From the NCBI RefSeq assembly GCF_029910235.1, contig NZ_CP112874.1, positions 3,791,001 through 3,855,000 of the forward strand: 64,000 nucleotides of DNA, given 5' to 3'. Below are positions 1 through 64,000 of the stretch, one piece after another. The DNA is from Pseudanabaena galeata CCNP1313 (lineage in GTDB: Bacteria; Cyanobacteriota; Cyanobacteriia; Pseudanabaenales; Pseudanabaenaceae). Every line of letters starts with the position of its first letter. The stretch's first letter is position 1. The notes under the pieces were generated by a model, which worked only from the letters and a program-made list of their open reading frames with translations, was not told the origin of the DNA and did not search any database. Both the position numbers and the translations under genes were made by a program.

Positions 1-107
1 AAATCCTGTTTAACAGTTTTTTGCAATTTCTCGAATGACTTATTGCTGGCTTTCTCCCATTTTTGCTGGCGGACAAGTTCACTAAATTCTCTAGATTTTT
101 TAGCCAT
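1..107 (-). CDS. 5' end of a small basic protein of unknown function, cut by the window edge
   Basis: An open frame begins with ATG at 107 and runs off the window, so only 35 codons are visible. The peptide starts MAKKSREFSELVRQQKW and is rich in Lys and Glu, with a helical, charged character. Its ATG overlaps the stop of the small upstream fragment (ATGGCTAA, 8-bp overlap), which suggests translational coupling as in toxin-antitoxin-like pairs. I do not recognise the family and cannot assign a role. Confidence 0.45.
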   Translation of the reverse strand, partial: MAKKSREFSELVRQQKWEKASNKSFEKLQKTVKQD

Positions 108-192
108 AGCTGGTTGTTTCTCCCATTAATTTCTCAATTTTATCTTGATTTTGAATGCAATCGCGATCGCTTAAAAATGATTTTAAACCCAT
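100..192 (-). CDS. Possible remnant of a small gene, C-terminal 30 codons
   Basis: A frame from an ATG at 192 encodes MGLKSFLSDRDCIQNQDK and more, ending at 100 inside the start of the next gene. The frame stays open upstream, but that part runs straight into the 116-bp palindromic element at 204-319, so any original 5' part has been replaced or separated by the repeat. It may be a real 30-residue peptide, or the tail of a gene broken by the repeat. The overlap with the downstream ATG is the only positive evidence. Confidence 0.25.
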   Translation of the reverse strand: MGLKSFLSDRDCIQNQDKIEKLMGETTSYG

Positions 193-203
193 TAAATCGT
201 AAG

Positions 204-319
204 TATAGCTGTCGCCATTCTTGTTAGGACATAAAACCCAAATAGTATGAGGCGGCGCAAAGCGCCGCCTCATACTATTTGGGTTTTGATTTGTCCTGAT
301 ACAGTTGGCTATAGCTATA
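204..319. repeat. Family A palindromic element, copy 1 (116 bp)
   Basis: The core is a perfect 26-bp inverted repeat (233-258 against 262-287) with a 3-nt AAA loop. The apex reads GGCGGCGC-AAA-GCGCCGCC. Conserved arms flank it, containing GTTAGGACAT on the left and GATTTGTCCTGATA on the right. The outer ends TATAGCTGTCGCC (204-216) and GGCTATAGCTATA (307-319) are imperfect inverted repeats. Copies of the same length occur at 35965-36080 and 61646-61761. Here the element lies in the opposite orientation to the 35965 copy. Confidence 0.85.
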
Positions 320-368
320 AATAAGAAATAGGGTAGTAAAATAATTAAAGATGAATATTTAAGCTTTA

Positions 369-650
369 ATGATTGTCTCCTTTGCTTGTAAAGAAACCGA
401 GAGGATTTGGCAAGGCTTGCGATCGCGTAAGCTACCATCAGATATACAAGAAAGAGCTTTACGCAAATTACGACAACTTGATGTATCAGCTAACCTAGAA
501 GATCTCCGCATACCACCTGCCAATCATCTAGAAGCACTGGTTGGTGATCGCATTGGACAATACAGTATTCGCATTACCAAGCAATGGCGACTATGTTTTG
601 TTTGGCGTAATGGAAATGCGTATGATGTTGAGATTGTTGATTATCATTAG
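369..650 (+). CDS. higB: HigB/RelE-superfamily toxin
   Basis: The 93-residue protein has the typical length and pattern of HigB-1 (plasmid maintenance killer) ribosome-dependent mRNA interferases. Its N-terminus is MIVSFACKETERIW, the middle has LRKLRQLDVSANLEDLRIPP, and the C-terminal beta strands carry ITKQWRLCFVW and YDVEIVDYH. The family member cleaves mRNA in the ribosomal A site until neutralised by its HTH antitoxin. The higA-type partner follows after 11 bp, with AGGAGC near its start, so the pair is an operon in the usual toxin-first order. It looks intact. Confidence 0.9.
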   Translation: MIVSFACKETERIWQGLRSRKLPSDIQERALRKLRQLDVSANLEDLRIPPANHLEALVGDRIGQYSIRITKQWRLCFVWRNGNAYDVEIVDYH

Positions 651-661
651 GAGCTAAAGCA

Positions 662-961
662 ATGGAAGATACTTTACTGCGTAATCCTCATGTGGGTGAA
701 ATCTTGCAATATGAGTTTTTAGAAGAATTAGATATTAGTGTAAATAGTCTGGCTGATAATTTGCGTTTACCATATTTGAGTATTCAGCAAATTATTCAAG
801 GTAAGGCTCCGATGACTGCGGATGTGGATTTGCGGTTATGTCGCTATTTTGGGTTGTCGGATGGTTATTTTTTGCGGTTGCATTATGCATATGAGTTGAT
901 GGAAGCAAAAAGAAATTTAGGTGACATATTGCGTCAAATAGTCCCAATTGAAGCATTATGA
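662..961 (+). CDS. higA: HigA-family XRE antitoxin
   Basis: This 99-residue protein has a lambda-repressor-type helix-turn-helix: the stretch around residues 25-55 reads SVNSLADNLRLPYLSIQQII and then GKAPMTADVDLRLCRYFG, the classic HigA addiction-module antidote pattern. It should bind the toxin encoded just upstream and repress the shared promoter. The C-terminal helix (ELMEAKRNLGDIL) is typical of the family. The start at 662 is preceded by an AGGAGC ribosome-binding site. Confidence 0.9.
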   Translation: MEDTLLRNPHVGEILQYEFLEELDISVNSLADNLRLPYLSIQQIIQGKAPMTADVDLRLCRYFGLSDGYFLRLHYAYELMEAKRNLGDILRQIVPIEAL

Positions 962-1013
962 TTTATTCCCAACTTTAAACCAGTTCCCTAGAGTGTTAAA
1001 ACGAGAATAGCTA

Positions 1014-1334
1014 ATGAATAGTCAATTTTGGAGTCAAGTTAAAACTAAATATCAGCTTGGGAAGTTGATTTACGGGAAAGTAGAATTTCATACGCCTTTT
1101 GGGGTGTTTGTTAATATTGGGGATGAGCATGTAAAGGGAATTATCCAGATTCCAGATTTTTTGGATAGTGGGGTGATGACTCCTGAAATGTATCCTGAGA
1201 TTGGTTCACCTGTGGGGGCGGTGGTGGTTGGCTATACTGAGGATGATCGCAATCAAGTTTGGTTGAGTGTTAAGCCGAGTGTATTGCAAGAGTCTTTGGT
1301 TAAATTGAGAACGCCTGTTATTAGTCAAGTGTAA
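1014..1334 (+). CDS. Small S1/OB-fold RNA-binding domain protein
   Basis: In this 106-residue protein the central part, LIYGKVEFHTPFGVFVNIGD, followed by HVKGIIQIPDF, matches the S1 RNA-binding fold (G-V/I-F-V-x-I/L then G-hhh). A late segment, VGAVVVGYTEDDRNQVWLSV, is the closing S1 strand set. There is no second domain, so it is a stand-alone S1 protein, probably binding RNA or another nucleic acid. It lies 52 bp downstream of the HigBA pair and could be co-transcribed with it. Its specific role is unknown. Confidence 0.6.
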   Translation: MNSQFWSQVKTKYQLGKLIYGKVEFHTPFGVFVNIGDEHVKGIIQIPDFLDSGVMTPEMYPEIGSPVGAVVVGYTEDDRNQVWLSVKPSVLQESLVKLRTPVISQV

Positions 1335-1470
1335 ACTTCGGGGCGATCGCGAATGATCTAGAGAGCTTTTTACTTTTTACCACCAAAAAAATTTTTTGCC
1401 AAATTTACCCAAAAAGCCAAATTAGTGTGTTAGGATAAATCCAAGCAGTCAAATTAGCGTGTTTGGGTAT

Positions 1471-2268
1471 ATGAGAATCGTGAACAGGCAACCCTTAAAT
1501 GTTGAGCTACTAACGCTTGACGATGGTACTCAAAAGATCGCTTGGGATATCAAGCAACTCCAGTCTTTATTGGGGATAAGCGATTTACTTCATCAGAAAG
1601 AGTTATCTTCAACAACAAATACAGGAGTTAATTCTTCTGGCATACCAACTATTGAGACGGTAATTGCGATATTAGATGAACTTGGTTTAAAGGATTTATA
1701 CGAAGTTCGTTATCGTAAACAGTACGCAACAATCATTCCTAAAACTGATTCTAAGCGTCCAAAAGTTGCTATGTACGTTGTACAACAACAATCAGAACTT
1801 GTCTTGTCTATTCATGAAAAAATATGGAATGGTCATCAAGTTAAATTTTTTTGGAATGAGTGGGATGATAGATATGATTGCGAACCTGAACAAATTTACC
1901 AAATTTTTTATATCCCAGTATCAGAAAAGCCTGATTTCGTTGGGAGGATAACTGAAGTAATGGGAAATCAGGATTCTCGTCTATCCATTTTGGAAGAGAA
2001 TTTATATGCGACTGAAAGTTCATTCGCATTTGAGATGCCTGACGATTTTGAAGGTCTTCCATTACTTAAGGATATGAGTGAACAGAATATTTGCTTTAAT
2101 TTGACTAAAGATCAACGATTCCCCTCAACTGATAGAATCTCAATTGTTGATCTTTCGCACCTTACAAGCTTTCTATCTGAACTAAAGCTTAATATTGAAA
2201 TTTTCCTTCGTTCAAACGGAGAAAAACCTGAGAATGTATTTAAACAATTTAATATTGATCGATTTTAA
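1471..2268 (+). CDS. Hypothetical protein, about 265 residues
   Basis: A clear open frame with normal codon use. A GTG at 1459 is also possible, but the in-frame ATG at 1471 gives the start MRIVNRQPLNVELLTL. I see no signal peptide and no membrane segments. The composition is mixed, with several acidic stretches (WNEWDDRYDCEPEQ). I do not recognise a family. Its neighbours are toxin-antitoxin-like genes, so it may be accessory cargo. The region just upstream has two similar short blocks (CAAATTAGTGTGTT and CAAATTAGCGTGTT), perhaps a local duplication in the promoter. Confidence 0.6.
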   Translation: MRIVNRQPLNVELLTLDDGTQKIAWDIKQLQSLLGISDLLHQKELSSTTNTGVNSSGIPTIETVIAILDELGLKDLYEVRYRKQYATIIPKTDSKRPKVAMYVVQQQSELVLSIHEKIWNGHQVKFFWNEWDDRYDCEPEQIYQIFYIPVSEKPDFVGRITEVMGNQDSRLSILEENLYATESSFAFEMPDDFEGLPLLKDMSEQNICFNLTKDQRFPSTDRISIVDLSHLTSFLSELKLNIEIFLRSNGEKPENVFKQFNIDRF

Positions 2269-2336
2269 CCAAAAGCCAATGATGATTTTGATTTTTAGTT
2301 AACAATTTTAGCGATGACACACATGGAGAATCTACT

Positions 2337-2852
2337 ATGTACATGAGCCAAGTTCAAGAAGGAAAATCTTTTCTTCATCAGGGAGAAATTTGTTTGATGG
2401 AATTAATTGAGGGAGTTTTGCAAGATAAACCTCAATACCGTTTATTTCCTGAAGTTGCCCTTGCGCGGGTAGTTCAGAAAAATGGACTAGAAGCAAGTCT
2501 CCACCATGAATTACAAAAATTTATTAGGAGTTGTAGTTCTCTCGATATTTTGATTTGTCGCCATGAAGCTATGTCTTCTCTGCCTATCATTGCGATTGAG
2601 CGTCAAAGTCCATATCACGACTTTCCTGATCGCCAAGAAGCAGATCGCAAAAAAGCAGCAATTCTCAGAAAAGCAGAACTTCCATTAATCTATGCCGATG
2701 AACCATCCAAAGGAATTGTCCGCTTTGCCAAAGCCGAGCAACCTCAGAATATTTGCTGTGAAGTGAATGTTTATCGAGGCTTAGGATGTGATAAATTGCG
2801 TGAATTTTTGCTGTCAGTGATGGAAGAAAATCATGAGAGTCAAAGGGTATGA
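2337..2852 (+). CDS. DUF2726 domain protein, putative nuclease-like
   Basis: The 171-residue protein contains the DUF2726 pattern: LIEGVLQDKPQYRLFPEVAL, then LDILICRHEAMSSLPIIAIE, then a conserved ADRKKAAILRKAELPLIY segment. Members are thought to adopt a restriction-endonuclease-like fold with acidic residues in the D-I-L-I and A-I-E strands; activity here is inferred. The start at 2337 has GGAG about 10 bases upstream. Its stop overlaps the start of the next gene (ATGA at 2849-2852), which implies translational coupling with a Gp49-type toxin. Confidence 0.65.
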   Translation: MYMSQVQEGKSFLHQGEICLMELIEGVLQDKPQYRLFPEVALARVVQKNGLEASLHHELQKFIRSCSSLDILICRHEAMSSLPIIAIERQSPYHDFPDRQEADRKKAAILRKAELPLIYADEPSKGIVRFAKAEQPQNICCEVNVYRGLGCDKLREFLLSVMEENHESQRV

Positions 2853-3202
2853 CTGATAAAGCAATTCGTTGGATCGGCTCATCCCTAAAAGACCTAACAA
2901 ATTTTCCTGATGCAGTTCGTAAAAAAGCAGGTTTCCAACTAAGAGCGATTCAGAGTGGCGATTCACCTTCTGACTTCAAACCCATGCCGACCGTTGGTTT
3001 AGGTGTTGAAGAAATTCGTATTCGGACTGAAGATGCTTATAGAATCTTCTATATTGCCAGATTTGCAGAAGCCGTTTATGTTCTCCATGCTTTCCAAAAG
3101 AAAACTCAGAAGACTTCAAAATCAGATATAGAAATCGGACAAAAGCGTTATCAGCAAATGTTGCAATATCGACAATCTGACAAAGCAAACATTGATAAAT
3201 GA
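2849..3202 (+). CDS. Gp49/HigB-type toxin (RelE superfamily)
   Basis: This 117-residue protein matches the phage-derived Gp49-like (DUF891) family. Landmarks are KAIRWIGSSLKDLTNFPD at the N-terminus, VEEIRIRTEDAYRIFYIARF in the centre and VYVLHAFQKKTQKTSKSDI, the family's 'HAFxKKTxKTP' signature, near the end. These are ribosome-dependent RNases inhibited by XRE antitoxins. The gene is coupled by ATGA overlap to the DUF2726 gene. The expected antitoxin is not downstream on the same strand: an XRE gene lies convergent, 8 bp away. Confidence 0.85.
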   Translation: MTDKAIRWIGSSLKDLTNFPDAVRKKAGFQLRAIQSGDSPSDFKPMPTVGLGVEEIRIRTEDAYRIFYIARFAEAVYVLHAFQKKTQKTSKSDIEIGQKRYQQMLQYRQSDKANIDK

Positions 3203-3210
3203 AGAAATTA

Positions 3211-3516
3211 TCAAGCTGCTTTCACATTTACCTCAAACCTCACATCCATCCCTGCACGCACCAACATCATCACCAACTTATCAATGCTAAACCTCTCAAT
3301 ATCACCATTGATTAAATCGCTAATCCGAGGTTGAGTTTCACCAAAAAACAAAGCAGCTTGCTTTTGCGTCCATCCTTGAGACTGAATGAAACGCTTAATA
3401 TTCAACATCAAGTCAGCCCGAATTTTGAGATTAAGAGCCTCTTCAGGCGCAAAGCCCAAATCTTCAAATACATTCGTCCCACCTTGAATAACTTCAGAAA
3501 TTTGATTCTGGGTCAT
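3211..3516 (-). CDS. XRE-family antitoxin, HigA2-like
   Basis: In this 101-residue protein the helix-turn-helix is plain: NIKRFIQSQGWTQKQAALFF followed by GETQPRISDLINGDIERFSI. The tail, KLVMMLVRAGMDVRFEVNV, is typical of antitoxins paired with Gp49-type toxins. It is encoded on the opposite strand to the toxin and ends 8 bp from it, so the two cannot share an operon promoter in the usual way. Either it has its own promoter in the 3517-3591 gap, or an inversion has separated the pair. Confidence 0.85.
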   Translation of the reverse strand: MTQNQISEVIQGGTNVFEDLGFAPEEALNLKIRADLMLNIKRFIQSQGWTQKQAALFFGETQPRISDLINGDIERFSIDKLVMMLVRAGMDVRFEVNVKAA

Positions 3517-3591
3517 TTATTTTTTGATTTGTTACTACACTAATATACCTTATTTGGCATACTAGCATAGTAATATTTAAGTAGCAAATAG

Positions 3592-3701
3592 GAGGCGATC
3601 GCTTGTGTGTTAGAGACATTGATGATTGAGGCGATCGCTTTTTGATGAGGTTAGGGGCGATCGCTATGTGGTGTTGTTGGTTTGTTGAGGGGCGATCGCT
3701 G
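3592..3701. repeat. Left direct repeat flanking the HNH cassette
   Basis: The block starts GAGGCGATCGCTTGTG, continues with GACATTGATGATTGAG, and ends TTTGTTGAGGGGCGATCGCT. A near copy lies at 4559-4642 in the same orientation, on the other side of the two-gene cassette. The left copy carries about 26 extra bases (near 3648-3673) with an additional GCGATCGC. Each block is rich in HIP1-type octamers. Confidence 0.75.
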
Positions 3702-3772
3702 TTTGATTGAGCTTAGGGGCTATCTGATAAAATGAACACCAGAAGCTAACATTAGCAATCACTTACTTAACT

Positions 3773-4120
3773 ATGCAAATCACCCTAGACATACCAGACG
3801 ATATCGCCGCTACTGTACAAGATAACCTGCCGCAAATATTAGCTCTAGGATTGCGAGAAATAAACGCTAATCCTAATAACGGCTTTTCTGGATTGACGGA
3901 AATATTGCATTTCTTAGCCAAACTTCCATCCCCTCAAGAAGTCTTAAATTTACGCCTTGCACCAGAGGCACAGCAAGAAATTGATAATCTATTAGAAAAA
4001 AATCGTACTCAAGGTTTTAACGAAAGCGATCGCCTACTATGGCAACATTATGAATTTATCGAACATCTAGTGCGTCTTGCCAAAACTCAAGCCCTGATTA
4101 AGCTCCAGCCGAGTCAATGA
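3773..4120 (+). CDS. Small acidic protein of unknown function coupled to an HNH nuclease
   Basis: This 115-residue protein begins MQITLDIPDDIAATVQDNLP, a beta strand plus helix resembling the start of small antitoxin-like (UPF0175/DUF2281-like) proteins. It continues with a helical, Leu-rich middle and a C-terminal acidic helix (EFIEHLVRLAKTQALIK). It overlaps the HNH gene by 4 bp (ATGA). This arrangement suggests an antitoxin or specificity partner for the nuclease, but the sequence gives no direct proof. Both genes lie between long direct repeats. Confidence 0.6.
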   Translation: MQITLDIPDDIAATVQDNLPQILALGLREINANPNNGFSGLTEILHFLAKLPSPQEVLNLRLAPEAQQEIDNLLEKNRTQGFNESDRLLWQHYEFIEHLVRLAKTQALIKLQPSQ

Positions 4121-4542
4121 GTAAGAGTTATATCTCCGCTAAAATTAGAAAACTAGTCAGCGATCGCGCCCAAAATTGTTGTGAATATTGTCTGATTCCT
4201 GAAAGCTTAACCTTAGTTTCCCATCAAGTAGATCATGTAATTGCTGAAAAGCATGGAGGTAAAACTATAGAAGAAAATCTAGCTTTATCTTGTTCACTGT
4301 GTAATCAAGCTAAGGGCAGTGATATTGCGTCTATTGATGCAGAAACAGGCGAAGTTATTAGACTTTACCATCCTAGACAAGACCAATGGCAAGAGAATTT
4401 TCAAATCGAAGAATCTAGTGGTGTAATTTATCCATTGACTACAATTGGGCAAGTGACAATACAGCTACTGAAGATAAATCGATCAGCTTGCTTACCATAT
4501 CGGCAGATGCTGGCTCAAGCAAAAATACTGATGCAACAATGA
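4117..4542 (+). CDS. HNH endonuclease
   Basis: This 141-residue protein has the complete HNH/zinc-ribbon layout: CCEYCLIPESL near residue 22, the catalytic strand HQVDHVIAEKHGGKT, then ENLALSCSLCNQAKGSDI, where the second Cys pair and the final Asn/Lys of the motif sit. Members nick or cut DNA using one metal ion. After the motif come IDAETGEVIRLYHPRQDQW and a helical tail, a pattern common in stand-alone cyanobacterial HNH proteins. It is translationally coupled to the preceding 115-residue protein. Confidence 0.85.
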   Translation: MSKSYISAKIRKLVSDRAQNCCEYCLIPESLTLVSHQVDHVIAEKHGGKTIEENLALSCSLCNQAKGSDIASIDAETGEVIRLYHPRQDQWQENFQIEESSGVIYPLTTIGQVTIQLLKINRSACLPYRQMLAQAKILMQQ

Positions 4543-4558
4543 TTTTGTTGGTTATGAT

Positions 4559-4642
4559 GAGAGCGATCGCTTGTGTTTTAGAAGCATTGATGATTGAGTC
4601 GATCGCTGTTTGATGCTGTTGTTTGTTGAGGGGCGATTGCTG
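4559..4642. repeat. Right direct repeat flanking the HNH cassette
   Basis: The sequence GAGCGATCGCTTGTG, then GCATTGATGATTGAG, then TTTGTTGAGGGGCGATTGCT, repeats 3592-3701 in direct orientation with point differences and without the roughly 26-bp insert. Two of its HIP1 octamers have decayed (GTCGATCG, GCGATTGC). The remaining gap to the next gene (4643-4804) holds no convincing coding sequence. Confidence 0.75.
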
Positions 4643-4804
4643 AAACTTCATCAATGTTGATTCGTCAGTTGCCTGTTGAGCAACTGCAACTTCCTGAAAG
4701 TTGGCAATATACTCCCGCCAATGAATACACCACGACAAACATTATGAAGCGATCGCCTATCGTCACTGAACTGACGTTTTTTTACTATATTGGACAAATC
4801 AAAA

Positions 4805-4839
4805 CCCCAAATAAAGTAGCGCCACTACTTTATCTGGGG
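4805..4839. terminator. Hairpin at the 3' end of cobA-hemD, related to family A
   Basis: A 15-bp stem (CCCCAAATAAAGTAG, 4805-4819, against 4825-4839, one mismatch) follows GGACAAATCAAAA, the same lead sequence as in the family A elements. The stop codon of the cobA-hemD gene (4825) lies inside the right arm, so the last codons of that gene come from the repeat. It probably ends transcription on the minus strand. Confidence 0.6.
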
Positions 4840-6399
4840 GTAAAAACTTTTGCCGATCACCTCAGCAAGCCCCTCTAAGGTATATTCCAGAGCTTCACAA
4901 TCAACTCGCCCTAATAATTCGTGGCAAGTCTTAGTAGTTTGAGGACCAATTGAAGCGATTTTTACCTTGGCAATCCACGATCGCCAAGTTTCTTGGGATT
5001 CGACGCGATCAAGTAGTTGACAAAAATGCTTGACAGTTTTGGAGCTAGCAAAGGCGATCGCATCTAAGCTCTGATTTTGAATTGCGTCTAGAGCCACAGG
5101 ATCGATCGCTTCAGGACATCCCGACTCATAGGCTGCAATAGCATCAATAATCGCGCCATGTTGCTGCAACTGCTCTACCAAAATCTCCCGTCCGCCCGAC
5201 TCCACACGCGGAAACAACATTTTTGTGTCAGTTAAAACATGATTGGGAATAGCAAGAAAGGCATCCACCAGAGCATCGGCAACAAAGTCCGTCGGTACTA
5301 AATCTGGTAAAATCCCATAATTTGCCAAAACGTCGGCAGTTTTGCGCCCCACTACAGCCACTTTTAAAGAATGCAAAGCACGGCTATCTTGCCCCGATTC
5401 GCGCAACCGTCCAAAAAAGCTCTCAACGGCATTCGCGGATGTCAAAATTAGCCAATCGTAACTGGATAGATTGGCAATCGCCTGATCGAGCATCTGCCAA
5501 CTGCGCGGCGGCAAAATTGCCAAAGTTGGCATCTCGATTACCTTTGCTCCTTGACTGGTCAATAAATCTGTAAATTGGCTAGCCTGACCCGCCGCCCTTG
5601 TTACCAAAATTGTTTTGCCTTGCAATGCTAACTTGTCCTTTTTGAGATCTACACTTTGCTCAAAATTTTCCAACGATTGATCGCCCTGATGTGACAATTG
5701 CTCATGAAACTTTACGACTTCACCAATAATAATCACCGATGGCGATAGCGATCCTTTAGGTAATTTTGATTTAATATCCTTCAGAGTTCCTGTCCATACT
5801 TGTTGATCGGATCTCCCACACCAACGCACGATCGCAATTTTTGTATCCGCAGATTTTCCCGCTTGTAATTTCTCTAATAAGCTTGCCAGATTATTTGTCC
5901 CCATCAAAATTACCAATGTCGGAATTTGGGCGATCGCTTCCCAAGGCAATCGCTCCAAATCATGCCCCGTCATCACCGCAAAACAAGAACTCGCTTCCAC
6001 TTCCGTAAGTGGTATTCCTGCCAACATGGGAGCCGCGATCGCACTAGAAATTCCTGCAACAACTTCCCATTCACAATTTGCTGCTTGTAGGGCAAGTATC
6101 TCAGGTAAAGATCGCCCAAATATCCAAGGATCACCACTCTTGAGCCTCACCACGCGCTTACCTTGTAAGCAATATTCCACCAGCATTTGATTGATTTCGG
6201 CTTGCTTGATGCTTTCCTGTCCGCCACGTTTACCAGCAATGATGCGATCGCAGTTTGCAGGAGCGAGGTCTAATAAAGTGCGATCGACCAGCGCATCACT
6301 AATAATTACCTCAGCATCACTAATCAAATCCCTAGCACGAACCGTCAAAAATTCTACGCTACCAATCCCTGCGCCAACTATAAAAACTTTCCCGTTCAT
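4825..6399 (-). CDS. cobA-hemD: Uroporphyrinogen-III C-methyltransferase fused to uroporphyrinogen-III synthase
   Basis: In this 524-residue two-domain protein, residues about 1-245 are a SUMT/CobA methyltransferase: VFIVGAGIGSVEFLTVRA at the N-terminus, VVRLKSGDPWIFGR, and VVAGISSAIAAPMLAGIPLT. This domain methylates uroporphyrinogen III at C2 and C7 towards siroheme and cobalamin. Residues about 262-515 are a HemD domain (KTILVTRAAGQASQF, DWLILTSANAVESFF, DAIAFASSKTVKHF), which closes hydroxymethylbilane to uroporphyrinogen III. Such fusions are common in bacteria. Its ATG overlaps the stop of the Uma2 gene by 4 bp. The C-terminal codons lie in a palindrome. Confidence 0.93.
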   Translation of the reverse strand: MNGKVFIVGAGIGSVEFLTVRARDLISDAEVIISDALVDRTLLDLAPANCDRIIAGKRGGQESIKQAEINQMLVEYCLQGKRVVRLKSGDPWIFGRSLPEILALQAANCEWEVVAGISSAIAAPMLAGIPLTEVEASSCFAVMTGHDLERLPWEAIAQIPTLVILMGTNNLASLLEKLQAGKSADTKIAIVRWCGRSDQQVWTGTLKDIKSKLPKGSLSPSVIIIGEVVKFHEQLSHQGDQSLENFEQSVDLKKDKLALQGKTILVTRAAGQASQFTDLLTSQGAKVIEMPTLAILPPRSWQMLDQAIANLSSYDWLILTSANAVESFFGRLRESGQDSRALHSLKVAVVGRKTADVLANYGILPDLVPTDFVADALVDAFLAIPNHVLTDTKMLFPRVESGGREILVEQLQQHGAIIDAIAAYESGCPEAIDPVALDAIQNQSLDAIAFASSKTVKHFCQLLDRVESQETWRSWIAKVKIASIGPQTTKTCHELLGRVDCEALEYTLEGLAEVIGKSFYPQIK

Positions 6400-7049
6400 A
6401 AAAGATTTTCAGGATCAATGCCCATTTCGCGAAGCTTAGCTGCATATTTAGACATAGCATTCAAAGCTTGTTCTTTTTGTTGAACCTGTTCAAGATAAGT
6501 TAAAAACTTGCTCCCATCAGGGTTAAAAATATTTAAACTTTCATCAGTTAGCTCAAAGCGAATTCCTAATCGTGGGCTGATCCAATTTTGGACATCATCA
6601 ATCGGCTTTAGTCGATTCTGTTCTTGATTTCTGATCCATATTGCTAAGTCATTAGAAAGATGATCGTAGACATAATATTCCTCTACCCCATAGGTTTGAT
6701 AAAAATCAAACTTGCGAGACATTTCTAAAATACGATTGCCCCTAGACAAAATTTCAAATACTACTTGAGGGGCTATCCCTGACTCAAGGTGTTGAATGTA
6801 AGAACCTCTTGCTCCTTTTGGTCTGCCAAATACCACCATCGCATCAGGCGCTCGGCGAATATCAGATTTGCCTTCAATGGGATACCAAAGTAAATCTCCC
6901 GCGACAAATACATTCTCATCATTTTTAAATAGAGCTTCTAATCCACCCGTGATAGTCACAATCCATTGATAATGCTCGGTACTTTCTGCCATTGGCTGTC
7001 CATCACTGCTAGGGTAGATGGTCTCTAATTTGCTGATTGTATTAGTCAT
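6396..7049 (-). CDS. Uma2-family (DUF820) putative endonuclease
   Basis: This 217-residue protein has the PD-(D/E)xK-like core of cyanobacterial DUF820 proteins: VFVAGDLLWYPIEGK, RRAPDAMVVFGRP, APQVVFEILS and FYQTYGVEEYYVYD. The first Asp after 'AP' and the Glu in 'VVFEIL' are the likely metal ligands. The C-terminus (YLEQVQQKEQALNAMSKY) forms a short coiled coil. The family is highly expanded in filamentous cyanobacteria and its role is unresolved. It overlaps cobA-hemD by 4 bp, an unusual coupling of an accessory nuclease to a tetrapyrrole gene. Confidence 0.85.
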   Translation of the reverse strand: MTNTISKLETIYPSSDGQPMAESTEHYQWIVTITGGLEALFKNDENVFVAGDLLWYPIEGKSDIRRAPDAMVVFGRPKGARGSYIQHLESGIAPQVVFEILSRGNRILEMSRKFDFYQTYGVEEYYVYDHLSNDLAIWIRNQEQNRLKPIDDVQNWISPRLGIRFELTDESLNIFNPDGSKFLTYLEQVQQKEQALNAMSKYAAKLREMGIDPENLL

Positions 7050-7110
7050 GGGGTTTGACCTGTGCGATCGCCAAGCAACTGAGCTTAATTATATATCTAT
7101 CGCAATATAA

Positions 7111-7159
7111 ATAATCTAAGAGAGTTGTGGCGCTACGCGCCACAACTCTCTTAGATTAT
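7111..7159. terminator. 23-bp-stem hairpin at the mutL 3' end
   Basis: A perfect inverted repeat (7111-7133 against 7137-7159) with loop TAC and apex GGCGC-TAC-GCGCC. The mutL stop codon (7156-7158) lies inside one arm. It sits between two minus-strand genes and probably ends mutL transcription. Confidence 0.75.
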
Positions 7160-8868
7160 TTTGAAATAATCCAATTGCGGCGGAAAAATCTTGCTAAATC
7201 TGACTCATCGATCGCTAAACAGATCGGACGACCATGAGGGCAAGTGTGAGGATTGCGGGTTTGTTGCCATTGCCAGAGCAGATCGCGAATTGTAGATATT
7301 TCCAGCTTTGTGCCATTGCGAATCGCGCTACGACAGGCTGCGGTTGCCCTTGCCATCGTCGGATCATCTTGCTGACTCATTTCTTGCAAAATCACCGCAC
7401 AATCTTCATGCCCAATTAAAATTTCAGGCAGCGATCGCACAGCCCAGAGGTTATTTCCAAAAGCTTCTACTTCTAAACCTAGTGCTTGCAACCGTTCAAT
7501 TTCATCATCAGAAAGTTGCTTTAATAAAATTGGTTGCTCGATCGCCACGATTTGCCACTGAGTTTCGATTTGCTCAAAGAGAACTCGCTCATGGGCAACA
7601 TGCTGTTCCACTAGCCATAAACCGCCCGCATGTTCCGCCAAGATGTAAGTATCGAGAACCTGCGCGATCGCCTTTAACGATGAATTTGGTTGATTAAAGG
7701 TTTCGCGTTTGGCAGGAATTAAATAAGAAGTTTTGCGTTCAGCAGTTTTTAAGAGATCATTAGCTGCACTTCCGTAATTGATTGGAGAACTGGATATAGT
7801 GGCTTTGAGGGCTTCCGTAATACATTCTTTTAACTGAGTTTGAATTTCTCCTAAATCTTGAATATAGGCTTCAGCTTTAGCAGGATGACGATTCCAATCG
7901 ATGCGATCGCAAGGCAAGTTTAAATTAACAATGCATACAGGATAACGATTGCGAGGTAAGGTTCTCTCTAAATTAAAGAGAATAGTTTGCTCTAATTCAG
8001 GGAAATTAATTACCCGTCCATTGAGAATGATTTTTACCCAATCAGGACGACGACGAGATAGGCGATCGGGTAGTCCGAGGGTGAGGGAGAGTCCCTCACC
8101 CCCAGCCCCTCTCCCTATGGGGGAGAGGGGAGCAAGACTCTTGCTCCCCTTCTCCCCTAATGGGAGAAGGGGTTGGGGGATGAGGGCAAATTCTTTATAC
8201 ACCAAATCATAGGGCTGAATCGAACTAATGATTTGCGGCAAAATCTCACTAGCATTCTCTCCTGCCCAAATCGTCATCCATTCTCGATTGTCGAGATTAA
8301 CTTGCCAGTTAACTTGTGGATTCGCGATCGCCATTTGCTGAATCTGTAATTGCACCTTGCGAACTTGCTGCGAATTACTAGGCAACGATTGTAAGCGATT
8401 GGGATAGCGAGAAAATAGATTGCGAACGGTGACGACCGTACCAGATGCGATCGCGACCACTTTGGGGCTAGTCTGCAAATTACCATGCTCATCATAATGA
8501 GCCTGATATCCCACAGGTTCTAGAACAGGACGACTACAAATATTCAGATCAGCAAGTTGAGCAAGACTATAGAGAGCTTCACCCCGAAAGCCTAAACTGT
8601 TAATCTGTTGTAAGTCTTCAGCATTATTGATTTTACTAGTTGTATGCGGTGTCGCTGCCTGTGATAAATCAGCGATCGCCATGCCACAGCCATTGTCGCT
8701 CACCTGTACCGACAGAGAATCTGTCCATATCGAAATCACGATTCTGGTTGCATTAGCATCGATCGCATTCTCAGCAAGTTCTCTGACTACCGCCACCAGT
8801 GAATCAATCACTTCACCTGCGGCGATTAGATGCACAACTTCTATAGGTAGCGTATGAATGTTTTGCAT
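7156..8868 (-). CDS. mutL: DNA mismatch repair protein MutL
   Basis: This 570-residue protein has the GHKL ATPase motifs near the N-terminus (ELAENAIDANATRI, SDNGCGM, GFRGEALYSLAQLA). The transducer region includes NGRVINFPELEQTI, and the C-terminal dimerisation domain has a metal-site motif, EQHVAHERVLFEQ (Glu instead of the usual Asp of DQHA), plus CPHGRP near the end. It couples MutS recognition of mismatches to strand removal. An in-frame palindromic repeat of about 31 residues (near residues 227-258) interrupts the ATPase/transducer part. The upstream ATPase gene ends 3 bp before the mutL start. Confidence 0.93.
   Translation of the reverse strand: MQNIHTLPIEVVHLIAAGEVIDSLVAVVRELAENAIDANATRIVISIWTDSLSVQVSDNGCGMAIADLSQAATPHTTSKINNAEDLQQINSLGFRGEALYSLAQLADLNICSRPVLEPVGYQAHYDEHGNLQTSPKVVAIASGTVVTVRNLFSRYPNRLQSLPSNSQQVRKVQLQIQQMAIANPQVNWQVNLDNREWMTIWAGENASEILPQIISSIQPYDLVYKEFALIPQPLLPLGEKGSKSLAPLSPIGRGAGGEGLSLTLGLPDRLSRRRPDWVKIILNGRVINFPELEQTILFNLERTLPRNRYPVCIVNLNLPCDRIDWNRHPAKAEAYIQDLGEIQTQLKECITEALKATISSSPINYGSAANDLLKTAERKTSYLIPAKRETFNQPNSSLKAIAQVLDTYILAEHAGGLWLVEQHVAHERVLFEQIETQWQIVAIEQPILLKQLSDDEIERLQALGLEVEAFGNNLWAVRSLPEILIGHEDCAVILQEMSQQDDPTMARATAACRSAIRNGTKLEISTIRDLLWQWQQTRNPHTCPHGRPICLAIDESDLARFFRRNWIISK
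8093..8186. repeat. GC-rich nested palindrome read in frame within mutL
   Basis: Outer arms CCCTCACCCCCAGCCCC and its near-complement GGGGTTGGGGGATGAGGG enclose an inner palindrome (GGGGAGCAAGA / TCTTGCTCCCC). On the coding strand it gives PLLPLGEKGSKS and SPIGRGAGGEG. The RGAGGEG peptide resembles the RGAGGD encoded by the repeats at 46794-47487, so these are related repeat classes. The reading frame of mutL is preserved. Confidence 0.8.
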
Positions 8869-8871
8869 TGC

Positions 8872-9969
8872 TTATCCTAAGCGCTGCTTCAGCCAAAATT
8901 GTAATGTGGGTAGTGCAATTCGATAGCCATATTTTGCACCATAGACTAGTCCCTTTTGTTCCAAACTATCCAATGCTCCTTGAAGACTGCCACCTTTAGA
9001 AAGTTGATGTTTTTGAATATATTCACGACTATGGGGGCTAACTGTGGGATCGATCGCGAGGCTTTCTAGTACCCTTACTTGAGTTGGCGGTAAGAGCATG
9101 ATTAAAGACTCAAAGGTAGGAGCTAGATCTTCGATGAGCGCTAACATATTCTCATGGACATGATGCGGTTGAATTAGAAACTCAGATTGAGAATTTACTT
9201 GGGTGAGATAGTCGAGCCAGATGCGTCTAGTCAAGGCGATCACATCACTCATATTGCCTTGCATGTATTCTGTAAACAGCTTTAATGCATTAGTTTGAGG
9301 ATCGAATTTCAATCCTTTCTCTTGCATGATTGTTTCTAGCCATTGGCAAAGTTCGTCATTACCAAGAGGTGGAAGTTCAACCACATTGAGGCTCAACTTA
9401 TGCATCCAAGGCTCAGGCACTGTGGCGATTAAGATATAACTTACCCGACTCTGAAGTTGAATTTCGCGGCGCAAATATTCTTCCCATTCACCCTTACGAT
9501 CCCATGAGCGAATATGCGTGAAGTTATGCAATACGATCGCCACTCGGCAATCCAGCCATTCTGCCATCTGCTGAGGCAAGCTGAGCAAATTCTTAAATAA
9601 ATTCCAGATTCCTGTTGAGGAAAGCTTCCAACTCATTCGGGGTTTAGACTGTTCTGTTAGTTCAAATGTAATCGGCTCCTCCTTGAGTAAACTTTGCAGC
9701 TTGAACAGTTCTTCAGGACGATCAAAGGTGTGGAGCAAACTTTCGGCTAGTAGTTTTAAAAAGCGATCGCCATCAGTGGCTCGTAAGCAATCTAAAGTAA
9801 TTACTCTTGCGCCAGCTTTTTGAGCAGCCCATTTGACTAAAGTTCTACGTCCACTTCCAGCCACGCCTGCGATCAGCAAATCGCCATCTTCTAACAAAAT
9901 TTGACTAATTTGCTCTAATTCTGTTTGTCTACCTACCAATTTTTGGGGTAAAAAGGGATTATTGCTCAT
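8872..9969 (-). CDS. AAA/STAND-type ATP-binding protein
   Basis: This protein is about 365 residues, counted from the ATG at 9969 (a TTG start 39 bases upstream is possible but less likely). It begins MSNNPFLPQKLVGRQTELEQ, typical of orc/STAND-like ATPases. The P-loop reads LLIAGVAGSGRRTLVKW, with Arg where Lys is standard. A Walker-B-like strand is CRVAIVLHNF. The C-terminal 80 residues look like a winged helix (RVLESLAIDPTVSPHSREYI, ALDSLEQKGLVYGAKYGYRI), suggesting DNA binding. It lies 3 bp upstream of mutL, probably in the same operon. Confidence 0.75.
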   Translation of the reverse strand: MSNNPFLPQKLVGRQTELEQISQILLEDGDLLIAGVAGSGRRTLVKWAAQKAGARVITLDCLRATDGDRFLKLLAESLLHTFDRPEELFKLQSLLKEEPITFELTEQSKPRMSWKLSSTGIWNLFKNLLSLPQQMAEWLDCRVAIVLHNFTHIRSWDRKGEWEEYLRREIQLQSRVSYILIATVPEPWMHKLSLNVVELPPLGNDELCQWLETIMQEKGLKFDPQTNALKLFTEYMQGNMSDVIALTRRIWLDYLTQVNSQSEFLIQPHHVHENMLALIEDLAPTFESLIMLLPPTQVRVLESLAIDPTVSPHSREYIQKHQLSKGGSLQGALDSLEQKGLVYGAKYGYRIALPTLQFWLKQRLG

Positions 9970-10075
9970 GCCGAAATTGTATCGCAAATTGCTATTGCGG
10001 GGCTTCAAGATTCTTTAAAGAAGCTAGCACTATTTTTTAGTATTATGGTGTTAACCGTTTACCTGCAAAATATTC

Positions 10076-12880
10076 ATGACAATTGAGACAAAAGAAGTTA
10101 ATCCTGCCTCATCGATCGCCCGTTGGCATACCTTTAGTGCTGAGGAGGTGCTGGGCTTCCTAGAAAGTGATCCCAATCAAGGTATTACTAGTCAAGAAGT
10201 GTCAGCAAGATTTGACCGCTATGGTGCTAATGAGCTAGTCGAGAAAGCAGGTCGATCTTCACTGCGAATCTTCATCGACCAATTTACTAACATCATGCTA
10301 GTAATGCTGATGGCCGTGGCAGTTGTCTCAGCAATTCTCTCGCTGACCAAACCAACCCCCGAATTTCCTAAGGATGCCGTTGCAATTTTTTCGATCGTGT
10401 TGCTCAATGGCATTCTTGGCTATATGCAGGAAACCAACGCAGAAAAAGCTCTCGCGGCTCTCAAGCGCATGTCTTCGCCGAAAGTACGGGTAATTCGTAA
10501 TGGCAACATTAGCGAAATTAATGGCAAAGAGCTTGTTCCAGGAGATATCATGCTGCTAGAGGCAGGGGTGCAGGTTGCCGCCGATGGCAGGTTGATTGAA
10601 GAACAGAACTTACAAGTGCGGGAATCGGCATTAACAGGCGAAGCCGAGGCTGTCAGCAAGGATGCCAAACTGCTCTTAGAAGAAGATGCCAGTCTTGGCG
10701 ATCGCCTCAATTGCGTATATCAGGGTACGGAAGTATTACAGGGTCGCGCCAAGGTGGTAGTCACCAAAACAGGGATGCTGACAGAACTAGGAAAAATCGC
10801 CACGCTCTTACAAGATGTGGAAAATGAAGATACGCCTCTACAACAAAGGATGACGCAGCTAGGGAATGTGTTGGTAAGCGGTTCCTTAGCCTTAGTGGTT
10901 TTAGTCGTGATTGTTGGCGTAATCAGCAAAGGCACAGGTGCTTTCGGTGAGCTTCTCGAGACTTCCCTTAGTATGGCAGTGGCGGTCGTACCTGAGGGGT
11001 TACCTGCGGTGGTTACCGTTACCCTTGCACTCGGAACTCAAAGGATGGTCAAACGCAATGCCCTGATTCGTCGTTTACCCGCCGTTGAGACCCTTGGTTC
11101 CGTGACTACCATTTGCTCAGACAAAACAGGCACGCTCACCCAAAATAAAATGGTAGTGCAGGGTATTCGGACTGGATTACACTCGCTGCAAGTGACGGGT
11201 AATGGCTATGCGCCGACTGGTGAGTTTAGTATTTTGGGAAGCCCGAACACCGATCCCGCATTTGTCGTTAATAATATTCCTGAAGTTCAACAATTGTTGA
11301 TGGCTTGCGTATTTTGCAACGACGCGATCTTGCAGCAAAAAAATGGCGCATGGATCATCATCGGTGACCCCACAGAAGGGGCATTGCTAGTTCTCGCCGC
11401 TAAAGGTGGCTGTGAGTCCGCAGAATGGCAGCATCGAATGCCGCGTATGTTTGAAGTTCCTTTCTCCTCAGAACGCAAACGGATGAGCGTCTTAGTTCAA
11501 GGTGAATATGGCGGTCATGTCTTGTTCTGCAAAGGTTCACCCGAATTAACCCTAGAATGCTGTACCCATATCCAAACTGGTGACCAAATCCAAGAGCTAT
11601 CCAGTGAACAGCGTCAACATGTACTCGCTCAAAACAATGAGCTTGCCAGTAGAGGTTTGCGGGTATTGGGATTTGCCTATCGTAATCTTAATGAACTTCC
11701 TGAAGATGGAATTACGGTCAAAGATGAAAGTAATCTCACTTGGGTGGGACTGGTTGGTATGTTTGACGCGCCACGTCCAGAAGTCCGCGAGGCAGTCAAA
11801 CGTTGTCGTGAAGCAGGAATCCGCCCGATCATGATTACTGGAGATCACCAACTCACTGCCCAAGCGATCGCTGAGGATTTGGGCATTGATCAAGTAGGCG
11901 ATCGAGTTCTCACAGGCAAAGAACTAGAAAAAATGAGCGCAGATGAGCTTGATTATGAAGTTAACCATGTCAATGTCTATGCTCGCGTCTCCCCTGAACA
12001 TAAACTGCGGATTGTCCAAGCACTGCAAAGACAGCATCAATTTGTTGCGATGACTGGTGATGGAGTAAATGATGCTCCTGCGCTCAAACAAGCGGACATC
12101 GGGATTGCGATGGGGATCACTGGTACTGACGTATCTAAGGAAGCCAGTGACATGATTCTACTGGATGATAACTTTGCCACCATCGTTGCTGCAACAGAGG
12201 AAGGTCGAGTGGTATATACCAATATCCGTCGCTTCATCAAGTACATTCTTGGTAGTAATATCGGCGAAGTAATCACTATCGCGTCAGCCCCCTTAATGGG
12301 ACTAAATGTACCTCTGGTTCCGTTGCAAATTCTGTGGATGAATCTGGTCACCGATGGTTTGCCAGCCTTGGCTCTTGCTGTCGAACCAGCCGAACCTAAT
12401 GTCATGAAAACTCCACCAGTTGATCCCCGTGAAAATATTTTTGCCAGAGGGATGGGCATGTACATGGTTAGAATCGGGATAGTTTTGGCGATTATCTCGA
12501 TTTCTCTCATGGTTTGGGCGCAGGGTTACACTACAACCCATACCTTTGATGGCACATATGACCCAGAACGTTGGACAACGATGGTCTTTACCACCCTCTG
12601 TATTTCCCAAATGGGACATGCGATCGCGATTCGTTCCAACACACAGTTAACCATTGAGCTTAACCCAATGACAAATCTTTATGTTTGGGGATCAGTGATT
12701 ATGACTACTGTTTTACAACTAGTACTGATTTATGTGGAGCCGTTCCGCAACTTCTTTGGTACGCATTTGATATCCCCAACAGAATTAGCAATTTGCTTTG
12801 GGTTTAGCACATTGATGTTTGTTTGGATAGAATTAGAGAAATTGGTAATTCGTTGGTGGCTTTGGCAACGTCAATCCTAA
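10076..12880 (+). CDS. pacL: P2A-type calcium-transporting ATPase
   Basis: This 934-residue protein matches cyanobacterial PacL and eukaryotic SERCA. In order: the N-terminal cation ATPase domain ([16 protein letters not shown]), the actuator loop with [12 protein letters not shown], the M4 motif [14 protein letters not shown], phosphorylation site [13 protein letters not shown] (Asp near residue 348), the hinge [19 protein letters not shown], and M5/M6 ligands SNIGEV and [10 protein letters not shown]. The M4 Glu, M5 Asn/Glu and M6 Asn/Thr/Asp set is that of calcium pumps, so export of Ca2+ across the plasma membrane is likely. It starts 106 bp from the divergent ATPase gene. Confidence 0.92.
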
Positions 12881-12907
12881 CGTCAAACTGAATGACAATT
12901 CCAAAAA

Positions 12908-12921
12908 GTATGCTAGGCTAC
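12908..12921 (+). promoter_or_regulatory. Putative NtcA-binding site upstream of glnB
   Basis: The sequence GTATGCTAGGCTAC fits GTA-N8-TAC exactly, the core of the NtcA box that activates nitrogen-control genes in cyanobacteria. A possible -10 element (TATTAA at 12945-12950, or TAAAGT at 12948-12953) lies 23-26 bases downstream, close to the spacing at NtcA-activated promoters. glnB is a classical NtcA target. Confidence 0.65.
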
Positions 12922-12950
12922 AAATTTGAGTAGCGATTCAAGTGTATTAA

Positions 12951-13316
<366 letters not shown>

Positions 13317-13326
13317 GTCTATACTT

Positions 13327-13372
13327 ACACAAAGAGGGTCAGCGATTAGCTAATCGCTGACCCTCTTTGTGT
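13327..13372. terminator. 46-bp perfect palindrome after glnB
   Basis: The sequence is fully self-complementary (23 bp per arm, centre AGCT) with ACACAAAGAGGG at one end and CCCTCTTTGTGT at the other. It begins 11 bp after the glnB stop and is likely its terminator. It has no spacer loop, unlike most hairpins in this window. Confidence 0.8.
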
Positions 13373-13571
13373 GAATAAATATCTGACAAAGCCAGATATT
13401 TTATATTAGACATCTTCTAAAAAACTTTAACTAATAATCCATTAGCGATCGTTTTTACTTGACTCAAATAGCGGGGAGCATGTAAAGTCAAGGAAATATG
13501 AAATCGTAAAACAATCTAAATTTAAGTAGATATCGGGATGGCAATTGACTATTTTTTCAGGTTTGATAATC

Positions 13572-14537
13572 ATGAATAACCACCGCCTCCCCGCTAAATA
13601 TACTATCTTTCTGACTCGCACTGGCAAATCTCCTCTAGTTTTACACATGAGCCCACGGCTTTTCTTGATGAGGCTTGCTTGTAGTTTGGGTTTTCTATCA
13701 ATCCCCTTTGTGTGGGCGTGTAGTATCTGGCTGACAGAACAGCAAAGAAATGCCCAATACCTAGAGGAAAAAATAGCTTTCCAGCAACGCCAAGAACAAT
13801 TACAAGTAGAACAGGAGCAACTGCAACAGGAGATTGATCGCCTCCGAGAACGAGCAGGACTGGTCAAAATCGGAACTACAAATACCCAACCGACTGAAAA
13901 TAGTGAGATGGGAATCCCGAAATCTGCCGTTAATCTCCAGAATAATTCCCAAGAACAAAGCAATAGTCGAAAGGGGCAGGGGGGATCCAGCAGCCCCGAT
14001 CACCTGATGCGAACCAACCAACGCCGTCTTAATTCCCTTTGGAGTCAGATTCGGGATTTAAATCCTTCCCTAGAGGCAACCCTAAACCGAGAAGAAACAA
14101 TTCCCCAAGGCATGCCCATGCAGGGAAAAAATCTAGTGATAACTTCCTTATTTGGCAATCGTCTTAATCCCTTTGGCTATGGTACAGAGGCACATAATGG
14201 GATAGACTTTGTGGATGCGTACGGGAGTCCAGTTTATGCCACTGCTTCCGGGTTAGTCACTTCTGCGGGAATAGAAGGTGGCTATGGTCTAGTCGTGGTA
14301 ATTAATCATAATTATGGCTACAGCACTCTGTACGCCCACCTCTCTGGGGTGGCAGTAAAACCTGAGACCCTAGTGAAGCGGGGGCAGTTGATTGGCTATC
14401 TAGGCAACAGTGGCAGATCCACTGGTCCCCACCTCCACTACAGTATTTATCAGGGTGAAAAATTGATCGATCCCCGACAATACTTAAAATTAACCGATGT
14501 GGAATTCCAAAAATTAAGTAATCTCAAGGAACCTTAA
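13572..14537 (+). CDS. M23 (LytM-type) peptidase with coiled coil
   Basis: About 321 residues from the ATG at 13572 (an upstream in-frame start at 13545 is less likely). A membrane anchor (LACSLGFLSIPFVWACSIWL) is followed by a Gln/Glu-rich coiled coil (QRQEQLQVEQEQLQQEIDRL), a disordered Asn/Ser-rich linker, and a C-terminal LytM domain with HNGIDFVD and GPHLHYSIYQ, the HxxxD and HxH zinc ligands. It should cut peptidoglycan cross-links in the periplasm. The bactofilin gene follows after 10 bp; M23-bactofilin pairs control cell shape in other bacteria, so a shared role is likely. Confidence 0.9.
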   Translation: MNNHRLPAKYTIFLTRTGKSPLVLHMSPRLFLMRLACSLGFLSIPFVWACSIWLTEQQRNAQYLEEKIAFQQRQEQLQVEQEQLQQEIDRLRERAGLVKIGTTNTQPTENSEMGIPKSAVNLQNNSQEQSNSRKGQGGSSSPDHLMRTNQRRLNSLWSQIRDLNPSLEATLNREETIPQGMPMQGKNLVITSLFGNRLNPFGYGTEAHNGIDFVDAYGSPVYATASGLVTSAGIEGGYGLVVVINHNYGYSTLYAHLSGVAVKPETLVKRGQLIGYLGNSGRSTGPHLHYSIYQGEKLIDPRQYLKLTDVEFQKLSNLKEP

Positions 14538-14547
14538 GGATTCGTGT

Positions 14548-14958
14548 ATGTTCTTTAACCGCCCAAAGTCTGGCAGCAATACCATGAACTACCTCGCCAA
14601 GGGGACAGAAGTTCGTGGTTCGATTAGGAGCGAAGGTAGCCTCCGCATTGATGGCAGTGTTTACGGTAATGTAGATGTTTTAGGAGATCTAGAAATAGCC
14701 CCTACGGGCAGAATTGAAGGCGAAGAAGTGCGTGCAAATAACCTCATTAGCCAAGGGATAATCAAGGCACAGATTCAGGCAACCGCAAAAGTCACCCTGA
14801 CTGCCACTGCCAAAGTTGAAGGGGATGTAGTGGCGAGTGCGATCGATATTGCTGCAGGAGCTGCTTTTATCGGGCATTTAGTTACTAAAGACAACAAAGT
14901 CCTCACTGGTTTAAGCAAGCAACCCCAACTGGTGGGGATTCCCAAGCAATCTCTCTAA
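14548..14958 (+). CDS. Bactofilin (polymer-forming cytoskeletal protein)
   Basis: This 136-residue protein has a central beta-helix of repeating short strands: GTEVRGSIRSEGSLRIDGSV, YGNVDVLGDLEIAPTGRIEG, VTLTATAKVEGDVVASAIDI. The glycine/valine periodicity is that of the bactofilin (DUF583) domain, flanked by disordered tails (N-terminal NRPKSGSNT). Bactofilins polymerise without nucleotides and localise peptidoglycan enzymes. It lies in an operon with the M23 peptidase, which supports a cell-wall patterning role. Confidence 0.92.
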   Translation: MFFNRPKSGSNTMNYLAKGTEVRGSIRSEGSLRIDGSVYGNVDVLGDLEIAPTGRIEGEEVRANNLISQGIIKAQIQATAKVTLTATAKVEGDVVASAIDIAAGAAFIGHLVTKDNKVLTGLSKQPQLVGIPKQSL

Positions 14959-15014
14959 ATCAGAACTAAGAATTTTTGCAACTGGGAAGAATAAATGAAG
15001 GCATTGGTTATCTA

Positions 15015-15128
15015 AGGGACTTGCGAGAAAATAAGATACTAATCCAGATTATCGAGAAATCATTGGGGCGGGTTTGCTGCCCTACTAATTATTATTTGGT
15101 ATGGTACTTTATTAAGTCGCAAGTCCCT
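15015..15128. repeat. MITE-like element with AGGGACTTGCGA terminal inverted repeats
   Basis: The left end AGGGACTTGCGA (15015-15026) and right end TCGCAAGTCCCT (15117-15128) are perfect 12-bp inverted repeats enclosing 90 bp with no credible gene. Beyond them the arms keep partial complementarity (AAATAAGATAC against GTATGGTACTTTATT). TA occurs on both flanks, as with IS elements that target TA. It is probably a non-autonomous derivative; I cannot name the parent family. Confidence 0.7.
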
Positions 15129-15246
15129 AATCGGGAAGAGGTGATGAAGTATCTATTTCATACTAATAAATAAAGACAGAAATACTGCGATTATGTTTTA
15201 AATTTCCATTGCTATGTATAAGCAGACGCAGTTTTTAGGTTTTTAA

Positions 15247-15447
15247 TTATGCCGAGTTACTTATTAAAATTGCTTCTAAAATTTGGGCAATAACTGAACC
15301 TAAAATAGCAACCGTTAGATATTTGCCAATCATTGGATTTTTACCAAAGGAATCATCTTTTTTACAGCCTGTCAAGAAAAGAGACCATGCTTGGGTCGCA
15401 TTGATAGATTGAAACTTATTAAAATTAGATGTGAAAATTAAACGCAT
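15247..15447 (-). CDS. Possible small membrane protein
   Basis: A 66-codon frame with ATG at 15447 and a plausible AGGTAA ribosome-binding site about 8 bases upstream. It has one hydrophobic segment near the C-terminus (YLTVAILGSVIAQILEAILI) and a polar N-terminal part (SNFNKFQSINATQAW). No family is recognised. The gap between bactofilin and the molybdoenzyme holds no other candidate besides the MITE. Confidence 0.4.
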   Translation of the reverse strand: MRLIFTSNFNKFQSINATQAWSLFLTGCKKDDSFGKNPMIGKYLTVAILGSVIAQILEAILISNSA

Positions 15448-15549
15448 GGACGTTACCTGATCTACGCAGAGCGCTATAGACTGAATATATCATGAAACTT
15501 GTAACAAAATTTAATATACAGTAAATTAGATGCATTGCGCTTTATTTAC

Positions 15550-16293
15550 TTATAGACCTGCATACCATTCATAGCCCAAATCTTCCCAATAACCGCGTTT
15601 TTCACCTAGCTTGCTCGTAAGCTGAATTCTCGTAACCCATTTACTTAGCTTATAGCCAAGCTTGACAGGTGAGGCAAGACGCAATGGCGCACCATATGCT
15701 GGTGTTAAAGGCTGTCCATTCTTTTGATAAGCCATTAAGGTTTGGGGATGCATCACCGAGTCAATATCCCAACTTTCGTAATAACCATCGGCTGAATAGA
15801 AATATACGTATTTGACTTGATCTGACGGCTTAGCGATCGCTATTAAATCTCTTAACCGCACACCGCCCCACTGCACGATCGCCGCCCAGCCTTCAACGCA
15901 CACATGACGGATAACCATGCTCGTAAAGGGTATTTTTTGGAGATCTCCCATGCTTAGACTCAAGGGATTATTTACTTCTCCGTCAATCGTGAGGCGATAA
16001 GCCAGAGGGTTAATTACTGGTGTACCACGGAAACTATTAATGATTAATTTATCTGGCTCGATCGCACTAATCGGGAATTCTGGGACTGGCTGCTGAGGCT
16101 GAAAGATCAGTGATTCAACCCGCTGATTTAATGGCTCTGATAAACTACCCACTAAACCCTCAGCAAGGCTACCAAATCCAATTGCCAGCAACCCTGCGCC
16201 TCCTAGTGTCAAAAAGCGGCGGCGTGGGACTAAATCTGTTTCATCCAACTCAAGCTCTGAGTTTGGTAATTTTTGTTCAGGTTCTTGTGACAT
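15550..16293 (-). CDS. Molybdopterin-dependent oxidoreductase, MsrP/YedY-like
   Basis: This 247-residue protein has a twin-arginine signal (PRRRFLTLGGAGLLAIGFG) at residues 23-41, so it is exported folded to the periplasm or lumen. The sulfite-oxidase fold is marked by RLTIDGEVNNPLSLSMGDL and the molybdenum-ligand cysteine near residue 131 in IRHVCVEGWAAIVQWGGVRL, followed by GAPLRLASPVKLGYKLSKWV. Relatives reduce methionine sulfoxide in exported proteins or handle other S/N-oxides; the substrate here is unknown. It lies downstream of a cytochrome b-type membrane protein in the same orientation, a likely electron partner. Confidence 0.87.
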   Translation of the reverse strand: MSQEPEQKLPNSELELDETDLVPRRRFLTLGGAGLLAIGFGSLAEGLVGSLSEPLNQRVESLIFQPQQPVPEFPISAIEPDKLIINSFRGTPVINPLAYRLTIDGEVNNPLSLSMGDLQKIPFTSMVIRHVCVEGWAAIVQWGGVRLRDLIAIAKPSDQVKYVYFYSADGYYESWDIDSVMHPQTLMAYQKNGQPLTPAYGAPLRLASPVKLGYKLSKWVTRIQLTSKLGEKRGYWEDLGYEWYAGL

Positions 16294-16307
16294 AACTTAA
16301 ATATAAC

Positions 16308-16332
16308 AAAGGCGGCGCTTCGCGCCGCCTTT
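16308..16332. repeat. Short GCTTCGC hairpin between the cytochrome b and molybdoenzyme genes
   Basis: An 11-bp stem AAAGGCGGCGC with loop TTC (16308-16318 / 16322-16332). It lies in the 41-bp gap between two minus-strand genes that look functionally paired, so it may tune the relative expression of the second gene instead of ending transcription completely. Confidence 0.6.
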
Positions 16333-16334
16333 AC

Positions 16335-16940
16335 TTACTCCCAAAACATTGAATCTAGCAGGCGATCGCCACCCACTTTTCGCCCCAATTGGGAATGAAT
16401 ACCTCCCAAAATCAGGGTGATCGGTACTGCCATAAAGTGTGTAATTCGCAACGCATCCCAACCACCAAAACTATCCACGATCCAATAGAACTGGGCTGGC
16501 TTATACATGCCGATCCCCGTAAAAATCGATAACAATAAAATCGGAATTAGCAAGGTGTAGATCAATCGATGCCAAGCATAGTTTTTGCGCTTGATATTTT
16601 GGCTAACTACTAAGGCTTTAACATCTTTGGTACTGGCATATCGATGTCGCCACCGTTTGCTTAGCAAGACATAGACTCCATACCACAGAAGATTTAATGC
16701 AAATATCCACATTGCGGCAAAGTGCCAATGTCGGCCACCTGCTAACCATCCCCCTAGTCCTAAAATTGCGGGAATGTGAAAACCACCTCGTCCACCAAAT
16801 ACAGGATTTGCGTTATAAATCTGTAAGCCACTGGTAATCATTAAAAATAAACTGACCAGACTTACCCAATGAAAAACTTTGGCGAGTAAATCTTGTTTAG
16901 GTTTGAGCATCTGCTCTTGAATTGGCGATCGCATGAACAT
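16335..16940 (-). CDS. Cytochrome b561-type membrane protein, partner of the MsrP-like enzyme
   Basis: About 201 residues from the ATG at 16940 (a TTG 48 bases upstream is unlikely). Multi-pass: VFHWVSLVSLFLMITSGLQI, HFAAMWIFALNLLWYGVYVL, RLIYTLLIPILLLSIFTGIG and ITHFMAVPITLILGGIHSQL. Histidines in FHW, GRHWHF, WHR and THF fit two b-type heme sites as in the Ni/Fe-hydrogenase and formate-dehydrogenase cytochrome b family. It is likely to pass electrons from the quinone pool to the exported molybdoenzyme encoded downstream, analogous in logic to MsrQ. Confidence 0.82.
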   Translation of the reverse strand: MFMRSPIQEQMLKPKQDLLAKVFHWVSLVSLFLMITSGLQIYNANPVFGGRGGFHIPAILGLGGWLAGGRHWHFAAMWIFALNLLWYGVYVLLSKRWRHRYASTKDVKALVVSQNIKRKNYAWHRLIYTLLIPILLLSIFTGIGMYKPAQFYWIVDSFGGWDALRITHFMAVPITLILGGIHSQLGRKVGGDRLLDSMFWE

Positions 16941-16991
16941 TCCGATAGAGTTTTGCTTAGATCTTAGTCCAACTTCTCGCAGCCTCAAGCA

Positions 16992-17030
16992 ACAAAAAAG
17001 AGGTGACGCAAAGCGTCACCTCTTTTTTGT
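16992..17030. terminator. Hairpin terminator downstream of the Ala-rich lipoprotein gene
   Basis: An 18-bp stem (ACAAAAAAGAGGTGACGC, loop AAA, apex GC-AAA-GC). The poly-T side on the minus strand suits termination of the lipoprotein gene that ends at 17038. Confidence 0.75.
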
Positions 17031-17037
17031 TTAAATA

Positions 17038-17430
17038 CTACTGAGGCTTCTTGGTTTCTTCAGCAGGCTTAGCCGTTGGATCGGCAGCGGGCTTAGCAGC
17101 GTCAGGCTGGGCTGTTGGGTCAGCAGGCTTAGCATCAGTTGCATCAGCAGGCTTAGCATCAGTTGCAGCCTTGTCTTTAGCAGCATCGGTAGCAGCAGGC
17201 TTAGCATCAGTTGCAGCCTTGTCTTTAGCAGCATCGGTAGCAGCAGGAGCGGATGTAGCATCAGCAGGCTTAGCATCAGTTGTAGCTTTGTCTTTAGCAG
17301 CATCGGTAGCAGCAGGAGCGGATGTAGCGGCTGGGGTAGCTGTAGGAGTTGTAGGGGTTTCTGTAGCGCAAGAAACTAATCCAGCAGATAGGCTAAGGCT
17401 AGCAATGATCAAAAGAGCTTTGAGATTCAT
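17038..17430 (-). CDS. Low-complexity Ala/Lys/Asp/Thr-rich lipoprotein
   Basis: This 130-residue protein has a signal peptide with lipobox (LLIIASLSLSAGLVSC), so the mature protein should be anchored by an N-terminal lipid. The mature part consists of near-repeats of APAATDAAKDKA and TDAKPADA with no folded domain, and ends PAEETKKPQ. The DNA repeat unit is visible (GCAGCCTTGTCTTTAGCAGC occurs twice). It may be a flexible envelope spacer. Copy number of the repeat could vary. Confidence 0.7.
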   Translation of the reverse strand: MNLKALLIIASLSLSAGLVSCATETPTTPTATPAATSAPAATDAAKDKATTDAKPADATSAPAATDAAKDKAATDAKPAATDAAKDKAATDAKPADATDAKPADPTAQPDAAKPAADPTAKPAEETKKPQ

Positions 17431-17639
17431 AGTTGTTGGATTTTGTCTTTTTGGTAAAGGTTTTGTTTGTATTTAAGTTAGTAACTATCCGTGTTTTTGT
17501 GGAGGAGCTTGCGTATAATTACTCACTGCGTTAATTCTAGGTTAAGTTATGGTTAATTAATAGCTTAATTTTTGTAAATTTGTAATTTTTATAACTTATT
17601 TATAACTCGAACTATGTAAAAGCCCGACAGGGTAAGGAA

Positions 17640-18737
17640 ATGCTTAAAAATGTACCTATAAGAATTTTTGAACAATTAGTCCAAGGCGATCGCCTATCTA
17701 GCATTGATCATGATTTATTACTGAATGAATCAAGAAAAAATAACTGCTTTGGTTGGCTGAGTCTTAATGATCCTAAGCTAAACCTGAGTTTAAAAGTAAT
17801 TCACGAAATAATTGATCAGCGATCGCAACTTTTACGATTAGTTTATCCAAAAATTTTAGAAACTCTGGCGCTGCACAATGTCCAAATCGATCCCCCATCG
17901 GCAACTCTGCCACTGCTCTGGCATTATTGGCTGCCCCTCGCTCAAAGCCTAGTCAATCAGCAACAAAAAATCGCTAGACCATTTATTCAAGGATTACTGG
18001 GTGGTCAAGGTACTGGCAAAACTACATTGGGTATAGTGCTAAATATTTTGCTGCCATATCTCGGCAAAACATTTTTAAGCATTTCCCTTGATGACTTGTA
18101 TAAGACCCATGTAGATCGACAAAAACTGCGCGATCTCCGCCCCGATCTGATTTGGCGTGGTCCCCCTAGCACCCATGATATTGATTTGGGCATTCAAGTT
18201 TTGCAGCAATTGCGTGATCGCAATCCAGATCATCCTCAACCGATCGCCATTCCCCGCTTTGATAAATCGCTACACAATGGTGCAGGCGATCGCACTGAGC
18301 CAGAAATTTCCGATGGTGCGGATATTGTTTTGTTTGAGGGTTGGTTTGTGGGAATGCATCCCCTACCAATTTCGGCTTTTCGTAATTTTGTACCGCCAAT
18401 TTTGTCAGAAAGCGATCGCGAATTTGCTCTCGAATGTAACGCTAATCTCTACAACTATCTGCCACTCTGGGAATATCTCGATAGCTTGATCGTGCTTGTC
18501 CCTGAAGATTACCAATACAGTCTGCAATGGCGGCTTGCCGCCGAGCATAACCTCATTGATGCTGGCAAATCAGGGATGAGTGACGCAGAAATCACCAAAT
18601 TTGTTGAATATTTTTGGAAAGCGCTACATCCTGAACTATTTATGCCCCGCATCATTGATCGGGATTACCCTGCCTCCTGTGCTGATCTGGTGGTCGAAAT
18701 ATCGCGATCGCATTTACCAACAAGGATTTATAGCTAA
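17640..18737 (+). CDS. glyK: D-glycerate 3-kinase (plant-type), photorespiration
   Basis: In this 365-residue protein the P-loop IQGLLGGQGTGKTTLGIVL lies near residue 117, followed by FLSISLDDLYKTHVDRQKL, LIWRGPPSTHDIDLGIQVL and DGADIVLFEGWFVGMHPL, all marks of the GLYK family related to phosphoribulokinase/uridine kinase folds. It phosphorylates D-glycerate to 3-phosphoglycerate, the last step of the photorespiratory cycle, returning carbon to the Calvin cycle. The N-terminal 100 residues are family-specific. It has its own upstream region of about 200 bp. Confidence 0.9.
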   Translation: MLKNVPIRIFEQLVQGDRLSSIDHDLLLNESRKNNCFGWLSLNDPKLNLSLKVIHEIIDQRSQLLRLVYPKILETLALHNVQIDPPSATLPLLWHYWLPLAQSLVNQQQKIARPFIQGLLGGQGTGKTTLGIVLNILLPYLGKTFLSISLDDLYKTHVDRQKLRDLRPDLIWRGPPSTHDIDLGIQVLQQLRDRNPDHPQPIAIPRFDKSLHNGAGDRTEPEISDGADIVLFEGWFVGMHPLPISAFRNFVPPILSESDREFALECNANLYNYLPLWEYLDSLIVLVPEDYQYSLQWRLAAEHNLIDAGKSGMSDAEITKFVEYFWKALHPELFMPRIIDRDYPASCADLVVEISRSHLPTRIYS

Positions 18738-18793
18738 AAACCCATTGATAGAGTTGTGGAGCTTTGCGCCGCAACTCTATCAATGGGTTTTTA
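18735..18793. terminator. Long hairpin after glyK
   Basis: Arms TAAAAACCCATTGATAGAG and its complement CTCTATCAATGGG enclose an imperfect inner stem with GCTTTGCGCC. It overlaps the stop codon of glyK (18735-18737) and is the probable terminator. Confidence 0.7.
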
Positions 18794-18883
18794 CGAAGCG
18801 ATGCCATTGCTTTTTGGGTTTTATCGCAATCAATCGGAGGGAATAGTTTATTATGATGTTACAAATAAAATAAATCGACTGAT

Positions 18884-18985
18884 TTAACGATTCTGAAAAT
18901 AGTATTTTCTCATATTACTTTAAGTATTTTGAGTGATTACTCAAGTCAGGATCAATTATCATAAATTAAAATTAAGAATCGTTAA
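18884..18985 (+). promoter_or_regulatory. psbB leader with an 11-bp inverted repeat
   Basis: TTAACGATTCT (18884-18894) is repeated in inverted form as AGAATCGTTAA (18975-18985), 37-127 bp before the psbB start. The region between is AT-rich. The two arms could be operator half-sites or fold the leader RNA. No function is shown by the sequence. Confidence 0.35.
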
Positions 18986-19021
18986 GATCTTACTCACTAC
19001 ATAGATTAAGGAACATTTGCA

Positions 19022-20551
19022 ATGGGATTACCCTGGTATCGAGTGCATACAGTTCTCCTGAACGATCCAGGAAGACTGATTGCCACGCACCTGATGCACA
19101 CTGCTCTCGTAGCAGGGTGGGCAGGCTCGATGGCACTTTATGAGTTAGCAATTTTTGACCCCAGTGACCCCGTCCTCAACCCCATGTGGCGGCAAGGTAT
19201 GTTCGTAATGCCCTTTATGACCCGTCTTGGCATTACTAATTCTTGGAGCGGCTGGACAATTACTGGCGAACAAGTTGTTGACCCCGGTTTTTGGTCTTTT
19301 GAAGGTGTTGCACTCGCACACATCGTACTTTCTGGTTTACTCTTCCTTGCTGCGATTTGGCATTGGGTTAACTGGGATTTGGAACTATTTAGAGATCCTC
19401 GGACAGGCGAGCCTGCTCTAGACTTGCCTAAGATGTTTGGCATTCACCTATTTTTATCTGGTTTACTCTGTTTTGGCTTTGGAGCTTTCCACCAAACAGG
19501 GCTTTTTGGTCCTGGTATGTGGGTATCCGATGCCTATGGCTTGACTGGTCACGTTGCACCTGTCGCGCCTGAATGGGGTCCTAACGGATTTAACCCATTT
19601 AATGCTGGCGGTATTGTGGCTCACCACATTGCTGCGGGTATCGTGGGTATCGTCGCTGGTCTATTCCACTTGACCGTGCGTCCACCAGAGCGTTTGTACA
19701 AAGCGCTGCGTATGGGTAACATCGAAACCGTACTATCTAGCAGTATTGCGGCTGTATTTTTTGCGGCTTTCGTTGTTGCTGGAACCATGTGGTACGGCTC
19801 GGCAGCAACCCCCATCGAATTGTTTGGTCCTACCCGCTATCAGTGGGATACAAACTCTTTCCAACAAGAAATTTCCCGCCGTGTTCAAACTGGTCTAAAT
19901 GCTGGTTTGAATGCTGAAGAAGCTTGGTCAAAAATTCCTGACAAACTTGCTTTCTACGACTACGTTGGTAACAGTCCTGCGAAGGGTGGTTTGTTCCGCG
20001 TTGGTCCGATGAACAATGGCGATGGTATTGCTCAAGGTTGGCAAGGACATCCAATTTTCAAGGATGGTGAAGGTCGTGAACTTAGTGTTCGCCGTTTGCC
20101 TAACTTCTTTGAAACTTTCCCTGTCGTTTTACAAGACCAAGATGGTGTTGTTCGTGCGGACATTCCTTTCCGTCGTGCTGAATCCAAGTACAGTGTTGAG
20201 CAAACTGGCGTAACTGTATCTTTTGTTGGCGGCGAGTTGAATGGTAAATCTTTTGCCGATGCTCCAAGCGTTAAGAAGTATGCTCGTCAAGCTCAGCTAG
20301 GCGAAATCTTTGAATTCGATCAAGAAAAGAATCACTCTGACGGTGTGTTCCGTACTAGCCCTCGTGGTTGGTTTACTTTCGGACATGCAGTATTTGCTTT
20401 GTTCTTCTTCTTCGGTCACATTTGGCATGGCGCTCGTACCTTGTTCCGCGATGTGTTTGCTGGGGTTGACCCAGAACTCAGCGAAGAGCAAGTTGAATGG
20501 GGTGCTTTCCAAAAAGTTGGCGACAAAACTACTCGCGCTGTTGAGGCATAG
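19022..20551 (+). CDS. psbB: Photosystem II CP47 chlorophyll-binding protein
   Basis: The 509-residue protein is the normal length for CP47 (about 508-510). It starts [20 protein letters not shown], has six membrane helices with paired His chlorophyll ligands ([50 protein letters not shown]) and a large lumenal loop between helices V and VI (about residues 260-440). The C-terminus [11 protein letters not shown] is stromal. It carries about 16 chlorophylls in the inner antenna of PSII. psbT follows after 6 bp. It looks intact. Confidence 0.98.
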
Positions 20552-20557
20552 TATCTA

Positions 20558-20671
20558 ATGGAAGCTCTCACTTACACTTTTATTTTCGCTTGTTTGATTG
20601 GTTTGTTCTTCTTTGCAATCTTCTTCCGTGAACCTCCTAAGGTTATCTCTAACTCTAAAGATAAGAAGTAA
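20558..20671 (+). CDS. psbT: Photosystem II protein PsbT
   Basis: This 37-residue protein starts [19 protein letters not shown], a single membrane helix, and continues FREPPKV to a basic tail (KDKK). This is the standard PsbT pattern, a small subunit at the PSII dimer interface that helps stabilise and repair the acceptor side. It follows psbB after 6 bp, the usual psbB-psbT operon, and precedes a strong terminator. Confidence 0.93.
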
Positions 20672-20673
20672 AT

Positions 20674-20701
20674 AAAAAAGCCCGCCTAGGCGGGCTTTTT
20701 T
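20674..20701 (+). terminator. Rho-independent terminator of psbB-psbT
   Basis: The palindrome AAAAAAGCCCGCC / GGCGGGCTTTTTT is followed by further T-rich sequence. It begins 2 bp after the psbT stop. Confidence 0.9.
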
Positions 20702-20727
20702 ATTTAGAAGTTACTAAAATAAGCTTT

Positions 20728-20810
20728 ATACCAAAAGACAAAATGGCTACGCCATTTTGTCTTTTTAAAACCCACTAAAGAGTTGCGGCGCGAAGCGCCG
20801 CAACTCTTTA
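20728..20810. repeat. Composite repeat: family C half (20728-20773) plus a GCGAAGC hairpin (20776-20810)
   Basis: ATACCAAAAGACAAAATGGC followed by TACGCCATTTTGTC is a family C module. It is joined to a 16-bp-stem hairpin with loop GAA (TAAAGAGTTGCGGCGC / GCGCCGCAACTCTTTA). The right flank GATGGCTATAGCTATA (20817-20832) is the outer end of family A. The composite therefore mixes modules of two families. It sits directly before, and probably partly within, the annotated start of the hydrolase gene. Confidence 0.7.
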
Positions 20811-20850
20811 CACATTGATGGCTATAGCTATACAAACAAAAACTTCATCT

Positions 20851-21519
20851 ATGGAAGGTCAACACCCAAAACTCATCGTATTTTCCCAGCATGGTATGAG
20901 TGACGGTAATTATTCTATGGAGACTTTAGCTAAAAAAGTTGCTCCCCCAGACTCTAAAATCATTGCCCCTTATCTAGGCTCTTTGCCATCCTTTGTACCA
21001 GATAGATTTAAGTTCTCGATTGAAACGCATTTTGCGATCGCCCCGCTTATTCAAAAAGTGGCTAACTTCGCTGAACAAACGTTTCAAGATTATCCTGATA
21101 TACCTGCGCGGATCATTGCCACATCACTCGGCGGAGTCATTTGGGTAGAAGTCCTATCTCGCCATCCTGAATGGTGGACTCGTATTGAATCTTTAATCCT
21201 TTTAGGCTCTCCCATTGGTGGTGCAGATGTTGCCAAAATTCTGAGTGCTTGGGGATTGAGGATTGGCATGGCTAAACATCTTAGTGAAGATAGACGATAC
21301 TTAGCCGAAAAGATTGCGGCGGTAATTCCGACATTAGTTGTCGCAGGACATGTCATCGGCGGCTGGGATTTGATGGTTACGATTGAGTCCACGAAAATAA
21401 AACATGCTCATTTTGTTTGCTTGAATGGAGTAAATCACTCCGATCTGCGGACTCATCCTAGAGTGGTTCAGACAATTCAAAAGTTTTGGGCAAAGCCTCA
21501 AAACCCTTTGCCTTTGTAA
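20851..21519 (+). CDS. Alpha/beta-hydrolase
   Basis: About 222 residues from the ATG at 20851. Two in-frame ATGs (20815, 20818) lie further upstream, but there the codons MAIAI come from the end of a palindromic repeat, so the later start is preferred. The nucleophile elbow is ARIIATSLGGVIWVE (A-T-S-L-G, a GxSxG variant). VFSQHGMSDGNYSM holds the oxyanion strand HG, and the catalytic His is probably in LNGVNHSDLRTHPRV. The substrate is unknown; it may be a lipase- or esterase-like enzyme. Confidence 0.7.
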   Translation: MEGQHPKLIVFSQHGMSDGNYSMETLAKKVAPPDSKIIAPYLGSLPSFVPDRFKFSIETHFAIAPLIQKVANFAEQTFQDYPDIPARIIATSLGGVIWVEVLSRHPEWWTRIESLILLGSPIGGADVAKILSAWGLRIGMAKHLSEDRRYLAEKIAAVIPTLVVAGHVIGGWDLMVTIESTKIKHAHFVCLNGVNHSDLRTHPRVVQTIQKFWAKPQNPLPL

Positions 21520-21547
21520 ATCTAAACGTGAGTTCGATATAGCCATT

Positions 21548-21624
21548 TTCGTCGTGCTTCGCACGACGAAAGCAAAAAATGGTAAGAATCGCTAAGCGAT
21601 TCTTACCATTTTTTGCTTTCGTCG
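21548..21624. terminator. Two overlapping, mutually exclusive hairpins between convergent genes
   Basis: A 10-bp hairpin (TTCGTCGTGC, loop TTC, 21548-21570) shares bases 21564-21570 with the left arm of a perfect 29-bp hairpin (21564-21592 / 21596-21624, loop TAA). Only one of the two can form at a time. The position between the hydrolase (+) and tyrS (-) genes suits a bidirectional terminator. Confidence 0.75.
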
Positions 21625-21642
21625 AACCGACTTTAACATCAG

Positions 21643-22851
21643 TTAAATTAATCGCAGAAACTTTTTCTTGCCAACTTGCAAAACCTTACCAGCGAGTTCT
21701 TCGATATTGATAAAGGTGCGATCGCCTAATTTCTCGCCATCAAGTTTCACCGCACCATTTTTGATTTGGCTTTGGGCTTCGCTATTGCTTTTGCAGAGTC
21801 CTGAGGCCTTAACCAAATAATGCAATGGCGCAGGGAAATTGATTTGGGATAAGTCAAATTCGGGAATATCACCAAGGTCAGTAGTATTGCCAGCGAGAAC
21901 AATTTGTTCAGCATCCTGTTGGGCTTGTCGCGCTACTTCAGGACTGTGGTACTGACCAACGATCGCTAAAGCTAGTTGTTTTTGCTTTTCGCGAGGATTT
22001 TCGGGGAGAGTTGCGAGATCAATATCAGTGAGTAACTCAAAGTACTTATCCACAAGAGCATCGGGGACTTTTTCGAGTTTGGAATACATTGAAAGTGGTT
22101 CGTCGGTAATTCCCACATAGTTACCGAGAGATTTAGACATTTTTTGTACGCCATCTAAGCCCACTAGCAAGGGCAGCAACAATCCAAACTGAGCAGGTTT
22201 GCCTTGGCGATTTGGATCTTTTAGTTGCAGATCGCGTCCAACCAGAACATTAAACTTTTGATCAGTACCACCTAGCTCCACATCGGAGTCGATTGCTACG
22301 GAGTCATAACCCTGTAAAAGTGGGTAGAGAAATTCATGCAAGTAAATAGGATTCCCCTTTTCGTAGCGATCGCTAAATCCTTCTTTGGCCAGCATTTGCC
22401 CCACGGTCATACTTGCCTGCAAGTTAATAATTTGCTGCAAATCAAGTTTATTGAGCCATTCACCATTACGACGCAACTCGAAGCGATCGCTGGAAAAGTC
22501 GAGAATTTTTTTGGCTTGCTCAAGATAGGTTTCGGCATTGTAAGCAACTTCTTCAGGTGTGAGACGGGGACGCGCCTCTGAGCGACCTGTGGGATCACCG
22601 ATTTGGGCAGTGAAGTCACCAATGATTAAGACTGCTTTATGTCCAGCATCTTGGAATTGACGCAGTTTTCGCAGGGCAACGGTATGTCCGAGATGCAAGT
22701 CGGGACGGGTGGGATCGATACCTAGTTTGATGCGAAGGGGGTGATCGCTCTTTTGGATGCGATCGCGCAAGTTGTCAGATTCGCTATTAGGAAATATTTC
22801 GACAACGCCTCTTTCTAAAAGGGTCGCTAAATTGGGTTGGCTTTGAGACAT
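21643..22851 (-). CDS. tyrS: Tyrosyl-tRNA synthetase
   Basis: This 402-residue protein is a class I synthetase with [18 protein letters not shown] (HIGH) and [12 protein letters not shown] (KMSKS). The N-terminal pocket [13 protein letters not shown] and the C-terminal S4-like RNA-binding domain (residues about 335-402, [18 protein letters not shown]) match the TyrRS type 2 family. It charges tRNA-Tyr. It is intact and minus-strand, with a palindromic terminator downstream shared with the convergent hydrolase gene. Confidence 0.95.
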
Positions 22852-22920
22852 TCTAAAAAGTTACTTAAAATTTTTGTTAACTATAAATTTGTGAAATCAC
22901 AAGGTTTTAATCATACTACG

Positions 22921-23832
22921 CTAAAGGTTTGAGGCTTTTAAAGCTTCTAACTCCGCGATCGATAAACCAGTAATTTGACAAATCGTGCGATCGTCTACTA
23001 AGTTCAACATTTTCTTAGCAAGCTCAACTGTATTTTGCTGGATGCCTTGTTGGATACCTTGCTGAATGCCTTGTTGAATACCTTGCTGAATGCCTTGCTG
23101 AAGACCATCCTTGACAGCCTTAGTGATCGCACCACGTTGATCTTGAATAAATATCTCACTTTTTTCTTGATCTTCTAATTCATCAAGGGTGAGATTTGCC
23201 TGATTAGCAATATAAAAAGCTTTTTTAATTTCGGGAACTGCCCCTATGACTTCAGGAACTTCAGACAGAGATCGCGCTTGATTAAGAAAATAAAGCCACT
23301 TATCAACAATATTTTTTAGCTCTGGCAACTGCTTTTTAAACTTTGGCAATTCTACAAAGATTAGTTCAATGTCATAAATGGGGTAGTCGATGAGATAGTC
23401 TTTTTCTTTAAGAATAAATCTTGAGATGACGTTACCAAGTTCGGAGAACATCATAAAATCGGTAATTGTCAGGGCTATGACAGGATTAAGAAGATTATAG
23501 CTTTGGGCTGAGGTAAGTTGCGTGGAATAGGACTTAGCAGCATTGTACAAAATCCGCTTTTCAAAGCCTTCCACGTTTAAGACTTGCATCTCTATGATCA
23601 CGGTGCGATCGCTACCATCAGCTTCTTTAATTCTGGCTTTGATATCGAGATAGGTATCCTTAACGCCGCGAATTTTTGGGGCTAGATAAGGATTAAGGAT
23701 TTCTAAATCTTGAATGACGGGTTGCTCTTCATAAATTAGGGCATTCAGAAAACTAATCAAAATATCTTTGCTATCTTCAGAGCCGAAGATTTTTTTGAAA
23801 GCAAAATCTATTTTAGGGTTAATGAAGATCAT
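22921..23832 (-). CDS. Rpn-family PD-(D/E)xK nuclease (transposase-like)
   Basis: This 303-residue protein starts MIFINPKIDFAFKKIFGSED, the typical Rpn/PDDEXK_2 opening. It continues DTYLDIKARIKEADG and VIIEMQVLNVEGFEKRILY (metal ligands D and E-x-Q). Near residues 240-265 the peptide repeats GIQQ in tandem, encoded by a 12-bp DNA repeat. The C-terminal helix (ICQITGLSIAELEALK) is a small helical domain. Rpn proteins are recombination-promoting nucleases of unclear biological role. Repeat expansion or contraction could change the linker length. Confidence 0.85.
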   Translation of the reverse strand: MIFINPKIDFAFKKIFGSEDSKDILISFLNALIYEEQPVIQDLEILNPYLAPKIRGVKDTYLDIKARIKEADGSDRTVIIEMQVLNVEGFEKRILYNAAKSYSTQLTSAQSYNLLNPVIALTITDFMMFSELGNVISRFILKEKDYLIDYPIYDIELIFVELPKFKKQLPELKNIVDKWLYFLNQARSLSEVPEVIGAVPEIKKAFYIANQANLTLDELEDQEKSEIFIQDQRGAITKAVKDGLQQGIQQGIQQGIQQGIQQGIQQNTVELAKKMLNLVDDRTICQITGLSIAELEALKASNL

Positions 23833-23864
23833 GGCAAATTACCGTTACACAACATTATGAGCCT

Positions 23865-25622
23865 TTAGCCTATGGTATCAAATTGGCGAGAATGTAGCTG
23901 AGCATAACGTCCTGCTTTTTGCAGAAGTTCATCGTGGGTTCCTGATTCGACAATTTGACCTTGTTCTAAAACGATGATGCGATCGCTGTTTCTAATCGTC
24001 GCCAAGCGGTGAGCGATGATAAATACAGTACGTCCATTCATTAAGCGTTGTAATGCTTCTTGGACAAGGCTTTCTGATTCCGCATCTAGTGCAGAAGTTG
24101 CTTCATCGAGAATCAGGATTTTGGGATTATGGAGAACTGCCCTAGCGATGGAAATGCGTTGACGCTGACCACCAGAGAGATTAACTCCCCGTTCTCCTAC
24201 CCAAGTATCATAACCTTGGGGAAGTTCCATAATAAAGTCATGGGCATTGGCAATTCTGGCAGCTTGTTCCACAGATTCAGTATCGTAATCCTTCTGTCCA
24301 AAGGCAATATTAGAAGCAACGGTTCCAGAGAAGAGAATATTCTCTTGGGGAACGAGGGCTAGTTGTTGGCGGAGACTTTTGATTTGGACATCACGAATAT
24401 CGTAGCCATCAATTAAGATTTTGCCAGTCTTGACATCATTGAAGCGCATTAATAGATTCATCAGCGTTGATTTCCCTGCCCCTGATGCACCAACTAGGGC
24501 GATCGCTTCGCCTTTATTTGCCACGAGGTTAATATCTGTGAGAACAGGGCGATCGTTTTGATAATGGAAGCCGACGTTAATATATTCGACTTTGCCTGTG
24601 ACTTCAGGCAGAGCGATCGCGTTAGGCTTCTCCGTAACAACGGGTTGAATCTCGAAAATCTCGAAAATGCGATCAACAGAAGCTTCGGCTTGCTTGATTT
24701 CGTTATAGCTTCCAGTGGTATTTGCGATCGGGTCAATTAATAGTGCAACCCCTGCACCAAAGGCAACAAACTGTTCGGGAAGTAACCATTTATTAGAAAT
24801 TAGCCAACCTCCCAATAAAAACAAGAAGCAAATTCCTGCGGCTTCCAAAAAGCCAATTACAGGATATTGAATGGCGCGAACGCGATCGGCGGCATATTTG
24901 CGACGGCTATTTTGTTCTGATTCTTGTTTGAAACGCTCGACTTCGTAGGATTCTGTGGCAAAGGCACGGACGAGACGAATCCCGCTAAAAATTTCTGATA
25001 GTAAGGCGGCGAGATTGGAAACCTGATCTTGACTGCGACGGCTGAGGCTCAACATGCGATCGCCAAACCATGCAATTAACAAGGCAATTAGGGGCGCAAC
25101 GGCAAGCGTAGTCAGGGTTAAAATCCAGTTCAAATAAATCATGTACGCCAGTACAAAAATCAATTGCAATACTGACGGAATGAATTGATGGAAAAACTTG
25201 CCGATGACTTCACCAATGCGATCGATATCTTCAGTCAATCGATAGGATAAATCGCCAGTTCTCGACTCTGCGAAATAGTCAAGATCAAGGGTTTGCAAAT
25301 GGGAGTACACATCCACACGCAAATCTCTCGCCGCATTCAGCGCCGCTTGAGCCATCATTGAGTCCTGTCCGTACTGCCCCAAGCCCCGAAATACAAACAT
25401 AACTACGGTGAAAATAGCGATCTGAATAATCGCATTGACATCCCCCTTGCCTAACGCTTGAGCAACTCGCCCTAAAAGTTCAGCAAGCAGAGGCATTGTA
25501 CCGATAAAGACTAACGTGCATAAAAATGCTTTAGCTATGAGAAAACGTTGGGGATAGACGTAATCTCGCATCTGCCAGTAGGAAGAGCGCTTTGAAGATT
25601 TCCCTAAAGATCGTTGTTTCAA
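23865..25622 (-). CDS. ABC transporter, fused permease and ATPase (MsbA/exporter type)
   Basis: In this 585-residue protein residues 1-320 carry six transmembrane helices (FLIAKAFLCTLVFIGTMPLL; IPSVLQLIFVLAYMIYLNWI; GFLEAAGICFLFLLGGWLIS). The ATPase has Walker A (LVGASGAGKSTLMNLLMRF), the Q-loop (ALVPQENILFSGTV), the signature LSGGQRQRISIARA and Walker B (ILILDEATSALD). It is a homodimeric half-transporter of the lipid/drug exporter class. The substrate cannot be read from the sequence. It lies just upstream of the Rpn gene with a 32-bp gap. Confidence 0.92.
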   Translation of the reverse strand: MKQRSLGKSSKRSSYWQMRDYVYPQRFLIAKAFLCTLVFIGTMPLLAELLGRVAQALGKGDVNAIIQIAIFTVVMFVFRGLGQYGQDSMMAQAALNAARDLRVDVYSHLQTLDLDYFAESRTGDLSYRLTEDIDRIGEVIGKFFHQFIPSVLQLIFVLAYMIYLNWILTLTTLAVAPLIALLIAWFGDRMLSLSRRSQDQVSNLAALLSEIFSGIRLVRAFATESYEVERFKQESEQNSRRKYAADRVRAIQYPVIGFLEAAGICFLFLLGGWLISNKWLLPEQFVAFGAGVALLIDPIANTTGSYNEIKQAEASVDRIFEIFEIQPVVTEKPNAIALPEVTGKVEYINVGFHYQNDRPVLTDINLVANKGEAIALVGASGAGKSTLMNLLMRFNDVKTGKILIDGYDIRDVQIKSLRQQLALVPQENILFSGTVASNIAFGQKDYDTESVEQAARIANAHDFIMELPQGYDTWVGERGVNLSGGQRQRISIARAVLHNPKILILDEATSALDAESESLVQEALQRLMNGRTVFIIAHRLATIRNSDRIIVLEQGQIVESGTHDELLQKAGRYAQLHSRQFDTIG

Positions 25623-25735
25623 ACTCGTAGCTCAAATGTTTGCAATTCACCAAAGATAAGTTTCTCACTTTATCGCACCAACTCGCACCAACTCGCCGCG
25701 ATCGCATTGCCTATCATCGCTAAGGAATGAAAATT

Positions 25736-25796
25736 AATTAAAACCAAAATTTGTTGTGGCGGGCTTCGCCCGCCACAACAAATTTTGGTTTTAATT
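25736..25796. repeat. 29-bp perfect hairpin reaching into the RelE gene
   Basis: AATTAAAACCAAAATTTG begins the left arm (25736-25764), the loop is TTC and the right arm is 25768-25796. The apex is GCGGGC-TTC-GCCCGC. The relE-like stop codon (25795-25797) overlaps its outer end by two bases, so the hairpin sits exactly where the toxin gene stops. Confidence 0.8.
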
Positions 25797-26028
25797 ACAC
25801 AACAACTACAGTAATTTGAGCTTGCTCAATAGTATAAATTATGCGATATCGCTGTCCAACCGCACGGACGCTGTAATAACCATCTAGTTCACCTAGCAAT
25901 GGTTTACCTTGTATTTCAGGAGATTCTGCGAGTTTATCAATGCGATCGCTAATTTTTTGACGAATGCGGCGATCGTTAATCGCTAGCAATAATTTGAAGG
26001 CTGTAGGCTGAATGACGATGCGGTACAT
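25795..26028 (-). CDS. RelE/ParE-type toxin with shortened C-terminus
   Basis: In this 77-residue protein MYRIVIQPTAFKLLLAINDR, then KISDRIDKLAESPEIQGKPL and GYYSVRAVGQRYRIIYTI form a normal RelE core, with the central basic residues in place. The frame ends TVVVV and stops at once in the arm of the 29-bp hairpin. Family members normally continue about 8-12 residues with a conserved Arg and Tyr used in mRNA cleavage. The toxin may therefore be weakened or inactive. It is coupled directly to the antitoxin (stop and start adjoin at 26029/26028). Confidence 0.8.
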   Translation of the reverse strand: MYRIVIQPTAFKLLLAINDRRIRQKISDRIDKLAESPEIQGKPLLGELDGYYSVRAVGQRYRIIYTIEQAQITVVVV

Positions 26029-26298
26029 TTAGAGGTCTAAGTCCCGTTTAGCAGATTCCCAATCGAGACCTTGTACTGATTGAGCCTCAGTAATCCCTTG
26101 GCGTAAGTTAACCATAAGGCTAGAGTCTCCCAAAATTTCTAAGGTTTCGAGAATGGATTCGTAATGTTGCCATGTCATCACAGCTAAAACAGGCTTACCT
26201 CGGCGGGTAATAGCCAATGTTCCACCTTCTTTAACTAGTTTTTCAGGTAATGAAGTTAGTTCATGCCTTGCTTCGGTAATGGGAAGGTTGGATAGCAT
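26029..26298 (-). CDS. Phd/YefM-type antitoxin
   Basis: In this 89-residue protein the N-terminal fold ITEARHELTSLPEKLVKEGG, then LAITRRGKPVLAVMTWQHYE, is the Phd/YefM DNA-binding domain. The C-terminal segment (NLRQGITEAQSVQGLDWESA) is the toxin-binding tail. It precedes the RelE-like toxin in the typical antitoxin-first order. It probably represses its own promoter in the 26299-26341 gap. Confidence 0.88.
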   Translation of the reverse strand: MLSNLPITEARHELTSLPEKLVKEGGTLAITRRGKPVLAVMTWQHYESILETLEILGDSSLMVNLRQGITEAQSVQGLDWESAKRDLDL

Positions 26299-26341
26299 TG
26301 TTTTTAGAGATCATCTGTACATCTAAGTGTACATCTAAAAT

Positions 26342-27199
26342 TTAGTCTGTGGGAATGAGGGCGAAGCTATTGGCAAATTGGTCAAATGCTGTGGGATTTG
26401 GGCTATTAGAAGCATTTTGAGCATCAGGTTGGTAATAGCTGACTGTGTAGATGAATTTATTGGCTTCCAGAGTTAATACTTTGACTTTCCAGCTTGTGGA
26501 ATTACTAGATGCAGCATCAGTCTCACCTCTAAATTTTTGGGTGAATTCCTTTTTCGAGCCAGACTTTGCCCCTTTGACTTTTGGATCAAAAGGAACTTCT
26601 TTTAAATCTGTGATGTTCTCAGCACTAGTAGAGGCGATCGCCTTATCAATTGGTTGTCTCGATATCACCGTATAGATTTGCTGTTTTTGTTGTAGTTGTT
26701 TCACTAAGTCATTTTTGTCTAGCCCCTTAGCAATATCTCGACTAGGCGTAAAAATTACCGTACTTGCACCAGAAGTTTCTAAACCGAGATCGATCGCTTG
26801 CCAATCGGCAGGATAGCGGAGGGTATAACCTGTACCTGTGTATTTTCCTGTTGTTTCGGGTTTAGCATCCTCAGAGCCACAAATCTCAATTTTGCTAGCA
26901 TCTTGATTGGTCTGCAAGGTGTAGCGCATATCTTCAGCAATTAGTTTGATTTCCAATCCTTCTTGAGTCGGAGCCGAGGTTTGACATAAATCGCTAATAT
27001 TTGCTAGCTGCGGTTTTTGAGACTCTGCCACGATCGCTACATTGGGCGACAGATTAAGCTGCGATCGCAAATAACTAATTGCTTTTTCAGTAGTTGGATT
27101 TGTCGTTGGTGGGGGAGAACTGGGTGAAGTATTTTGCTGACAGCTAACTATCCCAATCGCGATCGCGACAATTCCGATATAGGTTTGAAACTTTGGCAT
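26342..27199 (-). CDS. Secreted lipoprotein with PsbP-like fold (predicted)
   Basis: This 285-residue protein has a signal peptide with lipobox (IVAIAIGIVSC) followed by a Pro/Ser/Thr linker (SPSSPPPTTNPTTEKA). The C-terminal part (YTLRYPADWQAIDLG; VKVLTLEANKFIYTVSYY; FANSFALIPTD) has the pattern of PsbP/PsbP-like domains, including the 'Y-P-x-x-W' opening. The N-terminal 100 residues resemble no known domain I can name. It is probably anchored on the thylakoid or outer face of a membrane. Divergent from the MAPEG gene 35 bp away. Confidence 0.6.
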   Translation of the reverse strand: MPKFQTYIGIVAIAIGIVSCQQNTSPSSPPPTTNPTTEKAISYLRSQLNLSPNVAIVAESQKPQLANISDLCQTSAPTQEGLEIKLIAEDMRYTLQTNQDASKIEICGSEDAKPETTGKYTGTGYTLRYPADWQAIDLGLETSGASTVIFTPSRDIAKGLDKNDLVKQLQQKQQIYTVISRQPIDKAIASTSAENITDLKEVPFDPKVKGAKSGSKKEFTQKFRGETDAASSNSTSWKVKVLTLEANKFIYTVSYYQPDAQNASNSPNPTAFDQFANSFALIPTD

Positions 27200-27234
27200 A
27201 ACATAAAACGATATATCGCCACTATCTTAACTAA

Positions 27235-27642
27235 ATGGACATCAAAACACTCGTATTTCCTGCGATCGCCACGATCGGCGCATTGCTCGTTTACTTTGGC
27301 TTAGGTATCGGTGTGGGCGTAGCGCGAGTTAAATACAAAATTATGCCGCCCCAAACTACAGGCAATGAAGACTTTGAGCGAGTCTATCGCGCTCACCAAA
27401 ATACATTGGAGCAAATTGTAATTTTTCTGCCTGCCCTATGGCTATTCAGTATTTTTGTGAACCCAAATGTGGGGGCAATTTTAGGTGCTGTGTGGATTGT
27501 GGGACGCATCGCCTATGCATGGGGATACTATATTGAAGCCAGCAAACGCGCCGCAGGAAATGCGATCGCTTCTTTAGCAACCCTTGCTCTCATTTTTGGC
27601 ACACTTTTTAACCTTGTCCGTGGATTATTTTTTGAGCAGTAA
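27235..27642 (+). CDS. MAPEG-family membrane protein
   Basis: This 135-residue protein has four hydrophobic helices: FPAIATIGALLVYFGLGIGV, QIVIFLPALWLFSIFV, GAILGAVWIVGRIAYAWGYY and IASLATLALIFGTLFNLVRG. The loop sequence FERVYRAHQNTLEQI is the classical MAPEG signature (E-R-x-x-R-A-H-x-N). Members are glutathione transferase-like or leukotriene-C4-synthase-like enzymes. The stop codon is part of a palindrome (27638-27676). Confidence 0.85.
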   Translation: MDIKTLVFPAIATIGALLVYFGLGIGVGVARVKYKIMPPQTTGNEDFERVYRAHQNTLEQIVIFLPALWLFSIFVNPNVGAILGAVWIVGRIAYAWGYYIEASKRAAGNAIASLATLALIFGTLFNLVRGLFFEQ

Positions 27643-27676
27643 TGAAGAGTCGCGTGAAACGCGACTCTTCATTACT
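27638..27676 (+). terminator. 18-bp hairpin containing the MAPEG stop codon
   Basis: AGTAATGAAGAGTCGCGT with loop GAA and its complement to 27676. The stop codon TAA at 27640-27642 lies in the left arm. A second, shorter palindrome (AAGGGGCTTAAGCCCCTT) follows near 27698-27715. Confidence 0.75.
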
Positions 27677-27798
27677 TAGGCAATCGTTATCAGACAAGGG
27701 GCTTAAGCCCCTTGTTCCTATTGATGGATGGATAGAAAGAGTCTATAGGTGTCATAATCATTTGCGTATAAATACTCAGCGAAACTAACAATATCTAT

Positions 27799-28320
27799 AT
27801 GTCTAAACTTGTCGCGATCGCCGCGAGCTTATACTTTGTTACCCTTGCTTATTTCGGATTTGTCCCTGCTGCTTCGGCACATACACTCAACTATTCTCTA
27901 AATTCTGCGATCGCAACACCTATGGCAATTTTTTCTTTTTCTGGCACACGTCCTACAAATATCGGTGTAACCGATGGCAAACTCCTTGCTTGTCCCGATT
28001 CTCCCAACTGTGTCTCTAGCCAAAGCACCGACGCAGAACATAAGATCGCACCTTTAACTTACACAGGCGAACCTGCTAAGGCGTTAGCCGATCTTAAGGC
28101 GGTAATTGGAAATATGCCCCGCACCAAAATTATTACCGCCGAAGGTAACTATATTTACGCTGAATTTACTAGTGCTTTCATGGGTTATGTCGATGATGTT
28201 GAGTTTTACCTCAATACTGACAAAGGTATTATTGAGGTACGTTCAGCTTCTCGTCTAGGTAAGTCGGATCTTGGAGTCAACCGCGATCGCGTTGAAGCCA
28301 TTCGCGCTCAAATGGCTTAA
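27799..28320 (+). CDS. DUF1499 protein with signal peptide
   Basis: This 173-residue protein begins MSKLVAIAASLYFVTLAYFG, a signal peptide, and then SGTRPTNIGVTDGKLLACPD with SPNCVSSQSTDAEHKIAPLT, the classical DUF1499 region (C-P-x-S-P-N-C-V-S-S-Q). The end, VEFYLNTDKGIIEVRSASRL then GKSDLGVNRDRVEAIRAQM, is also typical. Members are thylakoid/periplasmic proteins of unknown role. It is a likely monocistronic gene. Confidence 0.85.
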   Translation: MSKLVAIAASLYFVTLAYFGFVPAASAHTLNYSLNSAIATPMAIFSFSGTRPTNIGVTDGKLLACPDSPNCVSSQSTDAEHKIAPLTYTGEPAKALADLKAVIGNMPRTKIITAEGNYIYAEFTSAFMGYVDDVEFYLNTDKGIIEVRSASRLGKSDLGVNRDRVEAIRAQMA

Positions 28321-28396
28321 TACAAAACAAAATGGCATAGCCATTTTGTTTTTAAACTTACTGGGTTTAGTTCTTAATTCACAAAAGTGTTGTAAA
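28321..28396. repeat. Family C composite element, reversed copy
   Basis: ACAAAATGGCATAGCCATTT is followed by ACTTACTGGGTTTAG and then CTTAATTCACAAAAGTGTTG. These are the same modules as in 52954-53056 but in opposite order and orientation. It lies at the stop of the DUF1499 gene and may help end transcription. Confidence 0.65.
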
Positions 28397-28446
28397 AAAG
28401 CAAAGAGAATGAAGGTGCAAAGCGCCATCATTCTCTTTGCTTTTTT
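28394..28446. terminator. 19-bp hairpin shared by the DUF1499 and coiled-coil genes
   Basis: AAAAAAGCAAAGAGAATGA and its complement enclose an inner stem around GTGCAAAGCGC. The right arm ends at the stop of the convergent coiled-coil gene (28445). It probably works in both directions. Confidence 0.7.
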
Positions 28447-28693
28447 AGCGACTTAAGAAAAATTCTGTTAGAGCTTTGACCGCTGGGGACAAAATAACAA
28501 CGGCGGCGGCGCTGATAAGTCCAAATGCTAAGTTAACTAACTGAACCGATGACTTTTGATAGGCATCAATTCTAATATTTGCTTCTTTGATATCAAAATC
28601 AAGCTTGTCAAATTTCTTATCAAATTCTTTAAATCTTTTGTCAATTTCTTCAAAACTGCGTAATACTTGCTGTTGAAAATCTTCTTGTGACAT
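28445..28693 (-). CDS. Small coiled-coil protein with C-terminal membrane segment
   Basis: In this 82-residue protein MSQEDFQQQVLRSFEEIDKR then FKEFDKKFDKLDFDIKEANI form a heptad-type coiled coil. A hydrophobic tail (VNLAFGLISAAAVVILSP) would be a membrane anchor near the end. It resembles the small DUF-type coiled-coil proteins seen in many cyanobacteria. The start at 28693 is the only ATG that keeps the heptad pattern. Function unknown. Confidence 0.6.
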   Translation of the reverse strand: MSQEDFQQQVLRSFEEIDKRFKEFDKKFDKLDFDIKEANIRIDAYQKSSVQLVNLAFGLISAAAVVILSPAVKALTEFFLSR

Positions 28694-28933
28694 TATTTTT
28701 CCTTGGTTATCAGCATTGATACAATTATCATCGATCTAGACCAGTCTTGCCTTGCGGCTCGTTTGCTTTGGCAGGAATGGCTCCTTAATTTCTCATGATT
28801 CATTTAGAATTGCTATACCGCAAATAAACAATGCATATTACTCAATCGATACCATTGAGATTTATGATTGATATTGATAAAAAACCGTTATTTGATTATT
28901 TAACTAGCTTATTTACAAGCTCAAGGAAATCTT

Positions 28934-29260
28934 ATGGGAATCGCAGTTGGTTTGGTTGAGGTACTGGGGCATCCTCCCGCACTTTCCGTCGCTGACACAA
29001 TGGTCAAAGCCGCTAATGTAACTTTTGTGGGCTACGAAAAAGTAAGCGGCGCTCGCCTAACCATTATCATCCGTGGACCAGTTGGCGATGTCCAAAAAGC
29101 TGTCGCCGCAGGGGTGGAAGCAGCTAAACAAATTGAAGTCTTGAGTTCCAAAGACAAAGCTCTATTTTTGTCGGCTACTGTAATTCCCCGTCCCCATGCC
29201 AATGTCGAAGTGATCACCAAGACTATGCAATTTAGTGAAGCTATGGAGCAATTCCGTTAA
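28934..29260 (+). CDS. ccmK: Carboxysome shell hexamer protein, CcmK-type BMC domain
   Basis: In this 108-residue protein MGIAVGLVEVLGHPPALSVA, DTMVKAANVTFVGYEKV and IIRGPVGDVQKAVAAGVEAA define a single BMC domain, and VIPRPHANVE is the canonical C-terminal strand. CcmK hexamers tile the carboxysome shell and their central pore (around YEKVSGA) passes metabolites. Compared with CcmK1/2 there are several extra residues (SSKDKALF) before the last strand. It is a solitary gene followed by aroQ, like the satellite CcmK3-6 paralogues, not the main ccm operon; the paralogue number cannot be set from sequence alone. Confidence 0.88.
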   Translation: MGIAVGLVEVLGHPPALSVADTMVKAANVTFVGYEKVSGARLTIIIRGPVGDVQKAVAAGVEAAKQIEVLSSKDKALFLSATVIPRPHANVEVITKTMQFSEAMEQFR

Positions 29261-29303
29261 CAAGGAAAAGGGAAAAAGGAAAAAGGAAAAATATATTTAA
29301 AGA

Positions 29304-29738
29304 ATGAAAATTCTGGTTTTGCATGGACCCAACCTCAATATGCTTGGCTTGCGGGAGCCAGAGGTATATGGAAGCACCACATTAGCGCAAATTAACGATC
29401 GCCTAACTAAAGATGCAATGGAGTTAGGCGCAGAATTGAGCTTTTTGCAATCAAATCATGAGGGTGTGCTGATTGATAAAATTCATGCTGCTTTTCAGGT
29501 ACAGCAAGGAATCTTAATCAATCCTGGTGGGCTTACGCATACGAGCGTGGCGCTTAGAGATGCGATCGCCTCGGTGAATATTCCGACGGTAGAGGTGCAT
29601 CTTAGCAATATCCATAAACGCGAGGAATTTCGCCATCATTCATTTATTGCGCCGATCGCGATCGGGCAGATTTGTGGGTTTGGCGCTGAGAGCTATCGTT
29701 TAGGCTTACGTGCATTAGTTGCTTATTTAGATAACTAG
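29304..29738 (+). CDS. aroQ: Type II 3-dehydroquinate dehydratase
   Basis: This 144-residue protein starts [20 protein letters not shown], then [14 protein letters not shown] with the catalytic Tyr of the type II enzymes. Further motifs are [19 protein letters not shown] and [17 protein letters not shown], the latter containing the general-acid His. It dehydrates 3-dehydroquinate in the shikimate pathway. It lies 43 bp downstream of ccmK, perhaps co-transcribed; the functional link is unclear. Complete. Confidence 0.95.
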
Positions 29739-29802
29739 AGCAATTGCTAATCAAACCCCATCTCAGTAAAGGTTTTCTCCGTACCATATAGCAATTACCG
29801 AT

Positions 29803-29875
29803 CAAACGAACCACAAGAAAAAAATTGAAAGCGTTGCTTCGCAACGCTTTCAATTTTTTTCTTGTGGTTCGTTTG
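29803..29875. repeat. Family B palindrome, perfect 35-bp stem
   Basis: CAAACGAACCACAAG begins a 35-bp arm (29803-29837) with loop TTC and a perfectly complementary arm (29841-29875). The apex is AGCGTTGC-TTC-GCAACGCT. Related copies lie at 34255-34327, 49045-49118 and, degraded, 56236-56325. Confidence 0.85.
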
Positions 29876-29933
29876 AGTGCAAATTAAAAGTGTTTATCTG
29901 TGTATTTCCTGTCCCTGACTGATCGACATTGAT

Positions 29934-30134
29934 TTACTTCCCAATGCTAATAGTGTCTCTTGATTTTGACTGTTTCTGCAAGGTCTCAACCTGAGCCGCT
30001 AATTCCTTGTTACTTGCCAAAAGTAATCTCACCTCATCCAACAACTTCACCACATCAGGATCATCAGCGATCGCCTCAAAATCAATTACCGCCTGCTGAG
30101 GCTCGAAATCTGCACCCACGTTAATAGCTTTCAC
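29934..30134 (-). CDS. Small coiled-coil protein, uncertain
   Basis: A 66-codon frame with a GTG start. The second half (LLDEVRLLLASNKELAAQ, then VETLQKQSKSRD) has a heptad pattern suggesting a coiled coil. The N-terminal part, ADFEPQQAVIDFEAIADDP, is acidic. There is no recognised family and no clear ribosome-binding site. It may be real, as similar small coiled-coil genes are common in these genomes, but the evidence is weak. Confidence 0.35.
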   Translation of the reverse strand: MKAINVGADFEPQQAVIDFEAIADDPDVVKLLDEVRLLLASNKELAAQVETLQKQSKSRDTISIGK

Positions 30135-30175
30135 GATCTGTGTGTTGAGGTAGTTCAGTTTAATCTTCTAGCCAC

Positions 30176-30206
30176 AAGAAAAGCCCCGCAATGCGGGGCT
30201 TTTCTT
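30176..30206 (-). terminator. Terminator of the SH3 gene
   Basis: AAGAAAAGCCCCGC with loop AAT and its complement, a 14-bp stem. The T-run on the minus strand follows the stem, directly after the stop of the SH3 protein at 30206. Confidence 0.8.
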
Positions 30207-30649
30207 TAATCTTTAGTGATATTACCAGTTCTGACCCAACCTTCTTCTTTTGTACTTTCGTTTCTGACATATACCCATTCACGATCTGGGGTTTCTCTAA
30301 TTACAGCAACTCTGGTATTAAAGTCTGCACCACCAACATTACGCGCAGACTGATTGGGATCAGATCGAAATACTAGACCAATACTAGCGTTAACTTTACC
30401 TTGATATTTAGCCTCATTCTCTTTGGGCTTAGCTTTAACCGTTGGCTGAGGCATTGGCTGCACCTTAATAGCAGCGATCGGCGATTTTGGTGCAGGTACA
30501 GCTTTGAGATCATTAGTAAAAACAGGTCTTTGCGGACTCTTTCGGTAAGGCAAAATGATGTAATACCAGCCAACCGTCACTATTGAGGCAATTAGTCCCA
30601 GACTAAACGCTAAACTTACACTAGATTTTGCCGTTTCTGGAAATCTCAT
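30206..30649 (-). CDS. Membrane-anchored SH3-domain protein
   Basis: About 147 residues from the ATG at 30649; the longer frame to 30760 would start inside the hisZ terminator region. A membrane segment (SVSLAFSLGLIASIVTVGWY) is followed by a Pro/Lys-rich linker (PAPKSPIAAIKVQPMPQPTV) and a bacterial SH3 domain (GLVFRSDPNQSARNVGGADF, EWVYVRNESTKEEGWVR). Such domains bind peptidoglycan or proteins in the periplasm. No catalytic domain is present. Confidence 0.75.
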   Translation of the reverse strand: MRFPETAKSSVSLAFSLGLIASIVTVGWYYIILPYRKSPQRPVFTNDLKAVPAPKSPIAAIKVQPMPQPTVKAKPKENEAKYQGKVNASIGLVFRSDPNQSARNVGGADFNTRVAVIRETPDREWVYVRNESTKEEGWVRTGNITKD

Positions 30650-30733
30650 TATCAAATCACTAGCTAACCAAAATGGATGATTGGTTGAATAGATTACCTT
30701 AAGTTCTCCAAATTTAACAGAGATTTTTGAAGC

Positions 30734-30774
30734 AAAAAAAATAGAGGGAATGCTGAGCATCCCCTCTATTTTTT
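30734..30774 (-). terminator. hisZ terminator
   Basis: AAAAAATAGAGGG and CCCTCTATTTTTT enclose AATGCTGAGCATC. It overlaps the stop of hisZ at 30773. Confidence 0.75.
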
Positions 30775-31972
30775 AAATTACAGTTTCTAAGCTAATTACT
30801 CCATCATCACTAACCCATGCAATCTGAGAAATACCCCGCGATCGCGCATGGTCACGGACAGCATCCTCAGCCCGAAATTCTAGCTCTAGTTCGATCGCCT
30901 CAATATTGGGATCTTGACGTAAAAGTGCAGCATGGGCAAAGGCTGCTTGCATTGCCTCGGCAGTTTTCGCAACCACTAGGCAATTCGAGGTGGTAAGAGT
31001 TTGAGGTAGCCGCGATTGCAGAGCTTGCTGTAAGTCTTCAAGATTAAGACAAAAGCCAATGCTGGGGTAGCTAACATTTTGGGGATGATAGACCCCAAGC
31101 AGGTGATCATAGCGTCCACCTTGAGCAACTACATAGTTATTACAAGCGACTTCAAAAACGATGCCTGTGTAATAGTCAAAGGTTTGCATAAAGCTAAGAT
31201 CAAGAATCAGGCGATCGCTTGAAGTCAGTCCTGTACTCTCCCATAGATCAATTAATGACTTGAGATAGTTAATTTCACCTGTTAATCCAGAAGTCCATGT
31301 ACTGCTCGACAAGCGACTCAAAACATCCTTTGGCTTACCGCGCAGGTCAATTAGTTCAAGAGCATAGCCCTTAACATCAGCAGGCAAGTCCATCTCTTGC
31401 AGCGCAATGCGATCAAGACTGGCTAAGCACTGCCGTACTTTGGCGCGATATTGCTCTGGCAGTAAATCTAGCAATGCACCCGTCAGTCTGGCATCACCGA
31501 GAATAATTTGCCAGTCTGGCAGTTCTAGGCGATCAAGACTCTCGGCTAAGAGCATCAAGATTTCACCATCGGCAAGCAATCCCGAAGCCCCCAATAGTTC
31601 TACACCAGCCTGAAAGGATTCCTCGGAAGTGTTATTGGCTCTGCGCCGAAATACATTGGCATGGTAATAAAGTCGCTGTGGACAGGTTGCCACATTCTGC
31701 CCCAAACGAGCAGCATAGGCTCTGGCGATCGAGGCAGTAAATTCGGGACGTAATCCTAAAATATCAATGCTGCTACTATGCAGTTGAATCACCGATTTGG
31801 GATCAACGGCTCCACCTGCGGTAAGCGATCGCAGATGTTCGACAGTGGGCGTAATGATGCGTTGATAACCCCACGACTGAAAAACTTGTTGAATGCGGCT
31901 CTCGATCCAACTCTTTTGAGCAACGTCTAGGGGAAGTAAGTCTTTTGCGCCAGTTGGCAGTTGATGCACCAT
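30773..31972 (-). CDS. hisZ: ATP phosphoribosyltransferase regulatory subunit HisZ
   Basis: This 399-residue protein is a HisS-like catalytic core without the anticodon domain: LPTGAKDLLPLDVAQKSWIE at the N-terminus, motif-2-like RLYYHANVFRRR, and VAQGGRYDHLLG near the end. It acts with the short HisG to start histidine biosynthesis. HisZ proteins lack the strict aminoacylation signature seen in HisS. Its terminator overlaps the stop codon, and two hairpins separate it from ftsH upstream. Confidence 0.88.
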   Translation of the reverse strand: MVHQLPTGAKDLLPLDVAQKSWIESRIQQVFQSWGYQRIITPTVEHLRSLTAGGAVDPKSVIQLHSSSIDILGLRPEFTASIARAYAARLGQNVATCPQRLYYHANVFRRRANNTSEESFQAGVELLGASGLLADGEILMLLAESLDRLELPDWQIILGDARLTGALLDLLPEQYRAKVRQCLASLDRIALQEMDLPADVKGYALELIDLRGKPKDVLSRLSSSTWTSGLTGEINYLKSLIDLWESTGLTSSDRLILDLSFMQTFDYYTGIVFEVACNNYVVAQGGRYDHLLGVYHPQNVSYPSIGFCLNLEDLQQALQSRLPQTLTTSNCLVVAKTAEAMQAAFAHAALLRQDPNIEAIELELEFRAEDAVRDHARSRGISQIAWVSDDGVISLETVI

Positions 31973-32051
31973 ACAATTCTCTCAGTCTTCGTCTTTTATC
32001 GTACCGTGAATCCTTGCCGATATTAGGCGATCGCCTTTTAAACACAAATCC

Positions 32052-32140
32052 AAGAATTAGGGGTGCGGCGCGAAGCGCCGCACCCCTAATTCTTGAACAG
32101 CCAATAAAAAAAGCCGTGCTTTGCACGGCTTTTTTTATTG
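32052..32140. terminator. Tandem hairpins between ftsH and hisZ
   Basis: A 20-bp-stem hairpin (32052-32071 / 32075-32094, loop GAA, apex GGCGC-GAA-GCGCC) is followed by an 18-bp-stem hairpin (32102-32119 / 32123-32140, loop TTT) with poly-A/poly-T shoulders. The second is a strong minus-strand terminator for ftsH. The first belongs to the widespread GCGAAGC class. Confidence 0.85.
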
Positions 32141-32149
32141 GGTTGAGTG

Positions 32150-34012
32150 TTATACGTTAACTTCAGCAGGTTTGACTTGAGATAGCAAACCAGTCAGGAA
32201 GTCACCTTCGATCACTTCTGTTTCCAAAAGCTTCTCAGAGATCGACTCTAGCAAATCACGATTAGCATTGAGAATTGCTAGCGCCTTGGCATGGGCATTT
32301 TCAACAATGGTTTTGATTTCCTTGTCGATCGCTTCGGAAGTAGCAGGGCTAACATTGCGAGCCATTTCCATACCACCGAGGAATTGGTTTTGTTGCTTTT
32401 GGTAGGCAAGTGGTCCCAAAACTTCGCTCATCCCGTAGCTAGTCACCATCTTATCCGCGAGATCTGTAGCGCGTTGAAGGTCATTGGATGCACCAGTGGT
32501 AATGCTACCAAAGATGATTTCCTCAGCCGATCGCCCACCTAGCAAGGTCGCAATTTGAGCTTCGATTTCTTCTTTGCTTAACAGGAAGCGATCTTCCGTT
32601 GGGAGTTGCAAGGTGTAACCGAGAGCCGCCATACCGCGAGGCACAATCGAGATTTTCTCAACTTTGCCGCTACTGGAGTTAAGCGCTCCGACTAGGGCAT
32701 GACCAACTTCGTGATAAGCAACAATCCGCTTTTCGTTCTCATTGAGAACACGACTCTTCTTTTCTAGACCCGCAACTACACGTTCAACAGCTTCCGCGAA
32801 GTCTTCTAGTAACACAGTTTCACGTCCCGCACGAGCCGCAAGTAACGCCGCTTCATTCACGAGGTTAGCAAGATCCGCACCAGCAAAACCAGAAGTACGA
32901 GTAGCGATCGTTTCTAGGTCAACACTCTTGTCGAGAGTAACTTTTGTCGCATGGATTTTGAGAATTGCTAAGCGTCCGCTCTTGTCAGGGCGATCGACTA
33001 ATACTTGGCGATCGAAACGACCTGGACGTAAGAGGGCTTGGTCAAGGGTTTCAGGGCGGTTAGTTGCAGCAAGAACAATTACCGTAGTTCCATCTACTCC
33101 GAAACCATCCATTTCGGTAAGCAATTGGTTGAGAGTTTGTTCGCGTTCATCGTTACCGCCGTACATGCCGCCACTAGAGCGAGCTTTACCGATCGCATCA
33201 AGTTCATCGATAAAGATAATACAAGGAGATTGTTTTTTGGCTTGTTCAAACAAGTCACGGACACGGGAAGAACCAACCCCGACAAAGAGTTCCACGAATT
33301 CAGAACCAGAGATACTGAAGAAAGGAACACCTGCTTCACCAGCGACCGCTTTGGCAAGCAGAGTTTTACCTGTTCCAGGAGGTCCAACTAGCAATACACC
33401 TTTAGGAATCTTTGCGCCGATCTTGGTGTACTTCTCAGGAGTTTTCAGGAACTGGACAATTTCTTGAAGTTCTTGTTTGGCTTCATCGACCCCAGCGACA
33501 TCCGCAAACATCGTTTTAGTCGATTCACCTTCGACATAGACTTTTGCCTTGCTCTTGCCAATCTGCAAGCCACCAGGAGCGCCACCGCCACCGTTACGGC
33601 TGAACAGTTGGAAAATGCCGACAAAAATCAATGGGGGAATGACCCAGCTAAGTAATGTACCAAACCAGCCTGATTTCTGAACAGGTGCTGCTGCAAATTC
33701 GACCCCACTCTTTTCGAGGCGCTCTGGCAAATTCAAGTCAAAAATTGGGGTGGTCGAAATCACATCACCAGGAATGTCAGGCGTGACACCCTTTAACTGA
33801 TAGGAGATCTGATCCTGTCCGATATATACCCTTGCTACATTGCCTTCTTCAATTTCATGGACGAAGAGGCTATAGGGAACACGCGCCATGGGCGGCGCAA
33901 ATAAATTTGGTAAAAAGATGTTTATTATGAGCAATCCTGCGCCGATCAACAATAGGACATTGCCAATCAGTCTTGCACGCGATCGCTTGGGGTCTTCTTT
34001 TTTGACAGCCAT
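32150..34012 (-). CDS. ftsH: ATP-dependent zinc metalloprotease FtsH
   Basis: In this 620-residue protein two membrane helices ([39 protein letters not shown]) flank a periplasmic/lumenal domain. The AAA module has [27 protein letters not shown] and the [18 protein letters not shown]. The zinc site is [11 protein letters not shown]. It is close to cyanobacterial FtsH homologues that degrade photodamaged D1 and misassembled membrane proteins. Complete and well conserved. Confidence 0.96.
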
Positions 34013-34579
34013 TTTTTTATATTTTACGCTTTGTTTCTAAAGTCATTATAGAAATGATGGTTTCTTGACGCTAGACAGCAAACGTAGGGATAGCCGCCTG
34101 TGTCGCTAGGAAGAGAATAAGTAAAAGGCGGCGCGATGCGCCATCTTTTACTTATTCTCTTCCTAGCACCATTCCCAAAAGTGGTAAGGAATGGTGCTAG
34201 GACAATTTCAATGCCATAACAAGCCATAATATGGGCATTACAGCGCTTTGCGCTCAAACCCAAACCAAGAAAAAAAATGAAAGCGTTGCTTCGCAACGCT
34301 TTCATTTTTTTTCTTGTGGTTCGTTTGCTCGGTAATAGCTGTAATGCCAAAGCACAAAGTGGCTACGCCATTTTGTGCTTTTAAAACCCCTACTGGGTTT
34401 GGTTTTTAATTTGAATTTGGAATTGTTGGCAGGTGTCTAGGCTTGTGGTGATGTCCAAGATCGCGAATATCGTCAGGCAATTACTACTGTAGGGAGAGGA
34501 TGTATGGCAGATCTTGAACCAAAACGTTAGCTATTAGCAATGGAAAGAATGATTGCCGCGCTTTACGCGGCAATCATTA
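34013..34579. repeat. 567-bp intergenic mosaic of palindromic repeats
   Basis: No gene is visible. It holds a hairpin with arms CTAGGAAGAGAATAAG (about 34106-34165), then GGGCATTACAGCGCTTTGCG, a family B palindrome (34255-34327, apex GTTGC-TTC-GCAAC), a family C module (34344-34410: TGGCTACGCCATTTTGTGC, then CCTACTGGGTTTGG) and a hairpin with GATTGCCGCGC / GCGGCAATC just before the trpB 3' end (about 34550-34575). Some modules adjoin with no gap, so the unit looks assembled from several families. Confidence 0.75.
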
Positions 34580-35812
34580 CTAGAGATGCAAATGTTGAAT
34601 TACCGTATTTACATCCTTATCACCACGACCAGAGCAGTTAATAATGATGCGCTGATCAGCAGTTAGCTGTGGACAGAGAGTTTCGAGATAGGCGATCGCA
34701 TGGGATGTTTCCAAAGCGGGAATGATTCCTTCCAAACGAGAGAGTCGTTGAAATGCATCTAGAGCTTCTTGATCGGTGACGCTGTAATACTCAGCACGAC
34801 CTAAATCCTTTAGATAACTATGCTCTGGACCAACTCCAGGGTAATCTAAGCCAGCACTGATGGAATGGGCTTCCTGTACCTGTCCTTCAGTATCTTGCAA
34901 TAAATAGCTCATTGCACCATGTAATACGCCAACTCGTCCAAGGGTGAGAGTGGCGGCATGAAACTCGGTGTTTGTCCCTTTACCTGCGGCTTCCACCCCA
35001 ATTAAACGGACGCTTGGTTCATCGACAAATTCGTGAAATAGTCCCATCGCATTGGAGCCACCACCCACGCAAGCCAGCAAAATATCTGGCAAACCGCCCC
35101 ATTTCTCTTGGCTCTGGCGACGACTCTCCTTCCCAATCACCGCATGGAAATCACGCACAATCATCGGGTAAGGATGGGGGCCTGCAACGGAACCAAGAAT
35201 GTAATGGGTATCAACGACATTAGTTACCCAGTCCCGAATTGCCTCGGAAGTGGCATCCTTAAGCGTGCCAGTACCTGCCTCAACGGGGCGTACTTCTGCA
35301 CCCATGAGTTTCATACGGAAGACATTGAGAGACTGACGCTCCATGTCTTGCACGCCCATGTAAATCACACAATCTAAACCAAAACGAGCACAAACTGTGG
35401 CTGTAGCTACACCATGCTGTCCTGCACCTGTTTCAGCGATTACGCGCTTTTTGCCCATGCGGATCGCTAGAAGCACTTGAGCTAGCGCATTATTGATTTT
35501 ATGTGCGCCTGTGTGGTTGAGGTCTTCACGCTTTAGGTAAATCTGAGCCGTCCCATAGTGCTGTGTCAATCTTTCCGCAAAGTATAGAGGGCTAGGTCTA
35601 CCCACATAGTCCCGCAAATAGCCATCTAGTTCATTGTTAAAATCTGGATCATTTTTGTAATGATAGAAAGCGGTTTCTAGCTCAGCAAGAGCGCTCATAA
35701 GGGTTTCGGGAACATATTTGCCCCCGAAAATACCAAACCGTCCTAAGGTATCGGGACGATTGACGATTGTGGATGGTGCAGTTGTTTTGGGTGCGATCGG
35801 CGTTGTGGTCAT
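34580..35812 (-). CDS. trpB: Tryptophan synthase beta chain
   Basis: In this 410-residue protein the PLP lysine lies in [17 protein letters not shown]. Other marks are [32 protein letters not shown], the phosphate-binding [16 protein letters not shown] and the C-terminal [13 protein letters not shown]. The subunit condenses indole with serine. It is of the TrpB1 type, ending at 34580. It begins in a long upstream gap with a hairpin near 35893-35929. Confidence 0.97.
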
Positions 35813-35892
35813 TGCGGTGGATCTTGACTGATGAGTTAGCTACTATTAAAACTTGCTTCGGGTGCTTGTGGCACTGTCTTTAGGATAACAAA

Positions 35893-35929
35893 TTTTGAAA
35901 GTGCCGCTTCGCGGCACTTTCAAAATTTG
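35893..35929. repeat. Hairpin upstream of trpB
   Basis: AAATTTTGAAAGTGCCGC and its complement GCGGCACTTTCAAAATTT, with loop TTC, form a GCTTCGC-apex hairpin 80 bp upstream of the trpB start codon. It may act on the 5' leader or mark the end of an old neighbour. Confidence 0.6.
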
Positions 35930-35964
35930 CACTGGTTTTTAAGTCAGTACTTTGCGCTGTAACA

Positions 35965-36080
35965 TATAGCTATAGCCACCTATATCAGCACAAATCAAAA
36001 CCCAAATAGTGAGAGGCGGCGCTTCGCGCCGCCTCTCACTATTTGGGTTTTATGTCCTAACAAGAATGGCGACAGCTATA
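35965..36080. repeat. Family A palindromic element, copy 2 (116 bp)
   Basis: The perfect 26-bp stem runs 35997-36022 / 36026-36051 with loop TTC. The outer ends are TATAGCTATAGCC and GGCGACAGCTATA. The right arm TATGTCCTAACAAGAATGGC is the reverse complement of the matching segment of copy 1 at 212-232. Total length is 116 bp, identical to copies 1 and 3. It lies 22 bp upstream of rnhB. Confidence 0.85.
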
Positions 36081-36102
36081 TACCAAAAGATCAATCAGTT
36101 TC

Positions 36103-36738
36103 ATGAATCAAGAAGACATCCGATCGCTAGAAATTACAAGTTATCCTGTAGCAGGAGTTGATGAAGTTGGTCGGGGTTGTCTGTTTGGCGAAGTTGTAGC
36201 GGCGGCAGTAATTTTGCCGATTGATCAATTAGCTTATTTAGAAGATCTCGGCGTGACTGATAGCAAGAAGCTTTCACCTCAACGGCGCGAAAAATTAGAT
36301 CTGCTCATACGAGAAGTGGCGATCGCCTGTGCAATTGGTACAGCATCGGTTGAGGAAATCGATGAAATGAATATTCTCGCAGCGAGTTTACTGGCGATGG
36401 AAAGGGCGATCGCCAAGCTAAATCCCCAGCCTAAGCATTGTCTGATCGATGGTAATCAACTTTTACGATTTAAACTCATAGCCCCGATTCCACAAACTAC
36501 TGTGATTAAAGGGGATTCTCTATCAATATCAATTGCGGCGGCAAGCATTATCGCGAAAGTATGGCGCGATCGCTGCATGGTCGAACTCGCAGAAATCTAT
36601 ACAGGTTATGACATTGCCACCAATAAAGGCTATGGCACGGCTAAACATCGACAGGCGATCGCGCAATTAGGTTACAGTGATTTACATCGTAAAACGTTTA
36701 AAATCAAAGAAGTGGTTTCTTCGCAATCACTTCTCTAA
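36103..36738 (+). CDS. rnhB: Ribonuclease HII
   Basis: In this 211-residue protein the active-site motif is GVDEVGRGCLFGEVVAAAV, followed by TDSKKLSPQRREKLDLLI and the last Asp/His region KVWRDRCMVELAEIYTGYD then NKGYGTAKHRQAIAQLG. It removes RNA from RNA-DNA hybrids and single ribonucleotides. It is followed after 12 bp by sbcD, probably in an operon of DNA-maintenance genes. Confidence 0.95.
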   Translation: MNQEDIRSLEITSYPVAGVDEVGRGCLFGEVVAAAVILPIDQLAYLEDLGVTDSKKLSPQRREKLDLLIREVAIACAIGTASVEEIDEMNILAASLLAMERAIAKLNPQPKHCLIDGNQLLRFKLIAPIPQTTVIKGDSLSISIAAASIIAKVWRDRCMVELAEIYTGYDIATNKGYGTAKHRQAIAQLGYSDLHRKTFKIKEVVSSQSLL

Positions 36739-36750
36739 AACACAAGGACT

Positions 36751-37917
36751 ATGCGTTTAATCCATACCTCTGATTGGCATTTGGGTAGAAAGTTAAAAGG
36801 AGTCGATCGCACCCCTGAAATTGCCTTAGCCCTAGACGAAATTCTTAAATATGCAAAAGAATATGAAGTGGATGCAGTCCTCATATCAGGCGATATTTTT
36901 GATGTGCCAAACCCCACGACTGAAGCCGAACGAATTGCCTATGATTTTTTCTATAAGCTCAATCAGTTAAGCATTCCCTCAGTAGCGATCGCGGGAAATC
37001 ATGATTCGGCTAATCGCATTGATAGCCTTGCCCATTTACTATCCCTTGCAGGAGTGAGAGCTTTAGGTCGTCCCAGAATTGCCGAAGAAGGCGGATTGGT
37101 GAATATTGATACAGCCAATGGCAAGCTTTGCATCGGTGCGATGCCTTTTGCCTCGGAACGGAAGTTATTAGCTGCTGAGGATGTCTGGAATAAGGATGCT
37201 TTGGAACAGCGAAGTGATTATAAAACCCTTGTCACCTTTGTCCTTCAAGATCTGGCTAAAGCCTTTAAAACCGATGCTGTGAATGTGATGATGGCGCATA
37301 TGACCGTTGATGGTGCAAAGTTTACGGGTTCTGAGGCAGCTTTTTATAGTGGTGATGTTTATAGTCTTTCAGGACAATCGATTCCTTCAGAATGCCAATA
37401 TGTCGGCTTAGGACATATCCATCGACCACAACAGATTCCCAATGCTGCGCCGACCTATTATGCTGGCTCTGTAATTCAAGTGGATTTTGGGGAAGTGGGC
37501 GAAGAGAAAGGATTTAACTTAATTGAAGTGGAAACTGGTAGACCTGCAAAAGTGCAATTTCAACCACTCACCTGTCATAAACCACTCAAGCGTGTGGAAT
37601 GTCATTTGGATCAACTTGAAGAGAATTTAGAAGCCCATCGTGATTATGAAGGCTATTTGAAATTTGCGATCGCTGTGGATACGCCGCCCATCGGACTCGC
37701 GGATCGGGTGCGAAAAGTTTGTCCGCAGGCGGTGATGGTTGAGCCGAAGCTAATCATCAATGAATCCGCACAGGTTCTAGTACCGAAAGATTACGATCGC
37801 TTTGATCCGATCTCTGAGTTTCAAAAGTTTTATAGCGATCGGGAAAAGAACTTGTCGCCTGAAGTAATTACCGCTTTCAAAGAGTTATATATGGAGTTTA
37901 GCGAAATACCCAATTAA
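36751..37917 (+). CDS. sbcD: DNA exonuclease subunit SbcD (Mre11-type)
   Basis: This 388-residue protein carries the metallophosphoesterase motifs RLIHTSDWHLGRKLKGV, DAVLISGDIFDVPNP, SVAIAGNHDSANRIDSLAH, VMMAHMTVDGAKF and YVGLGHIHRPQQI. It acts with SbcC as a hairpin and double-strand-end nuclease. In a genome so full of long palindromes an SbcCD complex would be a natural regulator of hairpin stability; no sbcC gene is visible in this window. The stop overlaps a palindrome by one base. Confidence 0.95.
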   Translation: MRLIHTSDWHLGRKLKGVDRTPEIALALDEILKYAKEYEVDAVLISGDIFDVPNPTTEAERIAYDFFYKLNQLSIPSVAIAGNHDSANRIDSLAHLLSLAGVRALGRPRIAEEGGLVNIDTANGKLCIGAMPFASERKLLAAEDVWNKDALEQRSDYKTLVTFVLQDLAKAFKTDAVNVMMAHMTVDGAKFTGSEAAFYSGDVYSLSGQSIPSECQYVGLGHIHRPQQIPNAAPTYYAGSVIQVDFGEVGEEKGFNLIEVETGRPAKVQFQPLTCHKPLKRVECHLDQLEENLEAHRDYEGYLKFAIAVDTPPIGLADRVRKVCPQAVMVEPKLIINESAQVLVPKDYDRFDPISEFQKFYSDREKNLSPEVITAFKELYMEFSEIPN

Positions 37918-37957
37918 GCATTTTGAAATAATTGCTTTGCAATTATTTCAAAATGCT
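37917..37957. terminator. 19-bp hairpin at the end of sbcD
   Basis: AGCATTTTGAAATAATTGC with loop TTT and its complement. It begins at the last base of the sbcD stop (37915-37917) and its right arm reaches two bases into the stop of the convergent Uma2 gene (37956-37958), serving both. Confidence 0.8.
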
Positions 37958-38831
37958 ATTTTTCGGCTAACAGTTGTCTTAAGCGTAGTATTTCTTGCTC
38001 AGCCTCATCAGCACGTTGCTTTTCGCTTTCAGCACGTTGTTTTTCAGTCTCGGCACGTTGCTTTTCGGCTTCGAGTAATTGACGCTCTTGAGCTAGTTTT
38101 TCTGATCCCCAGAGCAGTAAATTACCCGCATTGTCCCACCATCGCAACCAGTGAAAAGTCTGATCCAGCCTTGTGCCGTACCATGTACCAAGATATAAGC
38201 CGATGGACTCGATGAAGTAGCGACCATTTTCATCAAGGGATTGCAAAATATATTTGCCCGAAGCGTCTAGTTGACGAATTTCTAAGCGTCCATCTTCAGG
38301 ATCGAAAATCACGTAGATCGGAATTTGCAAGATTTGCTCATAGAAATACATCTTGCCGTAGGGATAGGTGGGGCGAGTGGAATATTCCCCTGTTTCCTCT
38401 TCGGAGAGAAACTCCATCGCGATCGCAGGGGTGTCTCCGTCCACATGGGGGCTATAGCTGCGGCGGATCACATTTTTCCAAGTGGAATTTACTTTGGCAA
38501 CATAGAACCAATCAGGGGCTTTAACGATGGTCTTTTGATTGATTCTGACCACTAGCGCCATATTTGAGGCAACTATGCGCTCTGGGGTGACAAGTTGAGC
38601 AATTTCTAGGCTGTCATTGAGGGCGGCGGCGAGAAGAGGTTGAGCAATGCTTTCCACAGGATCATCAGGTAGAATAAAATTTTTAGGCAAAGATTCCCAA
38701 ACAATTTCAGGCTTGGCTTTGGCTTTGGCGATCGCTTGGAGTACTTCAGGTTGGACTGAGTTAGCCGCGATTTGCCCAGAGTCACTTGGACTAAGTGGTT
38801 GATTAAGTATTGGTGCGATCGCTTGCGTCAT
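37956..38831 (-). CDS. Uma2-family (DUF820) putative endonuclease with coiled-coil tail
   Basis: In this 291-residue protein the N-terminal part is Ala/Ser-rich (SGQIAANSVQPEVLQAIAKA), then a DUF820 core appears with SYSPHVDGDTPAIAMEFLSE, YFYEQILQIPIYVIFDPED and SIGLYLGTWYGT. The last 55 residues repeat EKQRAE/TEKQRAE heptads before LRQLLAEK, a long coiled coil typical of cyanobacterial Uma2 proteins. The role is unknown. The N-terminal third is longer than in most family members. Confidence 0.82.
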   Translation of the reverse strand: MTQAIAPILNQPLSPSDSGQIAANSVQPEVLQAIAKAKAKPEIVWESLPKNFILPDDPVESIAQPLLAAALNDSLEIAQLVTPERIVASNMALVVRINQKTIVKAPDWFYVAKVNSTWKNVIRRSYSPHVDGDTPAIAMEFLSEEETGEYSTRPTYPYGKMYFYEQILQIPIYVIFDPEDGRLEIRQLDASGKYILQSLDENGRYFIESIGLYLGTWYGTRLDQTFHWLRWWDNAGNLLLWGSEKLAQERQLLEAEKQRAETEKQRAESEKQRADEAEQEILRLRQLLAEK

Positions 38832-38939
38832 TGTTATTTGCGTAAATGACTAATTGATTATTGCTATTCTACATGGAGTTTCCTGATGCGCCCCCTTGAG
38901 TTAATTGTCGAAGGATTTACTATTTCTAGGTATGAATAG

Positions 38940-40268
38940 ATGATATTAGACAACGAAAACCAGAATCTAAAAGTCCATGAATGGATTAAGGAATATACAG
39001 AAGAAGGCACGATTGATATCGTTACAGGCTATTTCACGGTTGGGGCTTTAGCTTATCTTTCGCAGGAGGTTAATCAAAAAATTACGAAGTTTCGGCTAGT
39101 ACTGGGAGATATCGTTAACTTCGATCAAGTCGATGAGCGTCCCTTAGATTTGCTAAATGAAAACATTACGATTGAGGCGGCGCTGAATCTTAGTCGTCTG
39201 GCTCAGGAAGCGGTTGATTTTTTAAAGCAGGATAAAGTTAAGGCAAAAACTTTAGAGCCAAATTTTTGTCATGCTAAGTGCTATCTATTTGAGCCGTCAA
39301 AAAAAGACGATCGCGACAAATACTTTATTTCAGGTAGTTCAAACCTGACTGAAGCAGGGATTGGTTTAAAGCATACTAATAATCTGGAACTGAATATTGC
39401 TGAGACGGGAAACAATAGCCAATATAAAGAGCTAGTCGCATGGTTTGAAAATCTTTGGCATAAGCCCCAAGCTCATAAAGAGAAGACGATTCTGGCTAAG
39501 GATGGCACGAGTAAAAAGATTGATTTTAAGCAATATCTGATTGAGGCGATCACGAAGATATTTATCGAATATTCGCCACGAGATATTTACTACAAGATCT
39601 TATTTGAGCTATTTGGGAATCAAATTCTGGAAATTGAGAACGATCCAGAGTTTAATCGTCAAGTGGGAAGGTTAGAAAATACGGCTATTTTTAATGCTCT
39701 CTATGACTTTCAGAAAAAAGGAGTCTTGAGTTTAATTCGGATGCTTCAGAAATATGACGGGGCAATCTTAGCGGACGCGGTGGGTTTGGGTAAAACTTGG
39801 AGCGCTTTGGCGGTAATGAAGTTTTTCCAGATGCAGGGGCGCGAGGTGATCTTGCTTTGTCCTAAGAAACTGGAAGATAACTGGAACCGCTATAAGGAAA
39901 ATCAGGAATCCAAGTTTGAACCCGACAAACTCAAGTTTTTTATGCGTTTTCATACGGATATGAGTAGCTCTCGCTTAGAGTCCTATAGCGATCGCGCTGA
40001 TAAGTTCTTTCGTGATGATAAGCCTAAGCTGATTGTGATTGATGAAAGTCATAATTTACGGAATGACAAGGCAAATCGCTATAAGTTTTTGGTGGAGCAG
40101 ATTTTACAAAAGAATCAAGATATTAAAGTTCTATTAATATCGGCAACACCGATCAATAACTCTCTGAATGATGCTAGAAACCAGTTTAAGTTGATGGTGC
40201 AGGGGAATGTGCATGGCTATGACGCAAAATTGGGTGTCAGAAATATTGACTATTCCCACCACAATTGA
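38940..40268 (+). pseudogene. Truncated PLD-nuclease / SNF2-type helicase, cut by a repeat
   Basis: 442 codons remain. Residues 1-170 hold a phospholipase D-type nuclease domain (HAKCYLFEPSKKDDRDKYF, then ISGSSNLTEAGIGLKHTNN, with one HxK motif). Residues about 260-440 hold the first helicase lobe: ADAVGLGKTWSALAVMKFF (motif I), VIDESHNLRND (motif II) and LLISATPINNSLN (motif III). It ends GVRNIDYSHHN, where the reading enters a repeat beginning TATTCCCACCACAATTG at 40250. The second helicase lobe is absent. Intact relatives are large defence-type proteins; this one is probably inactive. Confidence 0.8.
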
Positions 40269-40806
40269 TGACTTCTGAAACCATCTCAAATTGGGGATGC
40301 TTTGCCCAAAACCTCACAACGCAGTCACAATTTATCTGTGAAGAAATTAAGATCCCCGACTTTTTCTTTGCAAGCATAGATCACCTTTATTAATCACAAA
40401 AAAAGTCGGGGATCTGAGTCACTGTGAAAATAAATCCCATGTAGGGGCATAGCATTCCCGCCACAATTGATGACTTCTGAAACCATCTCGAATTGGGAAT
40501 GCTTTGCCCAAAACCTCACAACGCAGCCACAATTTATCTGTGACAAGCAAACAGGCTTCAGCATTTGCGATTTAAGATAGACGCAGAGAGTACAAAAATA
40601 TTGGCGCAAATGCTAAACCCCTACAGAATATTCTTTTTATGCAAATCCCATTTAGGGGCAAGGCATTCCCGCCACAATTGATGACTTCTGAAACCATCTC
40701 AAATTGGGAATGCTTTGCCCAAAACCTCGCAACGCAGTCACAATTTACCTGTGAAGAAATTAAGATCCCCGACTTTTTCTTTGCAAGCATAGATCACCTT
40801 TATTAA
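40254..40806. repeat. Three copies of a CCRCCACAATTGATG repeat, with longer 140-bp copies at both ends
   Basis: The unit CCACAATTGATGACTTCTGA, then ACCATCTC and TTGCCCAAAACCTC, occurs at about 40257-40343, 40460-40543 and 40671-40753. The first and third copies continue with AAGAAATTAAGATCCCC and CGACTTTTTCTTTGCAAGC to TTATTAA (40339-40393 and 40752-40806). Before the second and third copies lies AAATCCCATNTAGGGGCA-type sequence. The left edge truncates the helicase gene. From here to 41031 there is no gene; a short palindrome (CCCTTCTG / CAGAAGGG) sits near 40888-40940. Confidence 0.75.
40350..40415. repeat. Family E palindrome, copy 1 (66 bp)
   Basis: AGATCCCCGACTTTTT and AAAAAGTCGGGGATCT are inverted over about 33 bp of spacer containing GCAAGCATAGATCACC. 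The same ends occur at 62941-63005. A half copy (left arm plus spacer) lies at 40762-40806. Confidence 0.75.
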
Positions 40807-41031
40807 CGTCAGTTCATCATTTTTCTTACCTCCTTATTACTTCATTTTTTATACTTTGTACCCATCTGTAACCGTTACCTAAAAAGCCCTTCTGTTATAT
40901 CTTTCAAAGATCCCGTGAAAAGAAGAGGACTTTCAGAAGGGGGTGAATTTGATCAATCACTGACCCAGAAAATCACTTGATTATCTTACTCCTTGCGAAG
41001 TATTCTTTGCTTCATCAGAATCCGTTGCATT

Positions 41032-42474
41032 TCATCCTTGAATTGGCGGAATTGTATTGACAACGCGGCGGCGAGTTTCTAAGATCTGACTGATTTCACG
41101 GGCAAAACTGGGCTGGCGATCGATCATTTGATTAACAGCACTTGCCGACAGCATCATTACCTCTAGATCGGCGATCGCAGTTACGGATATCGGACTAGGA
41201 TCACCTGAAAAAAGGGTCATCTCACCAAAAAATTCGCCCGTCTTGATGGTTAATAATTCATGTTCGAGACGATCGCGATCGCATACGGTCATCATTGCTT
41301 TACCAGCAATCACAATGTACAGCGCATTATTACTGACTCCCTGCCAGATCACTTTCTCGCCTGCACCATAATGCTGCAAATCAATGCCATCGGCAGCAGA
41401 ATCAGGATTTTGGAGTGGCACAAAGGAAGGTAAGGATTGGAGACTTTCGGTAAATTTTTTGGATGTTCCTTGCGCCTGTGAAGTAGGTCCATGAAAATGG
41501 TAAAGCGTGCGAATGGGGAAAGGAATCGTCAGGCTATTGCGTTGGGCGGCATACCAGATTCGACTCATAAAGCGATCGCGAATGCTTTCAATGTCACAGT
41601 AATCACTGATATAAAATTTCACTTCATAGGTAATTGCAAAGTCATCATAGGAAATCGTAAAAATTTCTGGCTCAGGGTCTTTTAAGATTCCTTCAGTCTC
41701 TAGAGCCGTGGTTAACAGGACATGCTTAGCTAAGTTGGGCGGATCATTATAGGAGAATCCGTGGCGAATCCGTTCGGCATGAATGGCGATCGGGCGGCTA
41801 AAATTACGAATGATTTCATTACCGATCAGCTTGTGGGGAATAATTACCATTTCGCGATCGAAGGTTTGCAAACGCACGGCTCGCCAGTTAATATCAATCA
41901 CCTGACCCGTCACCTCGCCCACTGTCAGCCAATCCCCCACCGAAAAAGGACGCTCAAATAGTAGGGCAATGCCTGACATGACGCTGCCGAGCGTATCTTG
42001 CAGCGCTAAACCAATCACAATCGAGCTAACTCCTAGAGCCGTGACTAATCCCGCCAGATCCGCATTCCAGACTGTCGCTAACACGATCGCAGTGCCTAGG
42101 AGGACTAAAAACAAGCGAAACAAATCAATCAAGAGTTTAGGAACTCGCGCCCGCCAAGTATCAGCTTTGGCTTGCTCAAAAATCACCGCATTCAGCAAAG
42201 AGAGTGCTGCATGGAGTACGCAAATCCAAAAGAGAGTCTGTACGCTCTTCACGATGTCATCACTGGCTGGACGCTGTAACACGTACTGGATAAACAACAT
42301 GAAGGCAAGCATTGGCAGCACCAAGTTTCGCACTACTTGCAATGTGGCGGCGAGAGGGCGGCGGCGATGTTGTAAGCGATAGATCACTTCGCCGAGAATA
42401 ATTACCGACAGAGCTAGTCCGACAATTAAAGCGATCGCCCAAATAAATAGATAATTGGCACTAGGTTGCAGCAT
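41032..42474 (-). CDS. Cyclic-nucleotide-gated MscS-type channel
   Basis: This 480-residue protein has N-terminal helices (YLFIWAIALIVGLALSVIIL; VLPMLAFMLFIQYVLQ) and then the MscS core VTALGVSSIVIGLALQDTLG with SVMSGIALLFERPFSVGDWL. The C-terminal 120 residues are a cNMP-binding-type domain (EKVIWQGVSNNALYIVIAGK, then TIKTGEFFGEMTLFSGDPSP). The phosphate-binding cassette lacks its usual Arg (the position reads Ser in DPSPISVTA). A cyclase gene lies directly upstream on the same strand. It may be gated by a nucleotide or have lost that control. Confidence 0.82.
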   Translation of the reverse strand: MLQPSANYLFIWAIALIVGLALSVIILGEVIYRLQHRRRPLAATLQVVRNLVLPMLAFMLFIQYVLQRPASDDIVKSVQTLFWICVLHAALSLLNAVIFEQAKADTWRARVPKLLIDLFRLFLVLLGTAIVLATVWNADLAGLVTALGVSSIVIGLALQDTLGSVMSGIALLFERPFSVGDWLTVGEVTGQVIDINWRAVRLQTFDREMVIIPHKLIGNEIIRNFSRPIAIHAERIRHGFSYNDPPNLAKHVLLTTALETEGILKDPEPEIFTISYDDFAITYEVKFYISDYCDIESIRDRFMSRIWYAAQRNSLTIPFPIRTLYHFHGPTSQAQGTSKKFTESLQSLPSFVPLQNPDSAADGIDLQHYGAGEKVIWQGVSNNALYIVIAGKAMMTVCDRDRLEHELLTIKTGEFFGEMTLFSGDPSPISVTAIADLEVMMLSASAVNQMIDRQPSFAREISQILETRRRVVNTIPPIQG

Positions 42475-42529
42475 ATTGGGATTTCCTAATGAGTTAAAAA
42501 CATGGCGAAAAACAAGGCAAAGTCATGTT

Positions 42530-44662
42530 TTAACTCGGTTTAATTTTGATCGGGCTTTTGAGTTGCCATGCTTGTAACAAGTTTGTTCCTGCTTCCACTT
42601 TGGTGGCTAGGGGCGCAAACTCATAGAGGTCGCAGAGACGGTGATAAATTGCGTGGGAAACTAAAATTGAGCCTTCAGGACAAGCCGACTTTAAGGCACT
42701 AGCAATATTAATCGTGTCACCCCAAACATCGTAGATAAATTTATTTCTGCCGACGATGCCTGCCACGATATCACCTGAGTTAATTCCCAAACTAATATTT
42801 AATTGGAAGCCACGCTCTTGACTAAAGCGACGGACGATCGCTTGCATCTCTATCGCAAAATCGATCGCCCGTTTATCGTGGTCGAGATAGGGAACTGACA
42901 AGCCGCAAACCGCCATATAGCTATCACCAATGGTTTTTATTTTTTCCATGCCATAGCGATCGGCGGTTTCATCAAAGCTCGTAACTAGATCATTGAGAAT
43001 GCTGACAATTTCGTAAGCCGTAAGCGAATCTGACAACTTTGAGAAGCCCGTTAAATCCGAAAATAGCACCGTCACATTAGAAGCACTTTCGGCAATATTC
43101 TTTTCACCTTGTTTTAAACGTTTAGCGATCGCCGCAGGAAAGATGCTCAGCAACAACTGCTCATTCTCGCGATTTTTCTCTTCGACTAAATCGGTCTGAT
43201 CGCGCAAGCTGGTCACCATCAAATTAAAAGATTGAGCGAGTTCGCCAAACTCATCTTCAGTCTCTAAAATGGCGATCGTATCCAACTGACCAGCCGCCAC
43301 TTTACGAGCGCTCTCAATTAATTGATTAATCGGTTTCACAAATAATGAAGCCATCGCCATGGCGAGGATGATCACCAATAACATCAATAGTGTTGCCGAA
43401 ATCAATAACTGACGCTCAAAGTCATAAATTGGCGCATAAGCCTCTGCTAAATCAATTTCCGATAAAATCACCCATTTTAAGCCTTCTATTTGTAAAGGAG
43501 CGTAGGAACTCAAAACAGGAATATCTCGATAATCACGAATGAGTTGAAGTCCCTGTTTGCCCATCAGTGATTCTTCCACCGCAGGAGTCCGCACAACTTG
43601 GGCTAAGATCGAAGTCTTGTATTGCCTGATGCGGGCGATCGTTTCTTTGTTTACGCCCAAGGTAACTAGAGTATTGATGTACTCTTCAGGAGTTTCGATC
43701 AAAAATCGGGAAACGGAGCGCATTAAATAATCTTGACCAACTAGATAGGTTTCACCACTTTTGCCCAAACCATCACTTTCCCATTTGAGATTACCCGTCA
43801 TCACGTTATTGATTTCATCGACAGGGACTTGAATCGCTAGTACACCCATAAATTTATCTTGACTATAAATAGGAGCCGCAATAAAAGCCGCAGGAGCGCC
43901 ATAGGAAGGAGCATAGGATTCTAGATCGATAATCCTTGCATAGTTTTTTTCTTTAGCCCGTCTTACCGAGGAGAAGAGCCGCGCAAAATTGCTTTCGTTA
44001 TATGCGCCAACAACGAGGCTAGTCCCAAAATCTGTCTCTTTGTAAACTGTATAAACTATGCGACCATCAGGATCGATGAGAAACAAATCATAGTAGCCAA
44101 ACTTCTCAATGATATTCCGAAAAATCGGATGATAACGCTCATGGAGGCGGCTATATTGGCTATTATCATTAGCTTTGTTTAAGAGATGTTTTTTGCCTAG
44201 CGGATTAGAATTATTGGCTATGTAATGATATTGCAGATAATTACTAGCGATCGATTCTGGTAAAAATGAATTGAGAACGGGGGAGCCTTGCTCTGTCCGT
44301 GCTAACTTTGGCAGAAATTCATTCTCATAATAACCATTAATTTTGACAGAAGCATCCGCAGGTAATGGTACATTCTCAAGCTGTCGGTAAGCATTGGTAA
44401 ATTCAGCGATCGCTGATGCTGTCGATAGATCGTTACTCAGGGTCTGTACATGATTGCGAATCATTTTGAAATAGGATTCAATTTGATAAGCCTTGGAAGC
44501 ACGGACACTGGTTAGCTGATTAAATACGCGATCGGTCAAATTAGCTTGACCACTGCGATAGCCCAGATAAGCGGTGACGAGGATTGAGCTACTGCTAACT
44601 GTCAGTAACATGACAATCAGTTTCGATTTGATACTCAACCAATTAAACTTAAACCACTGCAT
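42530..44662 (-). CDS. Membrane adenylate/guanylate cyclase-like protein with Cache and HAMP domains
   Basis: This 710-residue protein has membrane segments (LIVMLLTVSSSSILVTAYLG; LLISATLLMLLVIILAMAMA) around a large extracytoplasmic Cache-type sensor (residues about 40-400). A HAMP region (FVKPINQLIESARKVAAG), a short helix and a C-terminal class III cyclase follow: FSDLTGFSKLSDS and IKTIGDSYMAV keep both metal Asp residues. In the helix after the strand, VWGDTINIASALKSACP, the transition-state Arg (N-x-A-S-R) is replaced by Ala. Catalysis may be lost or changed. The MscS-type channel gene follows after 55 bp. Confidence 0.85.
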   Translation of the reverse strand: MQWFKFNWLSIKSKLIVMLLTVSSSSILVTAYLGYRSGQANLTDRVFNQLTSVRASKAYQIESYFKMIRNHVQTLSNDLSTASAIAEFTNAYRQLENVPLPADASVKINGYYENEFLPKLARTEQGSPVLNSFLPESIASNYLQYHYIANNSNPLGKKHLLNKANDNSQYSRLHERYHPIFRNIIEKFGYYDLFLIDPDGRIVYTVYKETDFGTSLVVGAYNESNFARLFSSVRRAKEKNYARIIDLESYAPSYGAPAAFIAAPIYSQDKFMGVLAIQVPVDEINNVMTGNLKWESDGLGKSGETYLVGQDYLMRSVSRFLIETPEEYINTLVTLGVNKETIARIRQYKTSILAQVVRTPAVEESLMGKQGLQLIRDYRDIPVLSSYAPLQIEGLKWVILSEIDLAEAYAPIYDFERQLLISATLLMLLVIILAMAMASLFVKPINQLIESARKVAAGQLDTIAILETEDEFGELAQSFNLMVTSLRDQTDLVEEKNRENEQLLLSIFPAAIAKRLKQGEKNIAESASNVTVLFSDLTGFSKLSDSLTAYEIVSILNDLVTSFDETADRYGMEKIKTIGDSYMAVCGLSVPYLDHDKRAIDFAIEMQAIVRRFSQERGFQLNISLGINSGDIVAGIVGRNKFIYDVWGDTINIASALKSACPEGSILVSHAIYHRLCDLYEFAPLATKVEAGTNLLQAWQLKSPIKIKPS

Positions 44663-45013
44663 ATAAAAATAGTTGCAAAATCGAAAGTAAAAGAATTTAG
44701 TTCTTTCACTTTTGAATTAATTATTAAGAGCAATGTATTTTATGTTAGAAATTCCCAAGAAAATGTTAGCAGCTAACCCATTGGGCTTCGCCGCCCTATT
44801 AAAATCGGTATCGCATTACTCACTTATGTTACGCAGAAGCAGAGATTGAAGCCTAGAGATCGAGTCTCTTCCTATTGTTATTTAATTTCGATAAATTAGC
44901 GGCGATCGCCAAGTCAAATAATTAATTCTGAAGCGCAAAGCGCTATATTGTGATCTTGCGACAAAAAAGCTAAAATCTAGCGAACTAATTTAGTTAACCA
45001 TTGCTAAAACCCT
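44663..45013. other. 351-bp gap without gene
   Basis: AT-rich leader sequence between the divergent cyclase and kinase genes. It contains short degenerate repeat fragments (CCATTGGGCTTCGCCGCCC, AAGCGCAAAGCGCTATATTG). The two promoters must lie here. I see no small gene. Confidence 0.6.
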
Positions 45014-46783
45014 ATGACTTCTTTCCCTGATTTCGCGGCGCATGGTTTTCAAGTTGTCAAAGAATTGGGGCATAACTTGGAGGGAGGCAGGTTTACTTAT
45101 CTAGCAAAACGCCTTTCTGATAATTGTGATGTTGTAGTCAAGCAATTTCAATTTTCTAAAAGTGCGGGGTGGGATGGATTTAGGTCGATCGAGCGTGAGA
45201 TCCAGAGTTTGCAGGGTTTAAATCATCGTGGTATTCCCAAGTATTTAGACAAGTTTGAGACAGATAACGGCTATTGCTTGGTTACAGAATATTTTCCTGC
45301 GGACACTTTGGCGGTGAGGCGGAGTTTTACGCCTGACCAAATTAAGCAAATTGCGGTGCAGATTTTAGAGATTTTGGTGTATCTGCAAGAGCGAATGCCG
45401 CCCGTCATTCACCGTGACGTTAAGCCTGAAAATATTTTGGTAGATAATAATCTCAATGTTTACTTAATTGATTTTGGTTTTGCGCGGGTGGGTAGTGGCA
45501 GTGTGGCGATGAGTAGCGCTAATGCGGGGACGTTTGGCTTCATGGCTCCCGAACAAATCCGCAATCTCAAGCTAACGAATGCGTCTGATCTCTATGGTTT
45601 GGGTTTGACGCTAATCTGTTTGATTGGGGCGATTCGTTCGACAGATATTGGCAATTACATCGATTTCAGCAATCAACTAGATCGCAGCAAAATCGATCCG
45701 AAGTTGAAGGGATGCAGTTTAACCTTTGTGAAGTGGTTAGATCAAATGGTCGCGCCCGATCCAAGTAAGCGGTTTGCTGATGCTAAGACTGCATTAGAGA
45801 CGTTGAAACCTTTGTATGTAGTGCGTGTGCCTGAAGTGCAGCTTTTTAAGGATAGCGAAGCGATCGATCCGAGTAGAACTCCATTCAAGTTTAAGGCAAA
45901 GAAATTGGGTGAAAAGATGAGGCAAATGATTACGCTCAAAAATTCTATTCCCGAAACTGTTTTAGAAGGTTATTGGGAAGTCGCCCCACATCCCAACGAT
46001 CCGCCGCACACGCCAGATAGTCATGTTTGGATTTCATTTAACAAACAAAAAGTTAAAGGGAACGATATCAACTGTGAAATAACTGTAGATACCAGCAAAC
46101 TGCGTGCAGGGCTTACAGGTTCGCGGCAGCTAGTATTCCATTCCAATACAAACCAAGGTCAAATCAATTTACCTCTAGAAATTGAAACAGCTAACCCCTT
46201 GCCTAAGATACCTCTGTCTCTATATTTTGGGGAGGTTTTATGTTTTGGTTGTGTTCTTGCAAGTGGCGTTATAGCTATTTGGGCTGAGGCAGAGGCTGGG
46301 TCTGTGGGTATGGCTTTGTCTGGGGCTGTGGCTTTGGCTGTTGTAGCTATAGCTGCGACTAGGGCTGTGGCTGTGGGCATATGTTTAGAAGTGGTTGTGG
46401 TTGTGGCTATGGCTTGGACTGGTGCTTGGGCTGCTGCTTGGGCTGGTGCTGTGGTTTGGACTGCGGCTTGGGTTTGGGCTTGGGTTTGGGCTGGAGGTAA
46501 GCTTGATGAAAAATACAAGTCTTTAACCGCAGCCCAAAATCCCTCATTTTGGATGCTCTTCTGGAGTCGTTATGTATTGGCTCTGCTCTGTGGCTGTGGG
46601 CTTGGAATCAATATTTTTGGTATGGGTTTAACAAAGGGATTTTTCATTCCTGTGACAATGATTCCTATCGTTACTATAGCCAGTGGTGCGGGCTTGGTTT
46701 ACTTAACTATCCTGCCGATGTTTCAGCGTCAGTCTCAATTAGCCACTTACCGCAAAAAAGAACAGCACTTGATTAACCCATGA
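45014..46783 (+). CDS. Membrane Ser/Thr protein kinase with Trp/Ala/Val-rich segment
   Basis: In this 589-residue protein the kinase domain (residues 10-265) keeps the ATP Lys (DVVVKQF), HRDVKPENILVDNN, LIDFGFARVG and the APEQIRN loop, so it is likely active. A middle region of about 150 residues (EGYWEVAPHPNDPPHTPD, VWISFNKQKVKGNDIN) looks like a small beta domain. From residue 400 come hydrophobic helices, including an extreme stretch of Trp, Ala and Val (AWTGAWAAAWAGAVVWTAAW) encoded by GGCTGTGGCT-type DNA. The C-terminal helices (RYVLALLCGCGLGINIFGMG) complete the membrane part. Confidence 0.85.
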   Translation: MTSFPDFAAHGFQVVKELGHNLEGGRFTYLAKRLSDNCDVVVKQFQFSKSAGWDGFRSIEREIQSLQGLNHRGIPKYLDKFETDNGYCLVTEYFPADTLAVRRSFTPDQIKQIAVQILEILVYLQERMPPVIHRDVKPENILVDNNLNVYLIDFGFARVGSGSVAMSSANAGTFGFMAPEQIRNLKLTNASDLYGLGLTLICLIGAIRSTDIGNYIDFSNQLDRSKIDPKLKGCSLTFVKWLDQMVAPDPSKRFADAKTALETLKPLYVVRVPEVQLFKDSEAIDPSRTPFKFKAKKLGEKMRQMITLKNSIPETVLEGYWEVAPHPNDPPHTPDSHVWISFNKQKVKGNDINCEITVDTSKLRAGLTGSRQLVFHSNTNQGQINLPLEIETANPLPKIPLSLYFGEVLCFGCVLASGVIAIWAEAEAGSVGMALSGAVALAVVAIAATRAVAVGICLEVVVVVAMAWTGAWAAAWAGAVVWTAAWVWAWVWAGGKLDEKYKSLTAAQNPSFWMLFWSRYVLALLCGCGLGINIFGMGLTKGFFIPVTMIPIVTIASGAGLVYLTILPMFQRQSQLATYRKKEQHLINP

Positions 46784-46793
46784 ACCTAAAATT

Positions 46794-47454
46794 ATGGAAG
46801 ACATTCTTCAACAAATTAGAGAATCAGCAACCACCTCTTCTCCCCCCTTCACAAGGGGGGCTGGGGGGGATCACCCTCTAAACCACAAGCCCCATTTCCC
46901 CAACTACAAAGTACACACAAAACTCCCTGTCTACGTTTCAAGGTTTAGATCCCCCTCAATCCCCCTTGCAAAGGGGGAAGAAGAGAAAGAACTTAATTCT
47001 CTAATCATGGAAGACATTCTTCAACAAATTAGAGAATCAGCAACCACCTCTTCTCCCCCCTTCACAAGGGGGGCTGGGGGGGATCACCCCTTAAACCACA
47101 AACTCCATTTCCCAAACCACAGAGTACACACAAAACTCCCTGACTACGTTTCAAAGTTTAGATCCCCCTCAATCCCCCTTGCAAAGGGGGAAGAAGAGCA
47201 AGAACTTAATTCTCTAATCATGGAAGACATTCTTCAACAAATTAGAGAATCAGCAACCACCTCTTCTCCCCCCTTCACAAGGGGGGCTGGGGGGGATCAC
47301 CCTCTAAACCACAAGCCCCATTTCCCCAACTACAGAGTACACACAAAACTCCCTGTCTACGTTTCAAGGTTTAGATCCCCCTCAATCCCCCTTAGAAAGG
47401 GGGAAGAAGAGCAAGAATCTAATTCTTCCACCTTAGAAGAGAAAAAATTTAATT
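46794..47454 (+). repeat. Three 213-bp in-frame tandem units
   Basis: Units begin at 46794, 47007 and 47220 (213 bp = 71 codons each), and all start ATGGAAGACATTCTTCAACA. Each contains a CTCCCCCCTTCACAAGG left-type inverted repeat, about 80 bp of spacer and a GATCCCCCTCAATCCCCC right-type repeat. As 213 is a multiple of three, the array reads as one long frame ending at 47492, with peptide repeats MEDILQQIRESATTSSPPFT and SPSIPLAKGEEE. It is probably not a real protein. The start tag matches the 5' end of the DUF4258 gene at 47907. Confidence 0.85.
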
Positions 47455-47880
47455 CTCCCCCCTTCACAAGGGGGGCTGGGGGGGATCAATGACACTTAAA
47501 ACCAGCAACCTCCATCTCCCCTATAACCCTGATCTCACCACCAGAGCCAAAGAACTGCGTCAAAACATGACACCCGCAGAAAGAAAACTTTGGCACAAAT
47601 ATTTAAAAAACTTCCGATTTAGAGTTCTGCGACAAAGACCTATTGACCATTTCATCGTTGACTTCTACTGTCCTAGCCTCAAACTAGTTATTGAAGTTGA
47701 CGGAGAAAGCCACTATACCGATGAGGGGACAGCCTATGATCAAGAAAGAACACAACGATTAGAAGGCTACGAGATTAAGGTTATTCGGTTTACTAATCGA
47801 CAGGTGTTAGAAGACTTTGAGAGGGTGTGTGAAGAGATAGAGAGGATGATCCCCCCCAGCCCCCCTTGAGAAGGAGGGAG
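47455..47880 (+). mobile_element. DUF559 cassette between 33-bp inverted repeats
   Basis: The left end (47455-47487, CTCCCCCCTTCACAAGGGGG then GCTGGGGGGGATC) and the right end (47848-47880, GATCCCCCCCAGCCCCCCTT then GAGAAGGAGGGAG) are inverted copies. Between them lies a single gene whose ATG (47489) is one base after the left end and whose stop lies inside the right end. This tight packaging looks like a transposition unit of about 426 bp. The units upstream look like shortened versions. Confidence 0.6.
47489..47869 (+). CDS. DUF559 endonuclease-like protein
   Basis: This 126-residue protein has LTTRAKELRQNMTPAERKLW, then FRFRVLRQRPIDHFIVDFYC and LKLVIEVDGESHYTDEGTAY, the DUF559 (Vsr/restriction-endonuclease-like fold) pattern. 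The Asp in 'FIVDFY' and the Glu/Asp in 'VIEVDG' are likely metal ligands. The family is multi-copy in cyanobacteria. Here the gene starts and stops within flanking inverted repeats, so it is a candidate to move them. The C-terminal residues (IPPSPP) come from the right repeat. Confidence 0.85.
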   Translation: MTLKTSNLHLPYNPDLTTRAKELRQNMTPAERKLWHKYLKNFRFRVLRQRPIDHFIVDFYCPSLKLVIEVDGESHYTDEGTAYDQERTQRLEGYEIKVIRFTNRQVLEDFERVCEEIERMIPPSPP

Positions 47881-47906
47881 AAGAGTTAGCCAGAGAGCCT
47901 GAAATT

Positions 47907-48221
47907 ATGGAAGACATTCTTCAACAAGTTAGAGAAGCGGCAGAAAAGCAAATATTATTTCTTCCACACGCTCTCCGTCAAATGTCTCGACTAGATCGAA
48001 TGATTACTACTCAAGAAGTTAGAGAGACTGTCATGACAGGAGAATTGATAGAAGACTATTCCGAAGATGCGAGAGGTCATAGTTGCTTACTGTTCAAATC
48101 AGTAGAAACAAATCGAATAATTCATGTCGTTTGCGCTCCTAAGCCAGAATACCTTGCAATTATTACGGCTTACATACCCAGTAGCAGTCAATGGACAAAC
48201 AATTTTAGAGAGAGGTTATAA
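47907..48221 (+). CDS. DUF4258 putative toxin
   Basis: In this 104-residue protein the pattern ILFLPHALRQMSRLDRMITT, then VRETVMTGELIEDYSEDARG and IIHVVCAPKPEYLAIITAYI, fits DUF4258, a RelE-like RNase family. It precedes, by 2 bp, a YgiT-type zinc-finger protein, the expected antitoxin. The start is preceded by CCTGAAATTATGGAAG, which is duplicated at 46778-46799 (CCTAAAATTATGGAAG). Its first 13 codons match the start of each 213-bp unit upstream. Confidence 0.8.
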   Translation: MEDILQQVREAAEKQILFLPHALRQMSRLDRMITTQEVRETVMTGELIEDYSEDARGHSCLLFKSVETNRIIHVVCAPKPEYLAIITAYIPSSSQWTNNFRERL

Positions 48222-48223
48222 CA

Positions 48224-48448
48224 ATGGAATGTATTTACTGCAAAGGTCACATGGAGAAAAAGACCGCACCATTTAGCATCCAGAAAAATGGTTACTACTT
48301 ACATTGGGATGCAATTCCTGCCTTTGTTTGCGATCAGTGCGGCGAAGTCTATTTTGCTGAACATGAAGTTGATGTAATTCAATCAGCAATTTCAGAATTA
48401 GATCGCAAAAATGCTGAATTTTATACACCTGAAAAGGAAACTGCGTAA
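48224..48448 (+). CDS. YgiT-type zinc-finger antitoxin
   Basis: In this 74-residue protein the two CxxC pairs are visible: MECIYCKGHMEKKTAPFSI and FVCDQCGEVYFAEHEVDVIQ. It has the N-terminal MqsA/YgiT zinc ribbon but no C-terminal helix-turn-helix, as in many DUF4258-associated partners. It is predicted to neutralise the DUF4258 protein. Confidence 0.85.
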   Translation: MECIYCKGHMEKKTAPFSIQKNGYYLHWDAIPAFVCDQCGEVYFAEHEVDVIQSAISELDRKNAEFYTPEKETA

Positions 48449-48493
48449 ACAATTTCTTTAGATGTAAGTTCTTATATACTTTGCACGGGATAA

Positions 48494-48991
48494 GAATTAG
48501 GCTTAATTTGGTGTTTTGAACGAGTCTTTGTCCGCACTCCATCTGGACGTAAACGCTTCAATGTCTTAGCTGCTCTCAATACTGTTACCCATGAAGTGAT
48601 TACCGTCACCAATGACTATTATATCACGGGTACTCAAGTCTGTGAGTTGTTGTACCAATTAGCGGCTTTAGGCTTGACGATTCCTATCACCTTAGTCTTA
48701 GACAATGCTCGTTATCAAAAGTATCACATCATTACCGCATTAGCGGCAACCTTAAATATCGAATTACTTTACTTACCGTCCTACTCTCCTAATTTGAATT
48801 TGATTGAGCGTCTCTGGAAATTCGTGAAGAAAAAATGTTTGTTTGCTAAATACTACTCTGATTTTTCGGCGTTTTGTGCTGCCATTTCCGACTGTTTAGC
48901 TCAACCTCACATTCAGTATAAAGACGAACTTGATTCTCTTCTCACTCTCAAGTTTCAATCATTCAAAAATACTCATATTGTTCCCGTTTAA
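48494..48991 (+). pseudogene. IS630-family transposase, 5'-truncated
   Basis: An in-frame stop (TAA at 48491) lies just before the fragment. The readable part begins ELGLIWCFERVFVRTPSGRK, has ITLVLDNARYQKYHIITALA (second catalytic Asp) and ends with YLPSYSPNLNLIERLWKFVK, the DDE motif (S-P-N-L-N-x-I-E). The first catalytic Asp and the DNA-binding N-terminus are missing. A GTG at 48596 could serve as start of a shorter product, but this is unlikely. Confidence 0.85.
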
Positions 48992-49044
48992 AGTATAGCA
49001 ATAATTAGCCTAAAATAATTTTATTACAGCAATTACCGATAAAA

Positions 49045-49118
49045 CAAACCACAAGAAAAAACTTGAAAGCGTTGCTTTGCAACGCTTTCAAGTTTTTTTC
49101 TTGGTTTATGTTTGAGCG
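49045..49118. repeat. Family B palindrome, diverged copy
   Basis: AACCACAAGAAAAAACTTG begins the left arm; the apex is AGCGTTGC-TTT-GCAACGCT; the right arm runs to GGTTTATGTTTGAGCGC. An adjoining AAAGCGCTGTAGATAT tail is also seen beside other family members. It lies beside the IS630 fragment and the amidase gene. Confidence 0.75.
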
Positions 49119-49148
49119 CAAAGCGCTGTAGATATTAGCCTAGTATTG

Positions 49149-49191
49149 ACGGAAAAGTCGCTTGTGGTGGGAACTATATAACTGCGATCGC
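49149..49191 (-). repeat. 43-bp copy of the cobM 3' end
   Basis: This matches the last 14 codons of cobM at 50145-50187 at 38 of 43 positions, in the same orientation, and includes the GCGATCGC at its end. On the minus strand it still reads SQLYSSHHKRLFR, against SQLYCSHYKRLFR in cobM. The amidase gene lies exactly between the two copies. Confidence 0.8.
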
Positions 49192-49227
49192 ATTGAGTTA
49201 GTTAACCCAACTGCTTGGCATACCGAA

Positions 49228-50109
49228 TTACTGTGCTGGACTACAGCCAATAGCGATCTCTTGAGTCTTAGGGTATGCACTTAGAAATTTACGGAATAGA
49301 AAAGAATTGAAACTGCGAGGATCAATGCGGAAACGGGAGCGAGCCACTGTTCCATTAGTGGTAATACGTTCTAGCGGTATGCTAGTTTTAGCGACTAACC
49401 ATGCTAGAGACTGATATTGAGCGTTTGTATAGCCGCTATGGAAATAGACATTGGGCGGCACATCCACAGGCGTTTCTAGGGAAACATGGTAAGCGAAGTT
49501 ATTTACAGAACTAGCATACTTAGGATTGGTCTGTACAGCTTCTTGTGATAATGGAGTGACAAATACGGAATTACCTGAACCAAAAGCTCGTTTATCGGGT
49601 GGCACGATGTAGACAATTGTCCCATCAATTTTGATTAAAGTATGATAGCTTGCTTGATCATTTCCATCGGAATGGAACTCTTGGAAATAACTAATAATGC
49701 TTTCCGCCGACTCTCTAGTTTCATGCAACACAATAATTGGGGGGAGATTTGCAGGATTACCATCCAGATCTTTGAGATAGCGATCGCCATAGTTAGAAGC
49801 ATCTGCTAAGGCGATTTCTTCTTTAGGAGTATAGTTAATTAACTTTGGCGTGGCATCGCTATTAGTAGAATTGGGTAAAAGCCGTCGAAATCGCTCTAGG
49901 GTGATGGGAACATCCGTTAATTTCGCGGGTGGAGATGGATTTGGCGGATTTGTAGATGGCAGTAACTCACAACCAAATACTGGAGCAAGTTGAGGGGTTG
50001 GCTGTGGAACTTTAGCAATCGCCTTAATTCTGAATTGTTCAATGCTAACGATGGAGATTGATAAAGTCAGCGAAAAGACAGAAATTGCGGCTAATTTTGG
50101 GCTTTGCAT
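49228..50109 (-). CDS. Secreted N-acetylmuramoyl-L-alanine amidase (Amidase_2 family)
   Basis: This 293-residue protein has an N-terminal signal or anchor (SPKLAAISVFSLTLSISIVS) and a Pro-rich linker. The amidase core is PPIIVLHETRESAESIISYF, ASYHTLIKIDGTIVYIVPP and NNFAYHVSLETPVD, with HSGYTNAQYQSLAWLVAK near the end. The last block reads RITTNGTVARSR-FRIDPRSF, where this family usually has a zinc-ligand His at the TTH position; here it is Asn. The enzyme may be inactive or use another ligand. It would trim periplasmic peptidoglycan. Confidence 0.78.
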   Translation of the reverse strand: MQSPKLAAISVFSLTLSISIVSIEQFRIKAIAKVPQPTPQLAPVFGCELLPSTNPPNPSPPAKLTDVPITLERFRRLLPNSTNSDATPKLINYTPKEEIALADASNYGDRYLKDLDGNPANLPPIIVLHETRESAESIISYFQEFHSDGNDQASYHTLIKIDGTIVYIVPPDKRAFGSGNSVFVTPLSQEAVQTNPKYASSVNNFAYHVSLETPVDVPPNVYFHSGYTNAQYQSLAWLVAKTSIPLERITTNGTVARSRFRIDPRSFNSFLFRKFLSAYPKTQEIAIGCSPAQ

Positions 50110-50141
50110 GGGTCATATTTGGGATAGGATGAATTGATGAT

Positions 50142-50900
50142 TTAACGAAAAAGTCGCTTATAGTGGGAACAGTATAACTGCGATCGCCCTTTCTCGCTCT
50201 TATTTACATGGTTTAAAGCAGGACTAATCACAAAAAGAGTTGTTCTAGTTAAATTCTCTTTTTGAGTAACCGAAGCCATGGTTGCAAGAGGAACCGTCAA
50301 AATCTTTTCATCTTCCCAACCTAAGCGATAACAAATAGCTACTGTTGTATCCTCTGGATAATGCTCCATTAATTTTGCTTGAGCATTCTCCACATGGTGA
50401 GCGCTGAGGTAGAGACATAGAGAGGCTTGGTGCGATGCAAGACTTGATAATTCTTCGCGTTTAGGAACTTGAGTCCGTCCACTGATGCGCGTGAGAATGA
50501 TCGTCTGTACCAATTCAGGAATAGTTAATTCTACTTGCAAACGAGCCGCCGCTAATTGAAATGCACTCACCCCTGGAATGATTTCAAAGGGAATTTCCGC
50601 TTCACTAAGGGCGATCATTTGCTCCTGAATCGCACCGTACAAACTAGGATCGCCATCATGCAAACGGACTACTAATTTTTGCGATCGCACCCTATCGATC
50701 ATAATTTCCAAAATCTCTTCTAGGGATTTGCTTGCGGTTGGAATAATTTCCGCATCGGTGCGACAACATTGCAGCATTGAGTCTGGAATAAGGGAATTGG
50801 CATAAACGACCACATCGGCTTTGGTAAGTAGATTTCGTCCCTTAACTGTAATTAGCTCAGGATCTCCTGGCCCCGCACCGACAATATAAACTGGTTGCAT
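50142..50900 (-). CDS. cobM: Precorrin-4 C11-methyltransferase
   Basis: In this 252-residue protein VYIVGAGPGDPELITVKGRN is the SAM-binding start, then ADVVVYANSLIPDSMLQ, RLHDGDPSLYGAIQEQM and PFEIIPGVSAFQLAAARLQV. It methylates C11 in the cobalamin (corrin) ring and lies with cbiD, which acts at the next methylation. The C-terminal peptide is duplicated downstream (49149-49191), bracketing the amidase gene. Confidence 0.92.
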   Translation of the reverse strand: MQPVYIVGAGPGDPELITVKGRNLLTKADVVVYANSLIPDSMLQCCRTDAEIIPTASKSLEEILEIMIDRVRSQKLVVRLHDGDPSLYGAIQEQMIALSEAEIPFEIIPGVSAFQLAAARLQVELTIPELVQTIILTRISGRTQVPKREELSSLASHQASLCLYLSAHHVENAQAKLMEHYPEDTTVAICYRLGWEDEKILTVPLATMASVTQKENLTRTTLFVISPALNHVNKSEKGRSQLYCSHYKRLFR

Positions 50901-50910
50901 TACAAAACCC

Positions 50911-50949
50911 TAAGATTAAAAACAACGCTTTGCGTTGTTTTTAATCTTA
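50911..50949. terminator. 18-bp hairpin at the cbiD 3' end
   Basis: TAAGATTAAAAACAACGC with loop TTT and its complement. The stop codon of cbiD (50947-50949) forms its outer end. It separates cbiD from cobM, which start and end close together (46 bp apart), so expression of cobM may depend on read-through or its own promoter. Confidence 0.75.
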
Positions 50950-51981
50950 AACAACTAACTGCCCTAAGCGATCGCACAATATTGTTTTGATCTCAATCTG
51001 GTGATCCGTATATTTCTGGATATAGGCTGTGGCGCGTTGCGTAATTTGCTCAGTGAGATATTGGAATATTTGGCGATCGCAGTTATGCTCAACTAATAAT
51101 TTATGGACAGCTTCGGCAGTGGGTAGACTTTCTATTTCACGAATTAGGGCATATGGTAACTGCTCATGCACGGCGGCGCGAACTAAAATATCAATTCTGG
51201 CATCAGCTAAGTGACTAGAAGTATTAAAAATTCCACCAGCCAGTTTTAATAATTTGCCATGATAGCCAATGAGAGTAAGCTCAGTTACCCCTAAAAGAGC
51301 CGCTTCCACTAACATTGCACCGACCCAATTGGCTGTCTGCACTAATTGGGTCGGTTGAAATCCTAAATTTTGAGCAACTTGATAGCCATTTGCACCGATA
51401 TAAAAAGCTATCTGATGAGAATTGACGGCTTTAGCCTGTAAATCGGCACGAAATTCTGCAAGTTTATCTTCTACTGAGAGTGGCTTCGATATTGCAGAAG
51501 TTCCCAGTAATGATAAACCTTCTAAAATACCAAAAGCAGCATTGGAAGTACGTTTAGCTAATGCTCTACCTTCAGGCAAAATAAATCTAATTCTCGCCGT
51601 TATATTTTTTGGCAGTAATGGAATGAGATTCACCTCTGCCAAATCTCGCGCTAATCGATAGATCGCTGGCTCTCCACTAGCGGTTTTTCCCAAACCCTCT
51701 CCCGCTTCTAAAATTATGCGTTCTGCACCTAAAGATTCTAACTTCACCCAAGCCCATACAGGCGTTCCTGCGGTCAGGTCAAGATTATCCCCTGGGTTGC
51801 TAATGGCGATCGCAATGGCTATATTCTCATCAATAATTGCACTTTGAGAAATTTCTATGATCCCTAAACCAGATTCCAATAGATTAAGTTCGATAGAAGA
51901 TGAGTTTTTTTTGAGTATGGCAAGTATTGCGGCTTTAGCAGCAGCGATCGCAAAGACAGGTAAGGTATAACCAGATTTCAT
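50947..51981 (-). CDS. cbiD: Cobalt-precorrin-5B C1-methyltransferase
   Basis: About 344 residues from the ATG at 51981 (an ATG 21 bases upstream abuts a hairpin). SGYTLPVFAIAAAKAAILAI and then the NPGDNLDLTAGTPVWAWV segment are typical of CbiD. ALLGVTELTLIGYHGKLLKL with AGGIFNTSSHLADARIDILV is the conserved C-terminal core. It adds the C1 methyl in the anaerobic cobalamin route. With cobM it forms a small corrin gene pair. Confidence 0.92.
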   Translation of the reverse strand: MKSGYTLPVFAIAAAKAAILAILKKNSSSIELNLLESGLGIIEISQSAIIDENIAIAIAISNPGDNLDLTAGTPVWAWVKLESLGAERIILEAGEGLGKTASGEPAIYRLARDLAEVNLIPLLPKNITARIRFILPEGRALAKRTSNAAFGILEGLSLLGTSAISKPLSVEDKLAEFRADLQAKAVNSHQIAFYIGANGYQVAQNLGFQPTQLVQTANWVGAMLVEAALLGVTELTLIGYHGKLLKLAGGIFNTSSHLADARIDILVRAAVHEQLPYALIREIESLPTAEAVHKLLVEHNCDRQIFQYLTEQITQRATAYIQKYTDHQIEIKTILCDRLGQLVV

Positions 51982-52002
51982 ACATGTAATTATAGCGCTC
52001 AT

Positions 52003-52115
52003 AAAAAGAGAGGCAGCAAAGTGCGCTGTCTCTCTTTTTGTAGGTTAGTACTTGTGCAAAATAATTACCCAAATCCGTAAATTTGCGCCCCTACGGGGCG
52101 CAAATTTACAGGTAA
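52003..52115. terminator. Two hairpins between the lipoprotein gene and cbiD
   Basis: AAAAAGAGAGGCAGC / GTGCTGTCTCTCTTTTT-type stem (about 52003-52038) just upstream of cbiD, and TAAATTTGCGCCCC / GGGGCGCAAATTTA (about 52078-52110). The second is the probable terminator of the minus-strand lipoprotein gene at 52117. Confidence 0.65.
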
Positions 52116-52116
52116 A

Positions 52117-52686
52117 TTATGACTTAATCTTATCCTTGTGTTGAGGGCAAGAGATAACTACACTAGCGCCAACGACAAACCCAGTATACTCTTTCAACTT
52201 TGTGAGTTTATCTGCGGGCATAGAACTCCCCTGCTTGTCAAATTCCTTTTCGAGGGCATCAATTAGAGTTGGGAAAGGCACGCCTAAATCCAAAGCCTTG
52301 CATGTTTCTGTTTCAACTAAACCGATATACTGAATGCCATTAGTTGCGTCATACATTTCCTTGTATTCAGCATTTTCTTTGATCAAGGCATCAATATCTT
52401 TAGTCTTACCAGAGGAATCTGCATCGGCAGTAGGTGACGCATCGGCAGTAGGAGACACATCAGCTTTGGGTGACGCATCGGCTTTGGGTGACGCATCGGC
52501 TTTAGAATCTGCATCGGCTTTAGAATCTGCATCGGCAGTAGGTGATTCGGAGGGACTGGCTGTAGGTGAGACTGAATCAGCCACTGACGGCGAAGGAGAT
52601 GTTGTAGCACTAGGCTGCTGACATGATGCTACTGCCAATGCGATGCATAAAGGTAGTAACAAGCGACCAGCAAAGTGTTTGAGCAT
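52117..52686 (-). CDS. Lipoprotein with Asp/Ala/Lys/Ser repeat linker
   Basis: This 189-residue protein has a signal peptide with lipobox (LLLPLCIALAVASC) and a low-complexity region (repeats of ADSKAD, ASPKAD, ASPTAD). The C-terminal 90 residues look folded (YDATNGIQYIGLVETETCKA, VGASVVISCPQHKDK) and have a Cys pair. Similar cyanobacterial proteins (DUF732-like in pattern) are envelope-attached; the role is unknown. The DNA of the linker is a visible 18-bp-type repeat (GGTGACGCATCGGCTTT). Confidence 0.72.
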   Translation of the reverse strand: MLKHFAGRLLLPLCIALAVASCQQPSATTSPSPSVADSVSPTASPSESPTADADSKADADSKADASPKADASPKADVSPTADASPTADADSSGKTKDIDALIKENAEYKEMYDATNGIQYIGLVETETCKALDLGVPFPTLIDALEKEFDKQGSSMPADKLTKLKEYTGFVVGASVVISCPQHKDKIKS

Positions 52687-53151
52687 ATTTGATATTTACG
52701 AGTAAGATTCATCAACTCGATAATACTACCTTAGCCATATTTATACACATAGCAATAAGTATCACACCATAAATTAAACCCTAAAACCAGAAGCTGTCCC
52801 GCCCGCTACGCGGGCGGGACAGCTTTCTAGGTTTTTAGTTTACTTATAGCGTTTTTCAAGCAAGCGAGGTACAAAGTTTTGTTTCCCCGCCGAAGGCGGG
52901 GAAACAAAACCGTACTTCACCCGACTGATAAACGCTATATCGAACTCACGTTAATACCAATTCACGAAAGTGTTGTCACACTTTCGTGAATTAAAAAGCA
53001 AACCCAGTAAGGGTTTTAAAAACACAAAATGGCGTAGCCATTTTGTGTTTTGGTATGATTTCTAAGAATTTTATTGACGATCGCACCAAAAATAAGAGTT
53101 GGGCTTATCATTTAGAGTAGATTTTGGCTTTACATAGGTACATAAAGATTT
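52687..53151. repeat. 465-bp gap with palindromes and a family C element (52954-53056)
   Basis: No gene. It holds a hairpin with GAAGCTGTCCCGCCCGC / GCGGGCGGGACAGCTTTC (about 52788-52829), a hairpin GTTTTGTTTCCCCGCC / GGCGGGGAAACAAAAC with loop GAA, and the family C element. That element starts ATACCAATTCACGAAAG, then AAACCCAGTAAGGGTTT, and ends TGGCGTAGCCATTTTGTG with GGTAT. It lies upstream of the HD-domain gene. Confidence 0.7.
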
Positions 53152-53994
53152 ATGTTTAATGCAACTGAACTCCTAATAGGTAACTTTGTTGAACAACTAA
53201 AGCTAGGATATCGCCGTACCTATGGTGGCTATCTACATGATTATGAAGATATCATTGGCTGGGCTGGCAACATGGCTCTGGAAAATATAGCCAATAGCGA
53301 TGCGCTCTACCATAATGTCGAACATACGATCTTAGTAACATTAGTTGGGCAAGAAATTTTACGTGGTAAGCACATTCGCGAAGGTCGAGTCTCGCCTGAA
53401 GATTGGTTACATTACATTATTTCGCTTGTCTGTCATGATATTGGCTATGTCAAAGGTGTTTGCCTTCAGGATGGTAATGGCAAGTTTGCCACAGGACTTG
53501 GTGATTCGATGGTGGAGTTACCCGCAGGAGCTTCCGACGCAGGGCTAACGCCATATCATGTCGATCGCGCTAAGTTATTTGTAAATCAACGCTTTGCCAA
53601 TCACTCTTTGATTAAAGCTGAGAAAATTTGCCGCAATATTGAACTGACGCGATTTCCTGTACCTAAAACTGGAGACCATCAAGACACAACACATTTTGCA
53701 GGACTAGTGCGATCCGCCGATTTGATCGGACAACTGAGCGATCCGCGCTATCTAAAGAAAATAGGTGCGTTATTCTATGAATTTGAAGAAACTGGCGTAA
53801 ACGCAGCGCTCGGATATGCCCACCCTGGGGATTTACGGCGAAACTATCCTAAATTCTATTGGACAAGCGTATACCCATTCGTCAAAGATGCTCTGTACTA
53901 TTTGTCGCTGACACAGCAAGGTCAAGAGATTGTGGCTCATCTCTATTCCAATGTGTTTGTAGTTGAACATGAAAAGCCAGAGTATCAACTATGA
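53152..53994 (+). CDS. HD-domain phosphohydrolase (Npun_R2479-type)
   Basis: In this 280-residue protein the HD metal residues are visible in LYHNVEHTILVTLVGQEIL and LVCHDIGYVKGVCLQDGNG, with later helices TRFPVPKTGDHQDTTHFAGL, VRSADLIGQLSDPRYLKKIG. This resembles the cyanobacterial Npun_R2479-type HD metalloproteins. It may hydrolyse a nucleotide or signalling phosphoester; the substrate is unknown. The gene appears monocistronic. Confidence 0.82.
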   Translation: MFNATELLIGNFVEQLKLGYRRTYGGYLHDYEDIIGWAGNMALENIANSDALYHNVEHTILVTLVGQEILRGKHIREGRVSPEDWLHYIISLVCHDIGYVKGVCLQDGNGKFATGLGDSMVELPAGASDAGLTPYHVDRAKLFVNQRFANHSLIKAEKICRNIELTRFPVPKTGDHQDTTHFAGLVRSADLIGQLSDPRYLKKIGALFYEFEETGVNAALGYAHPGDLRRNYPKFYWTSVYPFVKDALYYLSLTQQGQEIVAHLYSNVFVVEHEKPEYQL

Positions 53995-54536
53995 AATAAC
54001 GGTTTCCCTAGAAAGGAAAGAATTGATCATCTTTACCTATAGCAATCCTAAATAGGTTGAGAGAGTGCACCCCCTCGGGGCGCACTCTCTCAACACTCAA
54101 AATCTTACAACTCATTTAGTAGCGCTATATTACCTTTCATAACTCACGTATTTGTAATGTCGCAGCTTCACTGCAATATTACAAATTCACGCCAATTCAC
54201 GAAAGTGTGACAACACTTTTGTGAATTAAAAAACACCCAACCCCCGCAAGGGTTTTAAAAGCACAAAATGGCTAAGCCATTTTGTGCTTTGGTATTAGAA
54301 ATTGGTTCCTTATTATGAAAAGACTATTCCTTAAGACATGTCTTGATGACATTTAGCTCTAATCAAGAAACTTAAAACAAATTTAATTAGTTTGTAAAAA
54401 GCTGAAAATCCTTACTAATCATTGCGATCGCTCTATTACAAGCATCAGAAAAGCATTTTGATTTTGCCATCTAACTTCTTGACGTTTATAGGAACTTTGC
54501 GTCAAACTGTCTATTAATTCAATAGCTAGAGCCAGC
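53995..54536. repeat. 542-bp gap with family D (54038-54128) and family C (54191-54295) elements
   Basis: No gene is supported. Family D reads TATAGCAATCC, then GAGAGAGTGCACCCC / GGGGCGCACTCTCTC, ending near AGCGCTATA. Family C starts GCCAATTCACGAAAGTGTG and ends GGCTAAGCCATTTTGTGC. The rest (54296-54536) is AT-rich leader for the DUF2997 operon. Confidence 0.7.
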
Positions 54537-54773
54537 ATGGAAACTCTGGAATTCATTATTTACCCAGATGGACGAGTCGAAGAGCGCGTCACAGGCATTG
54601 TCGGTTCTAGTTGTGCTGAGGTGACGGCCGCGATCGAAGCAAAGCTCGGTATTGTGGCTCTTCGAGAGTTAACATCCGAAAACTTTGCTCAACAGCAATT
54701 CACATCTCAGTCGGCTACGCAACTCGATCGCGTGTCAGATATGGACGCTTCTAGCTTTAGCCAATGGCAATAA
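54537..54773 (+). CDS. DUF2997 small protein
   Basis: This 78-residue protein starts METLEFIIYPDGRVEERVTG, then IVGSSCAEVTAAIEAKLG, the DUF2997 pattern (I-x-P-D-G-x-V-x-E-x-V-x-G...C). It is conserved in cyanobacteria with Ycf35. It is followed after 81 bp by the DUF1257 gene and then a ferredoxin. Confidence 0.85.
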   Translation: METLEFIIYPDGRVEERVTGIVGSSCAEVTAAIEAKLGIVALRELTSENFAQQQFTSQSATQLDRVSDMDASSFSQWQ

Positions 54774-54854
54774 AACACAGAAAATCCAATGTTTCACTTT
54801 ATAAAATAAAAATTTTCGTCCATTAGCCATTTAGTCGTAGTCAGGATAACCCCT

Positions 54855-55241
54855 ATGTCACATTTTAGCCAAGTAAAAACCCAAATCCGCAGTCTTGAAC
54901 CTTTACAAAAGGCTCTCACTGATTTAGGAATCAACTGGAAGTCTGGGGCTTCCCCGATGCGCGGACATGAAGGCACGACCACATCAGCAGAAGTGGTAAT
55001 TGAGCAAGCCAATGGTTACGATGTCGGCTTTCAGTGGAATGGCTCTGAGTATGCCCTAGTTGCTGATATGCAATTTTGGCAACAGCCTTGGACTGTTGAG
55101 AGCTTCTTGAGAAAGGTCACCCAAAGCTATGCGATCGCCACCGTCATGGGTGAATCAACTCAACAGGGCTTTAGCCTAGCGGAGCAACAAGTCCGCGAAG
55201 ATGGCTCAGTACGTCTCGTTCTCCAACGTTGGAATGGATAA
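54855..55241 (+). CDS. ycf35: Ycf35/DUF1257 protein
   Basis: In this 128-residue protein MSHFSQVKTQIRSLEPLQKA, LGINWKSGASPMRGHEGTTT, VGFQWNGSEYALVADMQFWQ and LRKVTQSYAIATVMGESTQQ are characteristic of DUF1257, a plastid- and cyanobacteria-wide family (Ycf35 in red algal plastids). Function unresolved. Its stop overlaps the following ferredoxin gene (ATGGATAA). Confidence 0.9.
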   Translation: MSHFSQVKTQIRSLEPLQKALTDLGINWKSGASPMRGHEGTTTSAEVVIEQANGYDVGFQWNGSEYALVADMQFWQQPWTVESFLRKVTQSYAIATVMGESTQQGFSLAEQQVREDGSVRLVLQRWNG

Positions 55242-55632
55242 TTCGCCTGTAGAAACAGCGATAACAACTAGTTCAGAGCCAGAGATAGGCGATCGCTCTG
55301 GCTTTGAACCTGAGCTTGGCGGAGAACTGCGGCAAAATGCTGTATTTGTTGATGAAACAGTTTGTATTGGTTGTGGTCACTGCGCCCATACTGCTAGTAG
55401 CACCTTCTTTTTAGAAGAAGACTATGGACGCGCTAGGGTAATTGCTCAAGATGGCGATGAGGAAGACTTAGTACAAGAGGCGATCGATACTTGCCCAGTT
55501 GACTGCATCGCTTGGGTTAATTACAACGACCTCAATAAACTTGAAGAAGCCAGAAAACATCAAATTATTCAAAATTTAGGAATTATTGGCGATGGCGCAT
55601 CTTTACGCCGAGCCATCAATACACAAAACTAA
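55234..55632 (+). CDS. Ferredoxin, 4Fe-4S type, in the Ycf35 operon
   Basis: About 132 residues from the ATG at 55234, which overlaps the ycf35 stop by 8 bp; an in-frame ATG at 55201 is also possible. The cluster motif VCIGCGHCAHTASSTFF with IDTCPVDCIAWVNY gives CxxCxxC...CP, one [4Fe-4S] cluster. The N-terminal 40 residues are acidic and variable. It is the usual third member of the DUF2997-Ycf35 group. The stop codon lies in a hairpin. Confidence 0.87.
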   Translation: MDNSPVETAITTSSEPEIGDRSGFEPELGGELRQNAVFVDETVCIGCGHCAHTASSTFFLEEDYGRARVIAQDGDEEDLVQEAIDTCPVDCIAWVNYNDLNKLEEARKHQIIQNLGIIGDGASLRRAINTQN

Positions 55633-55698
55633 AAGGGGACGCTAAGCGTCCCCCTTTTAGTTAAAAAAGAAGCGGTGCAATGCACCGCTTCTTTTTTA
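55627..55698. terminator. Back-to-back hairpins between ferredoxin and RRM genes
   Basis: AACTAAAAGGGGACGC with loop TAA (starting at 55627, containing the ferredoxin stop) and AAAAAAGAAGCGGTGC with loop AAT (55664-55698). They serve the two convergent genes. Confidence 0.8.
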
Positions 55699-55699
55699 T

Positions 55700-56029
55700 T
55701 TAGTAACGACGACCGCCGCCACCGCCAGAAGGACGACCACCGCCGCCCTTGAAACCACCTCTGCCACCGCCAAAGGAATCAGAGCTTTCGCGAGGCTTAG
55801 CTTTATTCACCTTGAGCGCACGACCCATCCATTCAGCTTCGTCTAGTGCTTCGATCGCTGCATCTTCTTCCTTTTCATCGGTCATTTCCACAAAAGCGAA
55901 ACCGCGTGGACGACCAGACTCACGATCAATCGGTAGATGAACGCGGGTGATTTTGCCATATTCTGCAAATACGGCTTTCAAATCATCTTCTGTAACCTCG
56001 TAAGAGAGATTACCAACATAAATAGACAT
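55700..56029 (-). CDS. Glycine-rich RRM RNA-binding protein (Rbp type)
   Basis: In this 109-residue protein the RNP2 motif is SIYVGNLSYEVTEDD, RNP1 is RPRGFAFVEMTDEKE, and a Gly-rich tail (GGRGGFKGGGGRPSGGGGG) ends RRY. These proteins bind RNA and are often cold-inducible with long 5' leaders in cyanobacteria; the long untranslated gap upstream (56030-56593) fits. Complete. Confidence 0.93.
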   Translation of the reverse strand: MSIYVGNLSYEVTEDDLKAVFAEYGKITRVHLPIDRESGRPRGFAFVEMTDEKEEDAAIEALDEAEWMGRALKVNKAKPRESSDSFGGGRGGFKGGGGRPSGGGGGRRY

Positions 56030-56643
56030 AATACTTGCTTCAACAATCAGATATGTGTAGAGATAGAGATTTCGGAAAGAAGGCTGACACGATGAAACAG
56101 AAGACGACTGTCAATACTGAAAACAAACATGCGATCTAGAAATACTCATCCGCACATATTCTAGCGTAGTCATCTTCAATTAATCGCTGATCTGGAAAAT
56201 ATTTACGATAGCTCAGCAAATTGTAGTACTTTGCACTTAAACCCAAACTAAGAGATTTTTTGAAAGTATTGCTTTGCAGACTTTTCAAAAAATCTCTTGG
56301 AGTGTGTTTGATCGATAATTGCTATAAAAATCTGAAATGAGAATTAATACTTATGCGCTATGAGTTTTAGCAGATTTAAGGTATCTATTTGAGGATATTG
56401 TTGATTAATTCACTTATAAAAAAATCGTATTATAAGATACCGTTTTCTATGAATTTTAACAATTACCAAAAATCCGAACTGCGATCGCTTTTGTAAAAAT
56501 AAAACCTATAAATAATCGTCAACAATCTATAGGGAATAAATACTTAACTAAGTGTTTTATATCACCTAGTTTTTGTAGTCTGGAAATGTTCAAACAAGAA
56601 AAAAAGGACGCTTTGCGTCCTTTTTTCTTGTTTAGCTAAGAAT
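56030..56643. repeat. 614-bp gap: RRM leader, degraded family B element, DoxX terminator
   Basis: The first 150 bp upstream of the RRM gene are AT-rich leader. A degraded family B palindrome (AAGAGATTTTTTGAAAG with CTTTTCAAAAAATCTCTT) lies at 56236-56325. A hairpin AAACAAGAAAAAAAGGACGC, loop TTT, at about 56591-56633 should end the DoxX gene. No coding sequence is evident. Confidence 0.65.
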
Positions 56644-57171
56644 CTACTTGTTAATAGTCACTTTTACGGATTCAGCGATCGCGTCAACCCCAGCAGGAAC
56701 TGACAAAAATTTATCTAAGGCTTTAGCAATCAACGTATCGATCGCATATTTGCCGCCGCCATAAATGGCAAAAAATGCAAAGGATGCAGCGTAAAGTAAT
56801 GACAGCTCCAGCGACGGAATAAAGAATCCACTCGTCAAAATATGATGATAGTTGGCTACCAACATGGTTGCAAATAGTCCTAAGGCGGCTGGTCTAGTTA
56901 AAAAGCCTAGGGCTAGTAGTGGAGAAGCAACTACTTCTGTAATTGCCGCACAGTAGGCAAAAAAGATAGGAAATGGGATGCCAATAGCCGCCACATAGGA
57001 CTCTGCAAAATCAGATATATCATCAAGCTTATCGAACCCGTGATGCACCATAACTGTACCTAAAACAACTCTCAGGAGTAACAATGCTCCTTGTGTCAGT
57101 GATATAGGTGCAGAGTCTGAACTCAAAACTAGGCGAGAGATAGCAGCAGCAATGCGAGTAGTATTGTTCAT
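56644..57171 (-). CDS. DoxX-family membrane protein
   Basis: In this 175-residue protein four hydrophobic helices (GALLLLRVVLGTVMVHHGFD; FAYCAAITEVVASPLLALGF; ALGLFATMLVANYHHILTSG; LSLLYAASFAFFAIYGGGKY) and the VHHGFDKL motif are typical of DoxX. Members sit in redox or thiol-stress pathways; substrate unknown. It has its own AT-rich upstream region (57172-57446, where I see no gene). Confidence 0.85.
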   Translation of the reverse strand: MNNTTRIAAAISRLVLSSDSAPISLTQGALLLLRVVLGTVMVHHGFDKLDDISDFAESYVAAIGIPFPIFFAYCAAITEVVASPLLALGFLTRPAALGLFATMLVANYHHILTSGFFIPSLELSLLYAASFAFFAIYGGGKYAIDTLIAKALDKFLSVPAGVDAIAESVKVTINK

Positions 57172-57446
57172 TTCGGCGCACCTAGTTAATAAAAGTTAAT
57201 TAATCGAAATAATTTATTACGTATATACATCAATCTTAACATAAGTTTTTATAATACAACTCATCCAAAAATTAAAAAAGTATTGAGGCTTATAGGGTCT
57301 TGCCAGTTTTGGAGTTGGATGACGATTGAAAAGCTTTGTCAAGCATTTGACATTTTCGTTGTGCTACGATCGCAAACTAAGCAATCTTTATGTATTGCAC
57401 ACAACATTAAAATCCTAAGAAATTCTCAACTATTAGAGCGAAGATT

Positions 57447-58535
57447 ATGTCCGCATTGCCCGCCATTGCCGTTCTTGCGATTCTGATTTTGGTTCATGAA
57501 CTCGGTCACTTTATGGCTGCTCGTGTACAGGGCATTCATGTCAATCGATTTTCGATTGGGTTTGGCCCCGTGTTGTGGAAATATCAAGGCAAACAAACAG
57601 AGTATGCACTGCGGGCAATTCCCCTTGGTGGTTATGTTGGCTTTCCTGATGATGATGAAGAGAGCAACATTCCTGCCGATGATCCCAACTTGATGAAAAA
57701 TCGTCCGATCATGGATCGAGCGATCGTGATCAGTGCAGGCGTGATTGCCAATTTTGTCTTTGCTTACTTAGTTTTATTAGTAATGACTTTGAGTGTGGGT
57801 ATCGGCACAGTCGATCAACCAGGGGTAAGAATTACGAAAATCCTTGATCTAAATGCACCTGCCGCCGTTTCAGGTTTGCAAGCTGGCGATATTGTCTTAT
57901 CTGCAAATGGTACAAAGTTTGATACGAGCCTCACTACTCTTGATCGCTTTCAATCATTGATTTCTAAAAATGCCAATCAAAGTGTTGATTTACAAGTAAT
58001 GCGTGATGGCAAGTTATTACTAGTACCAATCTTGCCCGATGGCGAATCAGGAAAAGGTCGCATCGGTGTGAGACTAGACTTCACTGGTAAGCCCCATCGC
58101 CGTTCCGTACATAGTATTGGTGAAGCTTTCGATAACGCTACTCAGAGTTTTGAGCGCTTAGTAGTGATGACTGTTCAAGGTTTAAAACAATTGGCGACAA
58201 ATTTCCAAAATACGGCTTCACAACTATCGGGTCCCGTCGCGATCGTGGCGATGGGTTCAGAATTGGTTAAGTCAGATGCGGCGGCACTATTTGATTTCAC
58301 CGCGATTATCAGTATTAACCTTGCGATCATTAACATCTTGCCTTTGCCAGCCCTTGATGGTGGTCAGTTGGTGTTTTTACTCATTGAAGCCTTGCGCGGT
58401 GGCAAGCCTTTACCTGAAGAATTACAAAATAATGTCATGCAAGGCGGATTAGTAATTCTGCTCGGCTTAGGTGTCGTGATGATCTTCAAAGACTCCTTTA
58501 ACTTACTTCAACAAAGTGGGCTAAGTCCTCTGTAG
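57447..58535 (+). CDS. rseP: RseP-type site-2 intramembrane protease
   Basis: In this 362-residue protein the zinc site is LVHELGHFMAARVQGIHV, with IPLGGYVGFPDDDEES and the second metal motif in LPLPALDGGQLVFLLIEALR. One PDZ domain (residues about 125-200, PAAVSGLQAGDIVLSANGT) sits between helices. It cleaves membrane proteins such as anti-sigma factors and signal peptides. The start at 57447 follows AGCGAAGATT. Confidence 0.93.
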   Translation: MSALPAIAVLAILILVHELGHFMAARVQGIHVNRFSIGFGPVLWKYQGKQTEYALRAIPLGGYVGFPDDDEESNIPADDPNLMKNRPIMDRAIVISAGVIANFVFAYLVLLVMTLSVGIGTVDQPGVRITKILDLNAPAAVSGLQAGDIVLSANGTKFDTSLTTLDRFQSLISKNANQSVDLQVMRDGKLLLVPILPDGESGKGRIGVRLDFTGKPHRRSVHSIGEAFDNATQSFERLVVMTVQGLKQLATNFQNTASQLSGPVAIVAMGSELVKSDAAALFDFTAIISINLAIINILPLPALDGGQLVFLLIEALRGGKPLPEELQNNVMQGGLVILLGLGVVMIFKDSFNLLQQSGLSPL

Positions 58536-58559
58536 CCAAAGCTTTGTGTATCAGGATAT

Positions 58560-58612
58560 AAAACCCAAAAGAGAGTGGCGGCGCGGAGCGCCGCCACTCT
58601 CTTTTGGGTTTT
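58560..58612. terminator. 25-bp family A-type hairpin after rseP
   Basis: AAAACCCAAAAGAGAGTGGC begins the left arm; the apex is GGCGGCGC-GGA-GCGCCGCC. The arms begin AAAACCCAAA, like family A, but the outer TATAGC ends are degenerate (TGTAGCC on the left, GCTAGC on the right). It is probably the rseP terminator. Confidence 0.7.
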
Positions 58613-58765
58613 GATTTTGGCTGGCGCTAGCAATATTACTAAGTGCTGCCTTTCCTTTTGTATTGGTGATTACTACAAGTGGTCATAAATACAAAGTTTT
58701 TTGACAAATTCACGCATAATAGATAAAGAAATAATAAGTTTTTCGATCAACTCGATACATCACCC

Positions 58766-60559
58766 ATGTCTCTCCCTATTCGTAATGTCGCCATCATCGC
58801 CCACGTCGATCACGGCAAAACCACTTTAGTTGACGCACTCCTCAGACAGTCTGGCGCTTTTCGCGAAGGAGAAGCCCTTGTCGAATGCGTGATGGACTCC
58901 AACGACTTAGAGCGTGAGCGCGGTATTACCATCCTTTCCAAAAATACTGCCGTCAAATACAAAGATACGCTGATCAATATCGTGGATACCCCCGGACACG
59001 CTGACTTTGGCGGTGAAGTTGAGCGCGTGCTTGGCATGGTAGAAGGTTGTCTGCTCATCGTTGATGCCAACGAAGGCCCCATGCCCCAAACTCGCTTTGT
59101 GTTGAAAAAAGCGCTAGAAAAAGGCTTGCGTCCAATGGTCGTCATCAACAAGATCGATCGCGAATTTGCCGATCCTCACGTAGCTGTTAGTAAAGTCCTC
59201 GATCTGTTCCTCGAACTCGGCGCAGATGATGACCAGTGCGATTTCCCTTATCTATTTGCTTCAGGAATGGGAGGCTTTGCCAAAGAAAAACTAGAAGACT
59301 CCAGTGTCGATATGAAGCCTCTATTTGAAGGGATCTTGCACCACGTATCTCCACCCGTTGGTAATCCTGACAAGCCTTTGCAATTGCAAGTTACCACCCT
59401 TGACTATTCCGAATATCTCGGTCGGATTGTCATCGGCAAAATTCACAACGGTACGATTACCTCTGGACAGCAAGCAGCTCTCATCACTGAAGATGGCTCA
59501 ATCGTCAAAGGTAAAATCACCAAACTCCTAGGATTTGATGGTTTAAAACGAGTAGAGATGCAAACCTCATCCGCAGGTAATATCGTTGCTGTTTCAGGTT
59601 TTGCAACCGCGAATATCGGTGAAACCATTACCTGCCCTAACGAGCCTCAAGCTTTGCCAATGATCAAGGTGGATGAACCCACTTTGCAGATGACTTTCTG
59701 TGTTAATGACTCGCCCTTCGTTGGTCAAGAAGGCAAGCTGGTTACAACTCGTCAAGTCCGCGATCGCCTATTGCGTGAACTCGAAACCAACGTCGCTTTG
59801 CGTGTTACCGAAGATCCCGAATCTCCCGATCGCTTTGCGGTAGCAGGACGTGGTGAGTTGCACTTGGGTATTTTGATTGAAACCATGCGCCGTGAAGGTT
59901 ATGAGTTCCAAGTTACCCAACCTCAAGTTATTTACCGCGAAATCAACGGTCAAAAATGTGAGCCTTACGAATGTCTAGTCCTTGACGTTCCTGAAGATGC
60001 GGTTGGTGGATGTATTGAACGTCTCGGTCAACGTCGTGCCGAAATGATCGACATGCAAATGTCTGGTACTGGTCGTTCTCAGTTAGAGTTTGTCGTTCCA
60101 GCCCGTGGCTTGATCGGCTTCCGTGGTGATTTCATGCGGGCTACTCGCGGTGCTGGCATCATGAACCATAGCTTCCTCGATTACCGTCCTGCCGCAGGTG
60201 ACATTAGCGCCCGACGCAATGGTGTATTGATTTCCTTTGAAGAAGGTGTAGCTACAGAATTCTCCTTGAAGAATGCTGAAGACCGTGGTGTGTTCTTTAT
60301 TAAACCAGGTACTAAGGTTTATAAGGGCATGATCATTGGTGAAAACAATCGTCCTCAAGATATGGAGCTAAACGTCTGTAAGAGCAAACAGCTCACCAAC
60401 ATGCGTGCGGCTGGTGCTGATGACATTGTGCAGTTGCAAGCACCGATCGAGATGAGTCTCGAACGAGCCTTGGAATACATTGGTCCTGACGAAATCCTTG
60501 AGGTTACGCCCGAATCAATTCGTTTACGCAAGCTAACCAAAAAATTTGCGAAGCGCTAA
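58766..60559 (+). CDS. typA: Translational GTPase TypA/BipA
   Basis: In this 597-residue protein the GTPase motifs are [55 protein letters not shown] and MVVINKIDR. Domains like EF-G III and V follow, and [17 protein letters not shown] is typical. The C-terminal TypA-specific region contains [20 protein letters not shown] and [13 protein letters not shown]-like sequence. It binds ribosomes under stress or cold. Complete. Confidence 0.96.
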
Positions 60560-60578
60560 ATCTCTAAGAATCTTCATA

Positions 60579-60614
60579 AAGTAAAAGGGGCGCAATGCGC
60601 CCCTTTTACTTTGT
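60579..60614 (+). terminator. Terminator of typA
   Basis: AAAGTAAAAGGGGCGC with loop AAT and its complement GCGCCCCTTTTACTTT. Begins about 20 bp after the typA stop. Confidence 0.85.
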
Positions 60615-60674
60615 CGGTTTATATTTGCTAAACTGTCTTCTAAAGTTTTAAGGCTATTCCCTAATCATTTACTT

Positions 60675-60842
60675 ATGCACCAAGTTGTCCTCGAAATATC
60701 TGGAAGTCGTAAAGTGCATGTTATTTCTGAACATGCAACTAAGGAGGAGGCTCTGGATAAGTACATCAAGCTGGTAGAAGCTAACAAGGGATCGCCAATT
60801 ACGACTAAAGGGAAATATTCAATCCGCAAAAAACCAGAATAG
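60675..60842 (+). CDS. Small conserved-looking protein, 55 residues
   Basis: The frame reads MHQVVLEISGSRKVHVISEH, then ATKEEALDKYIKLVEANKG and a basic tail (YSIRKKPE). Codon use is normal and the frame fills the gap between typA and the J-domain gene. I do not recognise the family. A beta-hairpin plus helix shape is suggested. It was inferred only from sequence, so moderate confidence. Confidence 0.5.
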   Translation: MHQVVLEISGSRKVHVISEHATKEEALDKYIKLVEANKGSPITTKGKYSIRKKPE

Positions 60843-60898
60843 CCATAAATTTTTAACCAGTCCTGTTGTCGGCTTTTTAAATAATTAAATTTCACTCC

Positions 60899-61558
60899 AT
60901 GCACTTATCCGAATGCTATCGACTCTTGGGAGTACCCCGCAATGCGACCTTGGATGATATTAAGGTTGCCTATCGTCGTCTTGCTCGTAAGTATCACCCT
61001 GATGTCAACCAAAATGATCCAACAGCCACGGATAAGTTTCGTCTGGTGCAGGAAGCTTACAAAATGCTCAAAGATTCTGATAAGGAAGACTTGACTAAGG
61101 AATTGTTTGCCAAAAAAGCCGCGACCAATACTTCTCCATCTCAGTCTGCCCCCCCTCCGCCAAAAGCAACTCCCCCCATCAAACCACAGCCTCATCCCAA
61201 AATCAAAATTGAGGTAAAGCAAGTCAATAATCAAGTCGATCCTATTAATAGCGATCCAGAGCTAAAGCTCAAGTTGGATATGTTGCGGCGCGTGCAAGAT
61301 CTACTAAAGCAGAAAAAATACGTGGTGGCGATCGCTGTTGTGGAGGGCATGAGTGAGAGATTTCCTAATTCACCAGAGGTAATCCATTGGAAAGCGGTAA
61401 CTTATCATCGATGGAGTAGTGAATTGATTTTGGCAGGCAAGCTACGCGAAGCCGAAATCTATCTCAATAAAGCATTAAACACTGATCCGAAAAATCGCGA
61501 ACTTAGTTTTGAAGTTAAGCGTGATTTGGAGAGAGTTCATAATCTTAAAAATGGATAA
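60899..61558 (+). CDS. J-domain protein with helical C-terminal region
   Basis: In this 219-residue protein the J-domain opens CYRLLGVPRNATLDDIKVAY and carries RKYHPDVNQNDPTATDKF with the HPD motif needed to stimulate DnaK. A Pro/Ala linker (SQSAPPPPKATPPIKPQ) follows, then a helical, TPR-like part (LRRVQDLLKQKKYVVAIAVV, LREAEIYLNKALNTDPKN). It may be a specialised co-chaperone. No zinc or C-terminal DnaJ domains. Confidence 0.87.
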   Translation: MHLSECYRLLGVPRNATLDDIKVAYRRLARKYHPDVNQNDPTATDKFRLVQEAYKMLKDSDKEDLTKELFAKKAATNTSPSQSAPPPPKATPPIKPQPHPKIKIEVKQVNNQVDPINSDPELKLKLDMLRRVQDLLKQKKYVVAIAVVEGMSERFPNSPEVIHWKAVTYHRWSSELILAGKLREAEIYLNKALNTDPKNRELSFEVKRDLERVHNLKNG

Positions 61559-61645
61559 GGTAAAGTGATAGCTGAAAAACAAGATTGGTATAAATAATCC
61601 CTTCACTAGGTTATCGCATATAGTTACAGCGCTTTGCGCTGTAAC

Positions 61646-61761
61646 TATAGCAACGCAAGAGATAGATAGGACAAATCAAAACAAAAAAGATGAGTGGCGG
61701 CGCTTCGCGCCGCCACTCATCTTTTTTGTTTTATGTCCTAAGCAAAACTTACGTTGCTATA
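61646..61761. repeat. Family A palindromic element, copy 3 (116 bp)
   Basis: The perfect 26-bp stem 61678-61703 / 61707-61732 has loop TTC. The outer ends TATAGCAACG and CGTTGCTATA are a perfect inverted repeat. The arms include GATAGGACAAATC and TTATGTCCTA, as in the other copies. It is flanked on the left by a short GCGCTTTGCGC palindrome. No convincing gene lies between 61559 and 62009. Confidence 0.85.
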
Positions 61762-62009
61762 TATGCGATAGGGATACGCAAATGTACAGTTACTTTGTAA
61801 CTTCAGTGGTGATGTTATGGCTTCACGGTTATACGCGATCGCAATTTTTACTTTAACTAGGTTTGTGGGCTTAGCTACTGGTCAGCATTCTTTGCGATCA
61901 GTAATGGACTGTAGGCAGTATTTGCAAAATCTTCACGCCACAAAAAACTGTTTCTTTGACCAAAGAGTACAGGTGATTCATGATTGCCTTTATTGTTTGG
62001 CGATCGCTA

Positions 62010-62873
62010 TTACTTTTTTGGCTTCTGAGACTTTTTATTAGATAGCTTTTGTAGCTTTTGCACTTGCTTAGCGGTTAGTCCAGTCAGTTGTGCCACGACA
62101 TCTACAGAAATGTTAGAAAGCAGCATATTTAGGGCAATTTGATTTCTTTCTTCAGCTTTGCCTTTCACTAAACCTTCAGCTTTACCTTTCGCTAAACCTT
62201 CAGCTTTACCTTTCGCTAAGCCTCTAGCTTCACCTTCAGCTAAACCTTCATGTAATATTTCTTGATAAATTACTGATTCTTTCATGATGTCGCTCCTGAG
62301 TAATCTTTTGATGATTTCTTTGCTGAGGGCTATACCAGATATTATAGCGGTCGAGGCGGCGACGTTACTTTGGAGTTGTTTATCGGCAATATTTTCGATT
62401 TGCCTTGCCACTTGTCTTAAGGTTTCTTCGGGGGCGCTGGTTTGAGATAGGGTGGCAAAGGGTAATAGTCCTTGATATTGCTGAAATATTGCTGTTGGTT
62501 GTTCCCATAGTCTGATCACGTTGAAGTTATGGATTAGCTCGCCAAGGTTGAAGGTGGTTTCATGGACTAGGTGCGATCGCGAGGGGCTGAGATAGATGAC
62601 GACTTGATGAACTTTGCGTTCGGGATATTTACGATATAGTCGCAGTCGGTAGTCAGTCATGCGGAAGGGGATATTTTGATTGGGTTCGGTCTGAAATTCG
62701 ATGTGTAGGATGATTTCGGTTGATTCGAGAAATATTACGGAGTCGGCACGAATTGGCTCGACTGAGAGTTCGGATTGTTCGATTTTGGTTAGGGTGATGG
62801 GTTTGCCTAGTAGCCAACTGGCAAAGTCGGTGGAGTAGCTTTCTGCGAGGAATTTACAAACGTTATCGATCAT
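62010..62873 (-). CDS. Rpn-family PD-(D/E)xK nuclease with AKGKAEGL repeats
   Basis: In this 287-residue protein FLAESYSTDFASWLLGKPIT, then RADSVIFLESTEIILHIEFQ with TEPNQNIPFRMTDYRLRLYR is the Rpn/DUF4351-type core (metal ligands in DSVIFL and HIEFQ). Near residues 215-245 a tandem peptide repeat (AKGKAEGL) is encoded by 24-bp DNA repeats. The C-terminal helix contains VAQLTGLTAKQVQKLQK. Role unknown, similar in layout to the Rpn gene at 22921. Confidence 0.82.
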   Translation of the reverse strand: MIDNVCKFLAESYSTDFASWLLGKPITLTKIEQSELSVEPIRADSVIFLESTEIILHIEFQTEPNQNIPFRMTDYRLRLYRKYPERKVHQVVIYLSPSRSHLVHETTFNLGELIHNFNVIRLWEQPTAIFQQYQGLLPFATLSQTSAPEETLRQVARQIENIADKQLQSNVAASTAIISGIALSKEIIKRLLRSDIMKESVIYQEILHEGLAEGEARGLAKGKAEGLAKGKAEGLVKGKAEERNQIALNMLLSNISVDVVAQLTGLTAKQVQKLQKLSNKKSQKPKK

Positions 62874-62940
62874 TGCGGGGGGTGATCATTTCACAAAAAT
62901 TAAGTAGCTAGGCATAAGAAAACTTAAAAAGCATAGGTTG

Positions 62941-63005
62941 AGATCCCCGACTTTTTCTAAGCTAGCAAAGGCTATTTGCAAATTCACAAAAAAAGTCGGG
63001 GATCT
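62941..63005. repeat. Family E palindrome, copy 2
   Basis: AGATCCCCGACTTTTT and AAAAAAAGTCGGGGATCT enclose about 33 bp, including AGCAAAGGCTATTTGC. The ends match the copy at 40350-40415 with a different spacer. This supports a mobile or spreading repeat family. Confidence 0.75.
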
Positions 63006-63053
63006 GTGCATTTACAGGTTTCTTTTGACGATCTACTTATATCACTTAGTAGA

Positions 63054-63122
63054 TATAGCAATCCTAAAGTTGAGAGAGTGCGCCCCGAAGGGGCGCACTC
63101 TCTCAACTTTAGGAGCGCTATA
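63054..63122. repeat. Family D palindrome, copy 2
   Basis: TATAGCAATCCTAAAG leads a 24-bp stem (63063-63086 / 63090-63113, loop GAA) with apex CGCCCC-GAA-GGGGCG. The end AGCGCTATA mirrors the TATAGC start. A related copy is at 54038-54128. Confidence 0.75.
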
Positions 63123-63237
63123 GTTTCGATTTTGGGTTGGTTATGTTTTTTGTAACGAATACCTATTTCTCGGAATATCGCTTTATGCTAGCTGGTAGGC
63201 GACTGCGGGTTTTGATGTAAACGTGAGGATGTGGGCG

Positions 63238-64000
63238 ATGAATAAGGCGATCAGTATTGCGATGTTGACTTTTTTGGCTTGTGGACAAGTGCAGATAGTG
63301 ATGAGTGAAAGCGTCCAAGCACAGACAATACAAGACCGTAAAGCAGAGGCAGATCGGCTGTTCAACCAAGGGAATCAGCAATTTCAAATCAGCCAGTTTG
63401 AAGCGGCATTTCAGTCATGGCAGCAAGCATTAACAATCTATCGGGAAATTAAAGACCGTCGCGGGGAGGGTGCATCGCTGGGAAATCTGGGAATCGCTTA
63501 CGATTCTCTCGGCAATTATGACAAAGCAATCGAATATCAATTGCAAAGATTAGCGATCGCACGAGAACTCAAAGATCGTCTCGGAGAGGGGCGGTCGCTG
63601 GGAAATCTGGGCAACGCTTACGATGCTCTTGGTAAGTATGACAAAGCGATTGAGTTCCATCTGCAAGCTCTAACAGTATTACAGGAACTTAGAGATCGTC
63701 AAGGAGAGGGGACTGTGCTAGGAAATTTGGGAACCGCTTACCAAAACTTTGGCAAATCTAACAAAGCAATCGAATTCCATCTGCAAAGCTTAGCGATCGC
63801 GCGGGAAATTAAAGACCGTCGGGGGGAGGGGCAATCGCTAGGAAATCTGGGAATCGCTTACCAAAACCTTGGCAAATATGACAAGGCGATCGAGTTCCAT
63901 AGGCAAAGCTTAGTAATACTACAGGAACTCAAAGATCGTCAAGGAGAGGGGAGTGTGTTGAGAAATTTGGGAAATGCATACCGAAACCTTGGCAAATATG
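63238..64000 (+). CDS. Secreted tetratricopeptide-repeat protein, 3' end beyond the window
   Basis: The frame from ATG 63238 (GAGGA about 8 bases upstream) is open to the window end (254 codons). It has a signal peptide (MNKAISIAMLTFLACGQVQ, ending SVQAQ). TPR repeats of exactly 40 residues follow (units contain LGNLGIAYDSLGNYDKAIEY and REIKDRRGEG). This 40-residue TPR type is found in cyanobacterial CHAT-protease-like proteins, so a C-terminal CHAT domain is possible but not visible. Confidence 0.85.
   Translation, partial: MNKAISIAMLTFLACGQVQIVMSESVQAQTIQDRKAEADRLFNQGNQQFQISQFEAAFQSWQQALTIYREIKDRRGEGASLGNLGIAYDSLGNYDKAIEYQLQRLAIARELKDRLGEGRSLGNLGNAYDALGKYDKAIEFHLQALTVLQELRDRQGEGTVLGNLGTAYQNFGKSNKAIEFHLQSLAIAREIKDRRGEGQSLGNLGIAYQNLGKYDKAIEFHRQSLVILQELKDRQGEGSVLRNLGNAYRNLGKY

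Follow-up and report, generated by a model that had tools for sequence, protein, structure and literature searches.

We find that a two-gene unit of Pseudanabaena galeata CCNP1313, encoding an HNH nuclease and a small partner protein, is probably a toxin-antitoxin (TA)-like module carried as a directional cassette that recombination probably shuffles. The cassette architecture, built on direct repeats of a family here called R1, is well supported. A TA role for the pair has moderate support, drawn from comparison of genes and proteins. The window, meaning the whole 64,000-nucleotide stretch that was analysed, is C1:3791001-3855000 of a 5.84-Mb genome. Cassettes were compared among 25-26 genomes of the genus, the named relatives being Pseudanabaena and Phormidium tenue.

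The pair and its flanking repeats

The partner gene (3773-4120, forward strand, 115 aa), a putative antitoxin, shares an ATGA overlap with the HNH gene (4117-4542, forward strand, 141 aa), a putative toxin. The earlier note had proposed that octamer-rich direct repeats bracket this coupled pair, and this is confirmed. The upstream block (3592-3715, forward strand) belongs to the R1 family, with a 52-bit profile match at 3631-3706, and contains four GCGATCGC octamers; the downstream block (4559-4642, forward strand), identified by alignment and profile, is likewise HIP1-rich and faces the same way. The two align without gaps at 88% over 58 nt (3595-3652 with 4563-4620), and again at 95% over 22 nt (3680-3701 with 4621-4642). 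A whole-genome BLAST search recovered the downstream copy at E 3e-14, and the R1 profile run on the whole genome matches the window at 3595-3667 and 3673-3706; near the pair, the only matching blocks are those directly flanking it on both sides. HIP1 spacing in the window copy of R1 is 36+26 bp. The interval between the window's two repeats holds exactly two genes, partner and HNH, and no transposase, unlike an insertion sequence or composite transposon. A promoter-like conserved segment, TGATAAAATGAA (3720-3737, forward strand), accompanies the pair in the printed flanks of all close relatives, and we infer that it is the promoter.

Pfam assigns an HTH_37 antitoxin-like gene (3211-3516, reverse strand), which adjoins the upstream block, and, convergent with it, a Gp49/HigB-like toxin gene (2849-3202, forward strand). 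Further upstream is a HigB/HTH pair at 369-961; together with the HNH pair, these genes make a TA-rich island of the window's first 4.7 kb. On the other side, between the downstream repeat and hemD, a 98-bp piece (4642-4739) matches at 88% the start of a gene (C1:3789128-3789225) lying about 1.9 kb before the window begins. The piece resembles a truncated duplicate and is perhaps a rearrangement scar.

The HNH protein

The HNH domain is recognised by Pfam at E 2e-14. Residues C22, D39-H40, N54, C59, C62 and N63 are invariant among 47 aligned sequences, and C25 nearly so; in this alignment the enzymatic site is intact, both in its CxxC zinc pairs and in D39-H40/N54. The best Foldseek matches of the structural model (pLDDT 93) are PtuB of retron Ec78/Eco7 and of Septu (TM 0.58-0.65 of the query), and the best PADLOC matches are to PtuB1 (E 3e-11).

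These matches speak for a compact PtuB-type anti-phage system, in which the partner would replace PtuA as keeper and infection would free the nuclease to cut DNA or tRNA. Also counted for it are RloAB and a restriction-modification system among cassette neighbours elsewhere, and the cleavage of tRNA-Tyr that is reported for Septu (PMC13096335). What is shared with Septu and the retron effector PtuAB is an HNH fold that resembles PtuB along most of the protein; however, similarity is limited to the HNH protein, which has 141 aa against about 200-240 aa, and a small RHH-like (ribbon-helix-helix-like) partner is found instead of a PtuA-type ATPase, none of which stands beside the pair in the window. 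We regard such a system as possible yet doubtful. A full Septu system was rejected, PtuA being absent. The earlier note had left the choice between a TA and an anti-phage module. A TA module is plausible from the gene overlap, the HNH site, the RHH-like start of the partner, the TA neighbours and the lack of HNH-only loci, while an anti-phage role is only possible, from the PtuB-like fold.

About seven more HNH paralogues at E 1e-20 or better are present in the same genome, at sites that include C1:37759, C3:129302, C1:3327433 and C1:2883921, several of which have a divergent upstream partner of their own. In relatives another HNH gene, distinct from the first and paired with a small partner of its own (MMTQTMVKPSSW...), is also a repeat-bounded cassette (L234 3827-4555, L144 1849-2576, L152 4162-4861).

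The partner protein and its family

No Pfam family was found for the window partner, a PDB sequence search found nothing, and a structure search with its model gave no structural relative. Its N-terminus, MQITLDIPDDI, is RHH-like; the model begins with an extended stretch and two helices, in ribbon-helix-helix-like fashion, and then has a C-terminal helical hairpin. A FitA-like RHH match was obtained for one of 50 members of the partner family (7e-5), and none for the window partner. Planctomycete and chloroflexote members are missing the N-terminal part, which suggests that it is the C-terminal part that probably contacts the nuclease.

The partner family is found class-wide: of 96 cyanobacterial genomes sampled, 51 have it. 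Coupled pairs extend to Planctomycetota, Chloroflexota, Acidobacteriota and others. The upstream gene is the small partner in homologous loci, of which there are about 60, and the ATGA overlap is conserved in many of these, across phyla. The genus has 16 partner loci and 11 HNH orthologues, with a partner beside every one of the 11 HNH genes; five loci, a small number, are partner-only and none is HNH-only. Since two of the five share one location, about four HNH losses are indicated. This pattern fits antitoxin and toxin roles, in numbers too few for proof.

The same comparison bears on whether the HNH protein might be just a free-standing or homing nuclease of the usual kind, its upstream gene being an unrelated regulator. 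The similarity of its HNH domain to those of Cas9/IscB and Gme would agree with this. We consider it very improbable, given the conservation of partner and ATGA coupling in many phyla, the lack of any genus HNH orthologue without the partner, and no insertion inside a conserved gene.

A TA module is the reading we prefer. As in type II TA modules (FitAB/VapBC-like, with RHH antitoxins), the genes form a small, overlapping, co-directional and translationally coupled pair; the antitoxin-like gene comes first and has an RHH-like start, the other product is enzymatic, and an orphaned first gene may be tolerated. Unlike in those modules, the putative toxin is an HNH nuclease and its partner lacks a Pfam family. 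The term "HNH" is absent from the text of the Makarova 2009 and 2016 Synechocystis TA surveys.

The R1 repeat family and what lies between its blocks

A profile built from repeat copies gave 141 genome matches up to E 1, and merging the 103 stronger ones yielded 69 R1 blocks. The core, GCGATCGCTGTTTGATG, with up to 2 mismatches, has 101 matches in the genome, against 0 for a reversed control pattern. Blocks measure 30-320 bp and consist of a unit of about 54-62 bp repeated in tandem. On the main contig, neighbouring blocks lie at most 4 kb apart in 38 cases, where 3.4 were expected (maximum 9 in 1000 draws), and 37 of these 38 close neighbours are on the same strand. The intervals are typically 0.5-1 kb long, as is a single module of two genes; 15 blocks are isolated. 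Arrays of R1 blocks are also present in G022 and G014. R1 is strong in all five genomes of the genus in a class-wide sample, and only 2 of the 72 other genomes of that sample have any match (1-3, all weak); the family is essentially restricted to the genus. Single-strand folding of the repeats is strong (z -4 to -6) because they contain palindromes, and was not counted as evidence for function.

Genes within arrays were identified from individual array stretches and with Pfam. Of the 37 R1 intervals other than that of the HNH pair, 23 have a recognised Pfam toxin or antitoxin gene, one more has RloA/RloB, and another a DNA methylase with a TdeIII-type restriction enzyme; 12-13 lack a recognised TA or defence gene, and some hold insertion sequences or unknown genes. 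The TA families are YoeB, ParE, HicA, PemK/MazF, BrnT, TumE, Gp49, PIN, HEPN/nucleotidyltransferase, TacA/GNAT, Phd, addiction antitoxins and DUF433. The array at 2947-2952 kb, found by the blind R1 search only, consists of six module-sized cassettes in a row, of which four have Pfam-recognised TA genes; the remaining two look like RelE- and HicAB-type pairs, by a likeness that carries no single-protein Pfam confirmation. The array at 4380-4385 kb has RelBE-like, HicAB, MazEF and Phd/ParE with HEPN/MNT cassettes and a second HicAB copy. In contrast, a control region of 58 kb in the same window (4.8-63 kb) has one Phd/ParE-type pair among 60 genes, with 20 of its 22 small proteins Pfam-scanned singly. 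That pair, at 25798-26298, has a weak repeat-profile match only. The earlier note had named the repeat around unrelated genes genome-wide as evidence against its proposal. Half of this is seen: the repeat does occur genome-wide, but what it surrounds is mainly TA and defence units.

In one array (L166) a HicAB cassette occurs twice (5113-5857 and 8064-8783), each copy between repeat blocks and with the body 94% identical, which suggests a recent duplication.

Exchange among relatives

Copies of the pair in relatives have a DNA identity of about 86-96% and different neighbours; the pair occupies several addresses and never changes its orientation to its own repeats. Homology between arrays ends within 50 bp of a repeat in 56 of 113 cases, where 21 were expected (maximum 33 in 500 shifts). 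Cassette bodies compared with the repeats masked keep their orientation to the nearest repeat in 108 of 109 matches, the sole exception being a transposase. At one address, beside lpxD, the same slot holds the HNH pair in G018 and a YefM/YoeB pair in G011, and the two genomes share both flanks (92% on the lpxD side, 89% on the HTH_37 side). (The names lpxD, obgE, lipA and ahcY come from reading translations by eye, not from a scan.) The proposal that the pair spreads as a unit is supported by these differing addresses, by the homology ends in repeats and by the lpxD swap; some shared cassettes may reflect plain vertical inheritance.

The left side of the window copy can be followed in other genomes. 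The HTH_37 gene keeps its repeat in G009, G010, G014, G018, G020 and G022, and the sequence beyond varies. In G014, window positions 1011-3702 are collinear up to the repeat, after which other cassettes follow. In G009 homology spans the HTH_37 gene and ends at 3640, within the repeat; after that single repeat comes an obgE-like gene, with no pair. A lone repeat without the genes, as the earlier note had anticipated for sister strains, is thus present in G009 beside the HTH_37 gene, but the far flank differs from that of the window, and an exact empty site that keeps both flanks was not found for the window copy. On the right, no other genome of the genus was found to have hemD next to the pair; in six genomes (L237-L242) hemD adjoins another gene, and no repeat separates the two. 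Most relatives have a weak or degraded downstream repeat.

It may be asked whether the repeats are passive filler of variable intergenic islands, associated with TA genes since both accumulate in tolerant sites. HIP1 is generally common in cyanobacterial genomes (PMC4390886), and the isolated blocks and the intervals with insertion sequences or unknown genes agree with such filler. The same-strand, single-module spacing, the fixed polarity, the breakpoint enrichment and the lpxD swap would all be unexpected, and we judge filler to be unlikely.

Comparison with integrons

We return to directional cassettes, which in order and polarity resemble those of chromosomal integrons. Both form long arrays of single modules, often TA, with same-facing sites and orientation kept. 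In contrast to integrons, G000 has no integrase above the curated profile cut-off, the repeats are HIP1-based without attC motifs, the cassettes are in either gene direction, and the arrays are many and separate. An integron integrase scores above the curated profile cut-off in 12 of 25 genus genomes; the same directional rule, and attC-like repeats near intI in G006, would likewise fit integron cassette arrays served by an integrase acting from elsewhere in the genome. However, G000 and G018 carry the pair and have no integron integrase above the cut-off. R1 lacks GTTRRRY/RYYYAAC boxes, a scan of five repeat arrays (L159, L166, L209, L223, L229) for attC motif pairs gave 0-2 matches, none strongly folding, and R1 is essentially absent near intI at six loci (two weak matches). 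We therefore hold this origin to be highly improbable: the arrays fail the defining features. Integron identity was rejected as unsupported by the integrase profile, the attC scan and the R1 search near intI.

The true integrons of some relatives, with their own integrase and attC sites, are separate from the R1 arrays. In G006 classic attC-looking sequences lie near an intact integron integrase (L259 666-751, 2899-2984 and 6021-6104), and differ in sequence from R1. The integron integrase is beside ahcY in at least two of the 12 carrier genomes.

Proposed mechanism and meaning

In the explanation that we prefer, the HNH protein would be a nuclease that, when unbound, harms the cell producing it; the small protein, translated together with it, would bind and restrain it, and probably bind its own promoter through the RHH start. 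The pair would be one cassette of a set that spans the genus, most of them type II TA modules, between direct HIP1-containing repeat blocks. Recombination of same-facing blocks would move, swap, duplicate or delete cassettes and leave their orientation to the repeats unchanged. The simplest route would be RecA-dependent homologous recombination, within the chromosome or with incoming DNA; acting at same-facing blocks, it would account for the breakpoints and the polarity, and for duplication and loss, with no need of a dedicated enzyme. An alternative route would be a recombinase acting at HIP1, where site-specific recombination has been suggested by earlier work cited in PMC4390886. As with HIP1 palindromes generally, GCGATCGC is part of each R1 repeat (PMC4390886); unlike them, HIP1 is here inside a longer genus-specific unit that borders TA modules. 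A literature search covering papers outside subscription found none linking HIP1 with TA modules, and no direct match for HNH toxins and repeat-bounded TA cassettes.

TA modules are mobile and clustered. To our knowledge, outside integrons one can seldom see how a single TA module moves. In these arrays the borders, the polarity and the exchanges are directly readable, and the question of movement therefore becomes testable. Cassettes, dozens in a Pseudanabaena-type set, are exchanged between chromosomal places without a visible integrase. More tentatively, Pseudanabaena might run an integrase-independent directional cassette system on HIP1 repeats, largely of TA and defence content and including an unnamed HNH-type TA family of many phyla. 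The function of HIP1 is debated, and HIP1 would gain a definite part in genome rearrangement; candidate toxins would come to include an HNH nuclease family with an unnamed partner.

Follow-up and report, generated by a model that had tools for sequence, protein, structure and literature searches.

The window, a stretch of 64,000 nt from Pseudanabaena galeata CCNP1313 (contig NZ_CP112874.1), contains a DUF559 gene framed by inverted arms of 36 nt that are 94% complementary and stand at a spacing of 358 nt. The original prediction had read inverted repeats at this place, and it had placed the ATG one base inside the left end and the stop within the right end; both are seen: the ATG (47489) follows the left GATC end by one base, and the right arm contains the stop codon (47867-47869). 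Eight copies of the repeat were detected at 46842-47878, compared with none in shuffled sequence. Upstream of the gene lie tandem 213-bp units (Table 1), each consisting of a 45-nt target segment, which includes a copy of the 5' end of the DUF4258 gene further downstream, and a 168-bp element with two inverted palindromes, in which the hairpins face outward and the GATC inward, with a 75-nt core. In the left copy of the target, the 45-nt core at 46785-46829 is the clear part. The pair of repeats adjoining the gene on its left is predicted to fold into two hairpins with paired tails (z = -3.05). The 75-nt core was rejected as a deletion derivative of DUF559 since its similarity did not rise above that of shuffled sequences (49 of 500 were as good). 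The 232-aa open frame at 46794-47492, which crosses all three tandem units as well as the left repeat, seems to be a by-product of the repeats and not a gene.

Table 1. Positions of the DUF559 insertion, its repeats and its borders in the window.
Feature	Position	Strand	Basis
Left copy of target segment (intergenic end and first 12 codons of DUF4258)	46776-46829		Empty-site alignment with two relatives, 54-bp overlap
Three tandem 213-bp units	46785-47423		Repeat search of window
Palindromic repeat CCCCCCTTCACAAGGGGGGCTGGGGGGGATC	46842-46872	+	Motif scan
Palindromic repeat, ATTGA variant	46948-46978	-	Motif scan
Palindromic repeat	47055-47085	+	Motif scan
Palindromic repeat	47161-47191	-	Motif scan
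Palindromic repeat	47268-47298	+	Motif scan
Left REPIN-like pair adjoining DUF559	47374-47487		Repeats 47374-47404 (-) and 47457-47487 (+), GATC tails outward
Left inverted-repeat arm of DUF559 unit	47453-47488	+	Repeat search
DUF559 gene, 126 aa, Vsr-like/EDxHD nuclease	47489-47869	+	Pfam PF04480 (E=1.2e-29), alignments, model
Right inverted-repeat arm, holds DUF559 stop codon	47847-47882	-	Repeat search
Right copy of target segment	47888-47941		Empty-site alignment
DUF4258 gene	47907-48221	+	PF14076; orthologues in relatives

Comparison with relatives showed that the DUF559 block is an insertion whose empty site they have kept. In one of them (G003, locus L221) the DUF4258 gene directly follows the same kinase gene, and alignment of the window with this locus and with that of a second relative (G007, L218) placed the junctions at 46829 on the left and 47888 on the right, with a target segment of 54 bp in duplicate, of which 45 bp are clear. 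The insert (about 46830-47887) thus combines the DUF559 unit with the three tandem units of 213 bp and is accompanied by a target duplication of 45-54 bp. It has terminal inverted repeats, and the ends of the element match the insertion junctions within a few bases. The DUF4258 gene downstream is intact because its 5' end was duplicated. The insertion that had been proposed as a candidate is therefore borne out by the empty sites, but the mobile unit had been drawn too small, at 47455-47880, with the tandem units on the left missed. A third relative (G015, L238) carries one tandem unit plus the DUF559 unit at the same site, compared with three plus one in the window. Replication slippage could be an alternative source of the long target duplication and of the tandem units. 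A second DUF559 gene of the window genome (L069, G000:C1:2380000-2392000) has four tandem units upstream, in parallel to the array in the window; there each unit combines some 30 nt from the beginning of that gene with an inverted palindrome pair, and the same array is found in L002.

The association between DUF559 genes and flanking repeats was examined by comparing the upstream flank of each gene with its downstream flank in reverse complement, with no repeat sequence presupposed. Using 200-nt flanks, 38 of 80 DUF559 loci from several phyla reached a score of at least 18, compared with 7 of 1200 intervals taken as controls from the contigs of these loci. The original prediction had staked itself on most DUF559 genes in related genomes having such repeats: with 300-nt flanks, inverted palindromes flanked 46 of the 59 DUF559 genes of cyanobacterial genomes and none of 672 controls, and in a wider set 43 of 83 genes passed, compared with 12 of 1245 controls. 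When whole ORFs served as controls, the figures were 30/76 and 7/585, and the seven passing ORFs include two further DUF559 genes, one RAYT and one four-helix-bundle gene. Quantified over matched intervals of the same contigs, the enrichment is roughly 50-fold or more. About one fifth of the cyanobacterial DUF559 genes and one half of those in the wider set had no flanking inverted repeat at the threshold used. True Vsr genes, taken as a control of the same fold, occurred in 2 of 116 genomes of the class and had no flanking repeats, a number too small to inform further. These results indicate that the association of DUF559 with flanking inverted repeats is general.

In the window genome (G000) we counted 253 copies of the repeat at up to three mismatches, compared with none for a reversed-pattern control. 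Many of these copies are arranged as in REPINs, in pairs that span about 75 bp and have their GATC ends on the outside, and AATT-type pairs occur as well, at recurring spacings. Solo repeats far outnumber DUF559 genes, so that repeats alone are no marker of DUF559; such an excess is expected of non-autonomous derivatives. By inspection, the cyanobacterial GATC type and the types from Clostridia have a common layout, consisting of a C-run/G-run hairpin, a spacer or second hairpin, and a second G-run, and the tails are of GATC, TGAGGGT or CTAGGGGGGC type, with the GTAG/CGTC tag of REPs absent. One GATC-type repeat (G037:C23:827278-827708) has one half of an IVP gene on either side and apparently splits it.

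We then compared the type of repeat with the phylogeny of the gene. On a tree of 57 DUF559 domains (about 105 columns, with orthologous insertions mostly represented by one row each and some near-copies left in), the six repeat types required five changes, which is the minimum, compared with a mean of 25.2 for shuffled labels, none of 200 shuffles being as low; for a few rows from distant bacteria, the repeat type was assigned by a fuzzy motif. The repeat that the original prediction expected at DUF559 genes, CTCCCCCC/GATC, is confined to one clade, whereas other clades carry other palindromes, so that the inverted repeats proved general and that particular sequence did not. Two or three clades, each with its own repeat, coexist in single genomes (G000, G005, G012, G019, G022 and G037), and in one genome two A-clade copies with 83% identity occupy unrelated loci. 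Among 23 genomes of the genus, many of them draft assemblies and compared with statistics that ignore kinship, the nine with an A-clade DUF559 had a median of 70 A-type repeats, compared with 17.5 in the 14 without (p=0.0005), and D-type repeats had a median of 34 with and 6 without a D-clade gene (p=0.005). The two cross-comparisons, in which the clade was set against the repeat of the other type, were not significant (p=0.21 and 0.93). Two DUF559-free genomes of the genus contain 21-27 A-type repeats, and G005, G008 and G021 contain 29-46 D-type repeats with no D-clade gene detected. Such leftover repeats may be relics, but they are also what an unrelated mobiliser would give.

Apart from DUF559 and a weak match to a restriction-endonuclease family, Pfam recognised nothing in the window protein, and no known transposase family. 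Residues E69, D71, H75 and D84 are invariant in DUF559 alignments. Profile searches retrieved two PDB entries, 3hrl (E=4.5e-31), which is a DUF559-like protein, and, at E=4e-4, the homing endonuclease I-Bth0305I (3r3p); Foldseek matched the predicted model (pLDDT 89) to the same two structures and then, more weakly, to Vsr (1cw0, Foldseek probability 0.98). DUF559 thus resembles the EDxHD homing endonuclease I-Bth0305I by sequence and by fold. Pairwise dN/dS values, mostly 0.05-0.22 with one close pair at 0.58, show that the gene is under purifying selection. A DUF559 gene of Thermosynechococcus has already been named an EDxHD homing endonuclease, in the intein section of a paper (PMC9403480) in which a search for the term 'palindrom' found nothing. 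In the available portion of the open-licence literature we found no earlier report linking DUF559 to repeats, and one may exist elsewhere.

All in all, these data suggest an unrecognised kind of selfish DNA element with a homing-type enzyme as partner. We consider it fairly probable that DUF559 encodes the enzyme of a selfish element with REPIN-like palindromic ends, and that this enzyme works like RAYT but is unrelated to it. We infer a putative recognition of the palindrome by the nuclease and, like the original prediction, a putative movement driven by it. The ends of such an element would be formed by a C-run/G-run hairpin and a second G-run tail, often paired on each side of the gene, and each DUF559 clade would recognise its own palindrome family, with the gene-less palindromes, present in tens to hundreds of copies, acting as non-autonomous members in the way REPINs do for RAYT transposases. 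Movement would likely be homing-like: the Vsr/EDxHD-type nuclease would nick or cut at or near the cognate palindrome or the target, and host repair would then copy in the element. Nicks staggered by about 50 bp could yield the target duplication of 45-54 bp and an array of tandem target-plus-element units, and repeated rounds or slippage could extend the array. On the wider proposal, that EDxHD/Vsr-like DUF559 nucleases constitute a widespread class of bacterial mobile elements that mobilise themselves and their cognate REPIN-like palindromes with no transposase, many copies sitting in frame in restriction-modification genes, our judgement is evenly balanced.

A close parallel is the REPIN-RAYT system (REPtrons; Bertels and Rainey 2011, PMC3116915; Di Nocera et al. 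2013, PMC3733652), in which palindromes likewise flank a small gene, inverted pairs of the same palindrome are dispersed in the genome, the repeat family matches the clade of the gene and repeats are sometimes found inside genes. In contrast, DUF559 (PF04480) is a Vsr-like nuclease unrelated to the HUH/Y1 tyrosine transposase, the GTAG tag known from RAYT repeats is absent from its palindromes, and its copies occupy unrelated loci, some of them in frame in restriction-modification genes. It could nevertheless be that another enzyme, for example a RAYT or an IS200-type transposase, mobilises the palindromes and that DUF559 is a passenger caught between repeats, since RAYTs are present in these genomes, one RAYT-like ORF at a Clostridia locus is itself flanked by an inverted repeat, and repeats persist where DUF559 is missing. 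However, when 20 Y1_Tnp genes from the genus and one other genome were examined, about half were flanked by other repeat families, often direct repeats, and the GATC-type repeat was found in none of the 20 regions; nor is it present near any of the six Y1_Tnp genes of the window genome. The RAYTs examined in the genus are accompanied by different repeats or by no repeats, on which ground they were rejected as mobilisers of the DUF559 palindromes. Neither a one-to-one pairing of clade and repeat, nor a dependence of copy number on the gene, nor the same association across phyla would be expected if DUF559 were a passenger. We therefore regard this explanation as rather unlikely. Because the RAYTs carry other repeats, RAYT-REPIN and DUF559-palindrome systems coexist side by side in the genus, and the RAYT-REP analogy drawn in the original prediction fits both this and the way in which repeat type follows clade and genome copy number. 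Individual RAYT-type Y1_Tnp genes (L173, L175, L176, L178, L182, L183, L184 and others) have their own repeat families, GGGTAGAGCATTTGCG, GTAGGGTGTGTTAGCG and AGATCTCCGACTT.

In several clades, DUF559 and its repeats are located in frame within larger genes, where the repeats are read as Pro/Gly-rich stretches. Since stop codons are mostly absent from the repeats, large genes can accommodate the element in frame. All cyanobacterial hosts that Pfam could name are restriction-modification genes (HsdR, MmeI-type, Eco57I-type, type ISP and DUF1156). Filled and empty alleles of one gene both occur: the MmeI-type host is filled in six species and has six empty homologues with 79-93% identical protein, including one in the window genome itself, and the HsdR host is filled in G012 and empty in G001, at 94% DNA identity. 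The HsdR insert is in frame, adds 579 bp net and replaces about 13 bp of host sequence, with no clear target duplication. Such copies could be taken for functional domains of restriction-modification proteins and not selfish DNA, DUF559 being a repair or restriction nuclease domain and the palindromes linkers or regulatory hairpins. The restriction-modification nature of every nameable large host in cyanobacteria and the purifying selection on DUF559 agree with this, as does Caulobacter VsrA, which acts in methylation-linked DNA damage (PMC12907096); by analogy, some members of the DUF559 family may simply be Vsr-like enzymes of DNA repair. Yet the same kinds of repeat accompany free-standing DUF559 copies, close relatives have host genes free of the insert, and hundreds of solo repeats are dispersed in the genome, which makes a pure domain function distinctly improbable. 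Finally, that G/C-run palindromes pile up in dispensable DNA and that DUF559 is there by chance is hardly credible: the abundance of repeats in the window genome speaks for it, but the enrichment over matched intervals contradicts it, and orthologous inserts and empty sites show gene and repeats arriving as one block. Outside cyanobacteria, an exception among the hosts is a DUF559 frame (L116:3963-5549) that runs with no stop into a peptidase M50 gene through repeat-like DNA; another frame (L112:3786-4781) runs in the same way into RNase HI-like sequence.

The selfish element with a DUF559 nuclease that we favour shares features with further systems. Like EDxHD homing endonucleases (I-Bth0305I, PDB 3r3p), DUF559 has the EDxHD residues and detectable similarity in sequence and fold; unlike them, it lies outside introns and inteins, and its flanking palindromes also exist alone in many copies. 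According to a review (PMC3943268), I-Bth0305I dimerises on a target of nearly 60 bp, which is suggestively close to the length of a palindrome pair. The Vsr mismatch endonuclease has the same fold, but its genes have no flanking repeats. An insertion sequence with terminal inverted repeats would also carry these at its junctions, whereas the window element has, in place of a short target-site duplication of fixed length, one of 45-54 bp that is repeated in tandem. In-frame insertion into protein genes is also known from other palindromes, such as the Rickettsia palindromic elements; the DUF559 palindromes differ from these in bracketing a nuclease gene. The small dispersed repeats and MITEs of cyanobacteria are short, mobile-looking repeats with no enzyme of their own, whereas here a partner gene is proposed. 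Many families of palindromic repeats have no known mobiliser, among them the CGTC REPs, which are stated to have no dedicated transposase (PMC3733652). If our interpretation is true, a second enzyme family that pairs with repeats of this kind in several phyla would offer a testable answer as to their mobiliser and a likely role for DUF559, a common family of 'unknown function', and it would raise the question of why these elements occupy restriction-modification genes.

Two further observations concern the neighbourhood of the insertion and another gene family. At 47907-48448 of the window, the DUF4258 gene is followed by a gene with a weak match to the MqsA antitoxin, possibly forming a toxin-antitoxin pair; the MqsA-like region is common to G015 and G004. 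By inspection, the ORF at 48596-48991 resembles the C-terminal part of an IS630-type transposase. Genes for PF05635 four-helix-bundle/23S rRNA IVP proteins (L260-L289, from relatives and the window genome) have inverted arrays of short repeats at their flanks, with many heptamers (AATTACG, GGTAATT, TAGCGAT and others) like the classic cyanobacterial STRRs, and these arrays often differ between genes. In this set, which includes three Vsr loci (0/3 scored), 19 of 29 loci reached 18, and the IVP genes with their arrays are a possible third pairing of gene and repeat.
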